Assembly: GCF_900519355.1 (NCBI RefSeq)
Contig: NZ_ULHE01000004.1
Coordinates: 186,001 to 250,000 of the forward strand
Reading direction: 5' to 3'
Source of the DNA: Corynebacterium lactis
GTDB taxonomy: Bacteria > Actinomycetota > Actinomycetes > Mycobacteriales > Mycobacteriaceae
DNA: 64,000 nucleotides
The position numbers were made by a program, and so were the translations under genes. Position 1 is the first letter of the stretch. The number at the start of each line of letters is the position of its first letter. Positions 1-64,000 of the stretch are shown one piece after another. The notes below the pieces were generated by a model. It made no database searches. It saw nothing but the letters and a program-made list of their open reading frames with translations, and was not told the DNA's origin.

Positions 1-1342
1 AGTACGTTCCGGAGCCGGAGTCCCTGCACACCGACATCGTGCGCCTGGAGTCCGGCTGCAGCGCCTTCGTCACCCCGGGCGGCGAGGTCACCTCTACTCG
101 CTACTTCAATCCGACCTTCCCCATCCAGCCAGTAGCTAAGGGTAAGGAGCAGGACGTTTTCGACCGTGTCGCGCGGGCCCTTGAGGACAGCGTCGAAAAG
201 CATATGCGTGCCGACGTGACCGTGGGCTCCTTCCTCTCGGGCGGCATTGATTCCACCGCGATCGCAACCCTGGCCAAGCGCCACAACCCGAACCTGCTGA
301 CCTTCACCACGGGCTTCGAGCGCGAGGGCTTCTCCGAGGTCGACGTCGCAGCGGAGTCGGCCGCGGCGATCGGCGTGGAGCACATCGTCAAGATTGTCTC
401 CCCGGAGGAGTTCGCGGGCGCGATCCCGAAGATCATGTGGTACCTGGATGACCCGGTGGCCGATCCGGCGCTGGTCCCGCTGTACTTCGTGGCGGCGGAG
501 GCCCGCAAGCACGTCAAGGTTGTGCTCTCCGGCGAGGGCGCGACGAGCTCTTCGGCGGCTACACCATCTATAAGGAGCCGCTGTCGCTGAAGCCTTTCGA
601 GAAGATCCCCTCTCCCCTACTCAAGGGTCTGGCCAAGCTCGGGCAGGCGCTTCCCGACGGCGTGCGCGGCAAGTCCCTGCTGCAGCGCGGCACTACCCCG
701 CTGGAGCAGCGCTACTACGGCAATGCGCGCTCCTTTAACTTCGAGCAGCTGCAGGAAGTCCTGCCCTGGGCGAAGAAAGAGTGGGACCACAGCGACGTCA
801 CCGCGCCGATTTACGCGAAGTCGGCGGGCTGGGACCCGGTGACCCGAATGCAACACCTGGACCTGTTCACCTGGCTGCGCGGAGACATCCTGGTCAAGGC
901 CGACAAGATTACGATGGCCAACTCCCTGGAGCTGCGCGTGCCCTTCCTGGACCGCGTGGTCTTCGACGCGGCACAGACCCTGCCAGTGGACATGCGCGTG
1001 TCCAATGGCACCACCAAGTACGCCCTGCGCCGCGCGATGGAGCAGATCGTCCCAGCACACGTGCTCAACCGCCGCAAGCTGGGCTTCCCGGTGCCGATCC
1101 GCCACTGGCTGGCCGGAGACGAGCTGCGTGGCTGGGCGGAGGACGTCATCCGTAGCTCCCAGACCGAGGAGCTGATTGATAAGGCCGCCGTGCTGAAGAT
1201 GCTCGCCGAGCACCACCCGACCGAGCGCGATCACTCGCGCCGCCTGTGGACAATCCTGGCCTTCATGGTCTGGCACGGCATCTTTATCGAGGGCCGCATC
1301 GACCCGGGCATCGAGCAGCGCGACTACCCGGTCGAACTCTAG
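1..1342 (+). CDS. ltsA: Glutamine-dependent amidotransferase LtsA/AsnB, 5' partial, frameshifted
   Basis: C-terminal synthetase part of an AsnB-type amidotransferase; the N-terminal glutaminase domain lies before the window. The pyrophosphatase motif SFLSGGIDST is at about 229-258, and the GEGADELFGG motif is split near 541. One base is missing there (GCG ACG where GCG GAC is expected), so the reading frame changes; both halves together give a normal AsnB C-terminus ending at 1342. In Corynebacterium the gene at this position, beside the A-type carrier and cobU, is ltsA, whose product amidates meso-diaminopimelate in peptidoglycan and whose mutants are lysozyme sensitive. That role is taken from the family and the gene order; asparagine synthesis is the alternative. 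The break is probably a sequencing error. Confidence 0.85.
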
Positions 1343-1367
1343 GCGCCCGAACAAGCCTGAACACATA

Positions 1368-1418
1368 CGAAAAGTCCCGGCCTCCCGCACGAATGCGAGG
1401 AGGACCGGGACTTTTTCG
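1368..1418. terminator. Bidirectional terminator between ltsA and erpA
   Basis: An inverted repeat with arms AAAAGTCCCGG (1370-1380) and CCGGGACTTTTT (1405-1416), extended inward by CCTCC/GGAGG, sits between two converging genes. The arms supply an A-run and a T-run, so it can stop transcription from both sides. Confidence 0.85.
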
Positions 1419-1458
1419 ACCCTTGTTTGAGGTCCCTACACCTGATCGATCAGTTGAA

Positions 1459-1800
1459 TCAGTTGAAGGAGTCACCACAGGCGCAGGAGCCGGTGGCGTT
1501 CGGGTTATCGATGGTGAAACCCTGCTGCTCGATGGTGTCCGCGAAGTCAATGGTGGCACCCATCAGGTACGGAACCGACTGGCGGTCAACAACCAGCTTG
1601 ACGCCACCGAAGACCTCGGAGACATCTCCGTCGAGGCTACGGTCATCGAAGTAGAGCTGGTAGCGCAGGCCAGCGCAGCCACCCGGGGCCACGGAAATGC
1701 GCAGTGCGAGGTCCGTTGCGCCTTCCTGGTCCAACAGGGCCTTTGCCTTGGCAGCCGCAGCTTCGGTCAGGGTAACGCCAGTGCTCTGAGCAGTAGTCAT
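1459..1800 (-). CDS. erpA: A-type Fe-S cluster carrier (ErpA/IscA/HesB family)
   Basis: A 113-residue protein with the three conserved cysteines of A-type carriers: one in GGCAGLRY and two in the C-terminal SCACGDSF. These proteins hold a Fe-S cluster and pass it to apo-enzymes; LipA, encoded 14 kb away, is a typical client. The start at 1800 is chosen because AAGGAGGA lies about 10 nt upstream on the minus strand; the longer in-frame extension to 1914 is unlike the family. The gene converges on ltsA and diverges from the DUF3043 gene. Confidence 0.88.
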   Translation of the reverse strand: MTTAQSTGVTLTEAAAAKAKALLDQEGATDLALRISVAPGGCAGLRYQLYFDDRSLDGDVSEVFGGVKLVVDRQSVPYLMGATIDFADTIEQQGFTIDNPNATGSCACGDSFN

Positions 1801-1906
1801 AGCGCGTGTCCTCCTTCTTGAAGTTCTATAAGAATGCGAGTCGACCCCAAGGCCGGCTACGTCATTGTTTATCACAACACTACTACCCGGAGCGGTATTC
1901 CCAACC

Positions 1907-1926
1907 TTTTGCAAGCTTTTGCAAAA
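1907..1926. repeat. Inverted repeat TTTTGC/GCAAAA in the erpA-DUF3043 divergent region
   Basis: TTTTGC and GCAAAA flank AAGCTTTT between two divergent genes; CTTTTGCAA is also directly repeated. A possible operator by position only; no known regulator is recognised. Confidence 0.35.
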
Positions 1927-1976
1927 ATTCGCGGGCCAATTAGTGAACGCCGAACTCTTCCTTATAGTCTGGGGTC

Positions 1977-2696
1977 GTGGAAAATCCGTGGAAGAAGAAC
2001 AACGACAAGTCCGCCGAGGCAGCTGACGACATCGCGAACACCTCGCTCTGGCAGGATGACGCGACCAATGCCACCGAGCACAAGCACGGCAGCGCTTTTA
2101 CTCCGAAGAAGGGTCGACCGACCCCGAAGCGCAACGAGATCGAGCGTGAACGCGGCATTCGCCGTGGCCCGGTCGAGGCGCCGCTGACTTCGAAGGAGGC
2201 TCGCGCGCGCCGTAAGGAGCTCAAGGCCTCCATGTCCAAGGAGGAGCTCAAGGCGGTCAAGGCCCGGGAGCGCGCCGAGCGCCGCCAGCAGCGCCGTATC
2301 GCCGACGAGCGCATGGCCGCGGGCGATCCGCGCTACCTCCTACCCCGCGACCAGGGCCCGGAGCGCAAGCTGGTCCGCGACTGGGTGGATTCCCGCCGCT
2401 TCCTCGCCAACATCTTCCTGCCGTTCGCGCTGGTCCTGCTGCTGGTAATGATGATCGGCACCTCCATGCCGAAGCTCGCCAACGCTGCGTCGATGATCGC
2501 CATGGTGCTCATCGTCGCACTGGTCCTCGAGGGCATCTACCTGGGCCGCCGCGCAATGAAGCTGGTCCGCAGCCACTTCCCGAAGACCTCCGAGGGTGCC
2601 TGGAGCATCGGCTTCTACGCGTACTCCCGCGCATCTCAGCCTCGCCGCCTGCGCACCCCGCGCCCGCAGGTCAACATCGGCGACGAGATCAAGTAA
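1977..2696 (+). CDS. DUF3043 family membrane protein
   Basis: A 239-residue protein. The first 130 residues are hydrophilic and strongly charged (many Arg, Lys and Glu), followed by two transmembrane segments at about 150-170 and 175-195 and a short basic tail. This is the shape of the actinobacterial DUF3043 family, which sits in the same place next to the A-type carrier in mycobacteria. The start is GTG with no ribosome binding site; TATAGT at 1963-1968 lies 8 nt before it, which suggests a leaderless transcript. Function is unknown; cobU follows 40 bp downstream. Confidence 0.8.
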   Translation: MENPWKKNNDKSAEAADDIANTSLWQDDATNATEHKHGSAFTPKKGRPTPKRNEIERERGIRRGPVEAPLTSKEARARRKELKASMSKEELKAVKARERAERRQQRRIADERMAAGDPRYLLPRDQGPERKLVRDWVDSRRFLANIFLPFALVLLLVMMIGTSMPKLANAASMIAMVLIVALVLEGIYLGRRAMKLVRSHFPKTSEGAWSIGFYAYSRASQPRRLRTPRPQVNIGDEIK

Positions 2697-2735
2697 GTAT
2701 TAAGTAGGCAATCAAGCAGCGAGGCTTTACTTGAT

Positions 2736-3323
2736 ATGCGCACGCTAGTCCTCGGGGGTGCCCGCTCCGGCAAGTCCGCGTGGGCGGAGCGCGAGCTGCT
2801 CTCCTCCCACGGCACGAGCACCTCGTCGCCGCTGTGCTACATCGCCACGGCCCGCCCGTGGCCCGGTGACGCCGATTTTGAAGCCCGCATCGCCGCGCAC
2901 AGGTCCCGTCGGCAAGCCCACGCGCGACAGTTCGGCGCCACCTGGCGCACGCTTGACGACGCCGACGCCGCCACCATCCTCGCCCACCCCACGGACCTCG
3001 GCGAGCACCCCCACGTGCTGCTTGACGACGTCGGGACCTGGATTACTCACCTGATGGATTCACACAACCTCTGGGAGTGTCCCCGCGGTTCGGTGGAGCC
3101 CCTGACGGAGCCGCTGGTTGAGGCAGTGCGCGCCTGGCCGGAGGGCTCTGAGCTGGTGATTGTCTCCCCCGAGGTCGGCTTCGGCGTCATCCCGGAGCAC
3201 CGCTCGGGACGCCTCTTCCGCGACGAGATCGGCCTGCTCAACCAGAAGCTGGCGGCCGCGTGCGACCGGGTGGTGCTGGTCGTGGCGGGTTGCCCGATGG
3301 TTATCAAGGAGCCACTGGGATAA
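2736..3323 (+). CDS. cobU: Adenosylcobinamide kinase / adenosylcobinamide-phosphate guanylyltransferase CobU
   Basis: Phosphorylates adenosylcobinamide and then transfers GMP from GTP, the first two steps of nucleotide-loop assembly in adenosylcobalamin synthesis. The 195-residue protein has the P-loop GGARSGKS at residues 7-14, the RIAAHRSRR stretch carrying the GMP-accepting histidine, and the conserved C-terminal EVGFGVIPE...RDEIGLLNQ region. It is first in cobU-cobT-cobS, with gaps of about 96 and 62 bp. No upstream corrin-ring genes are in the window, so the cluster may serve salvage. Confidence 0.93.
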   Translation: MRTLVLGGARSGKSAWAERELLSSHGTSTSSPLCYIATARPWPGDADFEARIAAHRSRRQAHARQFGATWRTLDDADAATILAHPTDLGEHPHVLLDDVGTWITHLMDSHNLWECPRGSVEPLTEPLVEAVRAWPEGSELVIVSPEVGFGVIPEHRSGRLFRDEIGLLNQKLAAACDRVVLVVAGCPMVIKEPLG

Positions 3324-3405
3324 GGCGGCGAAGGCGACGCCCAACGTCCTTCGGCTGGCGTGACCGTAGCAGCCCCCGACGCTCACTGACCGCGCCCCTT
3401 TCCGG

Positions 3406-3411
3406 TAGCGT
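3406..3411 (+). promoter_or_regulatory. Candidate -10 box for leaderless cobT
   Basis: TAGCGT ends 8 nt before the cobT ATG and no ribosome binding site is present, the arrangement of leaderless actinobacterial transcripts. No clear -35 box. Confidence 0.4.
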
Positions 3412-3419
3412 CTGTAGTT

Positions 3420-4457
3420 ATGAACGCGGAATATTTTGGGCCTATTGCGCGCCCCGACAGCCATGTTGAGCAGCTTGCGCGTGAGCGCCACCAGCAGTTG
3501 ACCAAGCCCGCCGGTTCCCTGGGCCGGCTCGAGGAGCTGGGAATCTGGGTTTCCGCATGTCAGGGCGAGTGCCCGCCGCGCGAGCTGGCGGATTGCCGCG
3601 TGTTCGTCTTCGCGGGCGACCACGACATTGCCCGCCATGGCGTCTCCGCCTTTCCGCCGGAGGTTTCCATCCAGATGCTCGCGAACATTGAGGCCTCCGG
3701 CGCCGGCGTCAACGCCCTCGCAGAGGTCGCCGGCGCAACCGTGACGGCGGTCGATATTTCCCTGGATCATGACGCCGAGGGCCCGTACCGGGTCCGCCGC
3801 AGCTCCGGCTCCATCGACCGCGAGGATGCGATGAGCGAGGAGGAGGTCGACCGGGCGATCCGGGTCGGCATCGACATTGCGAACAAGGCGGTGGACGAGG
3901 GCGCCGACCTGCTCATCGCGGGCGACCTCGGCATTGGCAACACCACCCCGGCCGCGGCGCTGATCGGCGCGGTGACAAACTCGGAGCCCGTCGTCGTGGT
4001 CGGCCGCGGTACCGGCATCGACGACGCGGGGTGGAAACTGAAGGTCGCCGCGGTGCGCGACGCCATGTTCCGCGTCCGGCGCCTGCGCAACCAGCCGGTC
4101 GAAGTTCTTCGCCGCATCTCCTCCCCCGATCTAACCGCGATGGCCGCGTTCCTGGCGCAGGCCGCGGTACGTCGCACCCCGGTGATCCTGGACGGCGTCG
4201 TGGTTACTTCCGCCGCGCTGCTCGCGGACCAGCTGGCCCCCGGCGCCCGCGATTGGTGGGTCGCCGGGCACCAGTCGGCCGAGCCCGCGCACCAGATTGC
4301 GCTGCGCCACCTGGATAAGCAGCCACTGCTCGAGTACGGCATGCGCCTGGGCGAGGGATCCGGCGCGGTGGCCGCACTCCCACTGGTCAAGCACGGCGTA
4401 TCCATCCTCCGCAATATGGCCACGTTCGCCGACGCGGGCGTGAGCAACAAGGACTAG
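3420..4457 (+). CDS. cobT: Nicotinate-nucleotide--dimethylbenzimidazole phosphoribosyltransferase CobT
   Basis: Makes alpha-ribazole 5'-phosphate from nicotinate mononucleotide and dimethylbenzimidazole, supplying the lower ligand for CobS. The 345-residue length is typical. Motifs seen in order are KPAGSLGRLEELG, FAGDHDIARHGVSAFPPEV, GDLGIGNTTPAAA, GRGTGIDD and RLGEGSGAVAALPL; the glutamate of the last (about residue 312) matches the catalytic Glu of the Salmonella enzyme. It lies between cobU and cobS. Confidence 0.94.
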   Translation: MNAEYFGPIARPDSHVEQLARERHQQLTKPAGSLGRLEELGIWVSACQGECPPRELADCRVFVFAGDHDIARHGVSAFPPEVSIQMLANIEASGAGVNALAEVAGATVTAVDISLDHDAEGPYRVRRSSGSIDREDAMSEEEVDRAIRVGIDIANKAVDEGADLLIAGDLGIGNTTPAAALIGAVTNSEPVVVVGRGTGIDDAGWKLKVAAVRDAMFRVRRLRNQPVEVLRRISSPDLTAMAAFLAQAAVRRTPVILDGVVVTSAALLADQLAPGARDWWVAGHQSAEPAHQIALRHLDKQPLLEYGMRLGEGSGAVAALPLVKHGVSILRNMATFADAGVSNKD

Positions 4458-4519
4458 CGGGCCGAGCGTGCGCACTTGTGTGCTTGGCCCCTCTAGGATA
4501 ACGGGAGGATTCCCCGCGC

Positions 4520-5422
4520 ATGTCCGATAAGGCCGGCCCGACCAGGGACGATCAGCTAGAGGGCAATCCCTCCGACCACGGCAACGCGGTCGTCGAGGGC
4601 GTGACCACGGCCCTCTCCTGGCTGACAGTCCTGCCCTTTCGTGGCGCCAGCGTGTTCGACCGGATCACGGGCCGCCGCGCCATCGCAGCCATACCCGTCG
4701 CGGGCCTGGCACCCGCGGTGCTCGCGCTCGCAGTCGCGGCCACCTATTGGCTGGTCACCGGGCTTTCCGACGGCGCTGCCCCGGCCTCTTCCAGCCCCCG
4801 CAGCGATATCGGTTTCCTTGTCGTCGGCGCGCTGATTCTTGTGGCGTCTCAGGCGGTGACCAGGGCCATGCACCTGGATGGGCTTGCCGACGTCGCGGAC
4901 GCGCTGGGTTCGTACAAGGACCCGGCGGGGGCGCGGGAGATCCTGCGCGATCCGGCCACGGGGCCGATGGGCGTGGGCGCGATTGGTCTGACGCTGCTGG
5001 TCGAGGCGACGTCCTTCGGAGTCGTTGCCACATCGGCCGTCGAGGCCTGGCGAGGCCGTGACGCGTTCGACACCGCCGGGGCGTGTGTGGCCTTGGCGCT
5101 GCCGTTTGTCGCGGGCCGCATCGCGGCGGTCGGCGCGTGCTGGACGCGATACCGCCCCTTCTCCGAGTCCGGCTTCGGAGCGTTGACGGCGGGGACGCAG
5201 CCGGGCTGGGTAGTCGCGGCGTGGTGGGCGGGCCTGAGCGCAGTTTCGGCGTTGTTCCTCGGCATTGCGGGACTCGCTGCCTGCCTCGTCACCGCGGGCG
5301 CTTCGGCGGCCTTTACGCGGCACTGCAATAGGCGGCTCGGAGGTGTCAACGGCGACGTCCTCGGCGCCGTCATCGAGTCGATGACTGCCGTGTGCGCCGC
5401 CGTGTTGGCGGTCGCGCTGTAA
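4520..5422 (+). CDS. cobS: Adenosylcobinamide-GDP ribazoletransferase CobS
   Basis: A polytopic membrane enzyme that joins adenosylcobinamide-GDP to alpha-ribazole or its phosphate, the last step of the nucleotide-loop pathway. The signature RAMHLDGLADVADALGS, followed by a conserved REILRDPATGPMG stretch, is present, with about six hydrophobic segments. At 300 residues it is slightly longer than usual because of a polar N-terminus of about 25 residues. GGGAGGA lies 10 nt before the ATG. Last gene of the cob cluster. Confidence 0.92.
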   Translation: MSDKAGPTRDDQLEGNPSDHGNAVVEGVTTALSWLTVLPFRGASVFDRITGRRAIAAIPVAGLAPAVLALAVAATYWLVTGLSDGAAPASSSPRSDIGFLVVGALILVASQAVTRAMHLDGLADVADALGSYKDPAGAREILRDPATGPMGVGAIGLTLLVEATSFGVVATSAVEAWRGRDAFDTAGACVALALPFVAGRIAAVGACWTRYRPFSESGFGALTAGTQPGWVVAAWWAGLSAVSALFLGIAGLAACLVTAGASAAFTRHCNRRLGGVNGDVLGAVIESMTAVCAAVLAVAL

Positions 5423-5550
5423 TTGCTACAAATGCTCGACAGGACGCTTTTCCAGAATCTCAACGGATACTAAATCCGCTGTTCAGAGTGCTATTTTCAC
5501 CCCGCCCAGCCCGTCCCCCTCCCCCGAAAGTGGTTTTTGTGCAAAAACTA

Positions 5551-5580
5551 TTGACGGCGCTTGATAAACGGACGTAATCT
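5551..5580 (+). promoter_or_regulatory. Strong promoter for a small RNA downstream of cobS
   Basis: TTGACG (5551-5556) and TAATCT (5575-5580) are separated by 18 bp, close to the SigA consensus. No protein gene follows on this strand before the terminator at 5704-5741, so the product should be a short RNA starting near 5587. Confidence 0.6.
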
Positions 5581-5586
5581 GAGGGC

Positions 5587-5745
5587 ACACCGCCGGGAAG
5601 GCGGAGTACAGGAGGCTCGTTTCGGGGCTCGCCCAAATTATATTGCGCCGACCGTTTGCCGGGGCGCCAAGAACGAGCACACCTTCTAGCCTCCCGCTTT
5701 AATAAAACTGCACCCCCAGATTTTTCTGGGGGTGCAGTTTTATTT
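5587..5745 (+). ncRNA. Candidate freestanding small RNA, about 155 nt
   Basis: The stretch between the promoter at 5551-5580 and the terminator at 5704-5741 can fold: CCGCC/GGCGG closes a GGAA-containing hairpin near 5590-5605, GCGCC (5645-5649) can pair with GGCGC (5663-5667), and GGAGGCT (5611-5617) can pair with AGCCTCC (5688-5694). No convincing reading frame with a ribosome binding site is inside. I saw no signatures of 6C RNA, SRP RNA, RNase P RNA or a cobalamin riboswitch. The whole gap 5423-5791 otherwise holds no gene. Its function is unknown. Confidence 0.5.
5704..5745. terminator. Bidirectional intrinsic terminator
   Basis: Perfect 16-bp arms (5704-5719 and 5726-5741) around ATTTTT, with A-run and T-run ends. 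It would end the small RNA on the plus strand and the acyltransferase-like gene on the minus strand. Confidence 0.9.
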
Positions 5746-5791
5746 TTGCGCCTACCTCACAGCCTTACTTGACGGCCCTACTTCACGGCGT

Positions 5792-7268
5792 CTACTTGAC
5801 AGCACTGAATTTGTGCATCATCTGCTCCAACGGACCGCGCTTGTGCTTCTTAAACCACAAGTGTGCCAGGTAGATCGGGAGCACCACCATGACCAGCAGA
5901 ACCAGGAAGAGGTTCTGATCCTGCAGGCCGATGAGAGCGGCGATGGACAGCACGACAATGTGGCCGATGTAGTACGTCAGGGAGGCGCGCCCCAGATTCG
6001 CCAGGGGCTTCAGCACCGGCGCGCAAAGCGGAACGCGAAGGCCATCGCCGCAATCAGCACCGTCGCAACTCCGATGCCGCCGATAATCTCGGTGATCGAG
6101 CCGGAGTGCGGGACGGCGACGAGTAGGGCCCGCGGGTCGCTAAGGCCCGTGACACCCATCTGGGATTCGAACGGGTTGTACGTCGGGTGCAGCATCTGCT
6201 CGACCATCTCCGGCGGCATGTTGGCAACCATGTCCGGGTTCAGCTCCTCCGGAGACATCGCCCCCTGGGCAACCTCGTCGATCCGCTGCTGGGTGTAGCC
6301 GGTCTGCGTGCGCACGAAGATGCTGGTGCCGTAGCCGAGCAGGATCAGGCCGCTGCCGGTGGCAAACAGACCCTTCATGACGTCGCCTCCCCGCCAGAGC
6401 GCCCCCGTCAGCACGCGCCCGATCACGAGGCCCGCCATCAGGAATGGCGCAAAGGTCAGGACCGGATAGAAGCCGTCGAAGAACAGGCCCTGCGCCGAGG
6501 CCACCATGGTGCCCAGGCTGAAGAAGTCCGTGAATCCGGGGACGAGGCCCTGCGCGTCATTGACCGGCAGCACCTGGCTGCGCAGGAAGTATGACAGCAC
6601 TGGCAGCGCAACTGCACTCACGGCCGACAGCGCGATCAGGATGCGGGTGTCGCGGATGTAGAGCAGTGGAATCGCCAGGACCATCAGCACCGCATAGGTG
6701 CCGAGAATAACAACCGGCCCAACACTCAATGGCGCCACGATGAGGCAGATCACGTACAAAAGAAGACCGCGCTTGAGCAGGGTCATCGCACCGGCGGAGG
6801 TCATCTCGCCGGGGTCCGCCTGGCCCTTTCGCCGCGCGACAGAGCGCGTCAGCAGCACAGCGGAGACACCCGCCAGCACCGCGAACACAATCGAGGCACG
6901 CCCGTCGAAGACGAACTGGACCTTATCTGGAACCTTTGAGAGCTGCACCAGGTGCGTGATCAGCATGCCGATAATCGCCACCGCCCGCACCGCGTCGAGG
7001 TAGTCCAGCCTCCCGCCTGCCACCGCTTTACGACGCCGCGACGCCGACTCCCCCGCCCCTGCCGCTGGCGCCGGGGCGCGCCGGTGCGAATGGCGGACTG
7101 CCCGGTCATCTGTGTCCCGGTCATCTGCGTCGCTGCGGGTGTCTGTGCCGTCGCGGGCGTCTGCGTCGGCATCGGTGTCGCGGGTTTCATCGCCGAGGAA
7201 GGTGCTTGTGATTCTTCCGCGGGGGCGCCACTGCCGGCGCGGTGCTGTGGTGAATTCATACCTGCCAT
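5792..7268 (-). CDS. DUF418/HGSNAT-like polytopic membrane protein, frameshifted
   Basis: About 490 residues when restored. The core starts with RLDYLDAVRAVAIIG and has about 9-10 transmembrane segments, ending with NLGRASLTYYIGHIVVLS; this fits the DUF418 / heparan-glucosaminide acetyltransferase-like group of putative acyltransferases. One base is missing near 6017, which splits off the last 74 residues. The N-terminus is also uncertain: the core frame would start at 7290 with an Asp-rich stretch, while a second frame from 7268 gives a Thr/Pro/Ala-rich tail (MNSPQHRAGSG...) that joins the core if one more base is missing near 7076. I prefer the second, since 7293-7355 is a hairpin. The substrate is unknown. 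Confidence 0.65.
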
Positions 7269-7292
7269 TGAACCGAATCCCGCCACGCATAG

Positions 7293-7355
7293 CGATAGCC
7301 CCCGAAATATTCTCCAGGTAGTGCCAGCACTACCGGACAATCTCGGGGGCTATCG
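7293..7355. terminator. Two-level inverted repeat after ilvE
   Basis: Perfect outer arms of 13 bp (CGATAGCCCCCGA at 7293-7305 and its complement at 7343-7355) enclose a second perfect 8-bp hairpin (GGTAGTGC/GCACTACC, 7317-7334). It starts 9 bp after the ilvE stop. There is no T-run on the ilvE strand, so termination is likely but not certain. Confidence 0.6.
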
Positions 7356-7363
7356 AAAGACCG

Positions 7364-8491
7364 TTACTGGGCGTCTGCTGCGTCAACCAGCTTGTAGATC
7401 CAGCCGTGAGTGTCCTCGACCTCGCCGTGCTGGATGCCCGTTAGGCGCTCGCGGAGCTTCATGGTCCACTCGCCGGTGGCGCCGCCGTTGACGTCGAACT
7501 CACCCTCGGCGGACTTGACGAAGCCCACCGGGGTAATGACCGCCGCAGTGCCGCACGCGAAGGCTTCGAGCATTGCGCCCGAGGCGGCGTCGTCACGCCA
7601 ATCGGTGGTGGAGAGCTTCTTCTCCTCGACGTTCATGCCGAGGTCAGCGGCGGCCTGCAGCAGCGAGTCGCGGGTGATGCCCGGAAGCAGCGAGCCAGAC
7701 AGGGCCGGGGTGACCAGGCGGACGCCGGCGTCGGCGGTGTCATCGGCGTAGATGAAGCCGAGGTTCATGCCGCCCATTTCCTCGATGTACTTGCGCTCGA
7801 CGGCGTCGAGCCAGACCACCTGGTCGCAGCCCTTCTCCTCGGCCTGCGCTTGAGCGGCCAGCGACGCGGCGTAGTTGCCCGCGAACTTGGCGGCGCCGGT
7901 GCCGCCCGGGGCAGCGCGGACGTACTCGTGGGAGATCCACACGGTCACCGGCTTGATGCCGCCGGAGAAGTAGGCACCGGCCGGGGAGGCCATGAGCAAG
8001 AAGGTGTAGGACTTCGACGGGTGCACGCCGAGGGTCTGCTCGGTCGCGAACATCAGCGGGCGCAGGTACAGGGCCTCCTCGCCACCGGCCGGCGGGACCC
8101 ACGCGGAGTCCTCATTCACCAGCAGGCGGATGGCCTCCAGGAAGAGCTCCTCGGGCAGCTGCGGCATCGCGATGCGCTCGGCAGAGCGCTGGAAACGGCG
8201 GGCGTTCTGCTCCGGGCGGAAGGTGACGATGGAGCCGTCCGGCATGCGGTAGGCCTTCAGGCCCTCGAAGATGGCCTGGCCGTAGTGGAGCACGGACACC
8301 GCCGGGTCGAAGCTGATCGGGCCGTAGGCCTGGAGCTTCGCGTCGTGCCAACCGGAATCTACATCCCAATCGATGCGAACCATGTGGTCGGTGAAGTGCT
8401 TGCCAAAGCCCGGGTTCGCGAGAATCTCCTCGCGCTCCGCCTTGGTCCGCGGATTCTGGTTACGTTCGATTGCAAATTCCAAAGAAGACAT
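7364..8491 (-). CDS. ilvE: Branched-chain amino acid aminotransferase
   Basis: PLP enzyme that interconverts Leu, Ile and Val with their 2-oxo acids. The 375-residue protein has the fold-type IV class II features: [10 protein letters not shown], the PLP lysine in [12 protein letters not shown], and the later [18 protein letters not shown] and [10 protein letters not shown] motifs. The start at 8491 (MSSLEF) is chosen because it matches the family's N-terminus and has TAGGAT 7 nt upstream; the in-frame extension to 8620 has no family counterpart. It is divergent from pepA, as in related genomes. Confidence 0.93.
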
Positions 8492-8498
8492 GTTCTCA

Positions 8499-8504
8499 AT
8501 CCTA
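8499..8504 (-). promoter_or_regulatory. -10 box for leaderless ilvE
   Basis: On the minus strand TAGGAT ends 7 nt before the ilvE ATG at 8491, so transcription would begin at the start codon. Confidence 0.5.
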
Positions 8505-8734
8505 AACCGGCATGTGGGCAGGGCACCTGACGTGTCCGGCCAAACTCCCGTGATCACGGGCGACTGAACAGCTACCGCTGAATAAAACCCCTGGTGGGGA
8601 CCTCTGTCCGGCCTCATCATCGGCCAGTACAGCAGTAACCGTCGCGGTGGTTCCTACCCAGGGTGGGGGCAGAAATCCGCTATTAGGGATACGGTGGTGT
8701 ACCACATACTACGACTACTAGGAGATGCGCATAT

Positions 8735-10297
8735 ATGTCAGTCCCCGCTAACGATTTCGACGGCGCCCCAGGCGCGGCCCACAACGCTTCGATCCTGGCC
8801 CAGCACCTTCCGGCTATCGGCACCCGCGTGGTCATCGAGGGGGCCACGGAGCTGCCCGCCGATACCGATAGCGTCATCGTCGCTCTGACCTCCAGCGAGG
8901 ACGGGCTCGAGCTCGTCGCCCCGGAAGCCATCGGGGCAGCGGCCAAGGAGCTGCTGGCCGCTTTCGAGGCGGTCGACGCCAGCGCCAAGCCGGAGTCCGT
9001 CACCACCATTCCGGCCCCGGCTAGCCTCGCGGCGAAGTCCGTAACCGCGGTGGGGCTGGGCGACGAGGACATCGACGCCGAGGACATCCGCCGCGCATCC
9101 GGCGCCGCCGCCCGCCGCGTGGGCAAGGCGAAGGTCGTGTTCAATACCCTCGGCGCCATCGACCCGCAGGCCGCCGCCGAGGGCTTCGCCATGGGCGCGT
9201 ACTCCTACTCCGGCCACAAGTCCGCAAACTCTGACGCCGATAGCGCCACCGAGACCTGCCCCGCCGCAGCCCAGCGGGTCGTGGTGCTCGGCGCCGATGT
9301 GGACGTCGTCACGCGGGCGGCTGCGATCACCGACGCAGTGGCGACTGCGCGCGACCTGGTCAACACCGCCTCCTCGCACCTCTACCCCGAGACTCTCGCT
9401 GAGGTCGCCGCCGCGCTCGGGCGCGACGCGGGCCTTGAGGTGGAGGTGCTTGACGACGAAGCGCTGCGCTCCGGCGGCTTCGGCGGCCTGAACGCGGTCG
9501 GCGGCGGGTCGTCGCGCGGTCCTCGCCTGGTGCGCCTGGTGTGGAGGGGCGACAAGGGCTCGGAGAAGACCCTGGGGCTGGTCGGCAAGGGCGTCACCTT
9601 TGATACCGGCGGAATTTCGCTGAAGCCGGGCGCCAGCATGGAGAACATGATCTCGGATATGGGCGGCGCGGCGGCGGTCATCGCGACGGTCGTCCTGGCG
9701 GCGCGCCTCGGGGTCTCTACCCCGGTCACGGCGACTGTTCCGATGGCCGAGAACATGCCCGGCGGCAAGGCCTACCGCCCGGGCGACGTGATCACGCAGT
9801 ACGGCGGCAAGACCATCGAGATTCTCAACACCGACGCGGAGGGACGCCTGATCCTTGCCGACGCGATTGTGCGCGCCAGCGAGGACAAGCCGACGCACCT
9901 AATTGACACCGCTACCCTGACGGGCGCGCAGCTGGTCGCGCTCGGCGAGCGCACCCCGGGCGTGCTCGGCACCGAGGACTTCCGCGACCGCGTTGCGGAG
10001 CTCTCCCAGGGCGTTGGCGAGAACGGCTGGGCGATGCCGATTCCCGACGAGCTGGCTAAGGCGCTGGCCTCCCCCGTTGCAGACCTGCGCAACGTGACCA
10101 ACTCCCGTTTCGGCGGCATGAGCGTGGCGGCGGCGTACCTGCGCGAGTTCGTCGGCGAGGACATCGAGTGGGCTCACATCGACGTGGCGGGCCCGGCCTT
10201 CAACACCACCGGGGAGTATGGTTATACCCCGAAGCGGGGCACCGGCGTTCCCGTGCGGACGATGTTCGCTGTCATCGAGGACTTGGCAACTAAGTAG
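8735..10297 (+). CDS. pepA: Leucyl aminopeptidase (M17 family)
   Basis: Dimetallic cytosolic exopeptidase releasing N-terminal residues from peptides. The 520-residue protein has the M17 signatures [16 protein letters not shown] and [13 protein letters not shown], which supply the catalytic lysine, arginine and metal ligands. AGGAG lies about 12 nt before the ATG. Divergent from ilvE and followed by its own terminator and then aceF. Confidence 0.94.
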
Positions 10298-10314
10298 CCG
10301 CTTGCTTCGCCACG

Positions 10315-10345
10315 AAAACGGCCCCCGTAACGAGGGGCCGTTTGT
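10315..10345 (+). terminator. pepA terminator
   Basis: AACGGCCCC (10317-10325) and GGGGCCGTT (10334-10342) form a hairpin followed by TTTGT, 20 bp after the pepA stop. Confidence 0.7.
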
Positions 10346-10458
10346 GGTCGTGGCCTGCGAAAGGGCCCGGCCATACACAAGCTGTAGTTTCAGCCTGTAA
10401 GCTTATTTGCAATAACTGTCTTTTAACGAGAATTTTACTTTTCGAGGAGTGCACAAAC

Positions 10459-12555
10459 ATGGCGACCTCTATTGAGATGCCGGAACTCGGCGAATCCGTA
10501 ACCGAGGGCACGATTACCACCTGGCTGAAGAAGGTCGGCGACACCGTCGAGGTCGACGAGCCGTTGCTCGAGGTCTCCACCGACAAGGTCGACACCGAGA
10601 TCCCGTCCCCGGTCGCCGGTGTTCTCACCGAGATCCTCTTCGAAGAAGACGACACCGTTGATGTCGGCGAGGTCATCGCGCGCGTCGGCGAGCCGGGCGA
10701 GGAAGCTGCTCCGAAGGAGGAGCCGGCAAAGGAGGCTCCGGCTGAGGAGCCCGCCAAGGAAGAGCCGGCTGAGGAGCCGAAGGAAGACAAGCCCGCTGCG
10801 CCGAAGAAGGCCGCATCCGCTTCCGCCACCGATGTTGAGATGCCGGAGCTCGGCGAGTCCGTCACCGAGGGCACCATTACCACCTGGCTGAAGAAGGTCG
10901 GCGACACCGTCGAGGTCGACGAGCCGTTGCTCGAGGTCTCCACCGACAAGGTCGACACCGAGATCCCGTCCCCGGTCGCCGGTACCCTCCTCGAGGTTCT
11001 CTACGACGAGGACGACACTGTCGACGTCGGCGAGGTCATCGCCCGCGTCGGCGACGCTGATGCTGCTCCGGCTGAGGCTGAGGTCGACGAAGAGGTCGAG
11101 GCTGCCGAGGAGGTCGCCGCTGAGAAGGAGCCGGAGGACGCTGGCACCGAGGCTGAGGCTGACGAGGCTGAGGCTGACGACGCGGACGACACGGACGCTG
11201 GCGACGCCACCGACGTTGAGATGCCGGAGCTCGGCGAGTCCGTCACCGAGGGCACCATTACCACCTGGCTGAAGAAGGTCGGCGACACCGTCGAGGTCGA
11301 CGAGCCGCTGCTCGAGGTCTCCACCGACAAGGTCGACACCGAAATCCCGTCCCCGGTCGCCGGTACCCTCCTCGAGGTTCTCTACGACGAGGACGACACC
11401 GTCGACGTCGGCGAGGTCATCGCCCGCGTCGGTAGCGGCAAGCCGAAGAAGGCCGCCAAGAAGGAGGCCCCGAAGGCTGAAGCTCCGAAGGTTGAGGCCA
11501 AGCCCGAGCCGAAGGCCGAGGAGAAGAAGCCGGAGCCGAAGAAGGAAGCTCCGAAGGCTGCTCCGAAGGTTGAGGCCAAGCCGGAACCGAAGAAGGAAGC
11601 TCCGAAGGCTGCTCCGAAGTCCGCTAACGACGACGTTCCTTACGTCACCCCGCTGGTGCGCAAGCTGGCCGACAAGCACGGCGTTGATCTGACCAAGGTT
11701 GAGGGCTCCGGTATCGGTGGCCGCATCCGTAAGCAGGACGTCCTGCGTGCCGCCGAGGGCGGCCAGGAGGCAGCTGCCTCCACCGGCGCCGGTTCCAACT
11801 GGTCCACCAAGGGCGTTCGCCCGGAGCTCGCAGAGCTGCGCGGCACCACCCAGCGTGTCAACCGTATTCGCGAGATCACGGCTTCCAAGACTCTCGAGTC
11901 GCTGCAGACCTCCGCACAGCTCACCCAGGTCCACGAGGCCGACATGACCGAGATCTGGGAACTGCGCGCTGCAAAGAAGGAGCAGTTCCAGGACAAGTAC
12001 GGCGTGAAGCTGACCTTCCTGCCGTTCTTCGCGAAGGCCGTTGTCGAGGCCCTGGTCAGCCACCCGAACGTGAACGCTTCGTGGAACGAGCAGACCAAGG
12101 AGATCACCTACCACGAGCAGGTGAACCTGGGTATTGCTGTCGACACCGAGCGCGGCCTGCTCTCCCCGGTCATCCACAACGCTCAGGACATGTCCCTGCC
12201 GGAGCTGGCTGCTGCAATCGCCGATATCGCTGATCGCGCCCGCAACAACAAGCTCAAGCCGCAGGATCTGTCCGGTGGCACCTTCACCATCACCAACATT
12301 GGTTCCGAGGGCGCCCTGACTGACACCCCGATTCTGGTTCCGCCGCAGGCCGCCATGATGGGCACCGGCGCTATCAAGAAGCGCGCTGTCGTGGTCGCAG
12401 AAAACGGTGGTGACGCTATCGGCATCCGCGCGATGGTCTACCTGCCGATCACCTACGATCACCGCCTGGTCGACGGTGCTGACGCCGGTCGCTTCATGAC
12501 CACGGTCGTCGACCGCCTGCAGGTCGCGGACTTCGAGTCTGACCTGAACCTCTAG
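10459..12555 (+). CDS. aceF: 2-oxo acid dehydrogenase E2 with three lipoyl domains (AceF/SucB)
   Basis: 698-residue acyltransferase core protein. Three lipoyl domains occur at about residues 2-78, 125-200 and 250-325, each with the lipoylated lysine in STDKVDTE, joined by Ala/Pro/Glu/Lys-rich linkers. A peripheral subunit-binding domain ([14 protein letters not shown]) and the catalytic domain with [10 protein letters not shown] follow. In Corynebacterium this gene, often called sucB, encodes the E2 of the mixed pyruvate/2-oxoglutarate dehydrogenase complex. The start at 10459 has GAGGAG 10 nt upstream and begins the first lipoyl domain directly. lipB and lipA downstream supply the lipoyl groups. 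Confidence 0.93.
10462..11430 (+). repeat. Three near-identical lipoyl-domain coding repeats
   Basis: Units of about 220 bp at about 10462-10690, 10831-11053 and 11206-11430 are almost identical in DNA, including synonymous positions. This suggests recent duplication or ongoing gene conversion. Confidence 0.8.
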
Positions 12556-12662
12556 GTTTCTCCTAGGGCTCAGTTCCTAGGGCGCAGGGTTTAGGACCGC
12601 TCCTAGGGCGCAGCCCCTAGGAGCTCGGGTTGAATCCCTCAAGCTCCAGGACCGCAGGCGCT

Positions 12663-12733
12663 AGGCCCCTCCTTCCACTCTCCCGATTCCCGGTACAAAT
12701 CCGGGCGGGACGATTGGATGGAGGGGCCTTTGT
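12663..12733 (+). terminator. Long terminator hairpin after aceF
   Basis: 15-bp arms with one mismatch (AGGCCCCTCCTTCCA at 12663-12677; partner at 12715-12729) enclose inner pairings CCCGG/CCGGG and are followed by TTTGT. Confidence 0.65.
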
Positions 12734-12763
12734 CGTGCGTTGTCGTGTTTGCTCGCGCCCTCT

Positions 12764-12820
12764 CCGACGTTGTGCCAGGCTACCGACGTTGTGCCACGGT
12801 ACACGCTGGCACAACGTCGG
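12764..12820. repeat. CCGACGTTGTGCCA, two direct copies and one inverted
   Basis: Exact 14-bp copies at 12764-12777 and 12783-12796, and the reverse complement at 12807-12820. The second and third form a palindrome with a 10-bp spacer. Regulator-like, function unknown. Confidence 0.6.
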
Positions 12821-13083
12821 CAGCGTGGTATAGGGTGCGCCGAAGAATTGATTAGGGGCGCATTTTGGGCACGTTTCAACCCTCCCCTTCCAGGCCATCC
12901 ATCATAAATTTACGCGCCGTTAACCTTCTGGTTACCCAGTTAAAGGCTAGCCGTTACCGACCTAAGAAAGCATTGAGGCATTGCGCGCTTTTGGGCCGTC
13001 TTTATCAAGTTATTCTTAAGTTCGAACCCAATCCGATTCCCGATACCAACCAGTATTTGGAACCTTGACCAGAAAGGCGGAGC

Positions 13084-14781
13084 ATGTCCCCGGCTCCAGC
13101 GGAATCCAGCCCTAACCCGGGCTCGTCCACTTCAGCAGAGACTTCAGCAGCGACCCCAGCAAACGCTTCAGCAGCGGCTGCGCCAGGGTCAGGCTCTCCA
13201 GCCACGGCCACCAAGCGTGGCGTCGATATCTGGTGGCACCTCTTCTTCGGAGGCCTGCTGGCCATCAACCTTCTCCTCTTCGTCTTCTGGGCATACGACT
13301 TCGTGGGCCCCACCGCGAACACGACGATCCTGATCATCACCATCCTCTTCGCCGTATTCATGGCCTTCAACATCGGCGGTAACGACGTCGCGAACTCCTT
13401 CGGCACCTCCGTCGGCGCGGGCACGCTGACAATGAAGCAGGCCCTCGTCGTCGCCGCGGTGTTCGAGGTCTCGGGCGCCGTCCTGGCTGGTGGCGAGGTC
13501 ACGGACACCGTCCGCTCCGGAATCGTCGACATCAGCGCCATTTCGGGCCTCAACCCGCTGGAATTCGCCTTCATCATGATGGCCGCCCTCCTCGGCGCGG
13601 CCGTGTGGCTCCTGGTCGCAACCCGCATGGGCTGGCCGGTGTCGACCACGCACTCCATCGTCGGCGGTATCGTCGGCGCCGCCCTAACCGTCGGTTTCGT
13701 CACGGGCAAGGGCGGCTGGAGCATGGTCCAGTGGGACCAGATCGGTCAGATTGCCATCTCCTGGGTCCTCTCCCCCGTCCTCGGCGGGCTCGCAGCGTTC
13801 TTCCTCTTCGGCGGCATCAAGAAGTCCATCCTGGTCTACAACGACAACGCCGAGGCGAAGCTGCGCCAAATCAAGTCCGAGAAGTCGGCGCTGAAGGAGG
13901 CCCACAAGTCCTCCTTCGAGTCCATGCCGGAGCACGAGCAGATCTCCTACACCAACGCGATGCTCCGCGATGCCACCCTGATGCGCGAGGCCGACTGGAC
14001 CCCGGACGACCTCGAATCCGAGTACTTCCGCAAGCTGGTCGCCATCGAGGCCAAGGCTGACGACGTCAACGCCCACCGCGCCCTGGAGACCTGGGTGCCG
14101 GGCCTCGCGGCTCTGGGTTCTATCGTCATCTCCGCGATGCTGCTGTTCAAGGGTCTCAAGAACCTCGAGTTGGGCCTGTCCAGCCTGGCCAACTACATGA
14201 TCATGGGCATGGTGGCTACGGCCGTCTGGCTCGGTGTCTACATCTTCGCCAAGACCCTGAAGCGCCACGAGCTCGACCGCTCCACCTTCCTGCTGTTTAG
14301 CTGGATGCAGGTCTTTACCGCCGCGGCCTTCGCCTTCTCGCACGGCTCGAACGACATCGCCAATGCGCTCGGCCCGTTCGTTGCAATCCTCGACGTGCTG
14401 CGCACCAACGAGATCGCCTCCGAGTCCGCCGTCCCGATCGCCGTCATGATCACCATGGGCGTCTCCCTGGTCGCCGGCCTGTGGTTTATCGGTCGCTTCG
14501 TCATCAAGACCGTCGGCTCCGGGCTGACCGAGATCCACCCGGCCTCCGGCTTCTCCGCCGAGCTCTCCGCGGCCGCCGTGGTCATGGCTGCCTCCCTGCT
14601 CGGTCTGCCGGTGTCCTCGACGCACATCCTGATCGGCGCCGTCCTCGGCGTCGGTATCGTCAACCGCAACGCGAACTGGAAGCTGATGAAGCCGATCGGC
14701 ATGGCCTGGATCATCACCCTCCCGGCCGCCGCCGGTATCGCCGCGATTACCGTCGCTGTCCTGCGCGTCGTCTTCGGCTAG
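13084..14781 (+). CDS. pit: Inorganic phosphate transporter, PiT family
   Basis: A 565-residue membrane protein with the two PiT half signatures: [19 protein letters not shown] near residue 96 and [18 protein letters not shown] near residue 418, each in a hydrophobic half, separated by a long charged cytoplasmic loop. The first 45 residues are Ser/Ala/Pro-rich and probably disordered. PiT proteins import metal-phosphate with protons at low affinity. AAAGGCGGAG lies just before the ATG. Flanked by strong terminators, so probably transcribed alone. Confidence 0.92.
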
Positions 14782-14819
14782 GCCCGCCCGCCTCTTCGCC
14801 GCCCGCTTTACGACGGACA

Positions 14820-14866
14820 CGCCCCCGCTTCTTCCCCGGCCCCGGGGATTTTCGCGGGGGCTTTGT
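14820..14866 (+). terminator. pit terminator
   Basis: GCCCCCGC and GCGGGGGC form an outer stem and CCCCGG/CCGGGG an inner one, followed by TTTG, 40 bp after the pit stop. Confidence 0.65.
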
Positions 14867-14949
14867 CGTGGCGGGGCGTGTCGTCGGCAAGCATTGGAAG
14901 GGCCTACGCAACCGCCAAAAAGTAAAGGCAGCGTATCCTATAGAACACC

Positions 14950-15825
14950 ATGACTGCTCCACGTAAACCTTTTACTCGCGCGGACCAATCGATCAGGGCT
15001 TCGGACGGCGAGATTGAGGTTCGCCACCTGGGCCTGGTCGATTATGAGGAGACCTGGCACCTGCAGGCGGACCTCGCCGCGCGCCGCGCCAAGGGCGCGA
15101 TTCCGGATCAGATTCTTGTCCTTGAGCACCCGAGCCTCTACACGGCTGGAAAGCGCACGCAGCCGGAGGACCGGCCCACGAACGGCCTGCCTGTCGTCGA
15201 CGTCGACCGCGGCGGCCGCATCACCTGGCACGGGCCGGGCCAGTTGGTGATGTACCCGATCATCAAACTGGCGGAGCCGGTCGACGTGGTCGACTACGTC
15301 CGGCGCCTGGAGGAGGCGCTCATCCAGGCGGTGCGCCGCAGCGGCGTCGCGCAGGCGGGTCGCATCGACGGACGCTCGGGCGTGTGGGTCCCGGCGTCGG
15401 AGGGGCGCCAGGACCGCAAGGTCGCGGCTCTGGGCATCCGCGTCACGCACGGCGTGACCATGCACGGCCTCAGCCTGAACTGCGATAACACGATGGAGTT
15501 CTACAACTACATCGTCCCGTGTGGCATCTCGGACGCGGGCGTGACCACCCTGTCCGCGGAGCTGGGCCGGGACGTGCCCGTCGCGAGCATGGTCGAGCCC
15601 CTTCTGGGAGACCTCCGCGACGCGCTCGAGGGCCGCCTGACGGTCGCGGACCACTCCTTCGGGTCGGCCCCGGACCCCACGAAAGGGTTGCCCCATCACC
15701 GCGCGGGCAAAACCCCGGAGAACGGCGTCGGCAAGCGGGAGCCCGAGGTGAGGGCGCAAAAAACTAGCGGCGACCCCGCGCAGGTCCCCACCACCATGTT
15801 CGAGTACTCATCAACAAAGAAGTAG
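14950..15825 (+). CDS. lipB: Octanoyltransferase LipB
   Basis: Moves octanoyl groups from acyl-carrier protein to lipoyl-domain lysines, for example those of AceF upstream. Motifs seen are [16 protein letters not shown], the lysine in [10 protein letters not shown] and the acyl-accepting cysteine in [10 protein letters not shown]. The protein has 291 residues, about 50 more than usual, because of a polar C-terminal tail after residue 235. The tail coding region contains one copy of the word CGTCGGCAAGCG (15726-15737). Followed directly by lipA. Confidence 0.93.
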
Positions 15826-15828
15826 GCT
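15823..15828 (+). promoter_or_regulatory. -10 box for leaderless lipA
   Basis: TAGGCT overlaps the lipB stop codon and ends 7 nt before the lipA GTG; no ribosome binding site is present. lipA may have its own promoter besides read-through from lipB. Confidence 0.45.
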
Positions 15829-15835
15829 ATACAAC

Positions 15836-16887
15836 GTGACTGTTACACCAGAAGGACGCAAGCTGCTTCGCGTCGAGGCGCGCAACGCCGAGACGCCCAT
15901 CGAGCACAAGCCTCGGTGGATTCGCAATCAGGTCCGACCAGGGCCTAGCTACAAGGACATGAAGAACCGGGTCTCCGGCGCTTCCCTGCACACCGTGTGC
16001 CAGGAGGCCGGCTGCCCGAACATCCACGAGTGTTGGGAAGACCGCGAGGCCACCTTCCTCATCGGCGGCGACAAGTGCACGCGCCGCTGCGATTTCTGCC
16101 AGATCACCTCGTCCAAGCCGGACGCGCTGGACACCGACGAGCCGCGCCGCGTCGCGGAGTCGGTCCGCGAGATGGGCCTTCGCTACGCCACCATCACCGG
16201 CGTCGCCCGCGACGACCTGCCGGACGGCGCCTCCTGGCTCTACGCCGAGACCTGCCGCCAGATCCACGAGCTAAACCCCAACACGGGCGTGGAGCTGCTG
16301 GTCGACGACTTCCGCGGCGACGAGGCCGCCGCCCAGCAGGTCTTCGACGCCAAGCCGGAGGTCTTCGCGCACAACCTGGAGACGGTGCCGCGCATCTTCA
16401 AGCGCATCCGCCCGGCGTTCCGCTACGAGCGCTCCCTGGAGCTGATCACCCGCGCCCGCGAGGCCGGGATGGTCACCAAGTCGAACTTGATCCTCGGCAT
16501 GGGCGAGACCTACGACGAGGTCATCTCGGCGATGGAGGACCTGCACGCCGCGGGCTGCGACATCATCACCGTCACCCAGTACCTGCGCCCGACGCCGATG
16601 CACCACCGATTGACCGCTGGGTCAAGCCGGAGGAGTTCGTCTCCTTGTCCGAGGCCGCCGAGGAGATGGGCTTCGCGGGCGTCATGGCCGGGCCGCTGGT
16701 GCGTTCCTCCTACCGCGCGGGTCGCCTCTACGCCCGCGCTCTCGCCCACCGAGGCGAGGCGCTGCCCGACAACCTCGCCTCGCTTGCCGACGAGGGCGGC
16801 GCCGACTCCCGCGCCCAGCAGGAAGCTTCGACGCTCCTGGACCGCTACGGCGCCTCCGAGGACACCCCGGTGACGTCGGCACGCTAG
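15836..16887 (+). CDS. lipA: Lipoyl synthase LipA, frameshifted
   Basis: Radical-SAM enzyme that inserts two sulfurs into octanoyl chains. The auxiliary cluster motif [15 protein letters not shown] and the radical-SAM motif CTRRCDFC are present. At about 16606 one C is missing (CACCACCG where CACCACCCG is expected in PTPMHHPIDRW), so the frame changes; the second frame carries the rest, including the RSSY motif whose serine binds the auxiliary cluster, and ends at 16887. Restored length is about 350 residues, normal for the family. GTG start at 15836, 10 bp after lipB. Because LipA is normally essential, a sequencing error is the likely cause. Confidence 0.9.
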
Positions 16888-16941
16888 CCACACCGACAGT
16901 GCGCTGCTGACGGTCCGGGCGGCGCCGGTTGGTCACAGGGA

Positions 16942-17017
16942 CATTGCCCGGCGAATCACCCCTGGCACATACCCCTGGCACATACCGAGGGGTGATTGCC
17001 AAATTCGCCGGGCAATG
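16942..17017. repeat. 15-bp perfect inverted repeat with tandem duplication in the loop
   Basis: CATTGCCCGGCGAAT (16942-16956) pairs with 17003-17017, and TCACCCCT (16956-16963) with AGGGGTGA (16988-16995). The loop contains ACCCCTGGCACAT twice in tandem (16958-16970, 16971-16983). There is no T-run; it could be a lipA terminator or an operator for the DUF4191 gene. Confidence 0.6.
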
Positions 17018-17020
17018 CCC

Positions 17021-17026
17021 TAAAGT
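17021..17026 (+). promoter_or_regulatory. -10 box for leaderless DUF4191 gene
   Basis: TAAAGT ends 8 nt before the ATG at 17035. Confidence 0.5.
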
Positions 17027-17034
17027 TGGTGACT

Positions 17035-17817
17035 ATGGCGACCAACCCTGATCCGAAAGAAATGAAGAAGGCGCGTCGTGCGGCCAAGCGCACGCAGCGC
17101 AAGCAGACCTACAGCCAGATGTGGCAGGCCTTTAAGCTGCAGCGTTCCCGCGACAGCAAGCTCGTGCCGCTCATGGCGCTGGGCTTCTTCGGCCCCATTA
17201 TTCTACTGCTGATCATCGGCCTTCTCATCGGTGGCGCGTGGGCGTGGGTCCTACCGATTATCGGTGTTTCCCTCGGCATCATGGCCGCGATGTACATCTT
17301 CACCAAGCGCCTGGAGGCCTCCTTCTACTCGGAGGCCGAGGGCCAGGCGGGTGCCGCCGCGTGGGCCCTGGACAACATGCGCAGTGGCGTTGGCATGGTC
17401 TGGCACGTCAAGACTGGCGCGCAGGCCAACCAGCATATGGACGCCGTGCACCGCGTCGTCGGCAACCCGGGCATCGTGCTCGTCGGCGAGGGCGATCCGC
17501 ACCGCGTGGCTGGCCTCCTCGGCCGCGAGAAGAAGGCCCTGTCCCGTATCGCGGGTGACACCCCGATTTACACCATGATCGCGGGCAGCGGCGAGGGCCA
17601 GGTTGAGGTCAAGCGCCTGCAGCGCGAGCTGATGGGCCTGCCCCGCAACATGAATAAGGATCAGGCCAACGCTCTCAACGAGCGCCTGCAGTCGATGGAC
17701 CGCATCCGCGACGCTCGCGCAAACATGCCGAAGGGCCCGCTGCCGAAGGGCGCGAACGCCCAGGCTGGCATGAACCGCCGTGCCCGCCGCGCGGCGAACC
17801 GGGGCAACAAGCACTAG
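17035..17817 (+). CDS. DUF4191 family membrane protein
   Basis: A 260-residue protein with a basic N-terminus (KKARRAAKRTQRKQ), two transmembrane segments at about 42-64 and 68-88, a soluble domain and a basic C-terminus rich in Arg and Asn. The family lies between lipA and glnA across mycobacteria and corynebacteria (Rv2219 in M. tuberculosis). Function is unknown. The start at 17035 is favoured by the -10 box 8 nt upstream; an in-frame start at 16996 would run through the hairpin. Confidence 0.82.
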   Translation: MATNPDPKEMKKARRAAKRTQRKQTYSQMWQAFKLQRSRDSKLVPLMALGFFGPIILLLIIGLLIGGAWAWVLPIIGVSLGIMAAMYIFTKRLEASFYSEAEGQAGAAAWALDNMRSGVGMVWHVKTGAQANQHMDAVHRVVGNPGIVLVGEGDPHRVAGLLGREKKALSRIAGDTPIYTMIAGSGEGQVEVKRLQRELMGLPRNMNKDQANALNERLQSMDRIRDARANMPKGPLPKGANAQAGMNRRARRAANRGNKH

Positions 17818-17864
17818 AGCCACCAAGCACTAGGGCCACCAAGCGCCCCTTGGCGCCACAGCAT

Positions 17865-17898
17865 AAGCCGACCTTCTCGCAGTTGAGGGTCGGCTTTT
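17865..17898 (+). terminator. Terminator after the DUF4191 gene
   Basis: AAGCCGACC (17865-17873) and GGTCGGCTT (17888-17896) form a perfect stem ending in a T-run. Confidence 0.85.
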
Positions 17899-17978
17899 AC
17901 TCGTCTTTGAGCGCCTTTCACCTTGCGACTACCCGCCTAAGAGGTAGGCAAATGAAGAATTGATTCAGTTGTGCCACG

Positions 17979-19607
17979 ATGGAGGCCGTGGCACTTTTGG
18001 CTGAAAATGAACTATTGGCGCTTCTAGTCATCATGTGTCTTGGTCTGGCTATCGGCCAGATCAAGATTTTTGGCTTCAAGCTGGGCGTCGCGGCGGTGTT
18101 GTTCGTCGGTTTGGCTCTTGCGACGATTGAGCCGAATATTCAGATCCCCGCCCTGATTTATATCGTCGGTCTGGCCCTATTCGTCTACACGATCGGACTT
18201 GAAGCCGGGCCCGAATTTTTCGCTTCGCTGCGCTCTCGCGGCAGCAAGCACAATCTCTTCGGCCTCGCGGTCCTGGTCGTTTTGACCGTCGAGGCCTTCC
18301 TCCTGGTCCGGTTCTTGCCTATCGACGGAGTTGAGGGCGCCGGTGCCTTCACGGGCGCGCTGACCAACACGCCGGCCATGGCCGCGATTGTGGACGCGTT
18401 GCCGAGCCTGATCCAGGACGGTGAGAAGCTCTCCGCCGCGAAGAACCTGCCGGTCATCGGCTACTCGCTGGCCTACCCCATCGGCGTGCTGGGAGTCATC
18501 GCGTCCATTGGCATCATGGCGAAGGTCTTCCGCGTCAACCATGAGCAGGAGGCCATCGACGCCGGCGTTGCGGCGCTGCCCCTGCATACGCGCGACATCA
18601 AGGTGACCCAGGCGGACCTGCCGAGCGCCACCGATATTCCCGCCGCGTTCGGGCTGGACATCATCATTTCCCGCATCGAGTACAAAGGCCGCCTCTACAT
18701 CCCGGCGCCGGGCGACTCGGTGTCTGTCGGCGACGTTGTCTCTGTCGTCGGCACCGAGGAGGAAATCGCGGCTGCGGCCGAGAAGCTAGGCGAGCTGCTC
18801 CCCGGCGACCCCACGCACGACAGCCGCCTGGAGTTCCGCCGCATCTTCGTCTCCGCGTCCGACGTCGTCGGTGTACCCCTGGAGACCCTGCACACTCGCA
18901 TGGGCGGCATGCTGATTACCCGCATCCGCCGCGGCGACCTGGACATGGTTGCCGAGCCGGACATGAAGCTGGAGCTCGGCGACCGCGTCCGCGTCGTCGC
19001 CACGCCCGAGAAGATCGGCGAGGCCACGAAGTTCTTCGGCGACTCCTACAAGAAGCTTTCCGACGTCAACTTGCTTCCACTCATCCTGGGTCTGACCTTG
19101 GGTGTGCTGATTGGCCTGGTGAAGATTCCGCTGCCGGGCGGCAGCTCCCTGTCACTGGGCTCCGCGGGTGGCCCGCTGGTTGTCGCTCTGATTCTGGGCG
19201 CCCTGGGGCGCACGGGCCCACTGGTGTGGCCGATCCCCTACTCGGCAAACCTGGCGTTCCGCACGGTCGGGCTCGCACTGTTCCTGGCGGGCATTGGCAC
19301 GACGGCGGGTAAGGGTTTCCAGGCCGCGCTGTCCGATCCGGCGTCGCTGACGGTGCTGGGGATCGCGGCGGTCGTCGCGTTTAGCTCCTCGCTGCTGACC
19401 CTGATTGTGGGCTACAAGGTCCTGAAGATTCCATTCGGGCAGACCGCCGGTATTCTCGCGGGTCTGCAGACGCACCCGGCCGTTCTTTCCTACGTCAACG
19501 ACCAGGCGAAAAACGAGCTGCCCGCCATGGGCTACACCACGGTGTACCCGATGGCGATGATCATGAAGATCATCCTGGCGCAGGTGCTCGTGGTGCTCGT
19601 GCTCTAG
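17979..19607 (+). CDS. sucE: AAEx-family transporter, SucE-type dicarboxylate exporter
   Basis: A 542-residue protein with the AAEx layout: five to six transmembrane segments, two TrkA-C domains at about 205-275 and 285-360 (DSVSVGDVVSVVG; KLELGDRVRVVATPEK), then five to six more segments. The homologue at the same position after lipA in C. glutamicum is the succinate exporter SucE1. GGAGG at 17981-17985 lies inside the first codons, so TTG at 17997 is an alternative start. GTGCCAC/GTGGCAC (17971-17977, 17988-17994) flank the start codon. Its stop overlaps that of the convergent RDD gene. Confidence 0.85.
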   Translation: MEAVALLAENELLALLVIMCLGLAIGQIKIFGFKLGVAAVLFVGLALATIEPNIQIPALIYIVGLALFVYTIGLEAGPEFFASLRSRGSKHNLFGLAVLVVLTVEAFLLVRFLPIDGVEGAGAFTGALTNTPAMAAIVDALPSLIQDGEKLSAAKNLPVIGYSLAYPIGVLGVIASIGIMAKVFRVNHEQEAIDAGVAALPLHTRDIKVTQADLPSATDIPAAFGLDIIISRIEYKGRLYIPAPGDSVSVGDVVSVVGTEEEIAAAAEKLGELLPGDPTHDSRLEFRRIFVSASDVVGVPLETLHTRMGGMLITRIRRGDLDMVAEPDMKLELGDRVRVVATPEKIGEATKFFGDSYKKLSDVNLLPLILGLTLGVLIGLVKIPLPGGSSLSLGSAGGPLVVALILGALGRTGPLVWPIPYSANLAFRTVGLALFLAGIGTTAGKGFQAALSDPASLTVLGIAAVVAFSSSLLTLIVGYKVLKIPFGQTAGILAGLQTHPAVLSYVNDQAKNELPAMGYTTVYPMAMIMKIILAQVLVVLVL

Positions 19608-20122
19608 CCCAGGATGACGGCGGTTCCGGTGGCGCGGTCGTGCATGCCGCGCATATCGGAGTCGACGATGGCCGGGGGAAGCAGGAACAGCGTCAGCAGG
19701 CTACGGACGAAAGCGCGGACGAAGCCGACGCGCTGCGTGCGGTCGTCGACGCGGGCGACGCCCATCTTCATCGCCCACTGCCCCGGGGTGCGGGCGAAGA
19801 TCCATACGGAGATCGTGCCCAGCACGAGGAAGATGCCCAGGGTCGCCGTCGCGGTGAAGGACTGCCAGGCGATGAAGGGATCGCCGAACTGCTTCACCTG
19901 CTCCTCGCTTGGCCCCATGAAGACGTAGAGGCCGGAGGACAGGAAGAGACTGATGATCCAGTCGATGAGGATCCCGCCGGCGCGACGCAGCAGCGTCGCC
20001 TGAGAACCCGGCCCGGACTTGGTGAGCCCCAAGGCCTGGCCCGGGTAGTCAGATTCATGGTCGGGATTATCAAACTCGCCCGGAACCTGGGGGCCATCGA
20101 GCCAACTGTGCTTTTCTGCCAT
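19604..20122 (-). CDS. RDD family membrane protein
   Basis: A 172-residue protein with a polar N-terminus of about 45 residues, then an RDD domain starting LLRRAGGILIDWIISL with three to four transmembrane segments and the late motif RTPGQWAMKMGVARVDDRT. An RDD protein sits beside glnA in mycobacteria (Rv2219A). The function is not known. The stop codon shares CTAG with the sucE stop (19604-19607). Confidence 0.85.
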   Translation of the reverse strand: MAEKHSWLDGPQVPGEFDNPDHESDYPGQALGLTKSGPGSQATLLRRAGGILIDWIISLFLSSGLYVFMGPSEEQVKQFGDPFIAWQSFTATATLGIFLVLGTISVWIFARTPGQWAMKMGVARVDDRTQRVGFVRAFVRSLLTLFLLPPAIVDSDMRGMHDRATGTAVILG

Positions 20123-20226
20123 GGTCTAGCAGTCTAATGCAGGCGGAATTCGCCCACGACACCCGCCTGACCCCCGGGACATCCCCGGCAGTTTCCGGAT
20201 TACTGCAGCGCTCGGTATCTCGCGAC

Positions 20227-20658
20227 TCACAAGGACGAAGTGACCCACACCGACCAAACCCAGGTAGCCGTGGCAACCGCCGAAAGCCCCAGAATCACCA
20301 CTGCCTGACGCTTGGTGACCGGCGAACTAGAAGCCCAACACTTCATCCCTAGGAACACAGCTAGTGGGATCAGCACGAAGTTGGCGAAAAACGACAGGAT
20401 CAAGAGCATCATCCCGAGAAAACCGGCTTCAAAGTCGCCGTCACTGGCGTCTGCGGCCATCATGATCAGGATGCCCGCCAACGGCGCCCCCGCGGCAACG
20501 GCGGCAATGACCAGACCGAGCACACCTTTAGCTTCAGATTGTGGCTGCTCGGGTTGTGGCTGCGCTGCCTGTGCTGCCTGTGCTGCCTGCGCTTGCTCGG
20601 ATTGTGCCAGCCCCGGCTGTGGCGAGTCAGCACCGGCCATATTGTCTGGAGATGTCAT
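20227..20658 (-). CDS. Small membrane protein with Gln/Ala-rich N-terminus
   Basis: I do not recognise this 143-residue protein. Residues 15-45 are low-complexity (repeated QAAQAAQ and PQPEQPQ), followed by three hydrophobic segments. AAAGGAG stands 9 nt before the ATG at 20658 on the minus strand, which decides the start over a longer in-frame extension to 20856. It may form an operon with the RDD gene, 104 bp further on. Confidence 0.6.
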   Translation of the reverse strand: MTSPDNMAGADSPQPGLAQSEQAQAAQAAQAAQPQPEQPQSEAKGVLGLVIAAVAAGAPLAGILIMMAADASDGDFEAGFLGMMLLILSFFANFVLIPLAVFLGMKCWASSSPVTKRQAVVILGLSAVATATWVWSVWVTSSL

Positions 20659-21181
20659 ATTCGCTCCTTTTCGGAAACCACGCTGCAGGGGAACCACGCT
20701 GCGTTGGCAAAAACATGAGTTAAAGCCATTATGTTTCATATTGAAATCAATTCCAGTCGAGACTCTCCCTCGACAGAATCGGCTCCTCCTCCCGGCAGAA
20801 TTCGCTGGAAGGCCATGGCCCCGCAAGGAGCCCCTCGATATGCGAGGGGGTAGCACGGGGGCAGCACTAGTGAAAGCCCTTTCCCTGGACAGCGCGGGGA
20901 CGACGGAAAGGGCGTCGGCAAGCGGTGGGTGAGAATACGCGCAGCATACGGGCCACTTTTCGCCATATAGGTAAGTAGTTCCCTAAATGCGTAATTTGTT
21001 TTTTAATGCCGAAGCTTTGTGGCTCGTGCGGCCACCACGGGGAATGAGATTCCAGAATGGTTCCATATTTAGTTAAGCTAGGCAGCGTCAACCGGCCAGT
21101 CCTTGACACCGCGGCAGGAGCGCGAAAACCGCGCATCTTTCCCCTATCGCGAACCAACAAGGCCAACTAAGGAGACCGCAC
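20659..21181. other. Upstream region of glnA and the small membrane protein gene
   Basis: This 523-bp divergent region has no gene. Visible elements are a CCCCTCG/CGAGGGG hairpin (20831-20849), one copy of CGTCGGCAAGCG (20913-20924), and AT-rich DNA at about 20965-21010 with TATAGG. I could not identify an AmtR or GlnR site with confidence. Confidence 0.5.
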
Positions 21182-22618
21182 ATGTCCTTCAAAACTCCCG
21201 AGGAAGTAGTCGCTTTCATCAAGGAAGAGAACGTCGAGTTCGTTGACGTTCGTTTCACGGACGTCCCCGGCATCGAACAGCACTTCACCATCCCGGCATC
21301 CGCATTCGACGAGGATGCGATGACCGAGGGCCTGGCTTTCGACGGTTCGTCCGTCCGCGGCTTCACCTCCATCGATGAGTCTGACATGGCGCTGCTGCCC
21401 GACCTGGGCACTGCTCGTATCGACCCGTTCCGCAAGGCGAAGACCCTCAACGTCAAGTTCTTCGTCCACGACCCGTTCACCCTGGAGCCGTTCTCCCGCG
21501 ACCCGCGCAACATCGCGAAGAAGGCCGAGGAGTACCTGATCTCCACCGGCATCGCCGACACCTGCTTCTTCGGCGCCGAGGCCGAGTTCTACATCTTCGA
21601 CAACGTTAAGTTCGAGACGGACGTCAACAAGGGCACCTACGAGCTCGACTCGGTCGAGGGCTGGTGGAACCGCGGCAAGGACGAGAACCCGGACGGCTCC
21701 AAGAACCTGGGTTACAAGACCCGCCTGAAGGGCGGCTACTTCCCGGTCGCGCCTTACGATCACTACCAGGACCTGCGCGACGAGATGTGCCTGAAGCTCG
21801 ACGAGGCCGGCTTCGACCTGGAGCGCGCGCACCACGAGGTCGGCACCGGCGGCCAGCAGGAGATCAACTACAAGTTCAACACGATGCTGCACGCTGCGGA
21901 CGACCTGCAGTCGTTCAAGTACATCATCAAGAACACCGCGTGGGAGGCGGGCAAGTCCGTCACCTTCATGCCGAAGCCACTGGCCGGCGATAACGGCTCG
22001 GGCATGCACGCCCACCAGTCTCTGTGGAAGGACGGCAAGCCGCTGTTCCACGACGAGTCCGGCTACGGCGGACTGTCCGACATCGCCCGCTGGTACATCG
22101 GCGGCATCCTGCACCACGCGGGTGCGGTCCTGGCGTTCACCAACCCGACCCTGAACTCCTACCACCGCCTGGTCAAGGGCTTCGAGGCCCCGATCAACCT
22201 GGTGTACTCGCAGCGTAACCGCTCCGCGGCCGTGCGTATCCCGATCACCGGCTCGAACCCGAAGGCGAAGCGCATCGAGTTCCGCGCTCCGGACCCGTCG
22301 GGCAACCCGTACCTGGGCTTCGCCGCGATGATGATGGCCGGCCTGGACGGCATCAAGAACCGTATCGAGCCGCACGCTCCGGTGGACAAGGACCTCTACG
22401 AGCTCCCGCCGGAGGAGGCCGCTGAGATCCCGCAGGCACCGACCTCCCTCGAGGCCGCCCTGGAGGCCCTGAAGAACGACCACGAGTTCCTGCTCGAGGG
22501 CGACGTCTTCACCGAGGACCTCATCGAGACCTACATCAAGTTCAAGTACGAAAACGAGATCGAGCCGGTCCGCCTGCGCCCGACCCCGCAGGAATTCGAG
22601 ATGTACTACGACTGCTAA
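21182..22618 (+). CDS. glnA: Glutamine synthetase type I
   Basis: Main ammonium-assimilating enzyme. 478 residues with the GSI signatures [10 protein letters not shown], the ATP-binding region with [31 protein letters not shown] and the adenylylation tyrosine in [17 protein letters not shown] is 8 nt before the ATG. GlnE, the adenylyltransferase that controls it, is encoded 32 kb downstream. The context lipB-lipA-DUF4191-RDD-glnA is conserved in mycobacteria. Confidence 0.96.
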
Positions 22619-22676
22619 TTCTTCCGCAGTCCTTCGCGGTTTCCAGCAGGTTTCCCTGCTAGTTCACCGCTAGTTG

Positions 22677-22722
22677 CCCATTGCCCGGCGTCCAACTTCG
22701 GACGCTGGTCAGTGGGTTTTTC
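22677..22722 (+). terminator. glnA terminator
   Basis: A long imperfect stem (22677-22693 with 22700-22716) around AACTTC, followed by TTTTT. It marks the border between backbone and the accessory segment. Confidence 0.8.
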
Positions 22723-22914
22723 TATTGCCGCTTTCTCCCCGCGCCAGGCCTTTGAGCCCCCTGCGGAAAGCTAGGCCAGCTAAGCCATGCGGTGCAGAGC
22801 CCTCCATGAACCGATAGTTACAATCGACACAATGACGGAATAGGCGGCGCCAGACACGCCGCACCCCCGGACACCTCTTGACGCACAAGCAAACGACGAA
22901 AGCACTCTCCCACT

Positions 22915-24875
22915 ATGGCTTCCTCCAATTCCCTCTACCAGGCAGTCTGGGGCACCGCAGACACGTACTTGCGTGGCACGGTCTCCCGCCAGAACTACGG
23001 TGACTACATCTTGCCGTTCACCGTGCTGCGCCGCCTGGAGTGCGCACTCGAGGGAACGAAGGCCGAGGTCCTCGCCACCGTCCAGGCTGCCGAGCACATG
23101 CCGGACCACCTGGTCGACGCCATGGTGTTGGCAAAGCACAAGTTGCCGTTCTATTCCGCGTCTCCGCTGTCGTTGGCGGTTATTGCCGCATCCGATGACA
23201 ACGTGATGGCGGGCATGCTGGAGTACCTCGATTCCTTCAACGACACGGTGCGCGAGGTATGGAAAGCGTTTAAGTTCCCCGAGCTGTTGCAGACCTTGGA
23301 GGAGGGCAACATCCTATGGGGCGTTGTTTCTCACTTCGCTGGAATTGACTTGTCCGACGCAGCCCTGTCCAAGGGCGCCGACGATAGCGCCGAGAACGCC
23401 ATGGGTGACCTCTTCGAGGACCTGATGTACCGTTCCTTCTCCGAAAACGGTCAGGTCGCCGGTGAGTACTACACCTCACGCGAGATTATCCGGCTGATGG
23501 TTGATGTTCTTCTGAACTCCGACGACGAGGGGCTGCAGGGCAAGGCCCCGGCACGCACTGTCTACGATCCCGCCGCCGGTACCTGTGGCATGCTGCTTGT
23601 GGCTAAGAACGCGATGGAGGAGCTCAACTCCAACATTGAGGTTGGCCTGTTTGGGCAGGAGATCATGCCGAAGTCCTACGCTCTCGGCCGCTCTGACTTG
23701 ATTATGTCCGGCGTGGACCCCAACGCTTTGCAGTTTGGTGACACTCTGGCCAACGACATGTACGCGGGACAGCAGTTTGACTATGTCTTGTCCAATCCGC
23801 CGTACGGCAGCGACTGGAAGAAGTCGAAGGACGTGGTGACGGAGGAGTCGAAGCGGGAGGGCTCGCGCTTCTCACACGGCCTGCCGCCTGTTTCCGATGG
23901 CCAGATGCTGTTCCTCTGCCACGTTGTGGACAAGCTCAAGAAAGCTGAGGGGGGGGGAGCACCAAGGGTGGCCGCGGCGGTGTAGTCACCAACGGGTCCC
24001 CACTATTTACGGGCAACGCGGGCTCCGGCCCTGACCAGATCCGCCAGTGGCTGATTGAGGGCGATTACCTCGACGCCATCATCGCCCTGCCGACGGACAT
24101 GTTCCACAACACCGGTATTGCCACCTACGTCTGGATCGTGGACAAGAACAAGGAGCCGCGCCGCAGGGGCAAGATTCAGCTGATTGATGCGACGAACCAG
24201 TGGACGCCCATGCGCAAGTCCATGGGCAATAAGCGGCGCTACTTCGAGAACACTGACCGCGCGGAAATTGCGAAGTGGTACTCGCAGTTCAACGAGGCCG
24301 ACCCGGCGGTGTCCAAGATTGTCACCGCCACTGACCTGAGTTTCTACGACGTTCCGATGTTCCGCGTCAAACGCTTTGCGACGCTGATCACCGACGACAC
24401 GGTAGCTGCTGCCATGTTCCACAAGCAGGCTCTGACCGGCCATGAGCAGATTATTCGCTCGTGCGAGGGCGTGGCGTGGAATGACCTGCCCGCGTTTTTG
24501 AAGAGTGAGGCGAAGAAGGCGGGCCTCAAGATGGGCGCTCCGCTGCTTGGGCACATCATGGCCGCGCTTGCCGACGACGACCCGAACGCGCCGGAGGCTA
24601 TTGACCACAAGGGCAACCCGGTTATTGATACCGCCTCTAAGTTCGTCGAGCGCGTTCCCCGCGGCGAGGATATTGAAGAGCACATGCAGCGGGAGGTCTA
24701 CCCCTTCGCCCCGGAGCTGAAGTGGAACGAAGACGACGTGAAGGTCGGCTACGAGATCCCGATGACGCGCCTGTTCTACAAGCCGGAGGAAACGGAGACC
24801 CTGGAAGAGCTCGACCGCAAGATCGACGAGAAGCTGTCACTGATCCAGAAACTGCTGGCGGAGGTGCAGAGGTAA
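22915..24875 (+). CDS. hsdM: Type I restriction-modification methyltransferase subunit HsdM, broken at a G9 tract
   Basis: N6-adenine methyltransferase subunit. An HsdM N-terminal helical domain is followed by motif I (DPAAGTCGMLLVA) and motif IV (NPPYGSDWKKSKD). A run of nine G at 23949-23957 puts the frame off: the first frame stops at 23985, while the sequence continues in another frame as TNGSPLFTGNAGSG to 24875. Ten or seven G would restore about 653 residues. The next gene, hsdS, starts inside the stop (TAATG). The ATG at 22915 lacks a visible ribosome binding site. Either a sequencing error or phase variation. Confidence 0.88.
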
Positions 24876-26077
24876 TGGCTGGTACCATAAGTCTCTTTCA
24901 CGTAGCCGAGGTTAATCCTCTGACACCACAGTTCAAAGAACTACCCGACGGTAGCGAGGTCCCGTTCATGCCCCTAGAGAACATCTGGGCATACGGAAAA
25001 GCCAACCAATCTGAAAGAAAAGTCTGGAAAAAATCTGACACTAGTTACACCCAGTTCGAAAACGGCGACCTTCTTGTCCCCAAAGTCACACCCACCGTAT
25101 TTCACGGGCGCTCCATGATTACCGATATCGACTCCAAAATTGGGTTGGCTACATCGGAAGTTCACGTACTTCGGTGCAAACCCGGAGTAGAACCGAGATG
25201 GGTATTGTTCAACCTCCTGTCCGGTAAATTTCTAGACGAAGCGCGAGGGGCTGTCTACGGCGTAGGCGGATTGCAGCGCATCTCGACTCAGTATCTACAA
25301 AGCTACAAACTAGCGAATTTTTCTCTCGGCACGCAGCGTCGTATCGCGGACTATCTCGACGCAGAAACCGCGCAGATTGACGCGCTCGTAGCTGAGCTGG
25401 ACGAGTACGTGGAGCTGCTGGAGAATCGAAAAGACCAGATTATTGAATCTCAGCTGCAGGAATTCCACGCGCCCCTTTGTGCCGTTGGCTTCATAGGCGA
25501 CGTGTTGCTTGGAAAAATGGTCAATTCACGCCCGACTACTAATACCGATGAGCTGCGACCTTACCTTCGTGCGGCACATGTCCAGCCACGGGGCGTAATG
25601 GATTTCTCTGTGCAAGAAAAGCAGATGTGGTTCACGCCGACCGAGGTTAAAAGATTAGACCTACGAGCAGGTGACGTCGTAGTTGTTGAAGGCGGTGCTG
25701 GCTATGGCCGAAGCAGCTGTTTGCAGGAAGACTTGCACGGTTGGGGCTTTCAAAATTCAATCAACCGTATTCGTCCACTACCCGACCGTGCACGTGGCGA
25801 ATTTGTGTCATTAATGATTAATCGGGCACTAAGTCGTGGTGAAATTTCCGTTGCAGCAAACATGGCGACTATTCCCCACTTCACGGCAGAAAAATTGGCG
25901 AGATTCCGCATACCGATGCCGTCGGTAGGGGACCAAGAGAAGTTCCTAGCCTACGTGCTTGACGAACTCGCCCGCACCGACACCATCATCACCGAGTGCC
26001 GGGAGTTGAAGGAGCTGCTGCTCAAGCGCCGCCAGGTGCTCATTACAGACGTCGTGACCGGAAAAGTGGAGGTCTAA
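24875..26077 (+). CDS. hsdS: Type I restriction-modification specificity subunit HsdS
   Basis: 400 residues giving the DNA recognition of the complex. Two target-recognition domains (about 1-150 and 205-345) are each followed by a conserved helical spacer: TQRRIADYLDAETAQIDALV and, at the end, a region with LAYVLDELARTD and LLKRRQVLITDVVTGK. The two recognition domains are visibly lower in GC and use rarer codons than hsdM and hsdR, as expected of frequently exchanged hsdS segments. The ATG overlaps the hsdM stop by one base; hsdR starts 3 bp after the hsdS stop. Confidence 0.92.
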   Translation: MAGTISLFHVAEVNPLTPQFKELPDGSEVPFMPLENIWAYGKANQSERKVWKKSDTSYTQFENGDLLVPKVTPTVFHGRSMITDIDSKIGLATSEVHVLRCKPGVEPRWVLFNLLSGKFLDEARGAVYGVGGLQRISTQYLQSYKLANFSLGTQRRIADYLDAETAQIDALVAELDEYVELLENRKDQIIESQLQEFHAPLCAVGFIGDVLLGKMVNSRPTTNTDELRPYLRAAHVQPRGVMDFSVQEKQMWFTPTEVKRLDLRAGDVVVVEGGAGYGRSSCLQEDLHGWGFQNSINRIRPLPDRARGEFVSLMINRALSRGEISVAANMATIPHFTAEKLARFRIPMPSVGDQEKFLAYVLDELARTDTIITECRELKELLLKRRQVLITDVVTGKVEV

Positions 26078-26080
26078 GCC

Positions 26081-29000
26081 ATGACGGACTCACTGGTAGA
26101 AAATTCACTGGCGAACAAACTTGACGTGCCAAGTTACCTTGAAAAAGACTTCGAGGACGCCATCGTCACCAATCTGCACGAGGCCGGTTGGGTCCACGAC
26201 CCTTCCAACGAACAGTGGGACGTCGCCCGCGCCCTGCACGTCGGCGACGTTCTGCATTGGCTCAGCACTCAATTCCCCGACGAGTTCGAGAAAGCCGTCC
26301 CGTCCAACCTGACCGGCACGAACCGGCAGGTCGCGGTCAACAAGCTGCTCGACCGCTTGGTAGAAAAGCTCGGCACCGCCCCGCGACTCACAGCCCGCAC
26401 CAAGAAGGTCTCCGGCGGTCTGCTGGGCACCCTCCGTGGCGGCTTCTCCCATTCCCAGCGCGGTCGGCAAAAGGCAACCTTCCCCGAGATGGTCACCTTC
26501 TACCCGGAAAACCCGCTGTACGTCAACGTCACCGAACGGGCGAAGCAGAACCGCCTGCGCGTCCTTCGCCAGGTCAGGTTCGACACCAACTCAACCGAGA
26601 CCCTCGACCTCGTGCTGACCGTCAACGGCATCCCCGTGGTCACCATGGAGCTCAAAACCGACAACACCCAAGCGGTTGCCGACGCCATTAAGCAGTACAA
26701 GCAGGACCGTGTTCCCTCCAAGAACCGTCCTCTTCTCATGCCGGGACGCGCACTCGTGCACTTCGCCGTGTCTAACCAAGAGGTCTACATGGCCACCGTG
26801 CTCGCGGGCGCCGACACCACCTTCCTGCCCTTCAACAAGGGCGACGGGTTCCACGCGGGCAACCCCTCCAACCCGAACGGCTCCGACACCGCCTACCTGT
26901 GGCAAGAGGTACTGGCACCCGAACTGTTTTTGCGCATCCTGCGCGACTACGCGCTCTGGGAACCAGCTCAAAAAGGCAACAGCGGCCGCCTCATCTTCCC
27001 CCGCTACCACCAGCTACGAGCGTCGGAAAGCGTGCTAGCGGATATGGCCGCACGCGGCGTGGGCGGGCGGTACCTGATCCAGCACTCCGCGGGCTCCGGC
27101 AAGACCAAAACAATTGCGTGGCTGGCGCACCGCACCAACCGCGTATGCAACGCGGACGGCACGCCGCTATTCAACTCAGTCATCGTGGTCACCGACCGCA
27201 CCGCGCTCGATGACAACATCAAAGAAGGCCTCGACCTGCTGCGCGCCTCCGAAGGCATGGTCGTCGCCGTGGACAACGAACTCGGGTCAAAGTCCAAAAA
27301 ACTGGAAAAGGCGCTCGCCGAGGGCAACCACATCATCTCGTGCACCATCCAGACGTTCCCGGCGCTCGCGCGAATGATGGAAACCAACCCCGCGCTGGCC
27401 GGGCGGAAGTACTGCGTCATCATCGACGAGGCCCACTCCTCCCAGCACGGCGAGGCCGCGAAGAAGCTCCGCGAAACGCTTGTCGACGTCGAGCTTGAGG
27501 TGGACGAGGGCGAGGACATTACCAGCGACGACATGCTGCTCGCCGTCGATTCTGCGGTGGCGCACTCCGCCAACATCTCCTTCATTGCGCTGACCGCCAC
27601 CCCGAAGGGCAAGACGCTGGCCGCCTACGGCGACCCCGACCCGAATGACGACAACAAGCACACCCCCTTCGACGTGTACTCCATGAGCCAGGCCATCGAA
27701 GAGGGCTTCATCCTCGATGTCTTGACCAACTACTCCACCTACTCCATGTTCGCCCGCATCAGGGACGAACTGGGGCGAACCGACGTGGTCGACGAATCGG
27801 CGGCCGTCTCCGACATGGTTCGCTTCGTCCGGCTCCACCCCACCTCCATCGCGCAGAAGGTGGTGGTGACGGTCGAGCATTTCCGTCGCAACGTCATGTC
27901 TCACCTGGATGGCACCGCGAAGGCGATGGTGGTCACCCCGGACCGCCAAGCAGCGCTGACGTGGTCGCTGGAGATGAACAAGTACATTGCCAAGCAGGGC
28001 TACAACGACATGACCACGCTGGTCGCGTTCTCCGGCTCACTTGAGTTGGGGGAAGACTCGGTGACCGAGCACTCCCTCAACGGCGTGAAAGATACCGCGC
28101 TGCACTTCCGCGAAAATGACCAGTGCCGCGTGCTGATCGTCGCCAACAAGTTCCAGACTGGTTTTGACGAGCCACGGCTGTGCGCCATGTACGTCGACAA
28201 GAAACTCTCGGGCGTCATGGCCGTGCAGACGCTGTCGCGCCTCAACCGCACGTTCCCCAAGAAACCCGCGCCGATGGTTGTGGACTTTGTCAACGACCCG
28301 CAGGCCATCGTCGACTCGTTTAGGCCGTACTTCCACGAGGCACATATCAACGCCGACATTCCGGCCAATGCGCTCGACGACCTCGGCGAGGAACTCGACG
28401 CCGCGGAGTTCTACACCGCGGAAGAGCTGGACGTACTTAGCGGCGCCTTCGTCGCCGGGGTCCCGAGCGAGAAGCTACAAGCCCTGGTCTCCCCCATCCG
28501 CAAGCGGTGGAACGCGCACATGCGCGACGCGCTGATTACGCACGACAAGGACGCATACGCGGACGGCAAAGCGTTTCGGACCAACTGCATCAAGTACACG
28601 CACGCGTGGGAGTTCTTGAGCCAGATCGTTGACTACCAAGACCCGACGCTGCATAAGCGTGCGATTGTGTGCGGATTGCTCGCGCAGAACCTCAACCTGG
28701 AACGCCAGATTGATGACGACGACCTCACCACGGGCCTCGAAATCGTCGGCGTGGCCGTCGAGCCGCAAGCGACCGACACGAACCTTGACCTGGCCAACGC
28801 GGACATCGACGGCGAGCTGGACCTGCCGGGCTTCGACGGCCAGCCAGTAGCTGAGACCTCGCCGGTCAAAACTGCCTTCGACGCCGCTGTCGAGAAGGTC
28901 AACGAGATCCTGGCCGCCGCGGGCGTCAGCGCATCCGACGCAGCCACCACCGGTGCCATCCGCGCCTGCTACGGAAAGCTGGTCGACGACAAGCAAATTC

Positions 29001-29218
29001 AAGACATGGCCGGCGAAAACGATGCCGACCAGCTAGCGGCGTCGGGAGCTTTCAAGCAGAAGGGCCTCATGGCGCTGCTCGGGTCTGCAGAAGAATCCAA
29101 GGAGGTTTACGACACGTTGTCCTCCGACATGGAAAACGTCGAGGCCGTGCTGCACGCCCTGGCAGGACTCCTCGTCGCCGCGTCCGCGGACGCACACGTG
29201 AAGAAGCAGCTCGGTTAG
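26081..29218 (+). CDS. hsdR: Type I restriction-modification endonuclease/translocase subunit HsdR
   Basis: 1045 residues. The N-terminal nuclease region shows the PD-(D/E)XK core as LDLVLTVNGIPVVTMELKTD; the helicase motor has the P-loop HSAGSGKTK, the DEAH box IIDEAHSSQHG and motif III ALTATPKGK, then FQTGFDEPRLCAMYVDKKL and QTLSRLNR. The C-terminal 250 residues are the assembly part. The complete order hsdM-hsdS-hsdR with 1-3 bp junctions indicates one transcript. Confidence 0.94.
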   Translation: MTDSLVENSLANKLDVPSYLEKDFEDAIVTNLHEAGWVHDPSNEQWDVARALHVGDVLHWLSTQFPDEFEKAVPSNLTGTNRQVAVNKLLDRLVEKLGTAPRLTARTKKVSGGLLGTLRGGFSHSQRGRQKATFPEMVTFYPENPLYVNVTERAKQNRLRVLRQVRFDTNSTETLDLVLTVNGIPVVTMELKTDNTQAVADAIKQYKQDRVPSKNRPLLMPGRALVHFAVSNQEVYMATVLAGADTTFLPFNKGDGFHAGNPSNPNGSDTAYLWQEVLAPELFLRILRDYALWEPAQKGNSGRLIFPRYHQLRASESVLADMAARGVGGRYLIQHSAGSGKTKTIAWLAHRTNRVCNADGTPLFNSVIVVTDRTALDDNIKEGLDLLRASEGMVVAVDNELGSKSKKLEKALAEGNHIISCTIQTFPALARMMETNPALAGRKYCVIIDEAHSSQHGEAAKKLRETLVDVELEVDEGEDITSDDMLLAVDSAVAHSANISFIALTATPKGKTLAAYGDPDPNDDNKHTPFDVYSMSQAIEEGFILDVLTNYSTYSMFARIRDELGRTDVVDESAAVSDMVRFVRLHPTSIAQKVVVTVEHFRRNVMSHLDGTAKAMVVTPDRQAALTWSLEMNKYIAKQGYNDMTTLVAFSGSLELGEDSVTEHSLNGVKDTALHFRENDQCRVLIVANKFQTGFDEPRLCAMYVDKKLSGVMAVQTLSRLNRTFPKKPAPMVVDFVNDPQAIVDSFRPYFHEAHINADIPANALDDLGEELDAAEFYTAEELDVLSGAFVAGVPSEKLQALVSPIRKRWNAHMRDALITHDKDAYADGKAFRTNCIKYTHAWEFLSQIVDYQDPTLHKRAIVCGLLAQNLNLERQIDDDDLTTGLEIVGVAVEPQATDTNLDLANADIDGELDLPGFDGQPVAETSPVKTAFDAAVEKVNEILAAAGVSASDAATTGAIRACYGKLVDDKQIQDMAGENDADQLAASGAFKQKGLMALLGSAEESKEVYDTLSSDMENVEAVLHALAGLLVAASADAHVKKQLG

Positions 29219-29228
29219 GGCTGCTGGC

Positions 29229-29297
29229 GAGGGGCTTGGGAGCTTGGGCGGGGCTTGGGCGAGGTTTGGGTGCGGCATGGGTGGGGCTTGGGTGGGC
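29229..29297 (+). repeat. G-rich tandem repeats of GGGCTTGGG type
   Basis: Several imperfect copies of GGGCTTGGG(C/T)G follow the hsdR stop (clear copies at 29232, 29251 and 29284). The many G-triplets could fold as a G-quadruplex. Confidence 0.6.
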
Positions 29298-29318
29298 CAT
29301 CGTAAATGCGACGGCCCC
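29294..29318 (+). terminator. Possible hsdR terminator hairpin
   Basis: GGGCC (29294-29298) and GGCCC (29313-29317), with TCG/CGA inside, form a short stem; a C-run follows instead of a T-run. Confidence 0.35.
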
Positions 29319-29433
29319 TTCCCCCCCACCCTTAATCGGTTACTCCTCGGACGGATGCTGGCTGCCCTGGGAACCGGGGCTACGGTTGGTTGTGTACGCA
29401 ATTACATTCGCATGTGCACGCGATGCCCTGCCG

Positions 29434-29455
29434 CAGCTGTCAGGCAGCTGTCAGG
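29434..29455 (+). repeat. Tandem 11-bp repeat CAGCTGTCAGG upstream of the MFS exporter
   Basis: Two exact adjacent copies (29434-29444, 29445-29455) lie 30 bp before the start codon, where an operator would be expected. Confidence 0.55.
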
Positions 29456-29484
29456 CGGCGTCGCACTTTCGGGAAGGACCCCTG

Positions 29485-31059
29485 ATGTCTCAGCCAGCCC
29501 CTGTGGCCCACGAGAATCGTTGGAAAATCTTCGCCATCCTTATTTTTGGCGTCTCCCTCATCGTCCTGGACACCACCATCGTCGCGGTCTCTCTGCCGAC
29601 GATCATCCGGTCCCTCGGCCTCAACCTCACCGAGGCGCAGTGGGTGTCCTCCCTCTACTCGGTCGTCTTCGCCGCGTTACTCCTGGTCATGGGCACGCTG
29701 GGTGACAAGTTCGGCCGCACCCGTATCTTCCGCCTGGGCCTCCTGGTCTTCGCTATCGCCTCCGCGCTGGCGGCGGTGTCGGCCTCCGCGGGCCTGCTCA
29801 TCTTCGCCCGCGGACTGCAGGGCGTCGGCGGCGCCATGATCCTGCCCTCGACGCTCGCGACCATCAACGCCACCTTCCGCGACAAGGAACGCGCCGCTGC
29901 CTTCGGCATCTGGGGTGCGGTCATGGCGTCGATGGCGGCAATCGGCCCGCTGCTCGGAGGCTGGCTGACGCAGACCTTCTCCTGGAACTGGATCTTCCTC
30001 ATCAACATCCCCATCGTCGCAGGCCTGCTCCTCGCGGGCATCAGCGTCTTCCGTGGCTTCGACGACCGCGGCGAGGTCACCGGCTTCGACATTCCCGGCA
30101 CCGTCCTGTCCGCCATCGCCCTGGGCTTCCTGGTCTACGGCCTGATTGAGGCCACCACCTTCAGCTGGTGGGAGCCGAAGGGAGAGACCAGCGTCCTGGG
30201 CATCTCCCCCACCCCGTTCGCCATCGCCGTCGGCATCATCTTCGCCGCCGCGTTCCTGGCCCTGGAGAGCGCCCGCCTGCGCAGCTCGCGCCCGGTTCTG
30301 CTGAACCTCCGCCTTTTTAAGATTTCCTCCTTCAGCAACGGCAACATCACCGCGCTGACGGTCGCGCTCGGCGAGTTCTCCGCCCTCTTCGTCCTGCCCC
30401 TCTACCTCATCTCCGTGCTGGGGCTCGGCACCATCCAGGCCGGCTGGGTGCTGGCAACGATGTCGCTAGGCTCCTTCGCCTCTGGTGCTGCCGCCCGGCA
30501 CGTGGCCGCGAAGTTCGGCCCGGCGCGCACCGTCGTCATCGGCCTGGTCCTCGAGATCGTGGGCATCCTGGTGACCGGCTTGCTCATCGGGCCGAGCGCG
30601 TCGGCATGGCTCCTCGCCATCGTGCTGGCTGTCTACGGCATGGGCGTCGGCCTCGCGTCGGCGCAGTTGGCCTCCGTCGTGCTTGCCGAGGTCCCCGTCA
30701 CCTCCTCCGGCATGGGCTCCGCCACGCAATCCACCGCCCGACAGCTGGGCTCCGCACTGGGCGTCGCCGTGGCCGGAACCGTGCTGGCCACCTCCCTGAC
30801 CGCGTCGCTTCCCGACGCCCTTTCCGCCGCGGGCGCTCACGCCCGCGCCATTGATGGGCTCGTCAGTGCCACTGCGGATTCTGCGGGGTCCGCAATCCCT
30901 GCGCTGTCGGAGAAGCTAGGCCCCGCCATCGGCGACGTGCTGAGCAATTCCTTCTCCGATGCGACCGCGATGGTCCTGTACTTCTCTGCAGGTGTCCTGG
31001 CGGTCGGCCTGATCTCTGCGCTGCGTCTGTCGGCGCGACAGAGGGTTGTGGAGGGGTAA
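29485..31059 (+). CDS. MFS drug exporter, DHA2 (14-TM, EmrB/QacA) family
   Basis: 524 residues, about 14 transmembrane segments. Near the N-terminus it has the family motif LDTTIVAVSLPTI, then motif A as GDKFGRTRIFRLG and motif C-like ARGLQGVGGAMILPS. Such proteins export toxic compounds with protons; the substrate cannot be told. The start at 29485 is chosen for GGAAGGA 7 nt upstream; the in-frame extension to 29236 crosses the G-rich repeat. The neighbours are restriction systems, not a regulator. Confidence 0.85.
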   Translation: MSQPAPVAHENRWKIFAILIFGVSLIVLDTTIVAVSLPTIIRSLGLNLTEAQWVSSLYSVVFAALLLVMGTLGDKFGRTRIFRLGLLVFAIASALAAVSASAGLLIFARGLQGVGGAMILPSTLATINATFRDKERAAAFGIWGAVMASMAAIGPLLGGWLTQTFSWNWIFLINIPIVAGLLLAGISVFRGFDDRGEVTGFDIPGTVLSAIALGFLVYGLIEATTFSWWEPKGETSVLGISPTPFAIAVGIIFAAAFLALESARLRSSRPVLLNLRLFKISSFSNGNITALTVALGEFSALFVLPLYLISVLGLGTIQAGWVLATMSLGSFASGAAARHVAAKFGPARTVVIGLVLEIVGILVTGLLIGPSASAWLLAIVLAVYGMGVGLASAQLASVVLAEVPVTSSGMGSATQSTARQLGSALGVAVAGTVLATSLTASLPDALSAAGAHARAIDGLVSATADSAGSAIPALSEKLGPAIGDVLSNSFSDATAMVLYFSAGVLAVGLISALRLSARQRVVEG

Positions 31060-31335
31060 GTAAAAACAGGAAAAGACCCCTCAAGAATTCGGTGCTACCA
31101 CTGGCACTCAAAACTACCAGGCTTCGGGCGAGCCCCTTGCCCTTTACACTGTCGGCGACGGCCATCGTCCCATAGCTGGGCAGGCTGGCGGGGTCATTTC
31201 GTGGCCCTGTCAATTTTTGTTGCTATGTCATCATCTTATGCCTGGCGTCAACTATCGCAACCCACGGCACTTCAGGGGTTAGACGATAGGCCACGTTCCG
31301 CCATGCTGCGAGTAATCAGGCGTAGCCTCGGCGCC
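31060..31335. other. Gap before pspC without a recognised gene
   Basis: I see no gene and no strong terminator for the upstream exporter gene. TAGCCT (31323-31328) lies 7 nt before the PspC-domain start. Confidence 0.4.
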
Positions 31336-31673
31336 ATGCCCGAAAACAGCAAACTACTGCGCTCTCGCAACGACCGCCTGATCGCCGGAGTCCTAGCCGG
31401 CATAGCGTCGAATCAGGGGGGGGGAATACCGGTTTCACAAGAACGGTTTACGTTATTCTTCCATTTCTCGCCTCGCTCATGCGTTGGGAAATCGGAGCCG
31501 GTTTTGTCGCCATCTATCTGCTTGCGTGGTTTCTAATCCCAAGCGCCGAATACACGTTGGTTGGCTCAGCAGATCAATCAATCGACGGCGTGAAAAGCGC
31601 ACAGCGCGCCACTACAAACAATGCTTCCGAAGCCAAAAATCGACAAATTGACCATACTGATGCAAATTCGTAA
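31336..31673 (+). CDS. PspC-domain small membrane protein, broken at a G9 tract
   Basis: About 112 residues if restored. The first frame gives MPENSKLLRSRNDRLIAGVLAGIA, the usual start of PspC domains; after nine G at 31416-31424 the other frame continues NTGFTRTVYVILPFLASLMRW and a second hydrophobic segment ending AWFLIP. Ten or seven G would join them. PspC proteins belong to envelope-stress responses. A -10 box TAGCCT lies 7 nt before the ATG (leaderless). Confidence 0.65.
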
Positions 31674-31881
31674 CTAACACTGGCCCCGCCTGGAGTTTTA
31701 GGGAAACTCGCAGGTCAAAAACGGTAACAATTGCCCCAAAAGTGATACTGCCGTGTGCATCTCAGCTTGCTTATGTGACAAAAACCCCTACCTTGGAATT
31801 CACCAATAACGCATGTGCGATAAGCACGCGAACAAACATGTGAGAATTCCGCGAAGGAATTCGGAAGTAGAGAGTTTTACC

Positions 31882-32511
31882 ATGCAGAACAAGAAGATGA
31901 CCCGCGTCACCGCTGCCATTATGGGCTCCGTCGCCATGGTTGGCGGACTAGCAGCCTGCTCCGCAGAGGACGCACAGAACGCCAAGGATAAGGCCGGCCA
32001 GGTTGCTTCCGAGGCCACGAGCAAGGCTGGCGATGCCGGCGCCAAGGCATCCGAGGCCATGAACGACGCCAAGGATAAGGCCGGCCAGGCTACAGACTCC
32101 GCCAAGGACGCAATGAACAAGGTCGGCCTGGGCCTGGGCAACAGCGCAGGCGAGGACGTCGCAGAGGCTGACCTGCCGGAGTCCATCAAGCAGGTTGCGG
32201 GCTCCTTCACCAACGCCTACGACGAGCAGGCAGGCTCGTTCGTCGCAGCAAAGAAGATGGGCGACGCCGTCGCGGCTGAGTTCGAAAACGTCACCTTCGT
32301 CGAGTCCCCGGAGACCGGTGGCGTGCAGCCGCTGATCGGCAAGATCCGCGAGACCTGGGTCAACAATGGCGGCCTCGAGAACAAGATTGGCCTGCCGACC
32401 GCGCCCGAGCAGGTCATCGACGGCGGCTGGGAGCAGACCTTCACCAAGGACACCATGAAGTGGACCTCCACAGACGGACAGGAGTACACCGACTCCTACA
32501 ACAACCAGTAA
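31882..32511 (+). CDS. Secreted lipoprotein with helical repeats and an LGFP-type repeat
   Basis: 209 residues. A lipoprotein signal peptide ends in the lipobox LAAC (Cys26). Residues 30-85 are Ala/Lys/Asp-rich and repeat AKDKAGQ-like units, as in LEA-type amphipathic helices. The C-terminal 60 residues (TWVNNGGLENKIGLPT...GGWEQTF) form an LGFP-type repeat, found in corynebacterial and mycobacterial envelope proteins. The start at 31882 gives a normal signal peptide with a purine-rich stretch upstream. A promoter may lie at TTGCTT...TACCTT, about 31768-31795. The role is probably in the cell envelope. Confidence 0.75.
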   Translation: MQNKKMTRVTAAIMGSVAMVGGLAACSAEDAQNAKDKAGQVASEATSKAGDAGAKASEAMNDAKDKAGQATDSAKDAMNKVGLGLGNSAGEDVAEADLPESIKQVAGSFTNAYDEQAGSFVAAKKMGDAVAAEFENVTFVESPETGGVQPLIGKIRETWVNNGGLENKIGLPTAPEQVIDGGWEQTFTKDTMKWTSTDGQEYTDSYNNQ

Positions 32512-32817
32512 TCACACATTTGTTCGAACCGGGTTCTTCACCCGTTTTCGGCCCCCTCATTTACCCGCTCCCCGTCGAAAAGCGCACCTAAGCAGTGCGA
32601 AACCGTTTCGCCGGGGAGCGTTTTCCTGTCGGATGGGGCATGCCCGCGTTCCCATTTTTGACGCGAATGATTACTCCGGACGCAGTCCCGCACTCGGTGC
32701 GCTCCTGGCGCAATCCGGAAGGTAACCTATTGTCTTGTTATCCGCCCGGCCGACAGATCGGTCCAGCCGGGCGCTGCTAGGACACTCAACACGCTTGCGC
32801 AAAAAGGAGGATGCTTG
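32512..32817. other. Gap between the lipoprotein and methyltransferase genes
   Basis: Holds the terminator at 32566-32624 and the upstream region of the restriction-modification pair. No gene is seen. Confidence 0.5.
32566..32624 (+). terminator. Lipoprotein gene terminator
   Basis: CGCTCCCCG (32566-32574) pairs with CGGGGAGCG (32612-32620), with further GCGCAC/GTGCG pairing inside, followed by TTTT. Confidence 0.75.
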
Positions 32818-34410
32818 ATGGCTGCTTCGCCGAAGCCCGCGTTCACCCAGGCGCATGTCAGTGACATAATCTCCCGTCTCGCCGCGGATTCGGGGACGCG
32901 GGCGTCGGCACGCAAAGCATCTCCGCAGTGCACGTGGCGCGCAGCCGTGACCGCGCTGTGCGAGGCCAGCAGGCCCGACCTGGGCGACGTCTTCGAAAAG
33001 ATTCTCGGAGTACCGGCCTCCTCGGAGAACTTCCTAGAGGGATTGAGCATCGCCGAAATCGGCATGATTTACGAGGCGCTTCTCGCGACCACGGATCCCC
33101 AGTCCCGAAAGGACAACGGCCAGTACTTCACGCCGGATGATGCCGCGACGTTCATGGCATCGCAGGCCAAGACCTTTCCCGCCGGGGCGCGCTGGCTTGA
33201 CCCCTGCTGCGGTGTCGGAAATCTTGCGTGGCACCTGTGCGCTGCATCTGAGAACCCTCAGGAATTGCTACGAAAGCTTACGCTGGTGGACCAGGACGAA
33301 ACCGCGTTGCTGACTGCCGTTTGCATCCTAGGTGCCGAGTACGCGGCGGAGTCCGATGCCAGCGCGGTCCATGCTCTCCTGCGCAACAGCCGCTGCGGCG
33401 ATTTCCTGACCATCGCACCAGAGCTCGAGGTGGACTTCGCGATAGTCAATCCTCCCTACGCCAGGGCTAAGCAAGATTCGAGGTTCCAATCCGCTCGCGC
33501 GGGCGACCTGTACGCCTACTTCCTCGAGCGGCTCAGCCAGGTGACGAGGGGTTTCATCTCGGTAACTCCCGCTTCCTTCTTGACCGCGGCGAAGTTCTCC
33601 GCGCTTCGCGGCCTCCTGCTAAAGGCTTTCCCACGCGGCGATGTCTTCGTCTTCGACAACGTGCCGGACACGCTTTTCCGCGGTTTCAAATTCGGCTCGA
33701 CAAACACCTCGAAGACCAATTTCGCTCGTGCCACCGTTATGGTTACCGACGCGTATTCCACGGGCACCACTCCGCAGTCTTGGCATATCACGCCTATTTT
33801 GCGCTGGAAGAACAGCCACCGATCTGCGCTCTTCGCCCATGCCCTCGATTTCCTGGCCCGCCTCCGCCTCGGTCCGAACGGCGAGTGGGCAAAAATCATG
33901 CCCGAAACCGCCCCGCTTTACGACGCCCTCGCTAACGCCCCCGTCACAGTCGCGGACCTGATGGCGAAGGAGCCGACCGACTACTCCCTCGACATTGCGT
34001 CGACCCCCAGATACTTCACCTCGGCGACTCAACGCTCGCTAAAGCGAGGCAGCAAACAAGTCATCTACTTCGACGATGCGGCGACTCGGGACAAGGCCTA
34101 CCTACTCCTCAACTCGTCACTGCTGTACTGGTGGTGGCGTTGCTTGGACGGTGGTATCACCCTGACAGCAGCGAAACTGCGGACGTTGCCGGTTCCTGAT
34201 TTCAACGTTGATGCAGAACTCGTCGGCAAGCTCCTGCAGTCCGAGCAGGACAATGTCGTCACCAAACTGAACGCCGGCAAGATCAACGAAAACGTCAAGC
34301 ACCCCACCAAGTTGGTGCGGGCCGTCGACCTGTGCGTATTAGGTGACCTGGCTCCTGATTTCTCCAGGGTGTACTCCCCCAATCTCTTCGACTCGAAAGA
34401 GCCCGTATGA
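32818..34410 (+). CDS. N6-adenine DNA methyltransferase (Eco57I/TaqI-like), probable type II
   Basis: 530 residues. It has the NGQYFTP entry motif, the AdoMet-binding motif WLDPCCGVGNLAW and the catalytic motif NPPYARAK of N6-adenine methyltransferases; the C-terminal part probably holds the target recognition domain. AAAGGAGG is 7 nt before the ATG at 32818. The next gene starts within its stop codon (ATGA), which ties the two translationally. It resembles the modification half of a type II system; recognition sequence unknown. Confidence 0.82.
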   Translation: MAASPKPAFTQAHVSDIISRLAADSGTRASARKASPQCTWRAAVTALCEASRPDLGDVFEKILGVPASSENFLEGLSIAEIGMIYEALLATTDPQSRKDNGQYFTPDDAATFMASQAKTFPAGARWLDPCCGVGNLAWHLCAASENPQELLRKLTLVDQDETALLTAVCILGAEYAAESDASAVHALLRNSRCGDFLTIAPELEVDFAIVNPPYARAKQDSRFQSARAGDLYAYFLERLSQVTRGFISVTPASFLTAAKFSALRGLLLKAFPRGDVFVFDNVPDTLFRGFKFGSTNTSKTNFARATVMVTDAYSTGTTPQSWHITPILRWKNSHRSALFAHALDFLARLRLGPNGEWAKIMPETAPLYDALANAPVTVADLMAKEPTDYSLDIASTPRYFTSATQRSLKRGSKQVIYFDDAATRDKAYLLLNSSLLYWWWRCLDGGITLTAAKLRTLPVPDFNVDAELVGKLLQSEQDNVVTKLNAGKINENVKHPTKLVRAVDLCVLGDLAPDFSRVYSPNLFDSKEPV

Positions 34411-35786
34411 CTCACAATTTCTCCGACGTAACGCTGGCCGAAAAAATTGCAAAGCTGGCAGACCTGCTGGATGTCAAGAGTTTCACGGTCGCAGATCACA
34501 ACCTTATTCCGCGTTCCATTGCACTAGAAGCCGCAAGTTTTCTCGAAGTAGAAGTTGCCCCGGCGGCAACCGCGATGGAGATTTGCGTGGCGATTGCCGA
34601 AACCTTCGATGAGCAGGCCCCGACGCGCACCGAAGACGTCGCAGAATATTACGCCTCGGTGCTGCTGACGCTGGTCGAGGATCAGCTCCGGGCGGAAGAA
34701 GCGAAGCCCGTCCCCGTCACGACCCGCGCACAGGCGGGCAGCCCGAATCACCTGCGAATCGCCGACCCCGCTACCGCTGCTCGCAACAAGCTAGAGGCCG
34801 TCCAGCGCATTAGCGCCATCACCTCCTCCGGCCCACAGTCGCTAGGCCCCGGTTCCAAGGAGAGAAAGTCCGTCCTGACCAACCTCGGCAGCCACTTCTT
34901 CCCGGAGCTGGACGAGTCGCTCAACAAGATTGACTACTTCTCCGAACTGGTGCAAGCGCTCGGCGGTGTGCCCGAGCCCAGTGACTTCTCCACCGGCTAC
35001 ACCATCACACTGCGGGGACTCAACAAGTTACTGTATCTGGGGTCCCACTACTCGGACCTTCACAGTACCGGCGAAGCTGCAATGTCAGCAGCGGACGAAG
35101 CCGACTCTTACCTCGCCACAATTGCTACTTCCCTGGGGCTTGCGAATAACACGTCCGATCCCACACAACCTATGTGGTGCCACAAGGTATTTGATGGGAG
35201 GACCTGCGTGACCGAGATGTTCGCGGCAAAATACGCGAACAGGCGCCAAACCGAATGGTTCGGATGGTACGTCGAGTTCCGAAGTATCCCGAAGCTCACG
35301 AAAACATTCGGTGGCGGGCCAATGAAAATCGGTAATACCTCCTTTGATTATCACGGTCTACGCACATGGGATATCAAAGCACACACGCAAATCGACTCCG
35401 AGGTTCTTCTCAATGATCGAGAATCGATTGTCGAGGCAGCTATTACCGACGGGTTGGGCTTCCTCATTGTCATAGGCCAGTCAGACTACAAAGGAGAAGG
35501 TGACTTCTACCGCTGGCACTTACAGATGCGTGGTAAGGACCCCCACGTCAAGCGCTCGGAAAGATCGCGCAAGCTTAAAGTTTCGGTAAACGTAACTTCG
35601 CTAGAAGCACTCTTTTTCCAGGATGAAACCGAGTTCAACAAGGCGCTTGGAGACGGCGTTTTGAAGGAATTTCCCCAGGGAAAGCAGGCTGACGGCAGTC
35701 CCCGTAAACCAAAACTAAAGCTCAATCTCGCCAAGGCTCTAGGCAGTGTTTACCACGTAGCGTCGCTGAAAATCCCTCAAAGCTAA
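34407..35786 (+). CDS. Putative restriction endonuclease partner of the methyltransferase
   Basis: 459 residues that I cannot assign to a named family. The N-terminal 200 residues are mostly helical; the C-terminal half contains FDYHGLRTWDIKAH, where D-I-K could be the (D/E)XK part of a nuclease core, followed by a hydrophobic strand GFLIVIG. Its ATG overlaps the methyltransferase stop by 4 bp and its base composition is lower in GC than the backbone. Position and motif together suggest the restriction half; this is inference. Confidence 0.55.
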   Translation: MTHNFSDVTLAEKIAKLADLLDVKSFTVADHNLIPRSIALEAASFLEVEVAPAATAMEICVAIAETFDEQAPTRTEDVAEYYASVLLTLVEDQLRAEEAKPVPVTTRAQAGSPNHLRIADPATAARNKLEAVQRISAITSSGPQSLGPGSKERKSVLTNLGSHFFPELDESLNKIDYFSELVQALGGVPEPSDFSTGYTITLRGLNKLLYLGSHYSDLHSTGEAAMSAADEADSYLATIATSLGLANNTSDPTQPMWCHKVFDGRTCVTEMFAAKYANRRQTEWFGWYVEFRSIPKLTKTFGGGPMKIGNTSFDYHGLRTWDIKAHTQIDSEVLLNDRESIVEAAITDGLGFLIVIGQSDYKGEGDFYRWHLQMRGKDPHVKRSERSRKLKVSVNVTSLEALFFQDETEFNKALGDGVLKEFPQGKQADGSPRKPKLKLNLAKALGSVYHVASLKIPQS

Positions 35787-35813
35787 CGCCCCCAACCTGG
35801 TCTGCGACGAGCC

Positions 35814-36431
35814 CTAGCTCCACACGCCCGACGCCCCGCGCCGGTGCGCCCCGATAATGTTGGTGTCCACGACGCCGACGGCCTCCATCAGGGCGAACAC
35901 CGTGGTCGGGCCGACGAACGTGAACCCGGCCTTCTTCAGCGCCTTCGCCAGCGCCACCGATTCCTCCGAGGTGCTCGGCACCTCCTCTGCGTTGCGGGGC
36001 TCGGGTGTCCGCTCCGGCTGGTGAGACCAGATCAGGTCCGCCAGGCCGCCACTGGCCCGCAGCTCCACCGTCGCCCGCGCATTCTTGACCACGGCCTCGA
36101 TCTTCCGGCGGTTACGGATGATCGCGGCGTTGCCCATCAGCCGCTCCACCTCGGTGTCGCCGAAACCTGCCACGATGTCCGGGTCGAAGTCGGCGAAGGC
36201 CTCCCGGAACGCCGGGCGCTTGCGCAGCACCGTCGCCCAGGACAGGCCCGCCTGGAACCCCTCTAGGCTCAGCCTCTCGAAGAGGCCCTGCTCGTCACGG
36301 ACCGGCATCCCCCACTCGGTGTCGTAGTAGTCGCGCAGCAGAGCGTCCTGCGCCGCCCACGCCGGGCGGGCCAGCCCATCGTCGCCGACGACCAGCCCGC
36401 GAGAATCCGAAATTGCCATGTTATCCCCCAT
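35814..36431 (-). CDS. tag: DNA-3-methyladenine glycosylase I
   Basis: Removes 3-methyladenine from DNA. 205 residues with the family motifs YYDTEWGMPV, LEGFQAGLSWATVL and ALKKAGFTFVGPTT. Compared with E. coli Tag, all four zinc ligands are replaced: Cys4 region reads RPAW, His17 is Tyr, and the His175/Cys179 region reads NIIGA. ATG at 36419 is a possible shorter start. It lies 12 bp after the panE stop on the same strand, so the two are probably cotranscribed. Confidence 0.88.
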   Translation of the reverse strand: MGDNMAISDSRGLVVGDDGLARPAWAAQDALLRDYYDTEWGMPVRDEQGLFERLSLEGFQAGLSWATVLRKRPAFREAFADFDPDIVAGFGDTEVERLMGNAAIIRNRRKIEAVVKNARATVELRASGGLADLIWSHQPERTPEPRNAEEVPSTSEESVALAKALKKAGFTFVGPTTVFALMEAVGVVDTNIIGAHRRGASGVWS

Positions 36432-36443
36432 TTTTCATGTCTC

Positions 36444-37357
36444 TTATGCCGCGCGCCCCACCAGCGCCAGGTGCACCAGGTCCAGCGTCGGGGTCTCCAC
36501 CCCGGCCGCCTGCCCCATGCGCCGGATCGCGCCGATCTGGGCGTCGAGCTCATTAGATTTCCCCGCCGTGTAGTCGCGCTGCATCGACGAGGTGTTGTCG
36601 TAGCCCTGCGCGTCCGCAAACGCCAGGGTTTGCTCCACGATGTCGGCCGGCAGTGCCACCCCGTGCGCCCGCGCGACCGCCTCGGTCTCCTCGAACATCC
36701 GGGTCAGGCTGCCCCGCATCTCGGTGCGCAGGTAGCCCATCGGGCTGTCGGCCAGCGCTCCCAGCGCCCCGAGGTTTGCCACGAACATCGCCTTGGCCCA
36801 CACGTCCACCCAAATGTCGGGCAGGTGTTCCCCGCCGAGGCCGGCGCGGCCGAGGGCGTCAATCACGGCGTCGACAAGCGGGCTAGGCCTGCCATCGAAG
36901 GTGCCGATATTCAGGCTCATCGGGCCCGGACGGAACTCGACCGCGCGGGGCCCGTATGGATGAAGAAGCCGCGGATGATGCCCGGGTAGACGTTGTCGGC
37001 CCCGTAGCGCTGCGCTGCCAGGTACGGGATTTCCACCGAATTGTGCGTCGTAATCAGCGCGGCGCCCTCCGGTACCGAGGGGAACGGATCGGCCCCGGGC
37101 AGCGCCTTGGTAGCCACAATGACGACGTCGATGGCCGTGCCGTCGTCGACAAGCTCGGCCCAGTTGTCGGCGGCGCGGACCGGGATGACGTCGGTGTGGC
37201 CGTGCTCGTCCGTCAGAGTGAGACCGACTTCACGAAGCTGTTGCAGGGTCTCCCCGCGCGCAAGAAAGACCACGTCAAAGCCCGCTTGGGCGAGGCGCCC
37301 GCCGAACCAACCGCCAACTGCTCCCGCACCGATAATTCCGATTCTCATGTTCGCCAT
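36444..37357 (-). CDS. panE: 2-dehydropantoate 2-reductase family protein, frameshifted
   Basis: NADPH-dependent ketopantoate reductase family. The N-terminal half has the Rossmann motif GAGAVGGWFGG and the ATKAL motif; the second half has the helical domain with WVDVWAKAMFVANLGALGAL, where the lysine matches the catalytic residue. One base is missing near 36943, so the first frame ends in RSSSVRAR where RVEFRPGP is expected; together they give about 300 residues. The start may be 37357 (MANM) or 37348 (MRIG). Ketopantoate is made by PanB, encoded at 59.3 kb. True substrate not proven by sequence. Confidence 0.8.
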
Positions 37358-37391
37358 GTTACGTGGCCGCCAAGGTGCTATTTGTGTGTTT

Positions 37392-38171
37392 ATGACTTCC
37401 ATCCACAACCCGGGCAAAGAATTCACAACCGGCCCCGGAGAGCCTGTTTTTCCGTCCTACGGGCTGGTATCCTTCGGCGCCTGGTTCGCCGACGTTCTCG
37501 CGCTGTCCGAGACCGCCCGCACCCGCCCGCGCGTCATCGCCATCGACGGCCGCGGCGGCTCCGGAAAGACCACCCTTGCCGAGCGCATGGCCTGCGGTTG
37601 CGGAGAGGGCGACGAGGGCGCGAAGGCCGTGATCATCCACACCGACGACATCGCCTGGAACCACTCCCGCTTCGACTGGGACACCGAGCTGGCAGAGCAC
37701 ATCTTGAAGCCCCTGCGCGCCGAGCAGGCCGTCGACTACACGCCGCCGGGCTGGGCCGCGCACGGCCGCGAAGGCTCCCTCACCTTCGACCCCGCCACCG
37801 TCATCATCGTCGAGGGCAGCGGCTGCATCCGCCCCTCCCTCGCCCCGCTTTACGACGCCACGGTCTACGTCCAATCCGACCTGGAGGCCACCCGCGCCCG
37901 GGGTGTGCAGCGGGACGTGGAGCAGGGAGTCAACGGCGGCCGGGAGGAGGCCGAGGCCTTCTGGGATTCCTGGGCGGCCGAGGAGTTGGACTTCCTGGAG
38001 GGCACGCGCCCGTGGGAGAAGGCGGACTTCGTGGTCGTCGGCCACAAGTACAGCGAGCTGCCGGAGACTATGGTGACGCTGGATAAGAGGGGCCAGTACT
38101 TCCTGGAGCAGCTGGGAGACGACGCCCTGGTTGTTGCGACCTCCGTGGTGGAGGACATTCCAGAGGAGTGA
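37392..38171 (+). CDS. P-loop kinase, uridine kinase-like
   Basis: 259 residues with a Walker A motif at about residue 49 (AIDGRGGSGKTTLAERMA) and a later VIIVEGSGC strand, as in uridine kinase and related nucleoside or small-molecule kinases. A DD pair in IIHTDDIAWN may bind substrate and magnesium. The start at 37392 begins MTSIHNPGK and lies 34 bp from the divergent panE start; a longer in-frame reading overlaps panE and is a shadow. The substrate is unknown. Confidence 0.7.
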   Translation: MTSIHNPGKEFTTGPGEPVFPSYGLVSFGAWFADVLALSETARTRPRVIAIDGRGGSGKTTLAERMACGCGEGDEGAKAVIIHTDDIAWNHSRFDWDTELAEHILKPLRAEQAVDYTPPGWAAHGREGSLTFDPATVIIVEGSGCIRPSLAPLYDATVYVQSDLEATRARGVQRDVEQGVNGGREEAEAFWDSWAAEELDFLEGTRPWEKADFVVVGHKYSELPETMVTLDKRGQYFLEQLGDDALVVATSVVEDIPEE

Positions 38172-38239
38172 TCCCCTCGCCTGAGCGGCAGCCCGCGGAA
38201 GCCTGAGAAGTATGTGAGAAATGCCACTCACCCGTTTCC

Positions 38240-38269
38240 TTGAAGGCCTTCGTCACCCGGGGTTAGACT
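38240..38269 (+). promoter_or_regulatory. Promoter of the PTS operon
   Basis: TTGAAG (38240-38245) and TAGACT (38264-38269) with an 18-bp spacer; start near 38276, just before the antiterminator target. Confidence 0.5.
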
Positions 38270-38291
38270 CGGGATAACAGATATCAACCCA

Positions 38292-38320
38292 GGGTTGTTA
38301 CTCGTATGAGGCAAGACCTG
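38292..38320 (+). promoter_or_regulatory. RAT site (ribonucleic antiterminator target)
   Basis: The sequence beginning GGGTTGTTACTCGTATGAGG and going on to 38320 closely follows the BglG/LicT RAT consensus (GGATTGTTACTG...GCAGGCAAAACC). Its 3' part overlaps the left arm of the terminator at 38314, so protein binding here would block the terminator. Confidence 0.85.
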
Positions 38321-38356
38321 AGGCGACCGCAGTTTGCGGTGCCTCGGGTCTTTTTT
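38314..38356 (+). terminator. Regulated terminator in the PTS operon leader
   Basis: AGACCTGAGGC (38314-38324) pairs with GCCTCGGGTCT (38341-38351), with ACCGC/GCGGT inside and a run of six T. It lies 58 bp before the EIIBCA start and overlaps the RAT site. Confidence 0.88.
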
Positions 38357-38413
38357 GTTTTTTAAGCCTCGTCGTGGCAGCGGCCCTACCTACTTCGATG
38401 AAAGAAGGACACG

Positions 38414-40480
38414 ATGGGATCATCAAAGGATTCCAGCGCGAGGGCAATTATTGACAACCTCGGCGGTCCGGACAACGTCGCCAGCCTGACGCACTGCGCC
38501 ACTCGCCTGCGCTTCGAGCTCAACGACATGTCCAAGATCGACGAGGCCAAGATTGACAAGGTCCCCGGCGTTTTGGGCGTCGTCCACCAGGGCGACAATC
38601 GCTACCAGGTGATCTGCGGTGGCGGCGTCGAGTCCATGTACTCGGCCATCACCAACCTCCCCGAGATGAAGGGCGCCGGCAAGGCCCGCTCCAACGCGGA
38701 CGTCAAGGCCGAGGCCCGCGCGAAGGCCCGCGGCAAGTACGCGTGGCTGGATAACTTCTTCGAGTACCTCTCCGACTCCTTCCGCCCGATCCTGGGCGTG
38801 CTGCTCGGCGCCTCGCTGATCATCGCCATCGCCGCGGTCCTCGACGGCCTCCACATCGTCGACTTCCGCGCCGAGGATAAGTCCGCCACCTGGGTCTTCG
38901 TCGACGCCATGTGGCGCAGCGTCTTCTACTTCCTGCCGATCATGGTGGCCTACAACGCGGCGAAGAAGTTGCGCGTCGACCCGTGGCTGGGCGCCGCCGT
39001 CATGGGCGCGCTGATGACTCCGGAGTTCATGAGCCTGAAGGACACCGAGCGCTTCGCCGACACGGTCAAGACCGTCAACGAGACCCTCGGCACCGAGTCC
39101 TACACCGCGAACGTCTTCGGCTTCGCCATGCAGCACAATGACTACGGCGGACAGGTCTTCGTCCCGCTGATCATGGTTGCCATCCTGGCGCTGGTCTACC
39201 ACGGCCTGAAGAAGGTCTTCCCCGAAAACGTCCAGATGGTCTTCGTGCCGTTCATCTCCATGCTCATCATGATCCCGCTGACCGCCTTCATCGTCGGCCC
39301 GCTGGGCGTCTGGCTCGGTACCGGTATCGGCTCCGGCCTGGCCTGGATGAACTCCAACGCGCCGTTCGTCTTCGCAATCCTGATCCCGATGCTCTACCCG
39401 TTCCTGGTCCCGCTGGGCCTGCACTGGCCGCTCAACGCCCTGATGCTGGTCAACATCCAGACCCTCGGCTACGACTTCATCCAGGGCCCGATGGGCGCAT
39501 GGAACTTCGCCTGCTTCGGCGCCACCGCCGGTGTCCTGGTCCTGTCCCTGCGTGACCGCGACGTCCAGATGCGCCAGACCGCGACGGGTGCTCTCGCCGC
39601 CGGCCTCTTCGGTGGTATCTCCGAGCCGTCCCTCTACGGTATTCACCTGCGCTTCAAGAGGGTCTACCCGCGCATGCTGCTCGGCTGCTTCGCCGGTGGT
39701 CTGACCATCGCGATCCTCTCCGCCCCGTACGGCGGCGTCAAGACCAACGCCTTCGTGTTCACCTCCCTGATCACCACCGTCGTCTTCAAGCCGATCTGGG
39801 TCTACCTGATCTCCATCGCGGTCGCCTTCTTCGTCGCGATGTTCGCCATCATCCTCACCGACTACCGCACCCCGGAGGAGAAGGCTGAGGCCGAGGCCGC
39901 CCGCGCCGCTGAAGCCGAGGATGCCGACGAGGCACCGCTTGCCGACGAATCCCCGGTCGCACCCGCCGCCGCTACTGCTGCAGCAGGCGCCGGTTCCGCG
40001 GCGGGCGTCGCCACTGCCCTGGCCACCAAGGTCGATGTCGCTGCCCCGGTCTCCGGCGAGGTCATCAGCCTCGACGCCACCGGCGACAAGGTCTTCGCCT
40101 CCCGCGCTCTCGGCGAGGGCGTCGGCATCAAGCCGACCTCGTCCCGCATCGTCGCACCGGTGTCCGGCACCCTAATGACGGTCGCCAAGACCGGCCACGC
40201 CTTCGGCATCAAGACCGATGACGGGGTCGAGGTCCTGGTCCACGTCGGCATCGACACCGTCAAGATGGCCGGTGAGGGCTTCGACGTGGCCGTCGAGAAG
40301 AAGCAGCGCGTCTCCGCTGGCGACCTGCTGGTCAACGTCGATTTCGACAAGGTCGTCGCAGCCGGTTACCCGACCACGACGATCATGACCGTCACCAACA
40401 CCAAGAAGCTGGGCAGCGTCGAGCCGAAGATCGGCTCCACCGTTACCTCCGGCGACACGGTCATCGAAGTTAGGCCATAA
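38414..40480 (+). CDS. bglF: PTS beta-glucoside-type transporter EIIBCA
   Basis: 688 residues in B-C-A order. The B domain has the phosphocysteine in LTHCATRLRFEL; the C domain is a ten-segment permease with GGISEPSLYGIHLRF; after an Ala/Glu-rich linker (about 495-540) the A domain has the phosphohistidine in LVHVGIDTVKMAG. This is the BglF-like arrangement, but the sugar cannot be named; glucose or trehalose-type substrates are also possible. AGAAGGA stands before the ATG. Expression should depend on the leader antiterminator and the regulator that follows. Confidence 0.9.
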   Translation: MGSSKDSSARAIIDNLGGPDNVASLTHCATRLRFELNDMSKIDEAKIDKVPGVLGVVHQGDNRYQVICGGGVESMYSAITNLPEMKGAGKARSNADVKAEARAKARGKYAWLDNFFEYLSDSFRPILGVLLGASLIIAIAAVLDGLHIVDFRAEDKSATWVFVDAMWRSVFYFLPIMVAYNAAKKLRVDPWLGAAVMGALMTPEFMSLKDTERFADTVKTVNETLGTESYTANVFGFAMQHNDYGGQVFVPLIMVAILALVYHGLKKVFPENVQMVFVPFISMLIMIPLTAFIVGPLGVWLGTGIGSGLAWMNSNAPFVFAILIPMLYPFLVPLGLHWPLNALMLVNIQTLGYDFIQGPMGAWNFACFGATAGVLVLSLRDRDVQMRQTATGALAAGLFGGISEPSLYGIHLRFKRVYPRMLLGCFAGGLTIAILSAPYGGVKTNAFVFTSLITTVVFKPIWVYLISIAVAFFVAMFAIILTDYRTPEEKAEAEAARAAEAEDADEAPLADESPVAPAAATAAAGAGSAAGVATALATKVDVAAPVSGEVISLDATGDKVFASRALGEGVGIKPTSSRIVAPVSGTLMTVAKTGHAFGIKTDDGVEVLVHVGIDTVKMAGEGFDVAVEKKQRVSAGDLLVNVDFDKVVAAGYPTTTIMTVTNTKKLGSVEPKIGSTVTSGDTVIEVRP

Positions 40481-40549
40481 TCGGTAGGCGTACCGCCCCG
40501 CGCGGTGCGTTCACCGAAGACCTAGTAAGGAGCACCGCGCAGCGCCGCT

Positions 40550-41821
40550 ATGGAAATCCTGCGAGTATTCAATAACAACGTGGTCCTGGCCAAAGACTCA
40601 GCCGGTGAAAAGATCGTCACCGGCCGGGGAATTGGTTTCAAGGCCCGCCCCGGGCAGCCGATCGACCAGAACAAGGTCGTGAGGGTTTTCGTCCCGGCGG
40701 ACGGCCGAGACCCGGACCACCTGGCCGAATTGCTCGCAGGAATTCCTCTGTCACACATCAAGCTGATGACGGACGCGGTGGCCGCCGCGGGGCTGAGCGA
40801 AGCGGCGTCGCAAAGCCCCACCCTCCTGATGGCGCTGGCAGACCATATCGGCTACGCCATCCAGCGGGCCTCCAAAGGCGAGACCGTCGAGTACCCGCTG
40901 CTCGCGGAGGTCAACCAACTGTATAGCGAAGAGTACAGGCAGGCCCGGGCCATTCTCGCCTTCGTCAACGACCATCTGCGCCGTCACGAGATTGTGGAAC
41001 TGCCCGAGGCCGAAGCGGTCGCACTGACGCTGCACCTGGTCAACGCCGGGTTCTCCACGGGCGATCTCTCCTTCACGTACACCATGACCGGCGTGCTGCA
41101 GCAGCTGATCGCCGTGATCGAGAACGACTACGGCATCCGGCTCAGTTCGGAGACCGTCAGCGTCGGCCGCTTCATCACGCACCTGCGCTACCTGTTCGTC
41201 CGGATCAATCAGCACGAGCAGTTGGACGACCAGTACTCGGCCATCGGCCAGGCGATCCGGGATTCCGATCCCCGCGCCTACCAGTGCGCCCAGCGCATTG
41301 CCGCGGTCATCGAGCTCCGCCTCGGAGCCTCTTTGACCGAGGACGAAATTTCATACCTCACCCTGCATGTTTCCAGGATCACGCAGGGGGTGGCTGTATC
41401 CCCCACCACCAAGGCTTCCGCCCCTGCGGACGGCCAACCGGGTGCCAAGCCCGGCAGCGGTGCAGTGGCCAAACTCGACACCGAGTTCGCCACCGCACCT
41501 AGTGTGGTGGGTAGTACAGGCATCACCCCAACGCTAACTCGAAAGGATTCTCACATGATCTCCCGCACCGCTACCATCGGTTCCTCCGTCGGCCTCCACG
41601 CCCGCCCGGCTTCCCTCTTCACCGCCGCCGCGGCCGAGTACGACTACGACATCGTGATCTCCCTCGACGGCGAGGAAGCTGACGCCGCCTCCATCCTGGA
41701 GGTCATGACCCTGGGCGCCAAGCACGGCGACGTGGTCACCCTCAGCTCCGACGACGACGCCGCGGCAGGCGCCCTCGACGAGCTAGCTGCGATGCTCGAG
41801 CGCGACCTCGACGCCGAGTAA
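40550..41821 (+). CDS. BglG/LicT-family antiterminator, reading in frame into HPr
   Basis: The first 55 residues (MEILRVFNNNVVLAKD...GRGIGF) are the RNA-binding CAT domain; two PRD domains follow (about 65-170 and 175-280) with histidines in ADHIGY, TLHLVNA, FITHLRYL and LTLHVSRI. It should bind the RAT site at 38292. A Pro/Ala/Gly-rich stretch of about 55 residues then leads, without a stop, into HPr. If one C is missing near 41494, as in lipA, the true frame would stop at TAG 41500-41502 and there would be no fusion. The ribosome binding site AAGGAG at 40527-40532 is rather far from the ATG. Confidence 0.8.
   Translation: MEILRVFNNNVVLAKDSAGEKIVTGRGIGFKARPGQPIDQNKVVRVFVPADGRDPDHLAELLAGIPLSHIKLMTDAVAAAGLSEAASQSPTLLMALADHIGYAIQRASKGETVEYPLLAEVNQLYSEEYRQARAILAFVNDHLRRHEIVELPEAEAVALTLHLVNAGFSTGDLSFTYTMTGVLQQLIAVIENDYGIRLSSETVSVGRFITHLRYLFVRINQHEQLDDQYSAIGQAIRDSDPRAYQCAQRIAAVIELRLGASLTEDEISYLTLHVSRITQGVAVSPTTKASAPADGQPGAKPGSGAVAKLDTEFATAPSVVGSTGITPTLTRKDSHMISRTATIGSSVGLHARPASLFTAAAAEYDYDIVISLDGEEADAASILEVMTLGAKHGDVVTLSSDDDAAAGALDELAAMLERDLDAE
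41555..41821 (+). CDS. ptsH: Phosphocarrier protein HPr
   Basis: 88 residues starting MISRTATIG with the phosphohistidine His15 in GLHARPAS and the expected fold of an HPr (SLDGEEADAASILEVMTLGA). GAAAGGA (41541-41547) is 7 nt before the ATG, so HPr can be made on its own even though the upstream reading frame runs through it. It passes phosphate from EI, encoded 46 bp downstream, to EIIA and probably to the PRDs of the antiterminator. Confidence 0.92.
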   Translation: MISRTATIGSSVGLHARPASLFTAAAAEYDYDIVISLDGEEADAASILEVMTLGAKHGDVVTLSSDDDAAAGALDELAAMLERDLDAE

Positions 41822-41867
41822 CACCACATTCCCACACGCGAGCAACCTCGAAGGGAGAAATTCAACA

Positions 41868-43557
41868 GTGTTTGAGCAGCACACAATCGTCTTCGGAATC
41901 GGCGTTTCCACCGGTACCGCCGCCGCCGAGGTGGTGAAGGTTCTGCCGGCCCCCGGAGTTGATACCTCGGAGCCCGCATCGGAGGACCCCGCGGCCGACG
42001 GCCAGCGCGTCCGCGAGGCCATGGCCTCGGTTGCCGCAGCCCTGAAGGACCAGGCGGAGCGCTCCAGCGCCAAGGCCCGCCCGATCCTGGAGGCCACCGC
42101 GCAGCTGGCCTGACCGAGCGCTGGCGAAGGCCGTCGACAAGAAGCTGAAGAAGGGCTCCGGCGTCACCCAAGCTGTCCACGACGCCGTCGAGGACTACGC
42201 AAAGCTGCTCGCCGGGCTCGGCGGATACATGGCCGAGCGCGTCACCGACCTCTACGATGTCCGCGACCGCACCATCTGCGAGCTGCGCGGGCTGCCGAAG
42301 CCGGGCGTGCCCTTCGTCTCCTCCCCCTCCATCCTGCTTGCCGACGACCTGGCGCCGGCCGAGACCGTCAGCTTGGACCCTGAACTCGTCGTCGGCATTG
42401 TCACGGCCGGTGGCGGCCCGACCAGCCACACGGCCATCCTGGCAGCGCAGCTCGGTATTCCGGCCGTCGTCAAGGCGAGCGGAATCATGGACGTTGAAGC
42501 TGGCACCATCGTCGCCATCGACGGCGGCGCAGGCGAGGTCATCGTCCACCCGACCGAGGCGGAGATTGAGGAGCTGCACGAGCGGGCCGAGCGCCGCGCG
42601 GCAGCGCTGGCGGAGTCCACGGGCGCTGGCAAGACGGCCGACGGATACCCGGTCACCCTGCTGGCCAACATCGGCACCGCCGAAGACGGCGAGGCCGCGG
42701 CCAAGAAGGACGTCGAGGGCACCGGCCTGTTCCGCACAGAGTTCCTCTTCCTCGACCGCGAAAGCGCGCCGACGCTGGAGGAGCAGACGGCGACCTACAC
42801 CCGCGTGCTGGAGGCCTTCGGCACGCGCCGCGTGGTGGTGCGCACGCTCGACGCTGGCGCCGACAAGCCGCTGAGCTTCGCCAACCTCGGCGAGGAGGAG
42901 AACCCGGCGCTCGGCCGCCGCGGACTCCGCCTGGCCCAGGCCCGCGAGGATCTGATGGACACGCAGTTGGACGCCCTGGCCGCAGCCTTCGAGGCCACCG
43001 GCCGCAAGGCCGACCTGCGCGTGATGGCGCCGATGGTCGCGACCGTCGAGGAGGCGACCTGGTTCGCAGACAAGGCACGCGAGCGCGGCCTGCCCAAGGT
43101 CGGCATCATGATCGAGGTCCCGGCCGCGGCCATCCGCTCGAAGCAGCTGCTGTCGATTGTGGATTTCGCGTCGATTGGCACCAACGACTTGTCGCAGTAC
43201 ACCATGGCCGCCGACCGCATGCAGGGCGCCCTGTCCGACCTGCTCTCCCCCTGGCAGCCGGCCGTGCTGCAGATGATCAAGTCCGCGTGTAAGGGCGGCG
43301 ACGCCACCGGCAAGCCGATCAGCGTCTGCGGCGAGGCCGGCGGCGACCCGCTGCTCGCCCTGGTCCTGGTCGGCCTGGGGGTTAGCTCCCTGTCCATGGC
43401 GACCAAGAAGGTCCCGGCCGTGCGCGCAGCCCTGCGCCTGCACGACCGCGCCACCTGCCAGCAGATGGCAGCCTACGCCGTCGACGCCGCCACCGCGGCC
43501 GATGCGAAGGCCGCCGTCACCAACCTGGCAAACCCGCGCATTAAGGACCTGCTCTAG
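41868..43557 (+). CDS. ptsI: PTS enzyme I, frameshifted
   Basis: Phosphoenolpyruvate-protein phosphotransferase, about 562 residues if restored. GTG start with AAGGGAG 9 nt upstream. The first frame ends at 42113; the continuation (DKKLKKGSGVTQAVHDAVED) is in another frame, needing one base less or two more near 42111. The phosphohistidine is in GGPTSHTAILAAQLGIP; the PEP-binding barrel has GTGLFRTEFLF and SVCGEAGGDP. EI is shared by all PTS sugars, so finding it here together with a sugar-specific EII is notable. Confidence 0.9.
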
Positions 43558-43637
43558 CGCGGTGCACTCGCGCTGAGTTCCAACGCAGCGCCGCAGCGCT
43601 GTGCACTCGCGCTGTGCCTCCCAGCGCCGCCCAATGA

Positions 43638-43679
43638 CCCAGCGCCCCGACCGACACAATCGGCGGGGCGCTGGGTTTT
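43638..43679 (+). terminator. PTS operon terminator
   Basis: Perfect 12-bp arms CCCAGCGCCCCG (43638-43649) and 43664-43675, followed by TTTT. Confidence 0.88.
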
Positions 43680-43814
43680 AAAGCTCACAGTCCGCCGGCC
43701 AGGGGCGACGTTAGAGCCGTCGGCAAGCGGAGGCCCGCACTTGCCCGCACTTGCGCTACGGGGAGTTTTCGGGAAACGTTGGGCGGAAGTGTGTAACGAA
43801 GGGAGTTTTCCGAA

Positions 43815-44129
43815 ATGGCATGGGTTGTATTGATTGTGTCCGGCATGTTCGAGGCCGTGTGGGCGATCGCGCTGGATAAGTCCCACGGGTTCACTCGCCT
43901 CGCCCCGTCGCTGGTCTTTGCCGGTGCCCTCATCATTTCGATGGGTGGCCTGGCGTGGGCGATGAAGACGCTGCCCCTCGGAACGGCCTACGCGGTGTGG
44001 GTCGGAGTCGGCGCGGCCCTTGCGGTGGTGTACTCGTTCGCCACCGGCGCCGAGGCGGTCTCGGTGGCGAAGGTAGTCTTCCTCGCCATGATTGTCGGGG
44101 GCGTGATCGGGCTGAAGGCTTTCGCCTAA
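43815..44129 (+). CDS. sugE: SMR-family exporter SugE (guanidinium exporter Gdx type)
   Basis: 104 residues, four transmembrane segments. The conserved glutamate is Glu13 in SGMFEAVWAIALDKS, and later GTAYAVWVGVGA is typical of small multidrug resistance proteins; the SugE/Gdx subgroup exports guanidinium. AAGGGAG precedes the ATG. I looked for the known guanidine riboswitch classes upstream and did not find them. GGGAGTTTTC occurs twice upstream (43763 and 43801), the second copy overlapping the ribosome binding site. Confidence 0.88.
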   Translation: MAWVVLIVSGMFEAVWAIALDKSHGFTRLAPSLVFAGALIISMGGLAWAMKTLPLGTAYAVWVGVGAALAVVYSFATGAEAVSVAKVVFLAMIVGGVIGLKAFA

Positions 44130-44479
44130 CACGTATCAGCCCGCACCAGGGCAGTAAATATCATTTAGGGAACTCTTAGGATTTCCGCTTGGGGCCTCGC
44201 CGAACGCACGGTTTTCGGCGGGGCCCATTTCCTGTGGGGGAACGCTATCTACTAGGCTAAATGGGTAGTTTTCCATGGGCACCACCCCGCCCGAAGGAAT
44301 CGCTTACGATTCACTTAATATGGCTCCACCCAGCCGCCGTGGACGTACGCAGAAAATTCAATATCTAATTCAATCGAGTACTAGACGCCGCCCCGCCACT
44401 TCCTCATCAGTCAAGGTGGCCCCGCGGCTGCGCCCGACAATCCTCACGGGCGAGACATTTTAGAAAGAACACAATTCTC
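44130..44479. other. Long leader between sugE and brnQ
   Basis: Holds the sugE terminator (44190-44230) and then about 250 bp before brnQ. A 62-codon open frame (44275-44463) shows no ribosome binding site and no run of branched-chain residues, so I do not call a leader peptide. Confidence 0.5.
44190..44230 (+). terminator. sugE terminator
   Basis: GGGCCTCGCCGAA (44192-44204) pairs with TTCGGCGGGGCCC (44214-44226) with one mismatch, followed by ATTT. Confidence 0.7.
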
Positions 44480-45865
44480 ATGACTAAGGCGAGCGGGGTG
44501 GAGTCCCCCAAGTCCTTTACCACCATCATCGTGGTAACTGCCCTAATGCTGTTTTCGATGTTCTTCGGTGCGGGAAACCTGATTTTCCCGCCGAAGCTGG
44601 GCATCGACTCGGGCACCAATTTCTTGCCCTCCATTATCGGCTTCCTCCTCACCGGCGTGGCGCTTCCGGTACTGGCTATCGTCGCCATCGCAATCTCCGG
44701 CCGTAACATGCGCGACCTGGCGCTGCGCGGCGGCCGCTTCTTCTCCTGGGCATTCCCGGTCATCGCATACCTGTCCATCGGTGCCTTCTACGCGCTGCCC
44801 CGAACTGGCGCAGTCTCCTACGAGACCGGCGTCCAGCCGATCTTCGGCTGGGATTCCCTGGTCGCCTCCGCGGGCTTCTACTTCGTCTTCTTCGGCATCG
44901 CGCTATTCCTGGCGTGGAACCCGAACGAGATCGTCTCGAAGCTGGGCAAAATCCTGACCCCGGCGCTGCTGATCCTGCTGGTTGTCCTGGTCGGATTCTC
45001 CTTTGCCAAGTACACCCCAACGGACACCGCGCCGATCGAGAAGTACTCCTCCGCCCCGTTTGCGGCGGGCCTGGTCGAGGGCTACCTGACCATGGACTCC
45101 ATCGCGGGCCTGGCGTTTGGCATCATCGTCATCTCGGCGCTGCGCTTCAACGGCGTGCCCGAGGGCAAGAAGACCATCCGCGGCACCATCATCGCGGGCT
45201 CTGTCGCCGGCGCCCTGCTCGCCCTGATTTACCTGGGCCTGGGCTACGTCGGCCAGGTCCTGCCGGGTGCGGAGACCTTCGAAAACGGCTCCGGCATCCT
45301 GGCCGAGGCCTCCAAGCAGACCATGGGCCAGTTCGGCCAGATCATCTTCGGCCTGATCGTGCTGCTCGCCTGCATGACCACCGCCGTCGGCCTGATCGCC
45401 GCGACCAGCGAGTTCTTCAACCTGCTGATCCCGGGGGTTAGCTACAAGACCTGGGCGATCATCTTCACCGTGATGTCCTTCGCCATGGCGACGCAGGGCC
45501 TGTCGCAGGTCCTCGCCATCGCGGCCCCGATCATCACGTTCATCTACCCGCCGGCCATCACGCTGACCTTCCTAACCCTGTTCGACCCGGTCATCGCCCG
45601 CAGCTTCCCGCTGCACTGGACCTTCCGTCTGGGCATCTGGGTGGCAACCATCTGGTCCGCGGTCACCGTCCTGTCCAGCCTCGGCGTCGGCGGCGCAGCC
45701 CTCGAGAACACGCTGAGCATGGTCCCGGGCCACGCGGTCCAATTCGGCTGGTTCCTGCCGACGATCATCGCAGTGGTGATCGGCTACATCGCCGACTTCG
45801 CCACCCGCAACTCCCGCGAGCCCGATCCGCTTACCGACGAGCACGTCTCCGTGGCCGCGGCCTAA
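44480..45865 (+). CDS. brnQ: Branched-chain amino acid carrier BrnQ (LIVCS family)
   Basis: 461 residues, about 12 transmembrane segments, importing Leu, Ile and Val with Na+. It starts with MLFSMFFGAGNLIFPPKLG, the LIVCS signature. It belongs functionally with ilvE. A weak purine-rich site (AGAAAGA) lies upstream of the ATG. A dicarboxylate symporter gene follows after 94 bp on the same strand. Confidence 0.93.
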   Translation: MTKASGVESPKSFTTIIVVTALMLFSMFFGAGNLIFPPKLGIDSGTNFLPSIIGFLLTGVALPVLAIVAIAISGRNMRDLALRGGRFFSWAFPVIAYLSIGAFYALPRTGAVSYETGVQPIFGWDSLVASAGFYFVFFGIALFLAWNPNEIVSKLGKILTPALLILLVVLVGFSFAKYTPTDTAPIEKYSSAPFAAGLVEGYLTMDSIAGLAFGIIVISALRFNGVPEGKKTIRGTIIAGSVAGALLALIYLGLGYVGQVLPGAETFENGSGILAEASKQTMGQFGQIIFGLIVLLACMTTAVGLIAATSEFFNLLIPGVSYKTWAIIFTVMSFAMATQGLSQVLAIAAPIITFIYPPAITLTFLTLFDPVIARSFPLHWTFRLGIWVATIWSAVTVLSSLGVGGAALENTLSMVPGHAVQFGWFLPTIIAVVIGYIADFATRNSREPDPLTDEHVSVAAA

Positions 45866-45959
45866 AGGGCGCTCGGCGCGGGCTGTCCCGCGCCCCGGCG
45901 TCGGAAAGCCTCGCGCCAACCACCCCTCACATACCCCTAAAAACACAAAGGATTGACCC

Positions 45960-47186
45960 ATGAGTACCTCTCCGCGATTTACGCAGTCGCTACTCTTCCG
46001 CGTCATCGTCGCCATCATTTTGGGCGTCGTCTGCAGTTTCTTCTTCCCCGAGTGGCTGGCCAAGATCTTCGTGACCTTCAACGGCCTGTTCGGTAACTTC
46101 CTCGGGTTCTTCATCCCGGTCCTGATCTTCGCCCTGATTACCCCGGCGATCGCCTCCCTGGGCAAGGGCGCCGGCAAGTGGCTCGGTATCACCACCGGCA
46201 TCGCCTACGGCTCGACGATCTTCTCCGGCCTGCTGGCCTACGGCGCCTCCCAGGCCCTGTACCCGTGGCTGCTGGGCTCGGACCAGGCCGCCAAGTCCGT
46301 CGACATTGAGAAGGGCGCCCTGGAGGGCTACTTCACCGTCGAGATGGCCCCGCCGTTCGAGGTCATGACTGCCCTGCTGTTGGCCTTCTGCGTCGGCCTG
46401 GCCATGACCGCGGTGAAGTCCGACTCCCTCTACCGCGCCTCCGAGCAGCTGCGCGACGTGATCATGAAGGTCATTTCCTCCTTCATCATCCCGCTGCTGC
46501 CGGTCTACATCTTCGGCATGTTCCTGGCAATGGGCATGAACGGCAACCTGACCACTACCCTGTCCATGTTCTTCAAGGTCCTGGTCCTGGCGATCATCGG
46601 CACCATCGTCCTGCTGGCCATCCAGTTCACGATTGCGGGCTCCATCGCGGGCCGCAACCCCTTCACCGCACTGAAGAACATGATGCCGGCCTACGCCACC
46701 GCGCTGGGCACCTCCTCCTCGGCGGCCACCATCCCGGTTACCTACAAGTCCGCTCTGAAGAACGGCGTGTCCGAGAAGGTCGCGGGCTTCACCGTCCCGC
46801 TGTGCGCCACCATTCACCTGGCCGGATCCATGATGAAGATTTCGCTGTTCGCGTTTGCCATCATGTACATGGCCAACGAGCCGCTGTCGTTTGCCAAGGC
46901 CATCGGCTTCATCCTGATGCTCGGCGTGACCATGATTGCCGCCCCGGGCGTTCCGGGTGGCGCGATCATGGCGGCCGTCGGCCTGCTGTCGTCGATGCTG
47001 GGCTTCAACGAGGAGCAGGTCGCGCTGATGATCGCGGCCTACATCGCCATCGACTCCTTCGGCACCGCGTGTAACGTCACCGGCGACGGCGCTATCGCCA
47101 TGGTGGTCAACCGCTTCGCCAAGGACGACATCGTCGACCGCTCCGCGGAGCTGGACTTCGACCCCGAAGCCGAGACCGCGCGCTAA
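45960..47186 (+). CDS. Dicarboxylate/amino acid:cation symporter (DAACS family)
   Basis: 408 residues. The serine-rich re-entrant loop (ATALGTSSSAATIPVT), the second loop (APGVPGGAIMAAVG) and DSFGTACNVTGDGA are all present, as in GltP/GltT/SstT transporters. It imports glutamate, aspartate, serine or C4-dicarboxylates; the exact substrate is not clear. AAAGGA is 7 nt before the ATG. Confidence 0.9.
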   Translation: MSTSPRFTQSLLFRVIVAIILGVVCSFFFPEWLAKIFVTFNGLFGNFLGFFIPVLIFALITPAIASLGKGAGKWLGITTGIAYGSTIFSGLLAYGASQALYPWLLGSDQAAKSVDIEKGALEGYFTVEMAPPFEVMTALLLAFCVGLAMTAVKSDSLYRASEQLRDVIMKVISSFIIPLLPVYIFGMFLAMGMNGNLTTTLSMFFKVLVLAIIGTIVLLAIQFTIAGSIAGRNPFTALKNMMPAYATALGTSSSAATIPVTYKSALKNGVSEKVAGFTVPLCATIHLAGSMMKISLFAFAIMYMANEPLSFAKAIGFILMLGVTMIAAPGVPGGAIMAAVGLLSSMLGFNEEQVALMIAAYIAIDSFGTACNVTGDGAIAMVVNRFAKDDIVDRSAELDFDPEAETAR

Positions 47187-47222
47187 TTACGCGAGCCCGC
47201 GTGGATCGCACTACCCCACTTG

Positions 47223-47271
47223 GACGCCGCAGCCGGGAGTTGGAGTTTCCAGCGCCTGTTCCTGCGGCGTC
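47223..47271. repeat. Inverted repeat upstream of thrC
   Basis: GACGCCGCA (47223-47231) pairs with TGCGGCGTC (47263-47271) around a 31-nt loop. Terminator of the symporter gene or a thrC control element; no T-run. Confidence 0.4.
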
Positions 47272-47319
47272 TGCCGTACAATTTGTAGAACACTAAGAAG
47301 CACTAGTTAGGGGCCCGTT

Positions 47320-48768
47320 GTGGACTTTATTTCTACCCGCGACCCGGAGCGCACTCCGAAGAAGTTCTCGGACATCCTCCTCGGCGGTCTCGCCGACGAC
47401 GGCGGTCTGTACCTCCCCGTCGAGTACCCGCAGGTCGACGACGCGACGCTTACTCGCTGGCGCGCCGTGCTTGCCGACGACGGCTACGCGGCCCTGGCCG
47501 CCGAGGTCGTGGGCCTCTTCGTGGACGACATCCCGGCTGAGGATCTCCGCGCAATCTGCGCCCGCGCCTACACCTACCCGAAGTTCTCGGACGAGGACAT
47601 CGTGCCGGTGACCAAGCTGGAAGACGGCCTCTTCATCGGCCACCTCTCCCAGGGCCCGACCGCCGCGTTTAAGGACATGGCGATGCAGCTCCTCGGCGAG
47701 CTCTTCGAGTACGAGCTCCGCCGCCGCGGCGAGACCCTGAACATCCTGGGCGCGACCTCCGGCGATACCGGCTCCTCTGCCGAGTACGCGATGCGCGGGC
47801 GCGAGGGCATCAGCGTGTTCATGCTGACCCCGGCGGGCCGCATGACCGCGTTCCAGCAGGCGCAGATGTTCGGCCTGCAGGACCCGAACATCCACAACGT
47901 CGCCCTCGACGGCGTCTTCGACGACTGCCAGGACATTGTCAAGGCCGTCTCCGGCGACCTGGAGTACAAGGCCTCGCGCCACATCGGCGCGGTCAACTCC
48001 ATCAACTGGGCGCGTCTGATGGCGCAGGTCGTCTACTACGTCTCCTGCTGGATCCGCGTCACGGGCGGCAACGGCCCGAAGGCGGACAACTCGGAGAAGG
48101 TCAGCTTCAGCGTGCCGACGGGCAACTTCGGCGACATCTGTGCAGGCCACATCGCCCGCCAGATGGGCGTGCCGATCGACCGCCTGATCGTCGCGACCAA
48201 CGAGAACGACGTGCTGGACGAGTTCTTCCGCACCGGCGGCTACCGCGTCCGCACCGCGGCGCAGACCCACGCGACCTCCTCGCCGTCGATGGATATCTCC
48301 CGCGCCTCCAACTTCGAGCGCTTCATCTTCGACCTGCTGGGCCGCGACGCGGAGCGCACCGCCCTGCTGTTCGGCAAGAAGGTCAAGGAGGGCGGGTTCT
48401 CGCTGACCGGCGAGCGCGTCTTCGCCGACGCCTCGGCGAAGTACGGTTTCCTCTCCGGCCGCTCCACCCATGCCAACCGCATCCAGACCATCAAGGACTG
48501 CTGGGAGCGCCTGGGCGTCATGGTCGACCCGCACACCGCCGACGGCATTCACGTCGCCCGCGGCGTCCAGGAGCTGGTTTCCACGCCGATCGTCTGCCTC
48601 GAGACCGCCCTGCCGGTGAAGTTCTCCGAGACGATTATGGAGGCCACCGGCCGCGAGCCGGACGTGCCGGAGCGCTTCGAGGGAATCCTCGACGCCCCGC
48701 GCCGCGTCGCCGACCTGCCCAACGACGTCGACGTCGTCAAGCAGTTCATCGACGATAACCTGGCGTAA
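47320..48768 (+). CDS. thrC: Threonine synthase
   Basis: PLP enzyme converting O-phosphohomoserine to threonine. 482 residues, starting MDFISTRDPERTPKKFSDIL as in the family, with the PLP lysine in GPTAAFKDMAMQLL and the phosphate-binding GATSGDTGSSAEYAM. GTG start; TTAGGG ends 7 nt upstream and fits a leaderless transcript. In C. glutamicum thrC also lies between glnA and glnE. Confidence 0.94.
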   Translation: MDFISTRDPERTPKKFSDILLGGLADDGGLYLPVEYPQVDDATLTRWRAVLADDGYAALAAEVVGLFVDDIPAEDLRAICARAYTYPKFSDEDIVPVTKLEDGLFIGHLSQGPTAAFKDMAMQLLGELFEYELRRRGETLNILGATSGDTGSSAEYAMRGREGISVFMLTPAGRMTAFQQAQMFGLQDPNIHNVALDGVFDDCQDIVKAVSGDLEYKASRHIGAVNSINWARLMAQVVYYVSCWIRVTGGNGPKADNSEKVSFSVPTGNFGDICAGHIARQMGVPIDRLIVATNENDVLDEFFRTGGYRVRTAAQTHATSSPSMDISRASNFERFIFDLLGRDAERTALLFGKKVKEGGFSLTGERVFADASAKYGFLSGRSTHANRIQTIKDCWERLGVMVDPHTADGIHVARGVQELVSTPIVCLETALPVKFSETIMEATGREPDVPERFEGILDAPRRVADLPNDVDVVKQFIDDNLA

Positions 48769-48798
48769 CCGCGCGGGAATTCCCTCCCCTCGGTGTCT

Positions 48799-48841
48799 AC
48801 GGTGTCTGCCCTATTTTATTGGGGCAGACACCGTTAATTTT
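48799..48841 (+). terminator. thrC terminator
   Basis: ACGGTGTCTGCCC (48799-48811) pairs perfectly with 48822-48834, followed by TAATTTT. Confidence 0.88.
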
Positions 48842-48888
48842 GCCATGGGCCTATCGCCGCGGCGCGCACTCGCACACAATGGCGTCTT

Positions 48889-50747
48889 ATGAGCACTTCG
48901 CCCATCCATGGCAACGCGTCCCGAACCTTCCCCAAGCGCACCTTCCCTCGGGCCACATCTGAGCTTTTGTCCTCAGAATCTCTGCCCCCGGAGGCATTCA
49001 CTGTCGGCCCCTCGGCGACGGTGTCATCGGCAATCGGCGCCGTCCTGCGCGAGCACTGCACTCACTGCTTCGGGCTGATCGGCAACGCAAACTCCCACTT
49101 CATCTCCGCGCTGACGGAGTCGGGCTTCGGCTATACCTCGGTGCGCCACGAATCTTCGGCCGTCGGCGCGCCGACGCATACTTCCGCGCCTGCGGTTCCA
49201 TGGCGATCGCCACGACCACGTGTGGCGCCGGTTTCACCAACGCGCTCACCACGCTCGCTGAGGCGAAGGCCGCGCGCATCCCCCTTGTCTTAGTCACCGG
49301 CACGCACCCGGCCGCCGCCCGCCCCTTTGACCTCAATCAATCCGGGATGCTCGATGCCCTCGGCGTCTGCTATCTCACCGCATCTCCGTCGTCGGCGCTT
49401 TCCGACGCCCACATCGCCGCCGAGCTGGCCGCGTTCCTCCGGGAACCTGTCGTCGTGCAGATCCCATTCGATATCCAGGACTCTCCCCTCATCGACGGGG
49501 GCGATACCCCGAAGAATATCCACCTGATGGAAACCGCCACCAGCGCTCACGGGGCATCCTCTGCGCAGCACCAGCGGCCTTTGCATAACGACGGCGACAC
49601 GGCGCTGGACACCCCGTCGGCGACCGTGGAAGACGTTGCCCGCCTGCTGCTCGGGGCTCGCCGTCCGCTTATTGTTGCGGGCCGAGGCGTCCACCTATCC
49701 GGGACTGCCGACATCGTCCGGTCGATTGGCGACAGCGTCGGAGCGCTGTTTATGCACTCCGCGATGGCCCGTCACGTCGTCGACAGCCCGTGGGAGCTGG
49801 GCACGGTCGGCGGTTTTGCCCACTCGTGGCAGCATGAGCTGGCGCGGCAGGCCGACGTCGTCCTGGTCCTCGGAGCCAGCCTGAATGCTTTCCAGTGCCG
49901 CGGCGGAAACATGTTTGGCCACGACGCCACGATCGTCCATATTCTCGACGAGCCGCACCCCGCTTCCCTGCCTGCGAGTATCCGAATGTTCTCCGATCTG
50001 GAGGACATTCTTCCGGTCCTGCGCGACCTGGTTGCACCCGACCGCCTTCCCGCCCGCGACTCCCGGGATTCGAGTAGCTGGCGCGCACAGCTTGGCAGCT
50101 TGGACGCTCACCGCCCGGAGCGCATCGTCGAGTCCGCGACGTGCGCGGATGGCCGACTCGATCCGCGGGCCTGCCTGCAATTGCTCGATCAGCTTCTTCC
50201 CCAGCGCAGGTCGGTCTGCACGGACGGCGGCCACTTCCTGGGCTGGGTTCCGAAGTTCCTCGACGTGCCGGGGCCCGCCAACCAGGTCATCGTCGGCACC
50301 GCTATCCAGTCCATCGGGATGGGGCTCGGCTCGCTGGTCGGCGTGGCGGCAGCGCGCCCCGAGGACTACTGCGTCCTCGTCGCAGGCGACGGCGGCGGGA
50401 TGATGGGGCTGGCCGACCTGGGCTCGGCCATCGCAAGCTTGAACAGGGGCGCGATTGTGTTCATGAACGACGCCGCCTACGGCGCGGAGCTGCACCAGTA
50501 CAGCCAGGCGGGCCTCGACACCTCCTCCATGGTCATTGAGGACTGCGACTTCGCGGCCCTCGGCGAGGCCTTCAGCGCGACTGGATTCACTATTCGTACC
50601 GAGGAGGACTTCGCGTTGCTGCGGGACTACTTCGCGGCTCTGTCTGCCGAGCCACAGCCGGGAGAGCGCGCCGTCGCAGTCATTGACTTCAAAATCTCTC
50701 GCAGCGTCGTCGCGGATTTCGTCAAAGAGGTCCTCGCAAAGAAGTAG
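48889..50747 (+). CDS. Thiamine-diphosphate-dependent enzyme, acetolactate synthase-like, frameshifted
   Basis: About 619 residues if restored. The N-terminal domain has the catalytic glutamate in VRHESSAVGA, the middle is a Rossmann-like domain, and the C-terminal domain has the ThDP/Mg motif GDGGGMMGLADL...FMNDAAYG. A base is missing near 49171 (GGCGCGCC where GGCGCGGCC is expected); the second frame continues DAYFRACGSM. CACAAT ends 8 nt before the ATG. The family includes acetolactate synthase, benzoylformate decarboxylase and sulfoacetaldehyde acetyltransferase; the substrate is open. An MFS gene follows. Confidence 0.75.
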
Positions 50748-50825
50748 CACCGTTCCTATACCTGCTTGCCTGCGCAATGCTCGGCGGTGCAGGGGGCGAC
50801 CGAATCGGTTCCGAAGCGCCGGTAC

Positions 50826-50831
50826 TACACT
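50826..50831 (+). promoter_or_regulatory. -10 box for leaderless MFS gene
   Basis: TACACT ends 7 nt before the GTG at 50839; there is no ribosome binding site. Confidence 0.45.
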
Positions 50832-50838
50832 GCAACGA

Positions 50839-52251
50839 GTGAATATTCAGCGACCTGACAGCCACGCCCACGCGGAGACGACCACCCCAGCTCCCCCGCC
50901 CGCGCGAAGTCAGGTCGCTTACAAGGATCCGCGCGAGCACGTCACCGCCCGCGCCGTCGGCGTCTGGCTGGTCGCGCTGCTGACCTACATCGTCGCCATT
51001 ACGGGCCGCACCTCCCTCGGCGTCGCGGGCGTCGAGGCCCTGGGGCGCTTCCACATCAACGCCTCCCAGCTGGCCGTGTTCACCGCGGTCCAGGTCGGCG
51101 TGTACGCCTTCGCCCAGATCCCGACCGGCATCATCATCGACCGCGTCGGCGCGAAGAAGACGATGGTCGCCGGCGCCCTCATTATGGCGGCCGGCCAGGC
51201 AATCCTCGCCCTGACCACCTCCTACCCGCTGGCGATCTTTGCCCGCGTGCTCATCGGCGCCGGCGACGCCACTGCGTTCCTCGGTGCCATGCGCCTGCTT
51301 CCCGCATGGTTCCCGCTGCGCGCCACTCCCCTATTCACCCAGCTCACTGCGGGCGTCGGCCAGCTCGGCCAGTTCATCTCCGCCGTGCCCTTCCTCGCCG
51401 TGCTGCACGCCGCCGGCTGGGTGCCCGCGTTCATCTCCCTGACCACCGGCGGCATCATCATCGCCATCGTCGGGCTGATCGCGCTTGCCGACGTCCCCAC
51501 CGTCCCGGGTGAGTCGAGGCCGTCGCGGAGGGAGCATCGTGAAGCGAAGAAGGCGGCCAGGGCCGCCGGAGTGGCGACGACGCAGCGGCTCGGCATCGGC
51601 GAAACGCTGCGCATCGTGACCACGCACCCGGTGTGCTGGCAGGGATTCTTCACCCACTGGACGGGGCTGATGCACCAGTGCATCTTCACGCTGCTGTGGG
51701 GCATGCCGCTGATGACGCTGGGCCTCGGCCTGACGCCGGCGCAGGCCAGCGTCGTGTTGATCATCAATACCCTGGCGGTGATTGTCGCCGGGCCACTGAT
51801 GGGCATGATCTCGGCGAGGGCGGGCCGGGCGCGCTTCACGGTCATCGCCGCGATCGCGATTGCGGACATGGCGATGTGGATCGTGTTCCTGGCCAGCGAG
51901 AACCCGCCCGCCTACTGGGCGATTATCCTGCTCAACATCGGCATGGGCGCCCTCGGCCCGATGTCCAACCTCGGCTTCGACTCGGTGCGCGAACACGTCG
52001 ACCGCAAGGTGCTGGCCACCGGCACGGGACTGGCGAACATGGGTGGCTTCATCGCCACGATGATCGCCTCGCAGGGCGTCGGCCTGCTGCTGGACTACTC
52101 CGCGCACGGAGCTAATTACGTGTGGGCGGACTTCCGCGTCGGCTGGCTGGCTGTCATCGCCATCTGGGTCGTAGGCGTGGTCGGACTGTTTGCCTCCCAG
52201 GTGGCGGTGCGCCGCCACACCGCCGCACGGCACAAGGTCACGCTGGACTAG
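50839..52251 (+). CDS. MFS transporter
   Basis: 470 residues, 12 predicted transmembrane segments with a charged central loop (SRREHREAKKAARAA). Motif A-like IIIDRVGAKKTMVAGAL is between segments 2 and 3. It resembles 12-TM anion or metabolite porters; the substrate is unknown. A GTG start at 50839 is preferred because of the -10 box 7 nt before it; an upstream in-frame extension overlaps the ThDP enzyme and is a shadow. Confidence 0.8.
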   Translation: MNIQRPDSHAHAETTTPAPPPARSQVAYKDPREHVTARAVGVWLVALLTYIVAITGRTSLGVAGVEALGRFHINASQLAVFTAVQVGVYAFAQIPTGIIIDRVGAKKTMVAGALIMAAGQAILALTTSYPLAIFARVLIGAGDATAFLGAMRLLPAWFPLRATPLFTQLTAGVGQLGQFISAVPFLAVLHAAGWVPAFISLTTGGIIIAIVGLIALADVPTVPGESRPSRREHREAKKAARAAGVATTQRLGIGETLRIVTTHPVCWQGFFTHWTGLMHQCIFTLLWGMPLMTLGLGLTPAQASVVLIINTLAVIVAGPLMGMISARAGRARFTVIAAIAIADMAMWIVFLASENPPAYWAIILLNIGMGALGPMSNLGFDSVREHVDRKVLATGTGLANMGGFIATMIASQGVGLLLDYSAHGANYVWADFRVGWLAVIAIWVVGVVGLFASQVAVRRHTAARHKVTLD

Positions 52252-52274
52252 GGTCTGCCAGACAGGTGTGTGGC

Positions 52275-54452
52275 CTAGAACAGCGAGAGCTGTTCCGGGC
52301 CTTCGGGCGCGTCCGGGCCTTCGTCATCGGACTGGCCCTGGCCGTTTTCGGCCGCGGGGACGTCCGCCGGGGCGTCGGCAAGCGAGGAGGGCTCCGGGGC
52401 CTCGTGCTCGAGCATCTTGTAGAGCTTCTCGGTCTTGGTCAGGCGCAGCAGTTCGGCGTAGATGACCAGCTTCATCGAGCTGTTCAGAAGCGGCCCCAAC
52501 TGCACGAATAGGCCGTCGACATCGCCGTCGACCGCGAGGCACGCCCGGCGCAAGCTGTCCTCCGAGATGATCCAGCGAGAGGACTTCCCGCAGGTCTCGC
52601 GGTCACCGATGAAGTCCAGAGCCATCGAGACCGCGTTGCCGGGCACGCCATCGAGAGTCGCGCTCAGGCGCTCATTCGGGGTGGAATCCGTGAGCAGCTT
52701 CGAAATCTGCACCGCCTCGGCGGCGGGAATGTGGCCGGATGCGTATTCCGCTATCAGCTCCGCCATGCGTGGCACGCTGACGTACTGGTCGGTCAGCCAG
52801 GCATCATGCAGCGCGTACATGATGCTCATCGCCTGCCACGAGGACTGCCCCTGGTACAGGATGCCCAGGATTCCGGCCTGTTCCAGCAGCCAACTAATCA
52901 TTGAGTCCGGGTCCGCGCCGTTGCGCAGGCACAAGTTCTCCACGCGCCACAGCAGGTGATTCTCGACGCAGCAGCCGTAGTACTTCTGATCCTCCTCCAG
53001 CTGCGCGGCCAAGGACACGACCTCCCGCGCCGCACGCGGGTAGCCATAGGCGAGCGCAGCAGCTGCGTACTCCCCCGCATCGGCGGTCGCCCACGGGTAC
53101 TCGCCACTCCACTGCCCGCGTCCCGCTAAGAAACCGGCCACCAGGTATCCCCACTTTGCCGTGGCGTCGGCGCTGTACCAGCTCTCCAGCGCGCGTGGAG
53201 TCGGGTGGCCCGTCTGCGGGTCCAGTAGTCCCGCGTTGACCAGCATCTCGACGATCCACGGTGCCGCGAAGGCGTCCGCCCCGACGGATGCCGCGAAGTC
53301 CTGAATCCACAGCAGGCTCGACTGCTCGTAGATGTCCAGCGGGTCCTTCAGCCGCCCGTCGTTGCTGCCCGCAGCCTCCATGAATGCCGAGGCGAACGTC
53401 ACGGCGGCAACTGATGCCTCGGTCAACTCCTGCGGCTCGATGCTGCCGGGATACGGCTCGGTGCGGTGCGGGCGGCGAATAAACCAGCCTTTATCCTTCA
53501 GCGCGAGCGCTGCCGGCGCGGCGAAGCGCGCGACGAGTGGCTCCGAGTCCTCCCGCGGGGCGAACGAATAGACCGCCGAGTCCGGGTCGAGCGGGGCCAC
53601 GCACAAGAGGAGGCGCTCCTCCGCCCAGCGCACGGCATCCTCTCGCTGCTCCGACCACTGATCGAGCGGAATCGACTTATCGTCCAGCACCATCCAGCGC
53701 AGCTCATTGCGGATATCCACCGGTGCCGACGCCACCACCGAGCGCACCCGCACGGGATCGCACAGGTAGCTGCGGGCGATGCTCACCGCGCGGGAGAACA
53801 TCAGCGATTCGACCTCCGACTGCGCCCGAGACTCGCTGCTGCCACCGGGTTCTTCCCCGGCCTTGTCAGCGAAAGCCTCGCGGGCTGCTTCGCGTTCGTC
53901 CAGGTCGTCGATTCCGAGCCTGTCCATGCGCCGCTCCAGCGCACCGAGGTCGGAGTTGTGCACCAGATCCAGGACGCTAAAGTCCAGCGTCGGCTCCGCC
54001 GGGAAACGCTCAGAGATGTGCTTCGGCACATTCCAGACGCCCGCTGGCTCCTCCCACACGAGTCCCTGCCGCTGGCCCCGCTCCAGCAGCTCCTGAAGCT
54101 CCCGCTTGCCGACGCGCCGACGCTGCCTGTCCACGCCGTCCGGCCCGTCGTGCGCCGCCGTATCCGCCTCCGAGGCCCAAAAGGCAACGGAGAGGAGGGA
54201 CTCGACCGTCGCCGAATCCTCCAACGCGTGAATCATCTGCGCAACATCCAGGACGTCGGGGTCGCAGAAGGACAGCACCATCGTCGAGGCGGCCTCGGAC
54301 TGCAGCAAGTGCACGGCCTCATCGCCCTCCGGGCGCGGGCCCAGAATCGACGGCCAGGAGCGGTCCAGGAGGAAACGCAGATCAACCTCGCCGAGCCCAC
54401 GGATGTAATCCTCGTAGCTCGGCCGCGCGAAGTAGTCGACGTTGCGGTTCAT
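52275..54452 (-). CDS. Uncharacterised 725-residue protein ending in a clamp-binding-like QLSLF tail
   Basis: I cannot assign a family. The N-terminal 110 residues show Leu-rich helices (VDLRFLLDRSWPSILGPRP) reminiscent of helicase-associated proteins, and residues 115-150 (KRELQELLERGQRQGLVWEE) look like a winged helix. The last third is helical and then acidic, and the protein ends EGPEQLSLF. QL(S/D)LF is the known bacterial consensus for binding the beta sliding clamp, and a free C-terminal position is common for it. ATG at 54452 has CATAAT 8 nt upstream; TTG at 54458 is possible. Confidence 0.65.
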   Translation of the reverse strand: MNRNVDYFARPSYEDYIRGLGEVDLRFLLDRSWPSILGPRPEGDEAVHLLQSEAASTMVLSFCDPDVLDVAQMIHALEDSATVESLLSVAFWASEADTAAHDGPDGVDRQRRRVGKRELQELLERGQRQGLVWEEPAGVWNVPKHISERFPAEPTLDFSVLDLVHNSDLGALERRMDRLGIDDLDEREAAREAFADKAGEEPGGSSESRAQSEVESLMFSRAVSIARSYLCDPVRVRSVVASAPVDIRNELRWMVLDDKSIPLDQWSEQREDAVRWAEERLLLCVAPLDPDSAVYSFAPREDSEPLVARFAAPAALALKDKGWFIRRPHRTEPYPGSIEPQELTEASVAAVTFASAFMEAAGSNDGRLKDPLDIYEQSSLLWIQDFAASVGADAFAAPWIVEMLVNAGLLDPQTGHPTPRALESWYSADATAKWGYLVAGFLAGRGQWSGEYPWATADAGEYAAAALAYGYPRAAREVVSLAAQLEEDQKYYGCCVENHLLWRVENLCLRNGADPDSMISWLLEQAGILGILYQGQSSWQAMSIMYALHDAWLTDQYVSVPRMAELIAEYASGHIPAAEAVQISKLLTDSTPNERLSATLDGVPGNAVSMALDFIGDRETCGKSSRWIISEDSLRRACLAVDGDVDGLFVQLGPLLNSSMKLVIYAELLRLTKTEKLYKMLEHEAPEPSSLADAPADVPAAENGQGQSDDEGPDAPEGPEQLSLF

Positions 54453-54514
54453 AGCCAACCATTATGCACCACGCGCCGGAACGAGTCGCTCACCGGGCGA
54501 TTCGGGTGGCGCGC

Positions 54515-57500
54515 CTATCCGTGGTCCGGGTTCTCCTCGCCCCAGAAGACACGGTTGACCACGCGGCTGGCATGGCGCGTGATGCGCAAGTAGTTCTCCA
54601 TGAACCCGTTGGAGTCCGTCGGGTCCCAGCCCGCGGCACCCGCGACCTGCCCCAGCTGTCTTCCGGGCTGCGGCAACTGGTCGGTGCGCTTACCGCGGGT
54701 GAGCACCAGGGCGTTGCGGGCGTGCGTCGCAGTCAGCCAGGCCAGGCGCAGGGCCTCGGCGTCCTCATGACCGAGGATCTCGTGCTCCTCCAGCACGTGC
54801 AGGCACTGCAGCGTGGAGGTGTTGTGCAACTCCGGCACCTCGTGGGCGTGCAGGAAGGTCAGCAGCTGCACCGTCCATTCGATGTCGGTAAGCGCACCGG
54901 ATCCCAGCTTCGTGTGGGTGCGCCGGTCCGCGCCGCGCGGCAGGCGCTCGGTGTCGACGCGGGCCTTCATCCGGCGGATCTCCTGCACCATCTTCGGGCT
55001 CGCACCGCCCTCCGGGTAGCGCAGCGGATCGATGGCCCGCAGGAAACGCGTCCCCAGGTCCTCGTCGCCCGCGATCCAGGTGGCGCGCAGCAGCGCCTGC
55101 ATCTCCCACGTCTCACCCCAGCGCTCGTAGTAAGAAAGGTAAGACTCCAGGGTCCGCACGATGGGGCCGGAGCGACCCTCGGGCCGCAGATCGACGTCGA
55201 CCTCCAGTGGCGGGTCCTGGCTGGGCTTGGCAAGCCTGCGCCTTAGCGAGTCACAGATGCGCGTCGCCCACTTGACCACGTCGGTGTCGTCGGCAAGCGG
55301 GGTGCCGTCGGCGTCCTTGCGGGCCTCGCAGATGAACATCACGTCGGCGTCGGAGCCGTAGCCCAGCTCGGCGCCGCCGAGGCGCCCCATGCCAATCACC
55401 GAGATGATGCCGGGGATCTCGCGGTCCGGGTGCGCCTTGGCCCAGCCGCGGATCTCGGCCAGCAGCGCGGCCTCCAGTACGTTGTCCCACACCAGAGACA
55501 GGGAGTGGCACACCTGCTGGACATCCATCAGACCGAACAGGTCCGCCGAGGCGATACGCGCCAGCTCCGCGCGGCGCAGGGAACGCGCAACCGCAATCGC
55601 CCGCTCCGGGTCGTCGTGGCGCCCGGCGGCGGCGACCAGCGAACGGCCCACCGTCTGGGGGTCCGTATCCAGCAGCTTCGGACCCGTCGCGCCGTCTCCG
55701 AAGCGCTTGATGACCTCCGGGGCGTGCATGACCAACTCCGAGGCGTACGGCGAAGACCCCAGCACGTGCATCAGACGCTGGCCGACGATGCCCTCGTCGC
55801 GCAGCGTCCGCAGGAACCACTGGCGGTCATGCAGCTCCTCGGAGAGCTTGCGGTAGCCCAGCAGGCCCGCGTCCGGGTCGTGCGTGCTCGACAGCCACTC
55901 CATCAACGTCGGCAGCAGCATCGCCTGGATGCGGGCCTTGCGGGAACCGCCGGAGGCCAGCGCCGAGAGGTGGTCGTAGGCGCGGTCCGGATACTGGTAG
56001 CCGAGGGCCGCCAGCTGGCGCTTTGCCGCGTCGGCCGAGAGCTGCAGCGTCCCGATGTCCTGCTCCACCACGGAGTTCAGGAGCGGGCGGAAGAAGAGCT
56101 TGTTGTGCAGCGTGCGAATCTGCGTGCTCGTCGAACGAACGCGCTTCGCCAGCAGCTCCGCGGCGTCGCTGCCGCCCTGCCCCGTGAGCCCGGCGGCCCG
56201 GCCCAGCCAGCGGCGGTTCTCCAGGTCACTATCCTCCGGCAGGAGGTGCGTACGACGCATTTTCTGCAGCTGCAGCCGGTGCTCGAGCAGCCGCATGAAC
56301 TCGTACGCCTGGATCAGGGCGGCGCCGTCCTCGCGGCCGATGTACCCTGCCTCCACCAGGGCGTCCAGCGCCATCACCGTCGGCAGCACGCGCAGCGAAT
56401 CGTCGTAGCGGCCATGGACCAGCTGCAGCAGCTGCACCGCGAACTCGACGTCGCGCAGGCCACCGCGCCCCAACTTCAGCTCGCGGGGGCGCAGGTCCTC
56501 GGGGACGTTTTGGACCACGCGGGTGCGCATCTTCTGCACGTCCTCGACGAAGGACTCGCGCTGCGAGGCGGTCCACACCATCGGGGCGAGCGCCTCGATG
56601 TAGTCGTGGCCCAGGGCAACGTCGCCCGTCATCGGCCGGGCCTTCAGCAGCGCCTGGAACTCCCAGGTCTCCGCCCAGCGCTTGTAGTAGGCAACGTGGG
56701 ACTCCAGCGTGCGCACCAGCGCGCCGGACTTGCCCTCCGGCCGCAGCGCGGCGTCGACCTCGAAGAAGCAGTGGCTGGCAATGCGGATGAACTCGCTGGC
56801 CAGGCGCGTCGCGCGGGCGTTCGCCGGCTCGGCGACGAAGATCACGTCCACGTCGGAGATGTAGTTCAGCTCCTGCGCGCCGCACTTGCCCATGGCAATC
56901 ACGGCCAGGCGCGTCGACACCGGCGACGACGGGTAGACGGTCGCCACCGCCACCGACAGAGCTGCCGTCAGCGCCGCATCCGCCAGGTCCGACAGTGCCT
57001 CCGAGACCTGCCGGAAGGGGACCTCGGGCTGCCCCGGGCGCCGCGGCCCCCGCGGGTAGGTGCCCGCCAGGTCGGCCGCCGCGATGCGCATAATCAGGTT
57101 GCGGTAGGAGCGCTGCATCGCCACCTCCGCCTCGCGGCCGGTGAGCTCGGCGCGGTAGAGGCCCGGGCCCTCCAGCGTCGACGGTGCCACCACGGGCTCC
57201 CGGTATTCGAGGTCCTTCTCCCGCTCCAGGCTCTCCTCATCAACAAGATCCGGGGTTTCTGGGGCGGCGCGCACGCTGGTGAGCATCTCGCGGAACATGT
57301 CCGCCTGCGTCGGCAGATCCGCCTGCAGCAGAATCCACTCCACGGGGTTGGCGACCAGGTGATCGCCCAACATCGACGACCCGCCCAGCAGCGCGAACAT
57401 CCGGGTGCGCAGCGGCACCTGCTTGCGCATCGTGGCATCGAGCACCTGCCAGGACGCCCACTTTTCTAGCTCCCCGGCTTCCTCGCGCTCGTCCAGCGCA

Positions 57501-57697
57501 GCTTTCAGACGCACCAGAGCCATCAGCGCCAGGTTTGGATCGGACGCACCGGCGAGCCCCCAGAGAAGTTCGAGGGACTCAGCGTTGTACCAGCCGAGGT
57601 CGTGCAAATCCGTGAGCGTGCGCTCGTCGGCACGCAAGCCCAGCGCGGCGGGCTTCGGTACGGACTGGCGGGAGGTGCGCGGTCGGTTCATCACCAT
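54515..57697 (-). CDS. glnE: Glutamine synthetase adenylyltransferase GlnE
   Basis: Bifunctional enzyme that adenylylates and de-adenylylates GlnA in response to nitrogen. About 1060 residues with two nucleotidyltransferase domains: ELNYISDVDVIFVAE in the first half and ELGYGSDADVMFICE in the second, each followed by a GlnD-PII-like helical region with DLRPEGRSG/ALRPEGKSG. The start may be 57697 or 57691. It lies beside glnA2 on the same strand, as in mycobacteria; its target glnA is at 21.2 kb. Confidence 0.95.
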   Translation of the reverse strand: MVMNRPRTSRQSVPKPAALGLRADERTLTDLHDLGWYNAESLELLWGLAGASDPNLALMALVRLKAALDEREEAGELEKWASWQVLDATMRKQVPLRTRMFALLGGSSMLGDHLVANPVEWILLQADLPTQADMFREMLTSVRAAPETPDLVDEESLEREKDLEYREPVVAPSTLEGPGLYRAELTGREAEVAMQRSYRNLIMRIAAADLAGTYPRGPRRPGQPEVPFRQVSEALSDLADAALTAALSVAVATVYPSSPVSTRLAVIAMGKCGAQELNYISDVDVIFVAEPANARATRLASEFIRIASHCFFEVDAALRPEGKSGALVRTLESHVAYYKRWAETWEFQALLKARPMTGDVALGHDYIEALAPMVWTASQRESFVEDVQKMRTRVVQNVPEDLRPRELKLGRGGLRDVEFAVQLLQLVHGRYDDSLRVLPTVMALDALVEAGYIGREDGAALIQAYEFMRLLEHRLQLQKMRRTHLLPEDSDLENRRWLGRAAGLTGQGGSDAAELLAKRVRSTSTQIRTLHNKLFFRPLLNSVVEQDIGTLQLSADAAKRQLAALGYQYPDRAYDHLSALASGGSRKARIQAMLLPTLMEWLSSTHDPDAGLLGYRKLSEELHDRQWFLRTLRDEGIVGQRLMHVLGSSPYASELVMHAPEVIKRFGDGATGPKLLDTDPQTVGRSLVAAAGRHDDPERAIAVARSLRRAELARIASADLFGLMDVQQVCHSLSLVWDNVLEAALLAEIRGWAKAHPDREIPGIISVIGMGRLGGAELGYGSDADVMFICEARKDADGTPLADDTDVVKWATRICDSLRRRLAKPSQDPPLEVDVDLRPEGRSGPIVRTLESYLSYYERWGETWEMQALLRATWIAGDEDLGTRFLRAIDPLRYPEGGASPKMVQEIRRMKARVDTERLPRGADRRTHTKLGSGALTDIEWTVQLLTFLHAHEVPELHNTSTLQCLHVLEEHEILGHEDAEALRLAWLTATHARNALVLTRGKRTDQLPQPGRQLGQVAGAAGWDPTDSNGFMENYLRITRHASRVVNRVFWGEENPDHG

Positions 57698-57820
57698 GAG
57701 GAAAGGGTCACCCAATTTCAGCTTCGTTGACGGCGAGGGCCTTGACTGTCTGCGACTGTGTACGACTACCTGCGGCTACCTGCGACAATCTGCTAGCAGT
57801 ACCCGCGAGGCAGCGCGACG

Positions 57821-57863
57821 AGTAGTCCAGGTACCTAGTAGTCCAGGTTTTAGTAGTCCAAGT
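57821..57863. repeat. Triplicated AGTAGTCCA(A/G)GT at the end of glnA2
   Basis: Three copies (57821-57832, 57837-57848, 57852-57863) at 15-16 bp spacing. The third encodes the final Leu-Asp-Tyr and stop of glnA2; the others repeat that end in the untranslated region. Confidence 0.7.
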
Positions 57864-59190
57864 TGTTGAGCAGCTCCCACTGCGTGACCTGGCGCTGGAA
57901 CTCGCGCCACTCGCGCCACTTGTTACGCAGGAAGAACTCGTAGACGTGGTCGCCGAGAGCGTCCGCGACCAGTTCGGAGCGTTCCATCTCCAGCAGGGCG
58001 TCCTCCAGCGACGTCGGCAGGTCGCGGTAGCCCATGGCGCGGCGCTCGCGGCGGGTCAGCTCGGAGATGTTGTCTTCGGCCTGCTCTGGCAGCTCGTAGC
58101 CTTCCTTGATGCCCTTCAGGCCCGCGGCCAGCAGCACCGAGTACGCGAGGTACGGGTTGCAGGCCGAGTCCAGCGAGCGGATCTCCACCCGGCGGGAGTG
58201 GGACTTGCCCGGCGAATACATGGGAACGCGGACCAGCGCGGAGCGGTTGGCCATGCCCCACGTCGCGGCCGTCGGGGCCTCGTCGCCGAAGACGGTGCGC
58301 TTGTAGGAGTTGACCCACTGATTGGTCACCGCGGAAATCTCGCTGGCGTGGGTCAGGATGCCCGCGATGAAGCGCTTGGCCGTGACGGAGAGCTGGTTTT
58401 CGTCGTCCGGATCGTGGAAGGCGTTCTGGTCTCCCTCGAACAGGGAGATGTGCGTGTGCATGCCACTGCCCGGCTGGTCCGCGAAGGGCTTGGGCATAAA
58501 GGTGGCCTGCACACCGTTTTTCATCGCCACCTGCTTGATCATGTAGCGGAAGGCCATCACGCTGTCCGCCATCGTGAGCGGGTCCGCGTAGCGCAGGTCG
58601 ATCTCCTGCTGGCCCGGCGCGTTTTCGTGGTGCGAGAACTCCACCGGGATGCCCATGTCCTCCAGGACCGTGATGGCCTCCTGACGGAACTTCGGCGCGC
58701 GGTCGTGGACCGCCTGGTCGAAGTAGCCACCCGAATCGGTCGGCACCGGCGGTTTTCCGTCCGTGTCCAGGCTCTCCACCAGGAAGAACTCGATCTCCGG
58801 GTGGATAAAGGCGTGGAATCCCTCGTCCGCCAGGGCCTTAATCTGGCGGCGCAGCACCTGGCGCGGGTCCGCCCACGACGGCTGCCCGTCCGGCATCACG
58901 ATGTCGCAGAACATGCGTGCCGAAATAATCTTGTCTTCCGGATTCAACTGCGGCATGACCTGGAAGGTAGAGGGGTCGGGCTGCGCGATGGTATCCGCCT
59001 CGGAGACGCGGGAGAAGCCCTCGATTGCGGAGCCGTCGAAGCCGATGCCCTCGTCAAAGGAGCCTTCGAGCTCCGCGGGGGCGACCGCCACCGACTTCAA
59101 GTAGCCGAGAATGTCGGTGAACCAAAGACGGAGATAGCGGATGTCTTGTTCTTCGATGGCGCGGAGGACGAATTCCTGCTGACTGTTCAT
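57850..59190 (-). CDS. glnA2: Glutamine synthetase-like protein GlnA2
   Basis: 446 residues of the GSI-alpha-like type: [36 protein letters not shown] and NRSALVRVP are present, but the region corresponding to the adenylylated tyrosine of GlnA is different ([11 protein letters not shown]). Related GlnA2 proteins of actinobacteria are not the main glutamine synthetase and some act on polyamines. ATG at 59190 has TAACGT 8 nt upstream; TTG at 59199 is less likely. Followed by glnE after about 150 bp. Confidence 0.92.
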
Positions 59191-59279
59191 ACCTGTCAAC
59201 GTTACCCAGTGGCCCGGATTGCCGGGGGAAATCGTGGGTGCGGGTCAAGTCCCCCGGGCCGCTGTGGCATGCTCTAACC

Positions 59280-60089
59280 ATGAGCGGTAAAAAGGTTCGT
59301 CTAAATCACCTCGCCGAGTGGAAGGCGCAGTCGCGGCCGTGGGCCATGCTGACCTGCTACGACTACTCCACCGCGAGGGCATTTTCCGCCGCGGGCATCG
59401 AGCTCCTCCTGGTCGGGGACTCCGCGGCAAACGTCATCTACGGCTACGACACCACCACCGAGGTCAGCCTCGACGAAATGATCCCCCTGGCCCGCGGCGT
59501 CGTCCGTGGCGCGGGAAACGCCCTGGTCGTCGCTGACCTGCCCTTCGGCACCTACGAGGCCTCCGACGAGCAGGCCGTCATGTCGGCCGCGCGCATGATG
59601 CGCGAGTCCGGGGCGCACATGGTCAAGATTGAGGGCGGCGTCCGCATCGCCCCGCGCATCCGCGCGCTGGTCGACGCCGGAATCCCCGTCATGGCGCACA
59701 TCGGCTTCACGCCGCAGTCCGTCAACGCGCTGTCGGGCTTCAAGGTCCAGGGCCGTGGCTCCGGGGCCGATCAGCTGCGTGCCGACGCCCGCGCGGTCGC
59801 CGAGGCCGGCGCCAGCGCGGTGGTCCTGGAGATGGTACCGGCCGAGCTCGCGACGGAAATTACCCGCGAACTGCCCATCCCGACCTGCGGCATCGGTGCC
59901 GGTAACCAGTGCGACGGACAGGTGCTGGTCTGGCAGGACGCCTTCGCGGTACCGGCTGACGGTCGCCGCCCGTCGTTTAGCTCGGTGTTCGGCGAGGCGG
60001 GCGAGATGCTGACTGCGGGGGCCGCGGAGTACGCGCGCCAGGTCCGCGCGCGCGAGTTCCCGACGGACGCCCAGAACTTCTCGGGCTAA
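59280..60089 (+). CDS. panB: 3-methyl-2-oxobutanoate hydroxymethyltransferase PanB
   Basis: First committed step to pantothenate, adding a hydroxymethyl group to 2-oxoisovalerate. 269 residues with [12 protein letters not shown], the metal-binding VGDSAANV and [13 protein letters not shown] and the catalytic glutamate region [11 protein letters not shown]. It starts at ATG 59280, divergent from glnA2. In M. tuberculosis panB is also followed by a CYTH-CHAD gene. Its substrate is the oxo acid of valine, made by IlvE reversal; panE is at 36.4 kb. Confidence 0.94.
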
Positions 60090-60101
60090 AAAGGCTTCCG
60101 G

Positions 60102-60130
60102 TTCGAAATTCCGCACTTCGGGGGTAGAAT
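60102..60130 (+). promoter_or_regulatory. Promoter of the CYTH-CHAD gene
   Basis: TTCGAA (60102-60107) and TAGAAT (60125-60130), 17-bp spacer. The -10 box ends 8 nt before the ATG at 60139, so the transcript is probably leaderless. Confidence 0.6.
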
Positions 60131-60138
60131 CTGTGGGT

Positions 60139-62123
60139 ATGGCTCCCAGTTCTGCCCCCAGTTCCGCAACTCCGACCGCTTCGTTGGAGGTGGAATCGAA
60201 GTTCGCTGCTGACCCCACTATTGTGGCGCCCAACTTCGACTTCATCCCGCAGGTCGGTTCGACGACCACCGAGGTCCGCAATCTCTCCGCCATGTACCTG
60301 GACACGGAGGACCTGCGCCTGACCCGTTCCAAGCACACGCTGCGCCGTCGCACCGGCGGCCCCGACGAGGGCTGGCACTTAAAGGCCCCGGGCTCGGGTG
60401 GCCGAATGGAGTACGGCGTCGGCCTTGAGGCCGGTTCTGTTTCCGGCGAGGGCGCCGCGCCACCTACGAGGTCCCGGAGGAGCTCATCTCCCCGGTTCGT
60501 TCCCTCGTTCGCAACCACCCACTGCGCCCGATCGCCCAGGTGGATAACGAGCGCCACGTCACCACCGTCTTCGACCGCAACGGCGAGCCGATGGCCGAGT
60601 TCGCGGACGACCACGTCACAGCCTTTTCCATGCTGGAGGGCGGAGAAAAAACCACGTGGCGCGAGTGGGAGATCGAGTTGCTGGGCGACTACGCAGATCG
60701 CCCCGAGGGCGAGGCCCTGATGGCCGCGATGTCCCAGGTCGCGCTCGTTGCCGGGGCGAAGCCCTCGAAGAGCCCCTCCAAGCTGGCGACTGCGCTGGGC
60801 GACTCCATTAACTCCGCTCCCCTCCCGCCGCAGCCCGCCACGCTGCCAGAGGGAACGCCCGGACGCACCGTCGTCGACGCGCTGGCCGCGAACGTGGCGA
60901 AGATGATCGAGTTCGACCCGAAGGTCCGCCGCGACGAGTGGGATTCCGTGCACCAGATGCGCGTTGCCACCCGCGAGCTGCGCTCCCACCTGCAGACCTT
61001 CCACGGCATCGTCGTCGGCGACCGCGTCCGCGAACTCGAGCGCGACCTCAAGCAGCTGGCCGGAGTTCTCGGCGTCGCCCGCGATGCCGAGGTGGTCGCG
61101 ATGCGCTGGGAGGAGCTCCTGGCCCGCCCCGAGGGCGAGACCCTCGGCGAGGAGCTGCGCGAGCACCTCGTCGACGATGTCCGCAAGGACTACCACCGGG
61201 CGCACCGCCGCGTCGTCCTGGCACTGAACTCCGACCAGTACTTCGCGCTTCTCGACGACCTCGAAGCGCTCCTGGCCAATCCCCCGATCGCCACTGGCGC
61301 CGAGGACGCTGCCGACGCTGCCTCTGAAGTGGCCGAGCCTGACGACGAACACGAGACCCAGGAGGCCCAGGAGACCCAGGAGGCACCGGAGTCTCAGGAG
61401 GCACCGGAATCTCAGGAGGCATCGGAGTCTCAGGATGCTCAGAATGCGCCCGAGTCAACTGAATCCGAGGCTGCACCTAACGCCACCGAGGCCACGGGCG
61501 ACGCCGAAGATGGTGCCGAAACCACCACCGCCACCGAGGAGCCGGAGACGCCGGAGTCGGCGTCGGCAAGCGAAGGGGAAGCACCCCGCGCCGAGCTGGA
61601 CACCACCGCGGTGCTGGCCGAGCACCTGCGCAGCGCGTTCAAGAAGTTTGAGCGGCGCCACGAGCTGGCCGTCGCCGGGCGCGAGGACGCTGACCTGCCG
61701 GAATCCCAGATTGACGAGCGCTTCCACGACGTGCGCAAGGCCGCCAAGAAGCTGCGCTACAGCGCGGAGGCCGCCCAAAACGCGGGACTGCCGACGGCGA
61801 AGCTCTACGCGGCGTGCAAGAACCTGCAGTCTGTTCTCGGCGATTTCCAGGACACCTGCACCGCCCGCGACTTCGTGCTGGCCCGCGCCGACCGCGCGTT
61901 CAAGGCGGGCAAGAATACCTTCGGTTACGGCGTCCTCTACCAGATGGAGCGTTACGACGGCCTGCGCGCCTTGGAGGGCTACGACGACGCGGTCAAGGCG
62001 GTGTTCAAGGCCTTCGACAAGCTCGAGGAAAAGGTGAAGAAGGCCCAGGCCAAGCAGGAGAAGAAGGCCCGAAAGCAGGCCAAGAAGGAGGCCGAGGCAG
62101 CCGCGAAGCGCAAGTCCAAGTAG
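60139..62123 (+). CDS. CYTH-CHAD protein with acidic insertion, frameshifted
   Basis: About 661 residues if restored. The CYTH domain begins SLEVESKF (ExExK motif); its frame breaks near 60457 by one missing base and continues ATYEVPEELISPV. The CHAD domain follows, with HQMRVATRELRSHL and HDVRKAAKKLRYSAE; CHAD domains bind polyphosphate. Between the two CHAD halves, residues of about 395-480 form a Glu/Gln/Ser/Pro-rich repeat (QEAPESQEAPESQEA). The end is a Lys/Ala-rich tail. Same neighbour of panB as Rv2226 in M. tuberculosis. ATG at 60139 is preferred to GTG at 60133. Confidence 0.85.
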
Positions 62124-62193
62124 GACGAGCTGCAGGCCTCACTGAGGTCTCGGGAAACGAGGCTCGGACGGCCACACGACTGAGGCGGGCAGG

Positions 62194-62397
62194 CTACTGG
62201 GCGCCCTGCCCCCAGTCGTCGTCCTCCTCGTCCCAGTCGTCGGCGGCCTTGTTGCGCTCGGCGACCTTCTTCATCGCCGCGTGGGCCTCCGCCTCGGAAT
62301 CGTAGGGGCCCATCCGGTCGTCCCACCCAGTTGCTTTGCCCTGGAACACCTTCCCCGTAGAGGGCTGGTAGTACCACTTTCCACTGTCGTCGCTCAT
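62194..62397 (-). CDS. Small SPOR-like protein
   Basis: 67 residues: KWYYQPSTGKVFQGKATGWDDRMGPYDSEAEAHAAMKKV, then an acidic Asp/Glu/Trp tail. This resembles a short actinobacterial family with a SPOR-like fold (WYxxxTGxV...RxGPYxTxxEA). GAGGAG lies 9 nt before the ATG at 62397, which decides the start. Function unknown. Confidence 0.7.
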   Translation of the reverse strand: MSDDSGKWYYQPSTGKVFQGKATGWDDRMGPYDSEAEAHAAMKKVAERNKAADDWDEEDDDWGQGAQ

Positions 62398-62556
62398 GGC
62401 TAAAACTCCTCGTTGATGTGCTGTCTTTCCAGTATAGAGGTTTGGCACCCGCTATTTTGGCGAGTATCATCGACGGGAATTTGAAACTTTTGCGCGGCCC
62501 CACCGTTGTCGGGACCATGCGCTAGCGTCGTTTTATTTTTCGTCGAGAGGTTAGAG

Positions 62557-63717
62557 ATGCCCGCCGCGCCCGCTGTAGTTAATGACGTCTTTGATGCCGT
62601 TGGCTCCGGTGCCTCTGTCGCATATGCGCCAGGTTCGATCGATCTGCTGGGAGAGGACTGCTCCTCCACCGGCGGCATGCTTCTGGCGAGCGCACTGCCC
62701 GTGCACGCAGCCGTCGGAGTCGAGGACATTGAGGAGCAGAAGCTCGTCGTCGTGTACAAGCGGGACACGACCACGATGGACTTCCCCGATTCCTACCCCG
62801 AGGGTTTCGGCCCTATCCCGACCGCGGTGGCAACGGCGATTGTCGCCCTGCAGCACAACCTGCACCTGGTGCCGCGAACCAGCGGTGGCCTGAAGGTCAC
62901 CATCGCCTCGACGATTCCGGCGAGCCGTGGCTTCGGCGAGATTCCTGCTATCCAGTCCGCCGTCGCGCTGGCCCTCAACGCTCGCTTCGGCGACCGCGAC
63001 GACGTGCCGACCCGCGCCCGCATGGCAACCGCAATCCACGAGGCCATGACGCAGGCCAAGGGCGATTCCTGGCCGCTGTTCCCCTACACCGTGTCGCTGC
63101 GCAGCCGCCCCGACAGCATTCTGTGCATCAACCACGCGGACGAGGCAGTCACCCAGACCACGCGACCGCAGAGCCTGGACCTGACCGTCGCCTATTCCCC
63201 CGACGTCACCGGCGGTTCGCCGACGGTGGAGCGCTACAGCTTCTTCCGTGACGCCTGCGAGGCTTTCGGCGTGCCGACTCTCGCCAGCCTCCCCGAGGCG
63301 CAGACCCGCGTCGCCGACTGGGTTCGCGCCCGCCACGAGGTCCACCCCGACGAAGAAGCGCCGACCATCGGACGCGCCGTCCAGTGGCTCGACGACGCGG
63401 ATGCCTCCTCCGACCGTGCCCGCGCGGTCATCGGGCACATCCGCCACAGCGACATCGAAGCCGCTATCGCCGGCGTCGCTCGGGACGTTCATCAGCGCCA
63501 CTCGGTCCCCTCCAACGGATCGGTCCTCGGCCACATCGCCACCGCGGTTGCCGAAGACGACCGCGAGCGAGCGGTCCGCTGCTCGCCGTGCCCCGGCGCG
63601 TCGCTGGTGATCTGGTCGCGCACCGAGGACTCCGACACCGTCGACGCCTCGCTTAGCGACGTCGGCGCCCAGGTGCTCCACGTCGCCGATACCTCCGCGG
63701 GCGCTGTCGTCGTCTAG
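62557..63717 (+). CDS. Galactokinase-like GHMP protein, degenerate
   Basis: 386 residues related to galactokinases: the N-terminus has VAYAPGSIDLLGEDCSSTGG, corresponding to the GalK substrate motif, but the usual glycine- and serine-rich ATP loop (PxGxGLSSSA) reads IPASRGFGEIPAIQSAVALA, and the catalytic Asp region of GalK (GIMDQ) reads SWPLFPYT. So it may bind a sugar or have lost kinase activity. GAGAGG lies 6 nt before the ATG at 62557. It converges on an RNB ribonuclease gene. Confidence 0.6.
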   Translation: MPAAPAVVNDVFDAVGSGASVAYAPGSIDLLGEDCSSTGGMLLASALPVHAAVGVEDIEEQKLVVVYKRDTTTMDFPDSYPEGFGPIPTAVATAIVALQHNLHLVPRTSGGLKVTIASTIPASRGFGEIPAIQSAVALALNARFGDRDDVPTRARMATAIHEAMTQAKGDSWPLFPYTVSLRSRPDSILCINHADEAVTQTTRPQSLDLTVAYSPDVTGGSPTVERYSFFRDACEAFGVPTLASLPEAQTRVADWVRARHEVHPDEEAPTIGRAVQWLDDADASSDRARAVIGHIRHSDIEAAIAGVARDVHQRHSVPSNGSVLGHIATAVAEDDRERAVRCSPCPGASLVIWSRTEDSDTVDASLSDVGAQVLHVADTSAGAVVV

Positions 63718-63758
63718 TGAGAACCCGCGCGAGCGCCGTGCGGCGGGGCCTGCGGCGG

Positions 63759-64000
63759 CTAGTCGGCGGGCCAGGCGAAGGCGACCTCCGCCGCGGCCGG
63801 GTCGGTGGGGTCGGCGACGATCAGCGTCACCACCTGGCGCGTTCCCTGCGGCGGCTGGCCTGCCCCAGCGGACTCCCTGCATTTCGCGATGACCGGCGGG
63901 CTCTCGACGAAAATCTCCGCCGCGGACTCCTTCGAGTGCAGGACCGTCGCGTCGAAGGACGTGCCCACCCAGGGCTCCAGAACGACGGCCTCGGTCAGGT
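63759..64000 (-). CDS. RNB-domain ribonuclease, C-terminal end only
   Basis: The last 80 codons of a gene that starts beyond the window. The visible part (WVGTSFDATVLHSKE, PPVIAKCRE, VTLIVADPTDPAAAEVAFAW) resembles the C-terminal beta-barrel of actinobacterial RNase II/R-like RNB proteins. The catalytic domain is not visible, so the call rests on this tail. Confidence 0.5.
   Translation of the reverse strand, partial: LTEAVVLEPWVGTSFDATVLHSKESAAEIFVESPPVIAKCRESAGAGQPPQGTRQVVTLIVADPTDPAAAEVAFAWPAD

Follow-up and report, generated by a model that had tools for sequence, protein, structure and literature searches.

Directly downstream of glnE, the window (the whole stretch of 64,000 nucleotides analysed here) carries a gene whose product ends in a pentapeptide of the kind by which bacterial proteins dock on the sliding clamp, DnaN. 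What kind of protein bears this tail, and where in the cell would the tail bring it?

The gene and its neighbourhood

The open frame runs on the minus strand from an ATG at 54452 to a TAG at 52275-52277 and encodes 725 amino acids (Table 1). The original prediction gave no strand for 52275-54452; on the plus strand this stretch has several stops in the translated frame. The end EQLSLF that had been reported for the protein was confirmed, the frame reading GPEQLSLF with the stop codon TAG next. The gene glnE lies directly upstream across a gap of 62 nt and is itself preceded by glnA, both on the same strand as the gene studied here. The statement that the gene lies next to glnE holds for the window and for all 23 orthologue loci examined. 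Searched against Pfam and NCBIfam, the window's protein gives zero matches even at E 1. Two readings were rejected: a defence system, since three orthologues have no match in PADLOC, and an orphan of unknown fold, which is ruled out by a profile comparison that finds the family (see below). Elsewhere in the window, on the plus strand at 48889-50747, a thiamine-pyrophosphate enzyme is split, its TPP_enzyme_N domain being spread over two frames (48889-49293 and 49200-50747) through either a frameshift or a sequencing error.

Table 1. Features of the locus, in positions of the window
Feature	Position	Strand	Basis
Gene of the putative p52-like protein ending in the clamp motif	52275..54452	-	open frame; orthologues in 15/242 Corynebacterium genomes
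Terminal QLSLF (residues 721-725) with stop codon, putative beta-clamp-binding motif	52275..52292	-	Q-x-x-(L/I)-F in 15/15 orthologues
Low-complexity acidic linker, residues 674-720	52293..52433	-	pLDDT <50 for 674-725; poorly conserved
Clutch-like domain (PF13625-like), about residues 581-656	52485..52712	-	model; profile-match region; end of hhalign match
p52-like middle region, residues 331-547	52812..53462	-	VIA-align 6tru_B, 6trs_A
Possible winged-helix element, residues 115-150	54003..54110	-	helix and short hairpin in model; WEEPAGVW core
-10-like hexamer CATAAT, 8 nt before ATG	54461..54466	-	same place in 12/13 orthologues aligned at start codon
glnE, neighbour outside the proposed mechanism	54515..57715	-	PF03710; adjoins the gene in 23/23 orthologue loci

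A profile search found orthologues in 15 of the 242 Corynebacterium genomes, with glnE adjacent in each. Outside the genus the picture is thinner: matches were obtained in 24 of 401 genomes of the family, five of the 24 being Corynebacterium with the full gene, and in 32 of 394 genomes of the class, where our own genome gave the only full match; both sets are samples, and a full orthologue elsewhere is possible. The matches beyond the genus are weak, mostly restricted to a single domain, and fall in a wider helicase-associated family. Among named records, those of C. amycolatum and its relatives come closest to our own Corynebacterium genome. One orthologue locus, NZ_JVVM01000020.1, is titled C. 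vitaeruminis, but its protein is almost identical to the C. amycolatum one, and the record may carry the wrong species name.

An ATAAT-type element resembling a -10 hexamer occupies the same position before the start codon in all but one of the 13 orthologues aligned there; in the remaining one (L004) CATGAT lies 7 nt before an in-frame GTG, which may be the true start codon. The promoter scan found no full sigma-70 consensus site. The conserved element suggests that the gene is likely transcribed as a leaderless mRNA from a promoter of its own, and its position beside glnE thus need not mean a common function. This bears on the proposal that the protein is an accessory of the glnA-glnE cluster in nitrogen regulation and that its resemblance to DNA repair proteins is incidental. 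Such a role would explain why glnE accompanies the gene on the same strand at every locus examined; however, 227 of the 242 Corynebacterium genomes have no detectable orthologue, transcription seems to begin at a leaderless promoter that belongs to the gene itself, and neither Pfam nor NCBIfam gives a match to an enzymatic or PII-like family. We consider a nitrogen accessory highly improbable, and nitrogen regulation read from the neighbourhood alone was rejected as an explanation.

The C-terminal tail

The protein ends were read in all 15 genomes with the gene, and each has Q-x-x-(L/I)-F at or near its end. Six tails read QLSLF (our own genome, G033, G055, G104, G105 and G165), one QLALF (G243), one QLRLF (G038), and that of C. 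sputi (G253) reads QLSIF followed by six more residues, DSGDED. The remaining six (G144, G157, G158, G221, G222 and G277) read QPPLF, which departs from the QL(S/D)LF consensus at its second position. The strict consensus is thus present in 6/15 orthologues, a near form in 3/15 and a looser form in 6/15. Orthologues that lack the tail were looked for and none was found among the 15, the six with QPPLF having a weaker version of it. In an alignment of the 13 distinct orthologues at the motif, Q and F are invariant, the residue before F is L or I, and a P two places before the Q is likewise invariant (13/13), while the codons inside the motif vary synonymously. At least five of the QPPLF-tailed, long-tailed orthologues (L022-L026) carry an internal EPPLF as well, which may perhaps serve as a second docking site. 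The tail motif is confined to this group, at least among the 23 wider relatives whose C-terminus could be read: none has it within the last 60 residues.

Given the composition of the family, the probability that any one pentapeptide matches QLx(L/I)F is 7.6e-6. As a DNA pattern, QLx(L/F)F followed by a stop occurs three times in the 2.57-Mb genome and a reversed control pattern seven times, so that there is no enrichment at the DNA level. The window's gene is the one site of the three at which the pattern forms the end of a protein; one of the other two sites reads ...LFW without a stop, and the other ends no listed frame of 80 amino acids or more. We regard the conservation among orthologues as the decisive evidence, within the sequence comparison, that the tail exceeds chance.

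The same genome offers a direct comparison, as its own NucS ends in ELRLF. One review gives the clamp motif of actinobacterial NucS as [E/K]-[L/Y]-[T/R]-L-F and describes the C-terminal region of C. glutamicum NucS as needed for clamp binding (PMC8228993), and another describes QL(S/D)LF at C-termini as a bacterial clamp motif that tolerates variation (PMC9690074). EndoMS/NucS resembles our protein in the type of its C-terminal clamp motif, but it is a nuclease (PF01939) encoded here by a separate gene, whereas the clamp-motif protein has no such domain (no Pfam match). By the expression used, neither of this genome's two PF00817 polymerase frames (one of them cut) shows the motif. Together with the conservation in 15/15 orthologues, the NucS tail speaks against a mere coincidence of five letters, and we rejected that reading.

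An alternative explanation is that the motif is a protease tag or the ligand of some other pocket, and that the body acts elsewhere. Short motifs are easily shared, and the QPPLF of six of the 15 orthologues is weak by consensus. However, the Q, the (L/I) and the F that are kept in these proteins are those that would be expected to occupy the clamp pocket. In C. sputi, six more residues follow the QLSIF, contrary to what a tag read from a free carboxyl end would require, so that the motif need not be terminal; NucS of the window's genome, moreover, ends with a tail of the same type. The tag or other ligand appears improbable to us, and we consider it quite likely that the protein binds DnaN.

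The motif is carried at the end of a segment that is predicted to be flexible. Residues 674-725 have a pLDDT below 50, which predicts disorder, and the linker varies among the orthologues in both sequence and length: in the six orthologues compared, the 47-residue linker is 15-38% identical to that of the window's protein, and the body is 30-66% identical. The original prediction had guessed a clamp-docking factor. As a proposal from sequence this is reasonable, and the conserved, NucS-like motif, placed behind a linker that is predicted to be disordered, speaks for it; the relation of the body to helicase-associated proteins and its likeness to TFIIH p52, described below, were not foreseen.

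The body of the protein

What the present analysis adds is that the body, as judged from profile comparison, is related to the family of XPB partners. An hhalign comparison between the 13 orthologues and an alignment of seven actinobacterial helicase-associated proteins (A3; PF13625, Helicase_C_3, was found in all four of the seven that were scanned) gave a probability of 99.6 and an E-value of 1.8e-24 over 527 columns, the match spanning residues 13-660 at about 20% identity. The first match outside the genus is also a helicase-associated protein. The same method gave a probability of only 5.6 against the single XPB-adjacent partner of our own genome. PF13625 itself is absent above its curated cut-off and occurs below threshold in two of the 13 orthologues (best E 0.022); because it stays below the cut-off, we file the clamp-motif protein as a divergent relative of the PF13625 proteins and not as a member.

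The clutch-like region, modelled as strand-helix-strand-strand-helix-helix, is the part best kept in the profile matches to the wider family. Apart from homology over the stretch given above, the PF13625 proteins share with the clamp-motif protein a similar length (about 750-830 aa) and the place of this domain. The two differ at the C-terminus, where the family has a further part that includes a WYL domain in two of the six helicase-associated proteins scanned, and the clamp-motif protein has the linker and the motif. No C-terminal WYL domain was found in the clamp-motif protein, although its detection in only 2/6 of the scanned relatives makes this a weak criterion. They also differ in neighbourhood: the PF13625 partner in this genome adjoins XPB, and the clamp-motif gene adjoins glnE instead (adjacency to XPB was checked for Corynebacterium proteins).

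A structure predicted from a 13-row alignment is of moderate quality (mean pLDDT 69.5, pTM 0.49); a model of residues 228-685 alone, from five rows, reached a mean pLDDT of 48.5 and was not usable. In Foldseek, the only PDB match with an E-value under 0.001 is 7egc_4 (E 6.4e-4, probability 0.99), followed by 8ebs_D and 6nmi_D, and the three best matches all come from entries that contain TFIIH. In VIA-align, ranks 1 to 15 are all p52 or TFIIH-containing entries with Z-scores of 7.1-8.6, where values below 8, or below about 13 for helical folds, can reflect a common arrangement; FokI and CED-4 chains come below rank 15 at Z 7.0. The titles of 6tru and 6trs alone name p52, and most of the other chains were assigned from a TFIIH title and the residue range. 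The p52 crystal structures 6tru_B (Z 8.4) and 6trs_A (Z 8.1) align with an rmsd of 3.7 over 152-153 residues. The long p52 alignments have rmsd values of 9-20, which suggests that single domains match p52 better than the whole does.

The Tfb2 models PF03849 and Tfb2_C (PF18307) have no match to the clamp-motif gene, and the matches of PF18307 in three of 12 genomes look like chance. Searches of PDB sequences with A1 (E 1), A2 (E 10), A3 (E 1) and the partner (E 1) returned no TFIIH chain, and that with A2 gave two weak, unrelated chains. The best PDB matches of the predicted fold are to p52/Tfb2 (GTF2H4), and in the moderate model a clutch-like domain would follow helical and winged-helix-like domains, as in p52; set against this likeness are the failure of the Tfb2 sequence models and the lack of a TFIIH context in bacteria. 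No clamp motif is known in p52. We take it that a p52-like fold is likely for the helicase-associated family and moderately likely, on the strength of the model, for the clamp-motif protein.

A winged helix had been proposed at residues 115-150 and taken to point to DNA. The element is only partly supported: the model shows a helix (116-128) followed by a short hairpin of two strands and another short helix, at a block pLDDT of 53-76, and the WEEPAGVW core is conserved with changes. The step from a winged helix to DNA does not follow on its own, because the winged helices of p52 mainly contact other proteins. A contact of one p52 winged helix with a protein has been described (PMC6422496).

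XPB and a proposed role at the clamp

If the body is p52-like, the DNA-repair helicase XPB would be a candidate partner. Our own genome encodes XPB (848 bits against the NCBIfam XPB model, cut-off 610) side by side with a PF13625 partner (L013:4035-6455, minus strand). Each of the two proteins contains one PF13625 domain, which makes two in this genome. Within TFIIH, XPB pairs through its N-terminal domain with the clutch of p52 in a pseudo-symmetric arrangement (PMC6422496), and the two PF13625 domains would suit such an arrangement. A further source states that p52 regulates XPB and that archaeal Bax1, too, is associated with XPB (PMC13024598). As a nuclease that binds the thumb and the second helicase domain of XPB, Bax1 differs from the clamp-motif protein. 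The Tfb2 model PF03849 gives one sub-threshold match in each of five of 12 genomes (E 0.013-0.47), every time in the PF13625 region of the XPB-adjacent partner and never in the clamp-motif gene; at the same loose limit, six of 14 control genomes also match below the cut-off. Likeness to p52 may be a general property of bacterial XPB partners. In genome G165, two extra PF13625 matches beyond the usual pair lie in 549-aa frames at C1:2191100-2198164, possibly further XPB-like copies.

We lean slightly towards the reading in which the protein is a divergent relative of the PF13625 proteins, with a p52-like fold and with a flexible, clamp-motif tail in place of the family's C-terminal domain, that holds its body at replisome or repair sites and there engages XPB or a partner. 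The tail would dock in the hydrophobic pocket of DnaN and, once docked, would anchor the p52-like body to the replisome or to sites of repair. The clutch-like domain would then engage XPB, by matching its N-terminal clutch, or the usual partner of XPB, and this engagement would bring the XPB translocase, or a related repair activity, to the clamp or regulate it there. The protein may act in repair at forks. The engagement of XPB is the more tentative part of this reading, and we rate it as possible but short of probable.

A different possibility is that the tail docks on the clamp and that the body has lost its link to XPB, in which case the protein would be a stand-alone scaffold or regulator bound to the clamp, such as a competitor of NucS or of translesion polymerases for the clamp. 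Several observations fit this explanation: the large divergence from the PF13625 family (about 20% identity), the absence of a PF13625 match in the window's protein, and the location of the gene away from XPB. Co-occurrence gives the link to XPB no support, as a PF13625 match is present in 14 of the 15 genomes with the gene and in 15 of 15 without it. The exception, the metagenome-assembled genome G243, has the gene, but neither a PF13625 match nor XPB. However, the contig that bears XPB in our own assembly is short (17,292 bases), and in several other assemblies XPB is close to the end of a contig; its absence from G243 may therefore be a gap. Furthermore, it is the clutch-like region that is best kept in the profile matches to the wider family. 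We consider the stand-alone scaffold or regulator rather unlikely.

Returning to a protein that engages XPB, a broader and doubtful extension is that Actinobacteria have a TFIIH-like pair of XPB and a p52-like clutch protein, and that in one lineage of Corynebacterium a second p52-like subunit, gained by duplication or acquisition, was fitted with a clamp tether, which would deliver XPB to the clamp. If this were the case, DNA opening of the TFIIH type would be connected with the replisome in bacteria.

The function of XPB in bacteria is poorly understood. A 2012 study of XPB from M. tuberculosis states that p52 homologues had not been found in bacteria (PMC3353954), and among the open-access PMC papers that our searches listed we recognised no description of this protein or of a bacterial p52-like family. 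If the bacterial helicase-associated proteins are p52-like, they would be a candidate for the missing partner of XPB, and the version with a clamp tail would suggest a site of action, the sliding clamp.
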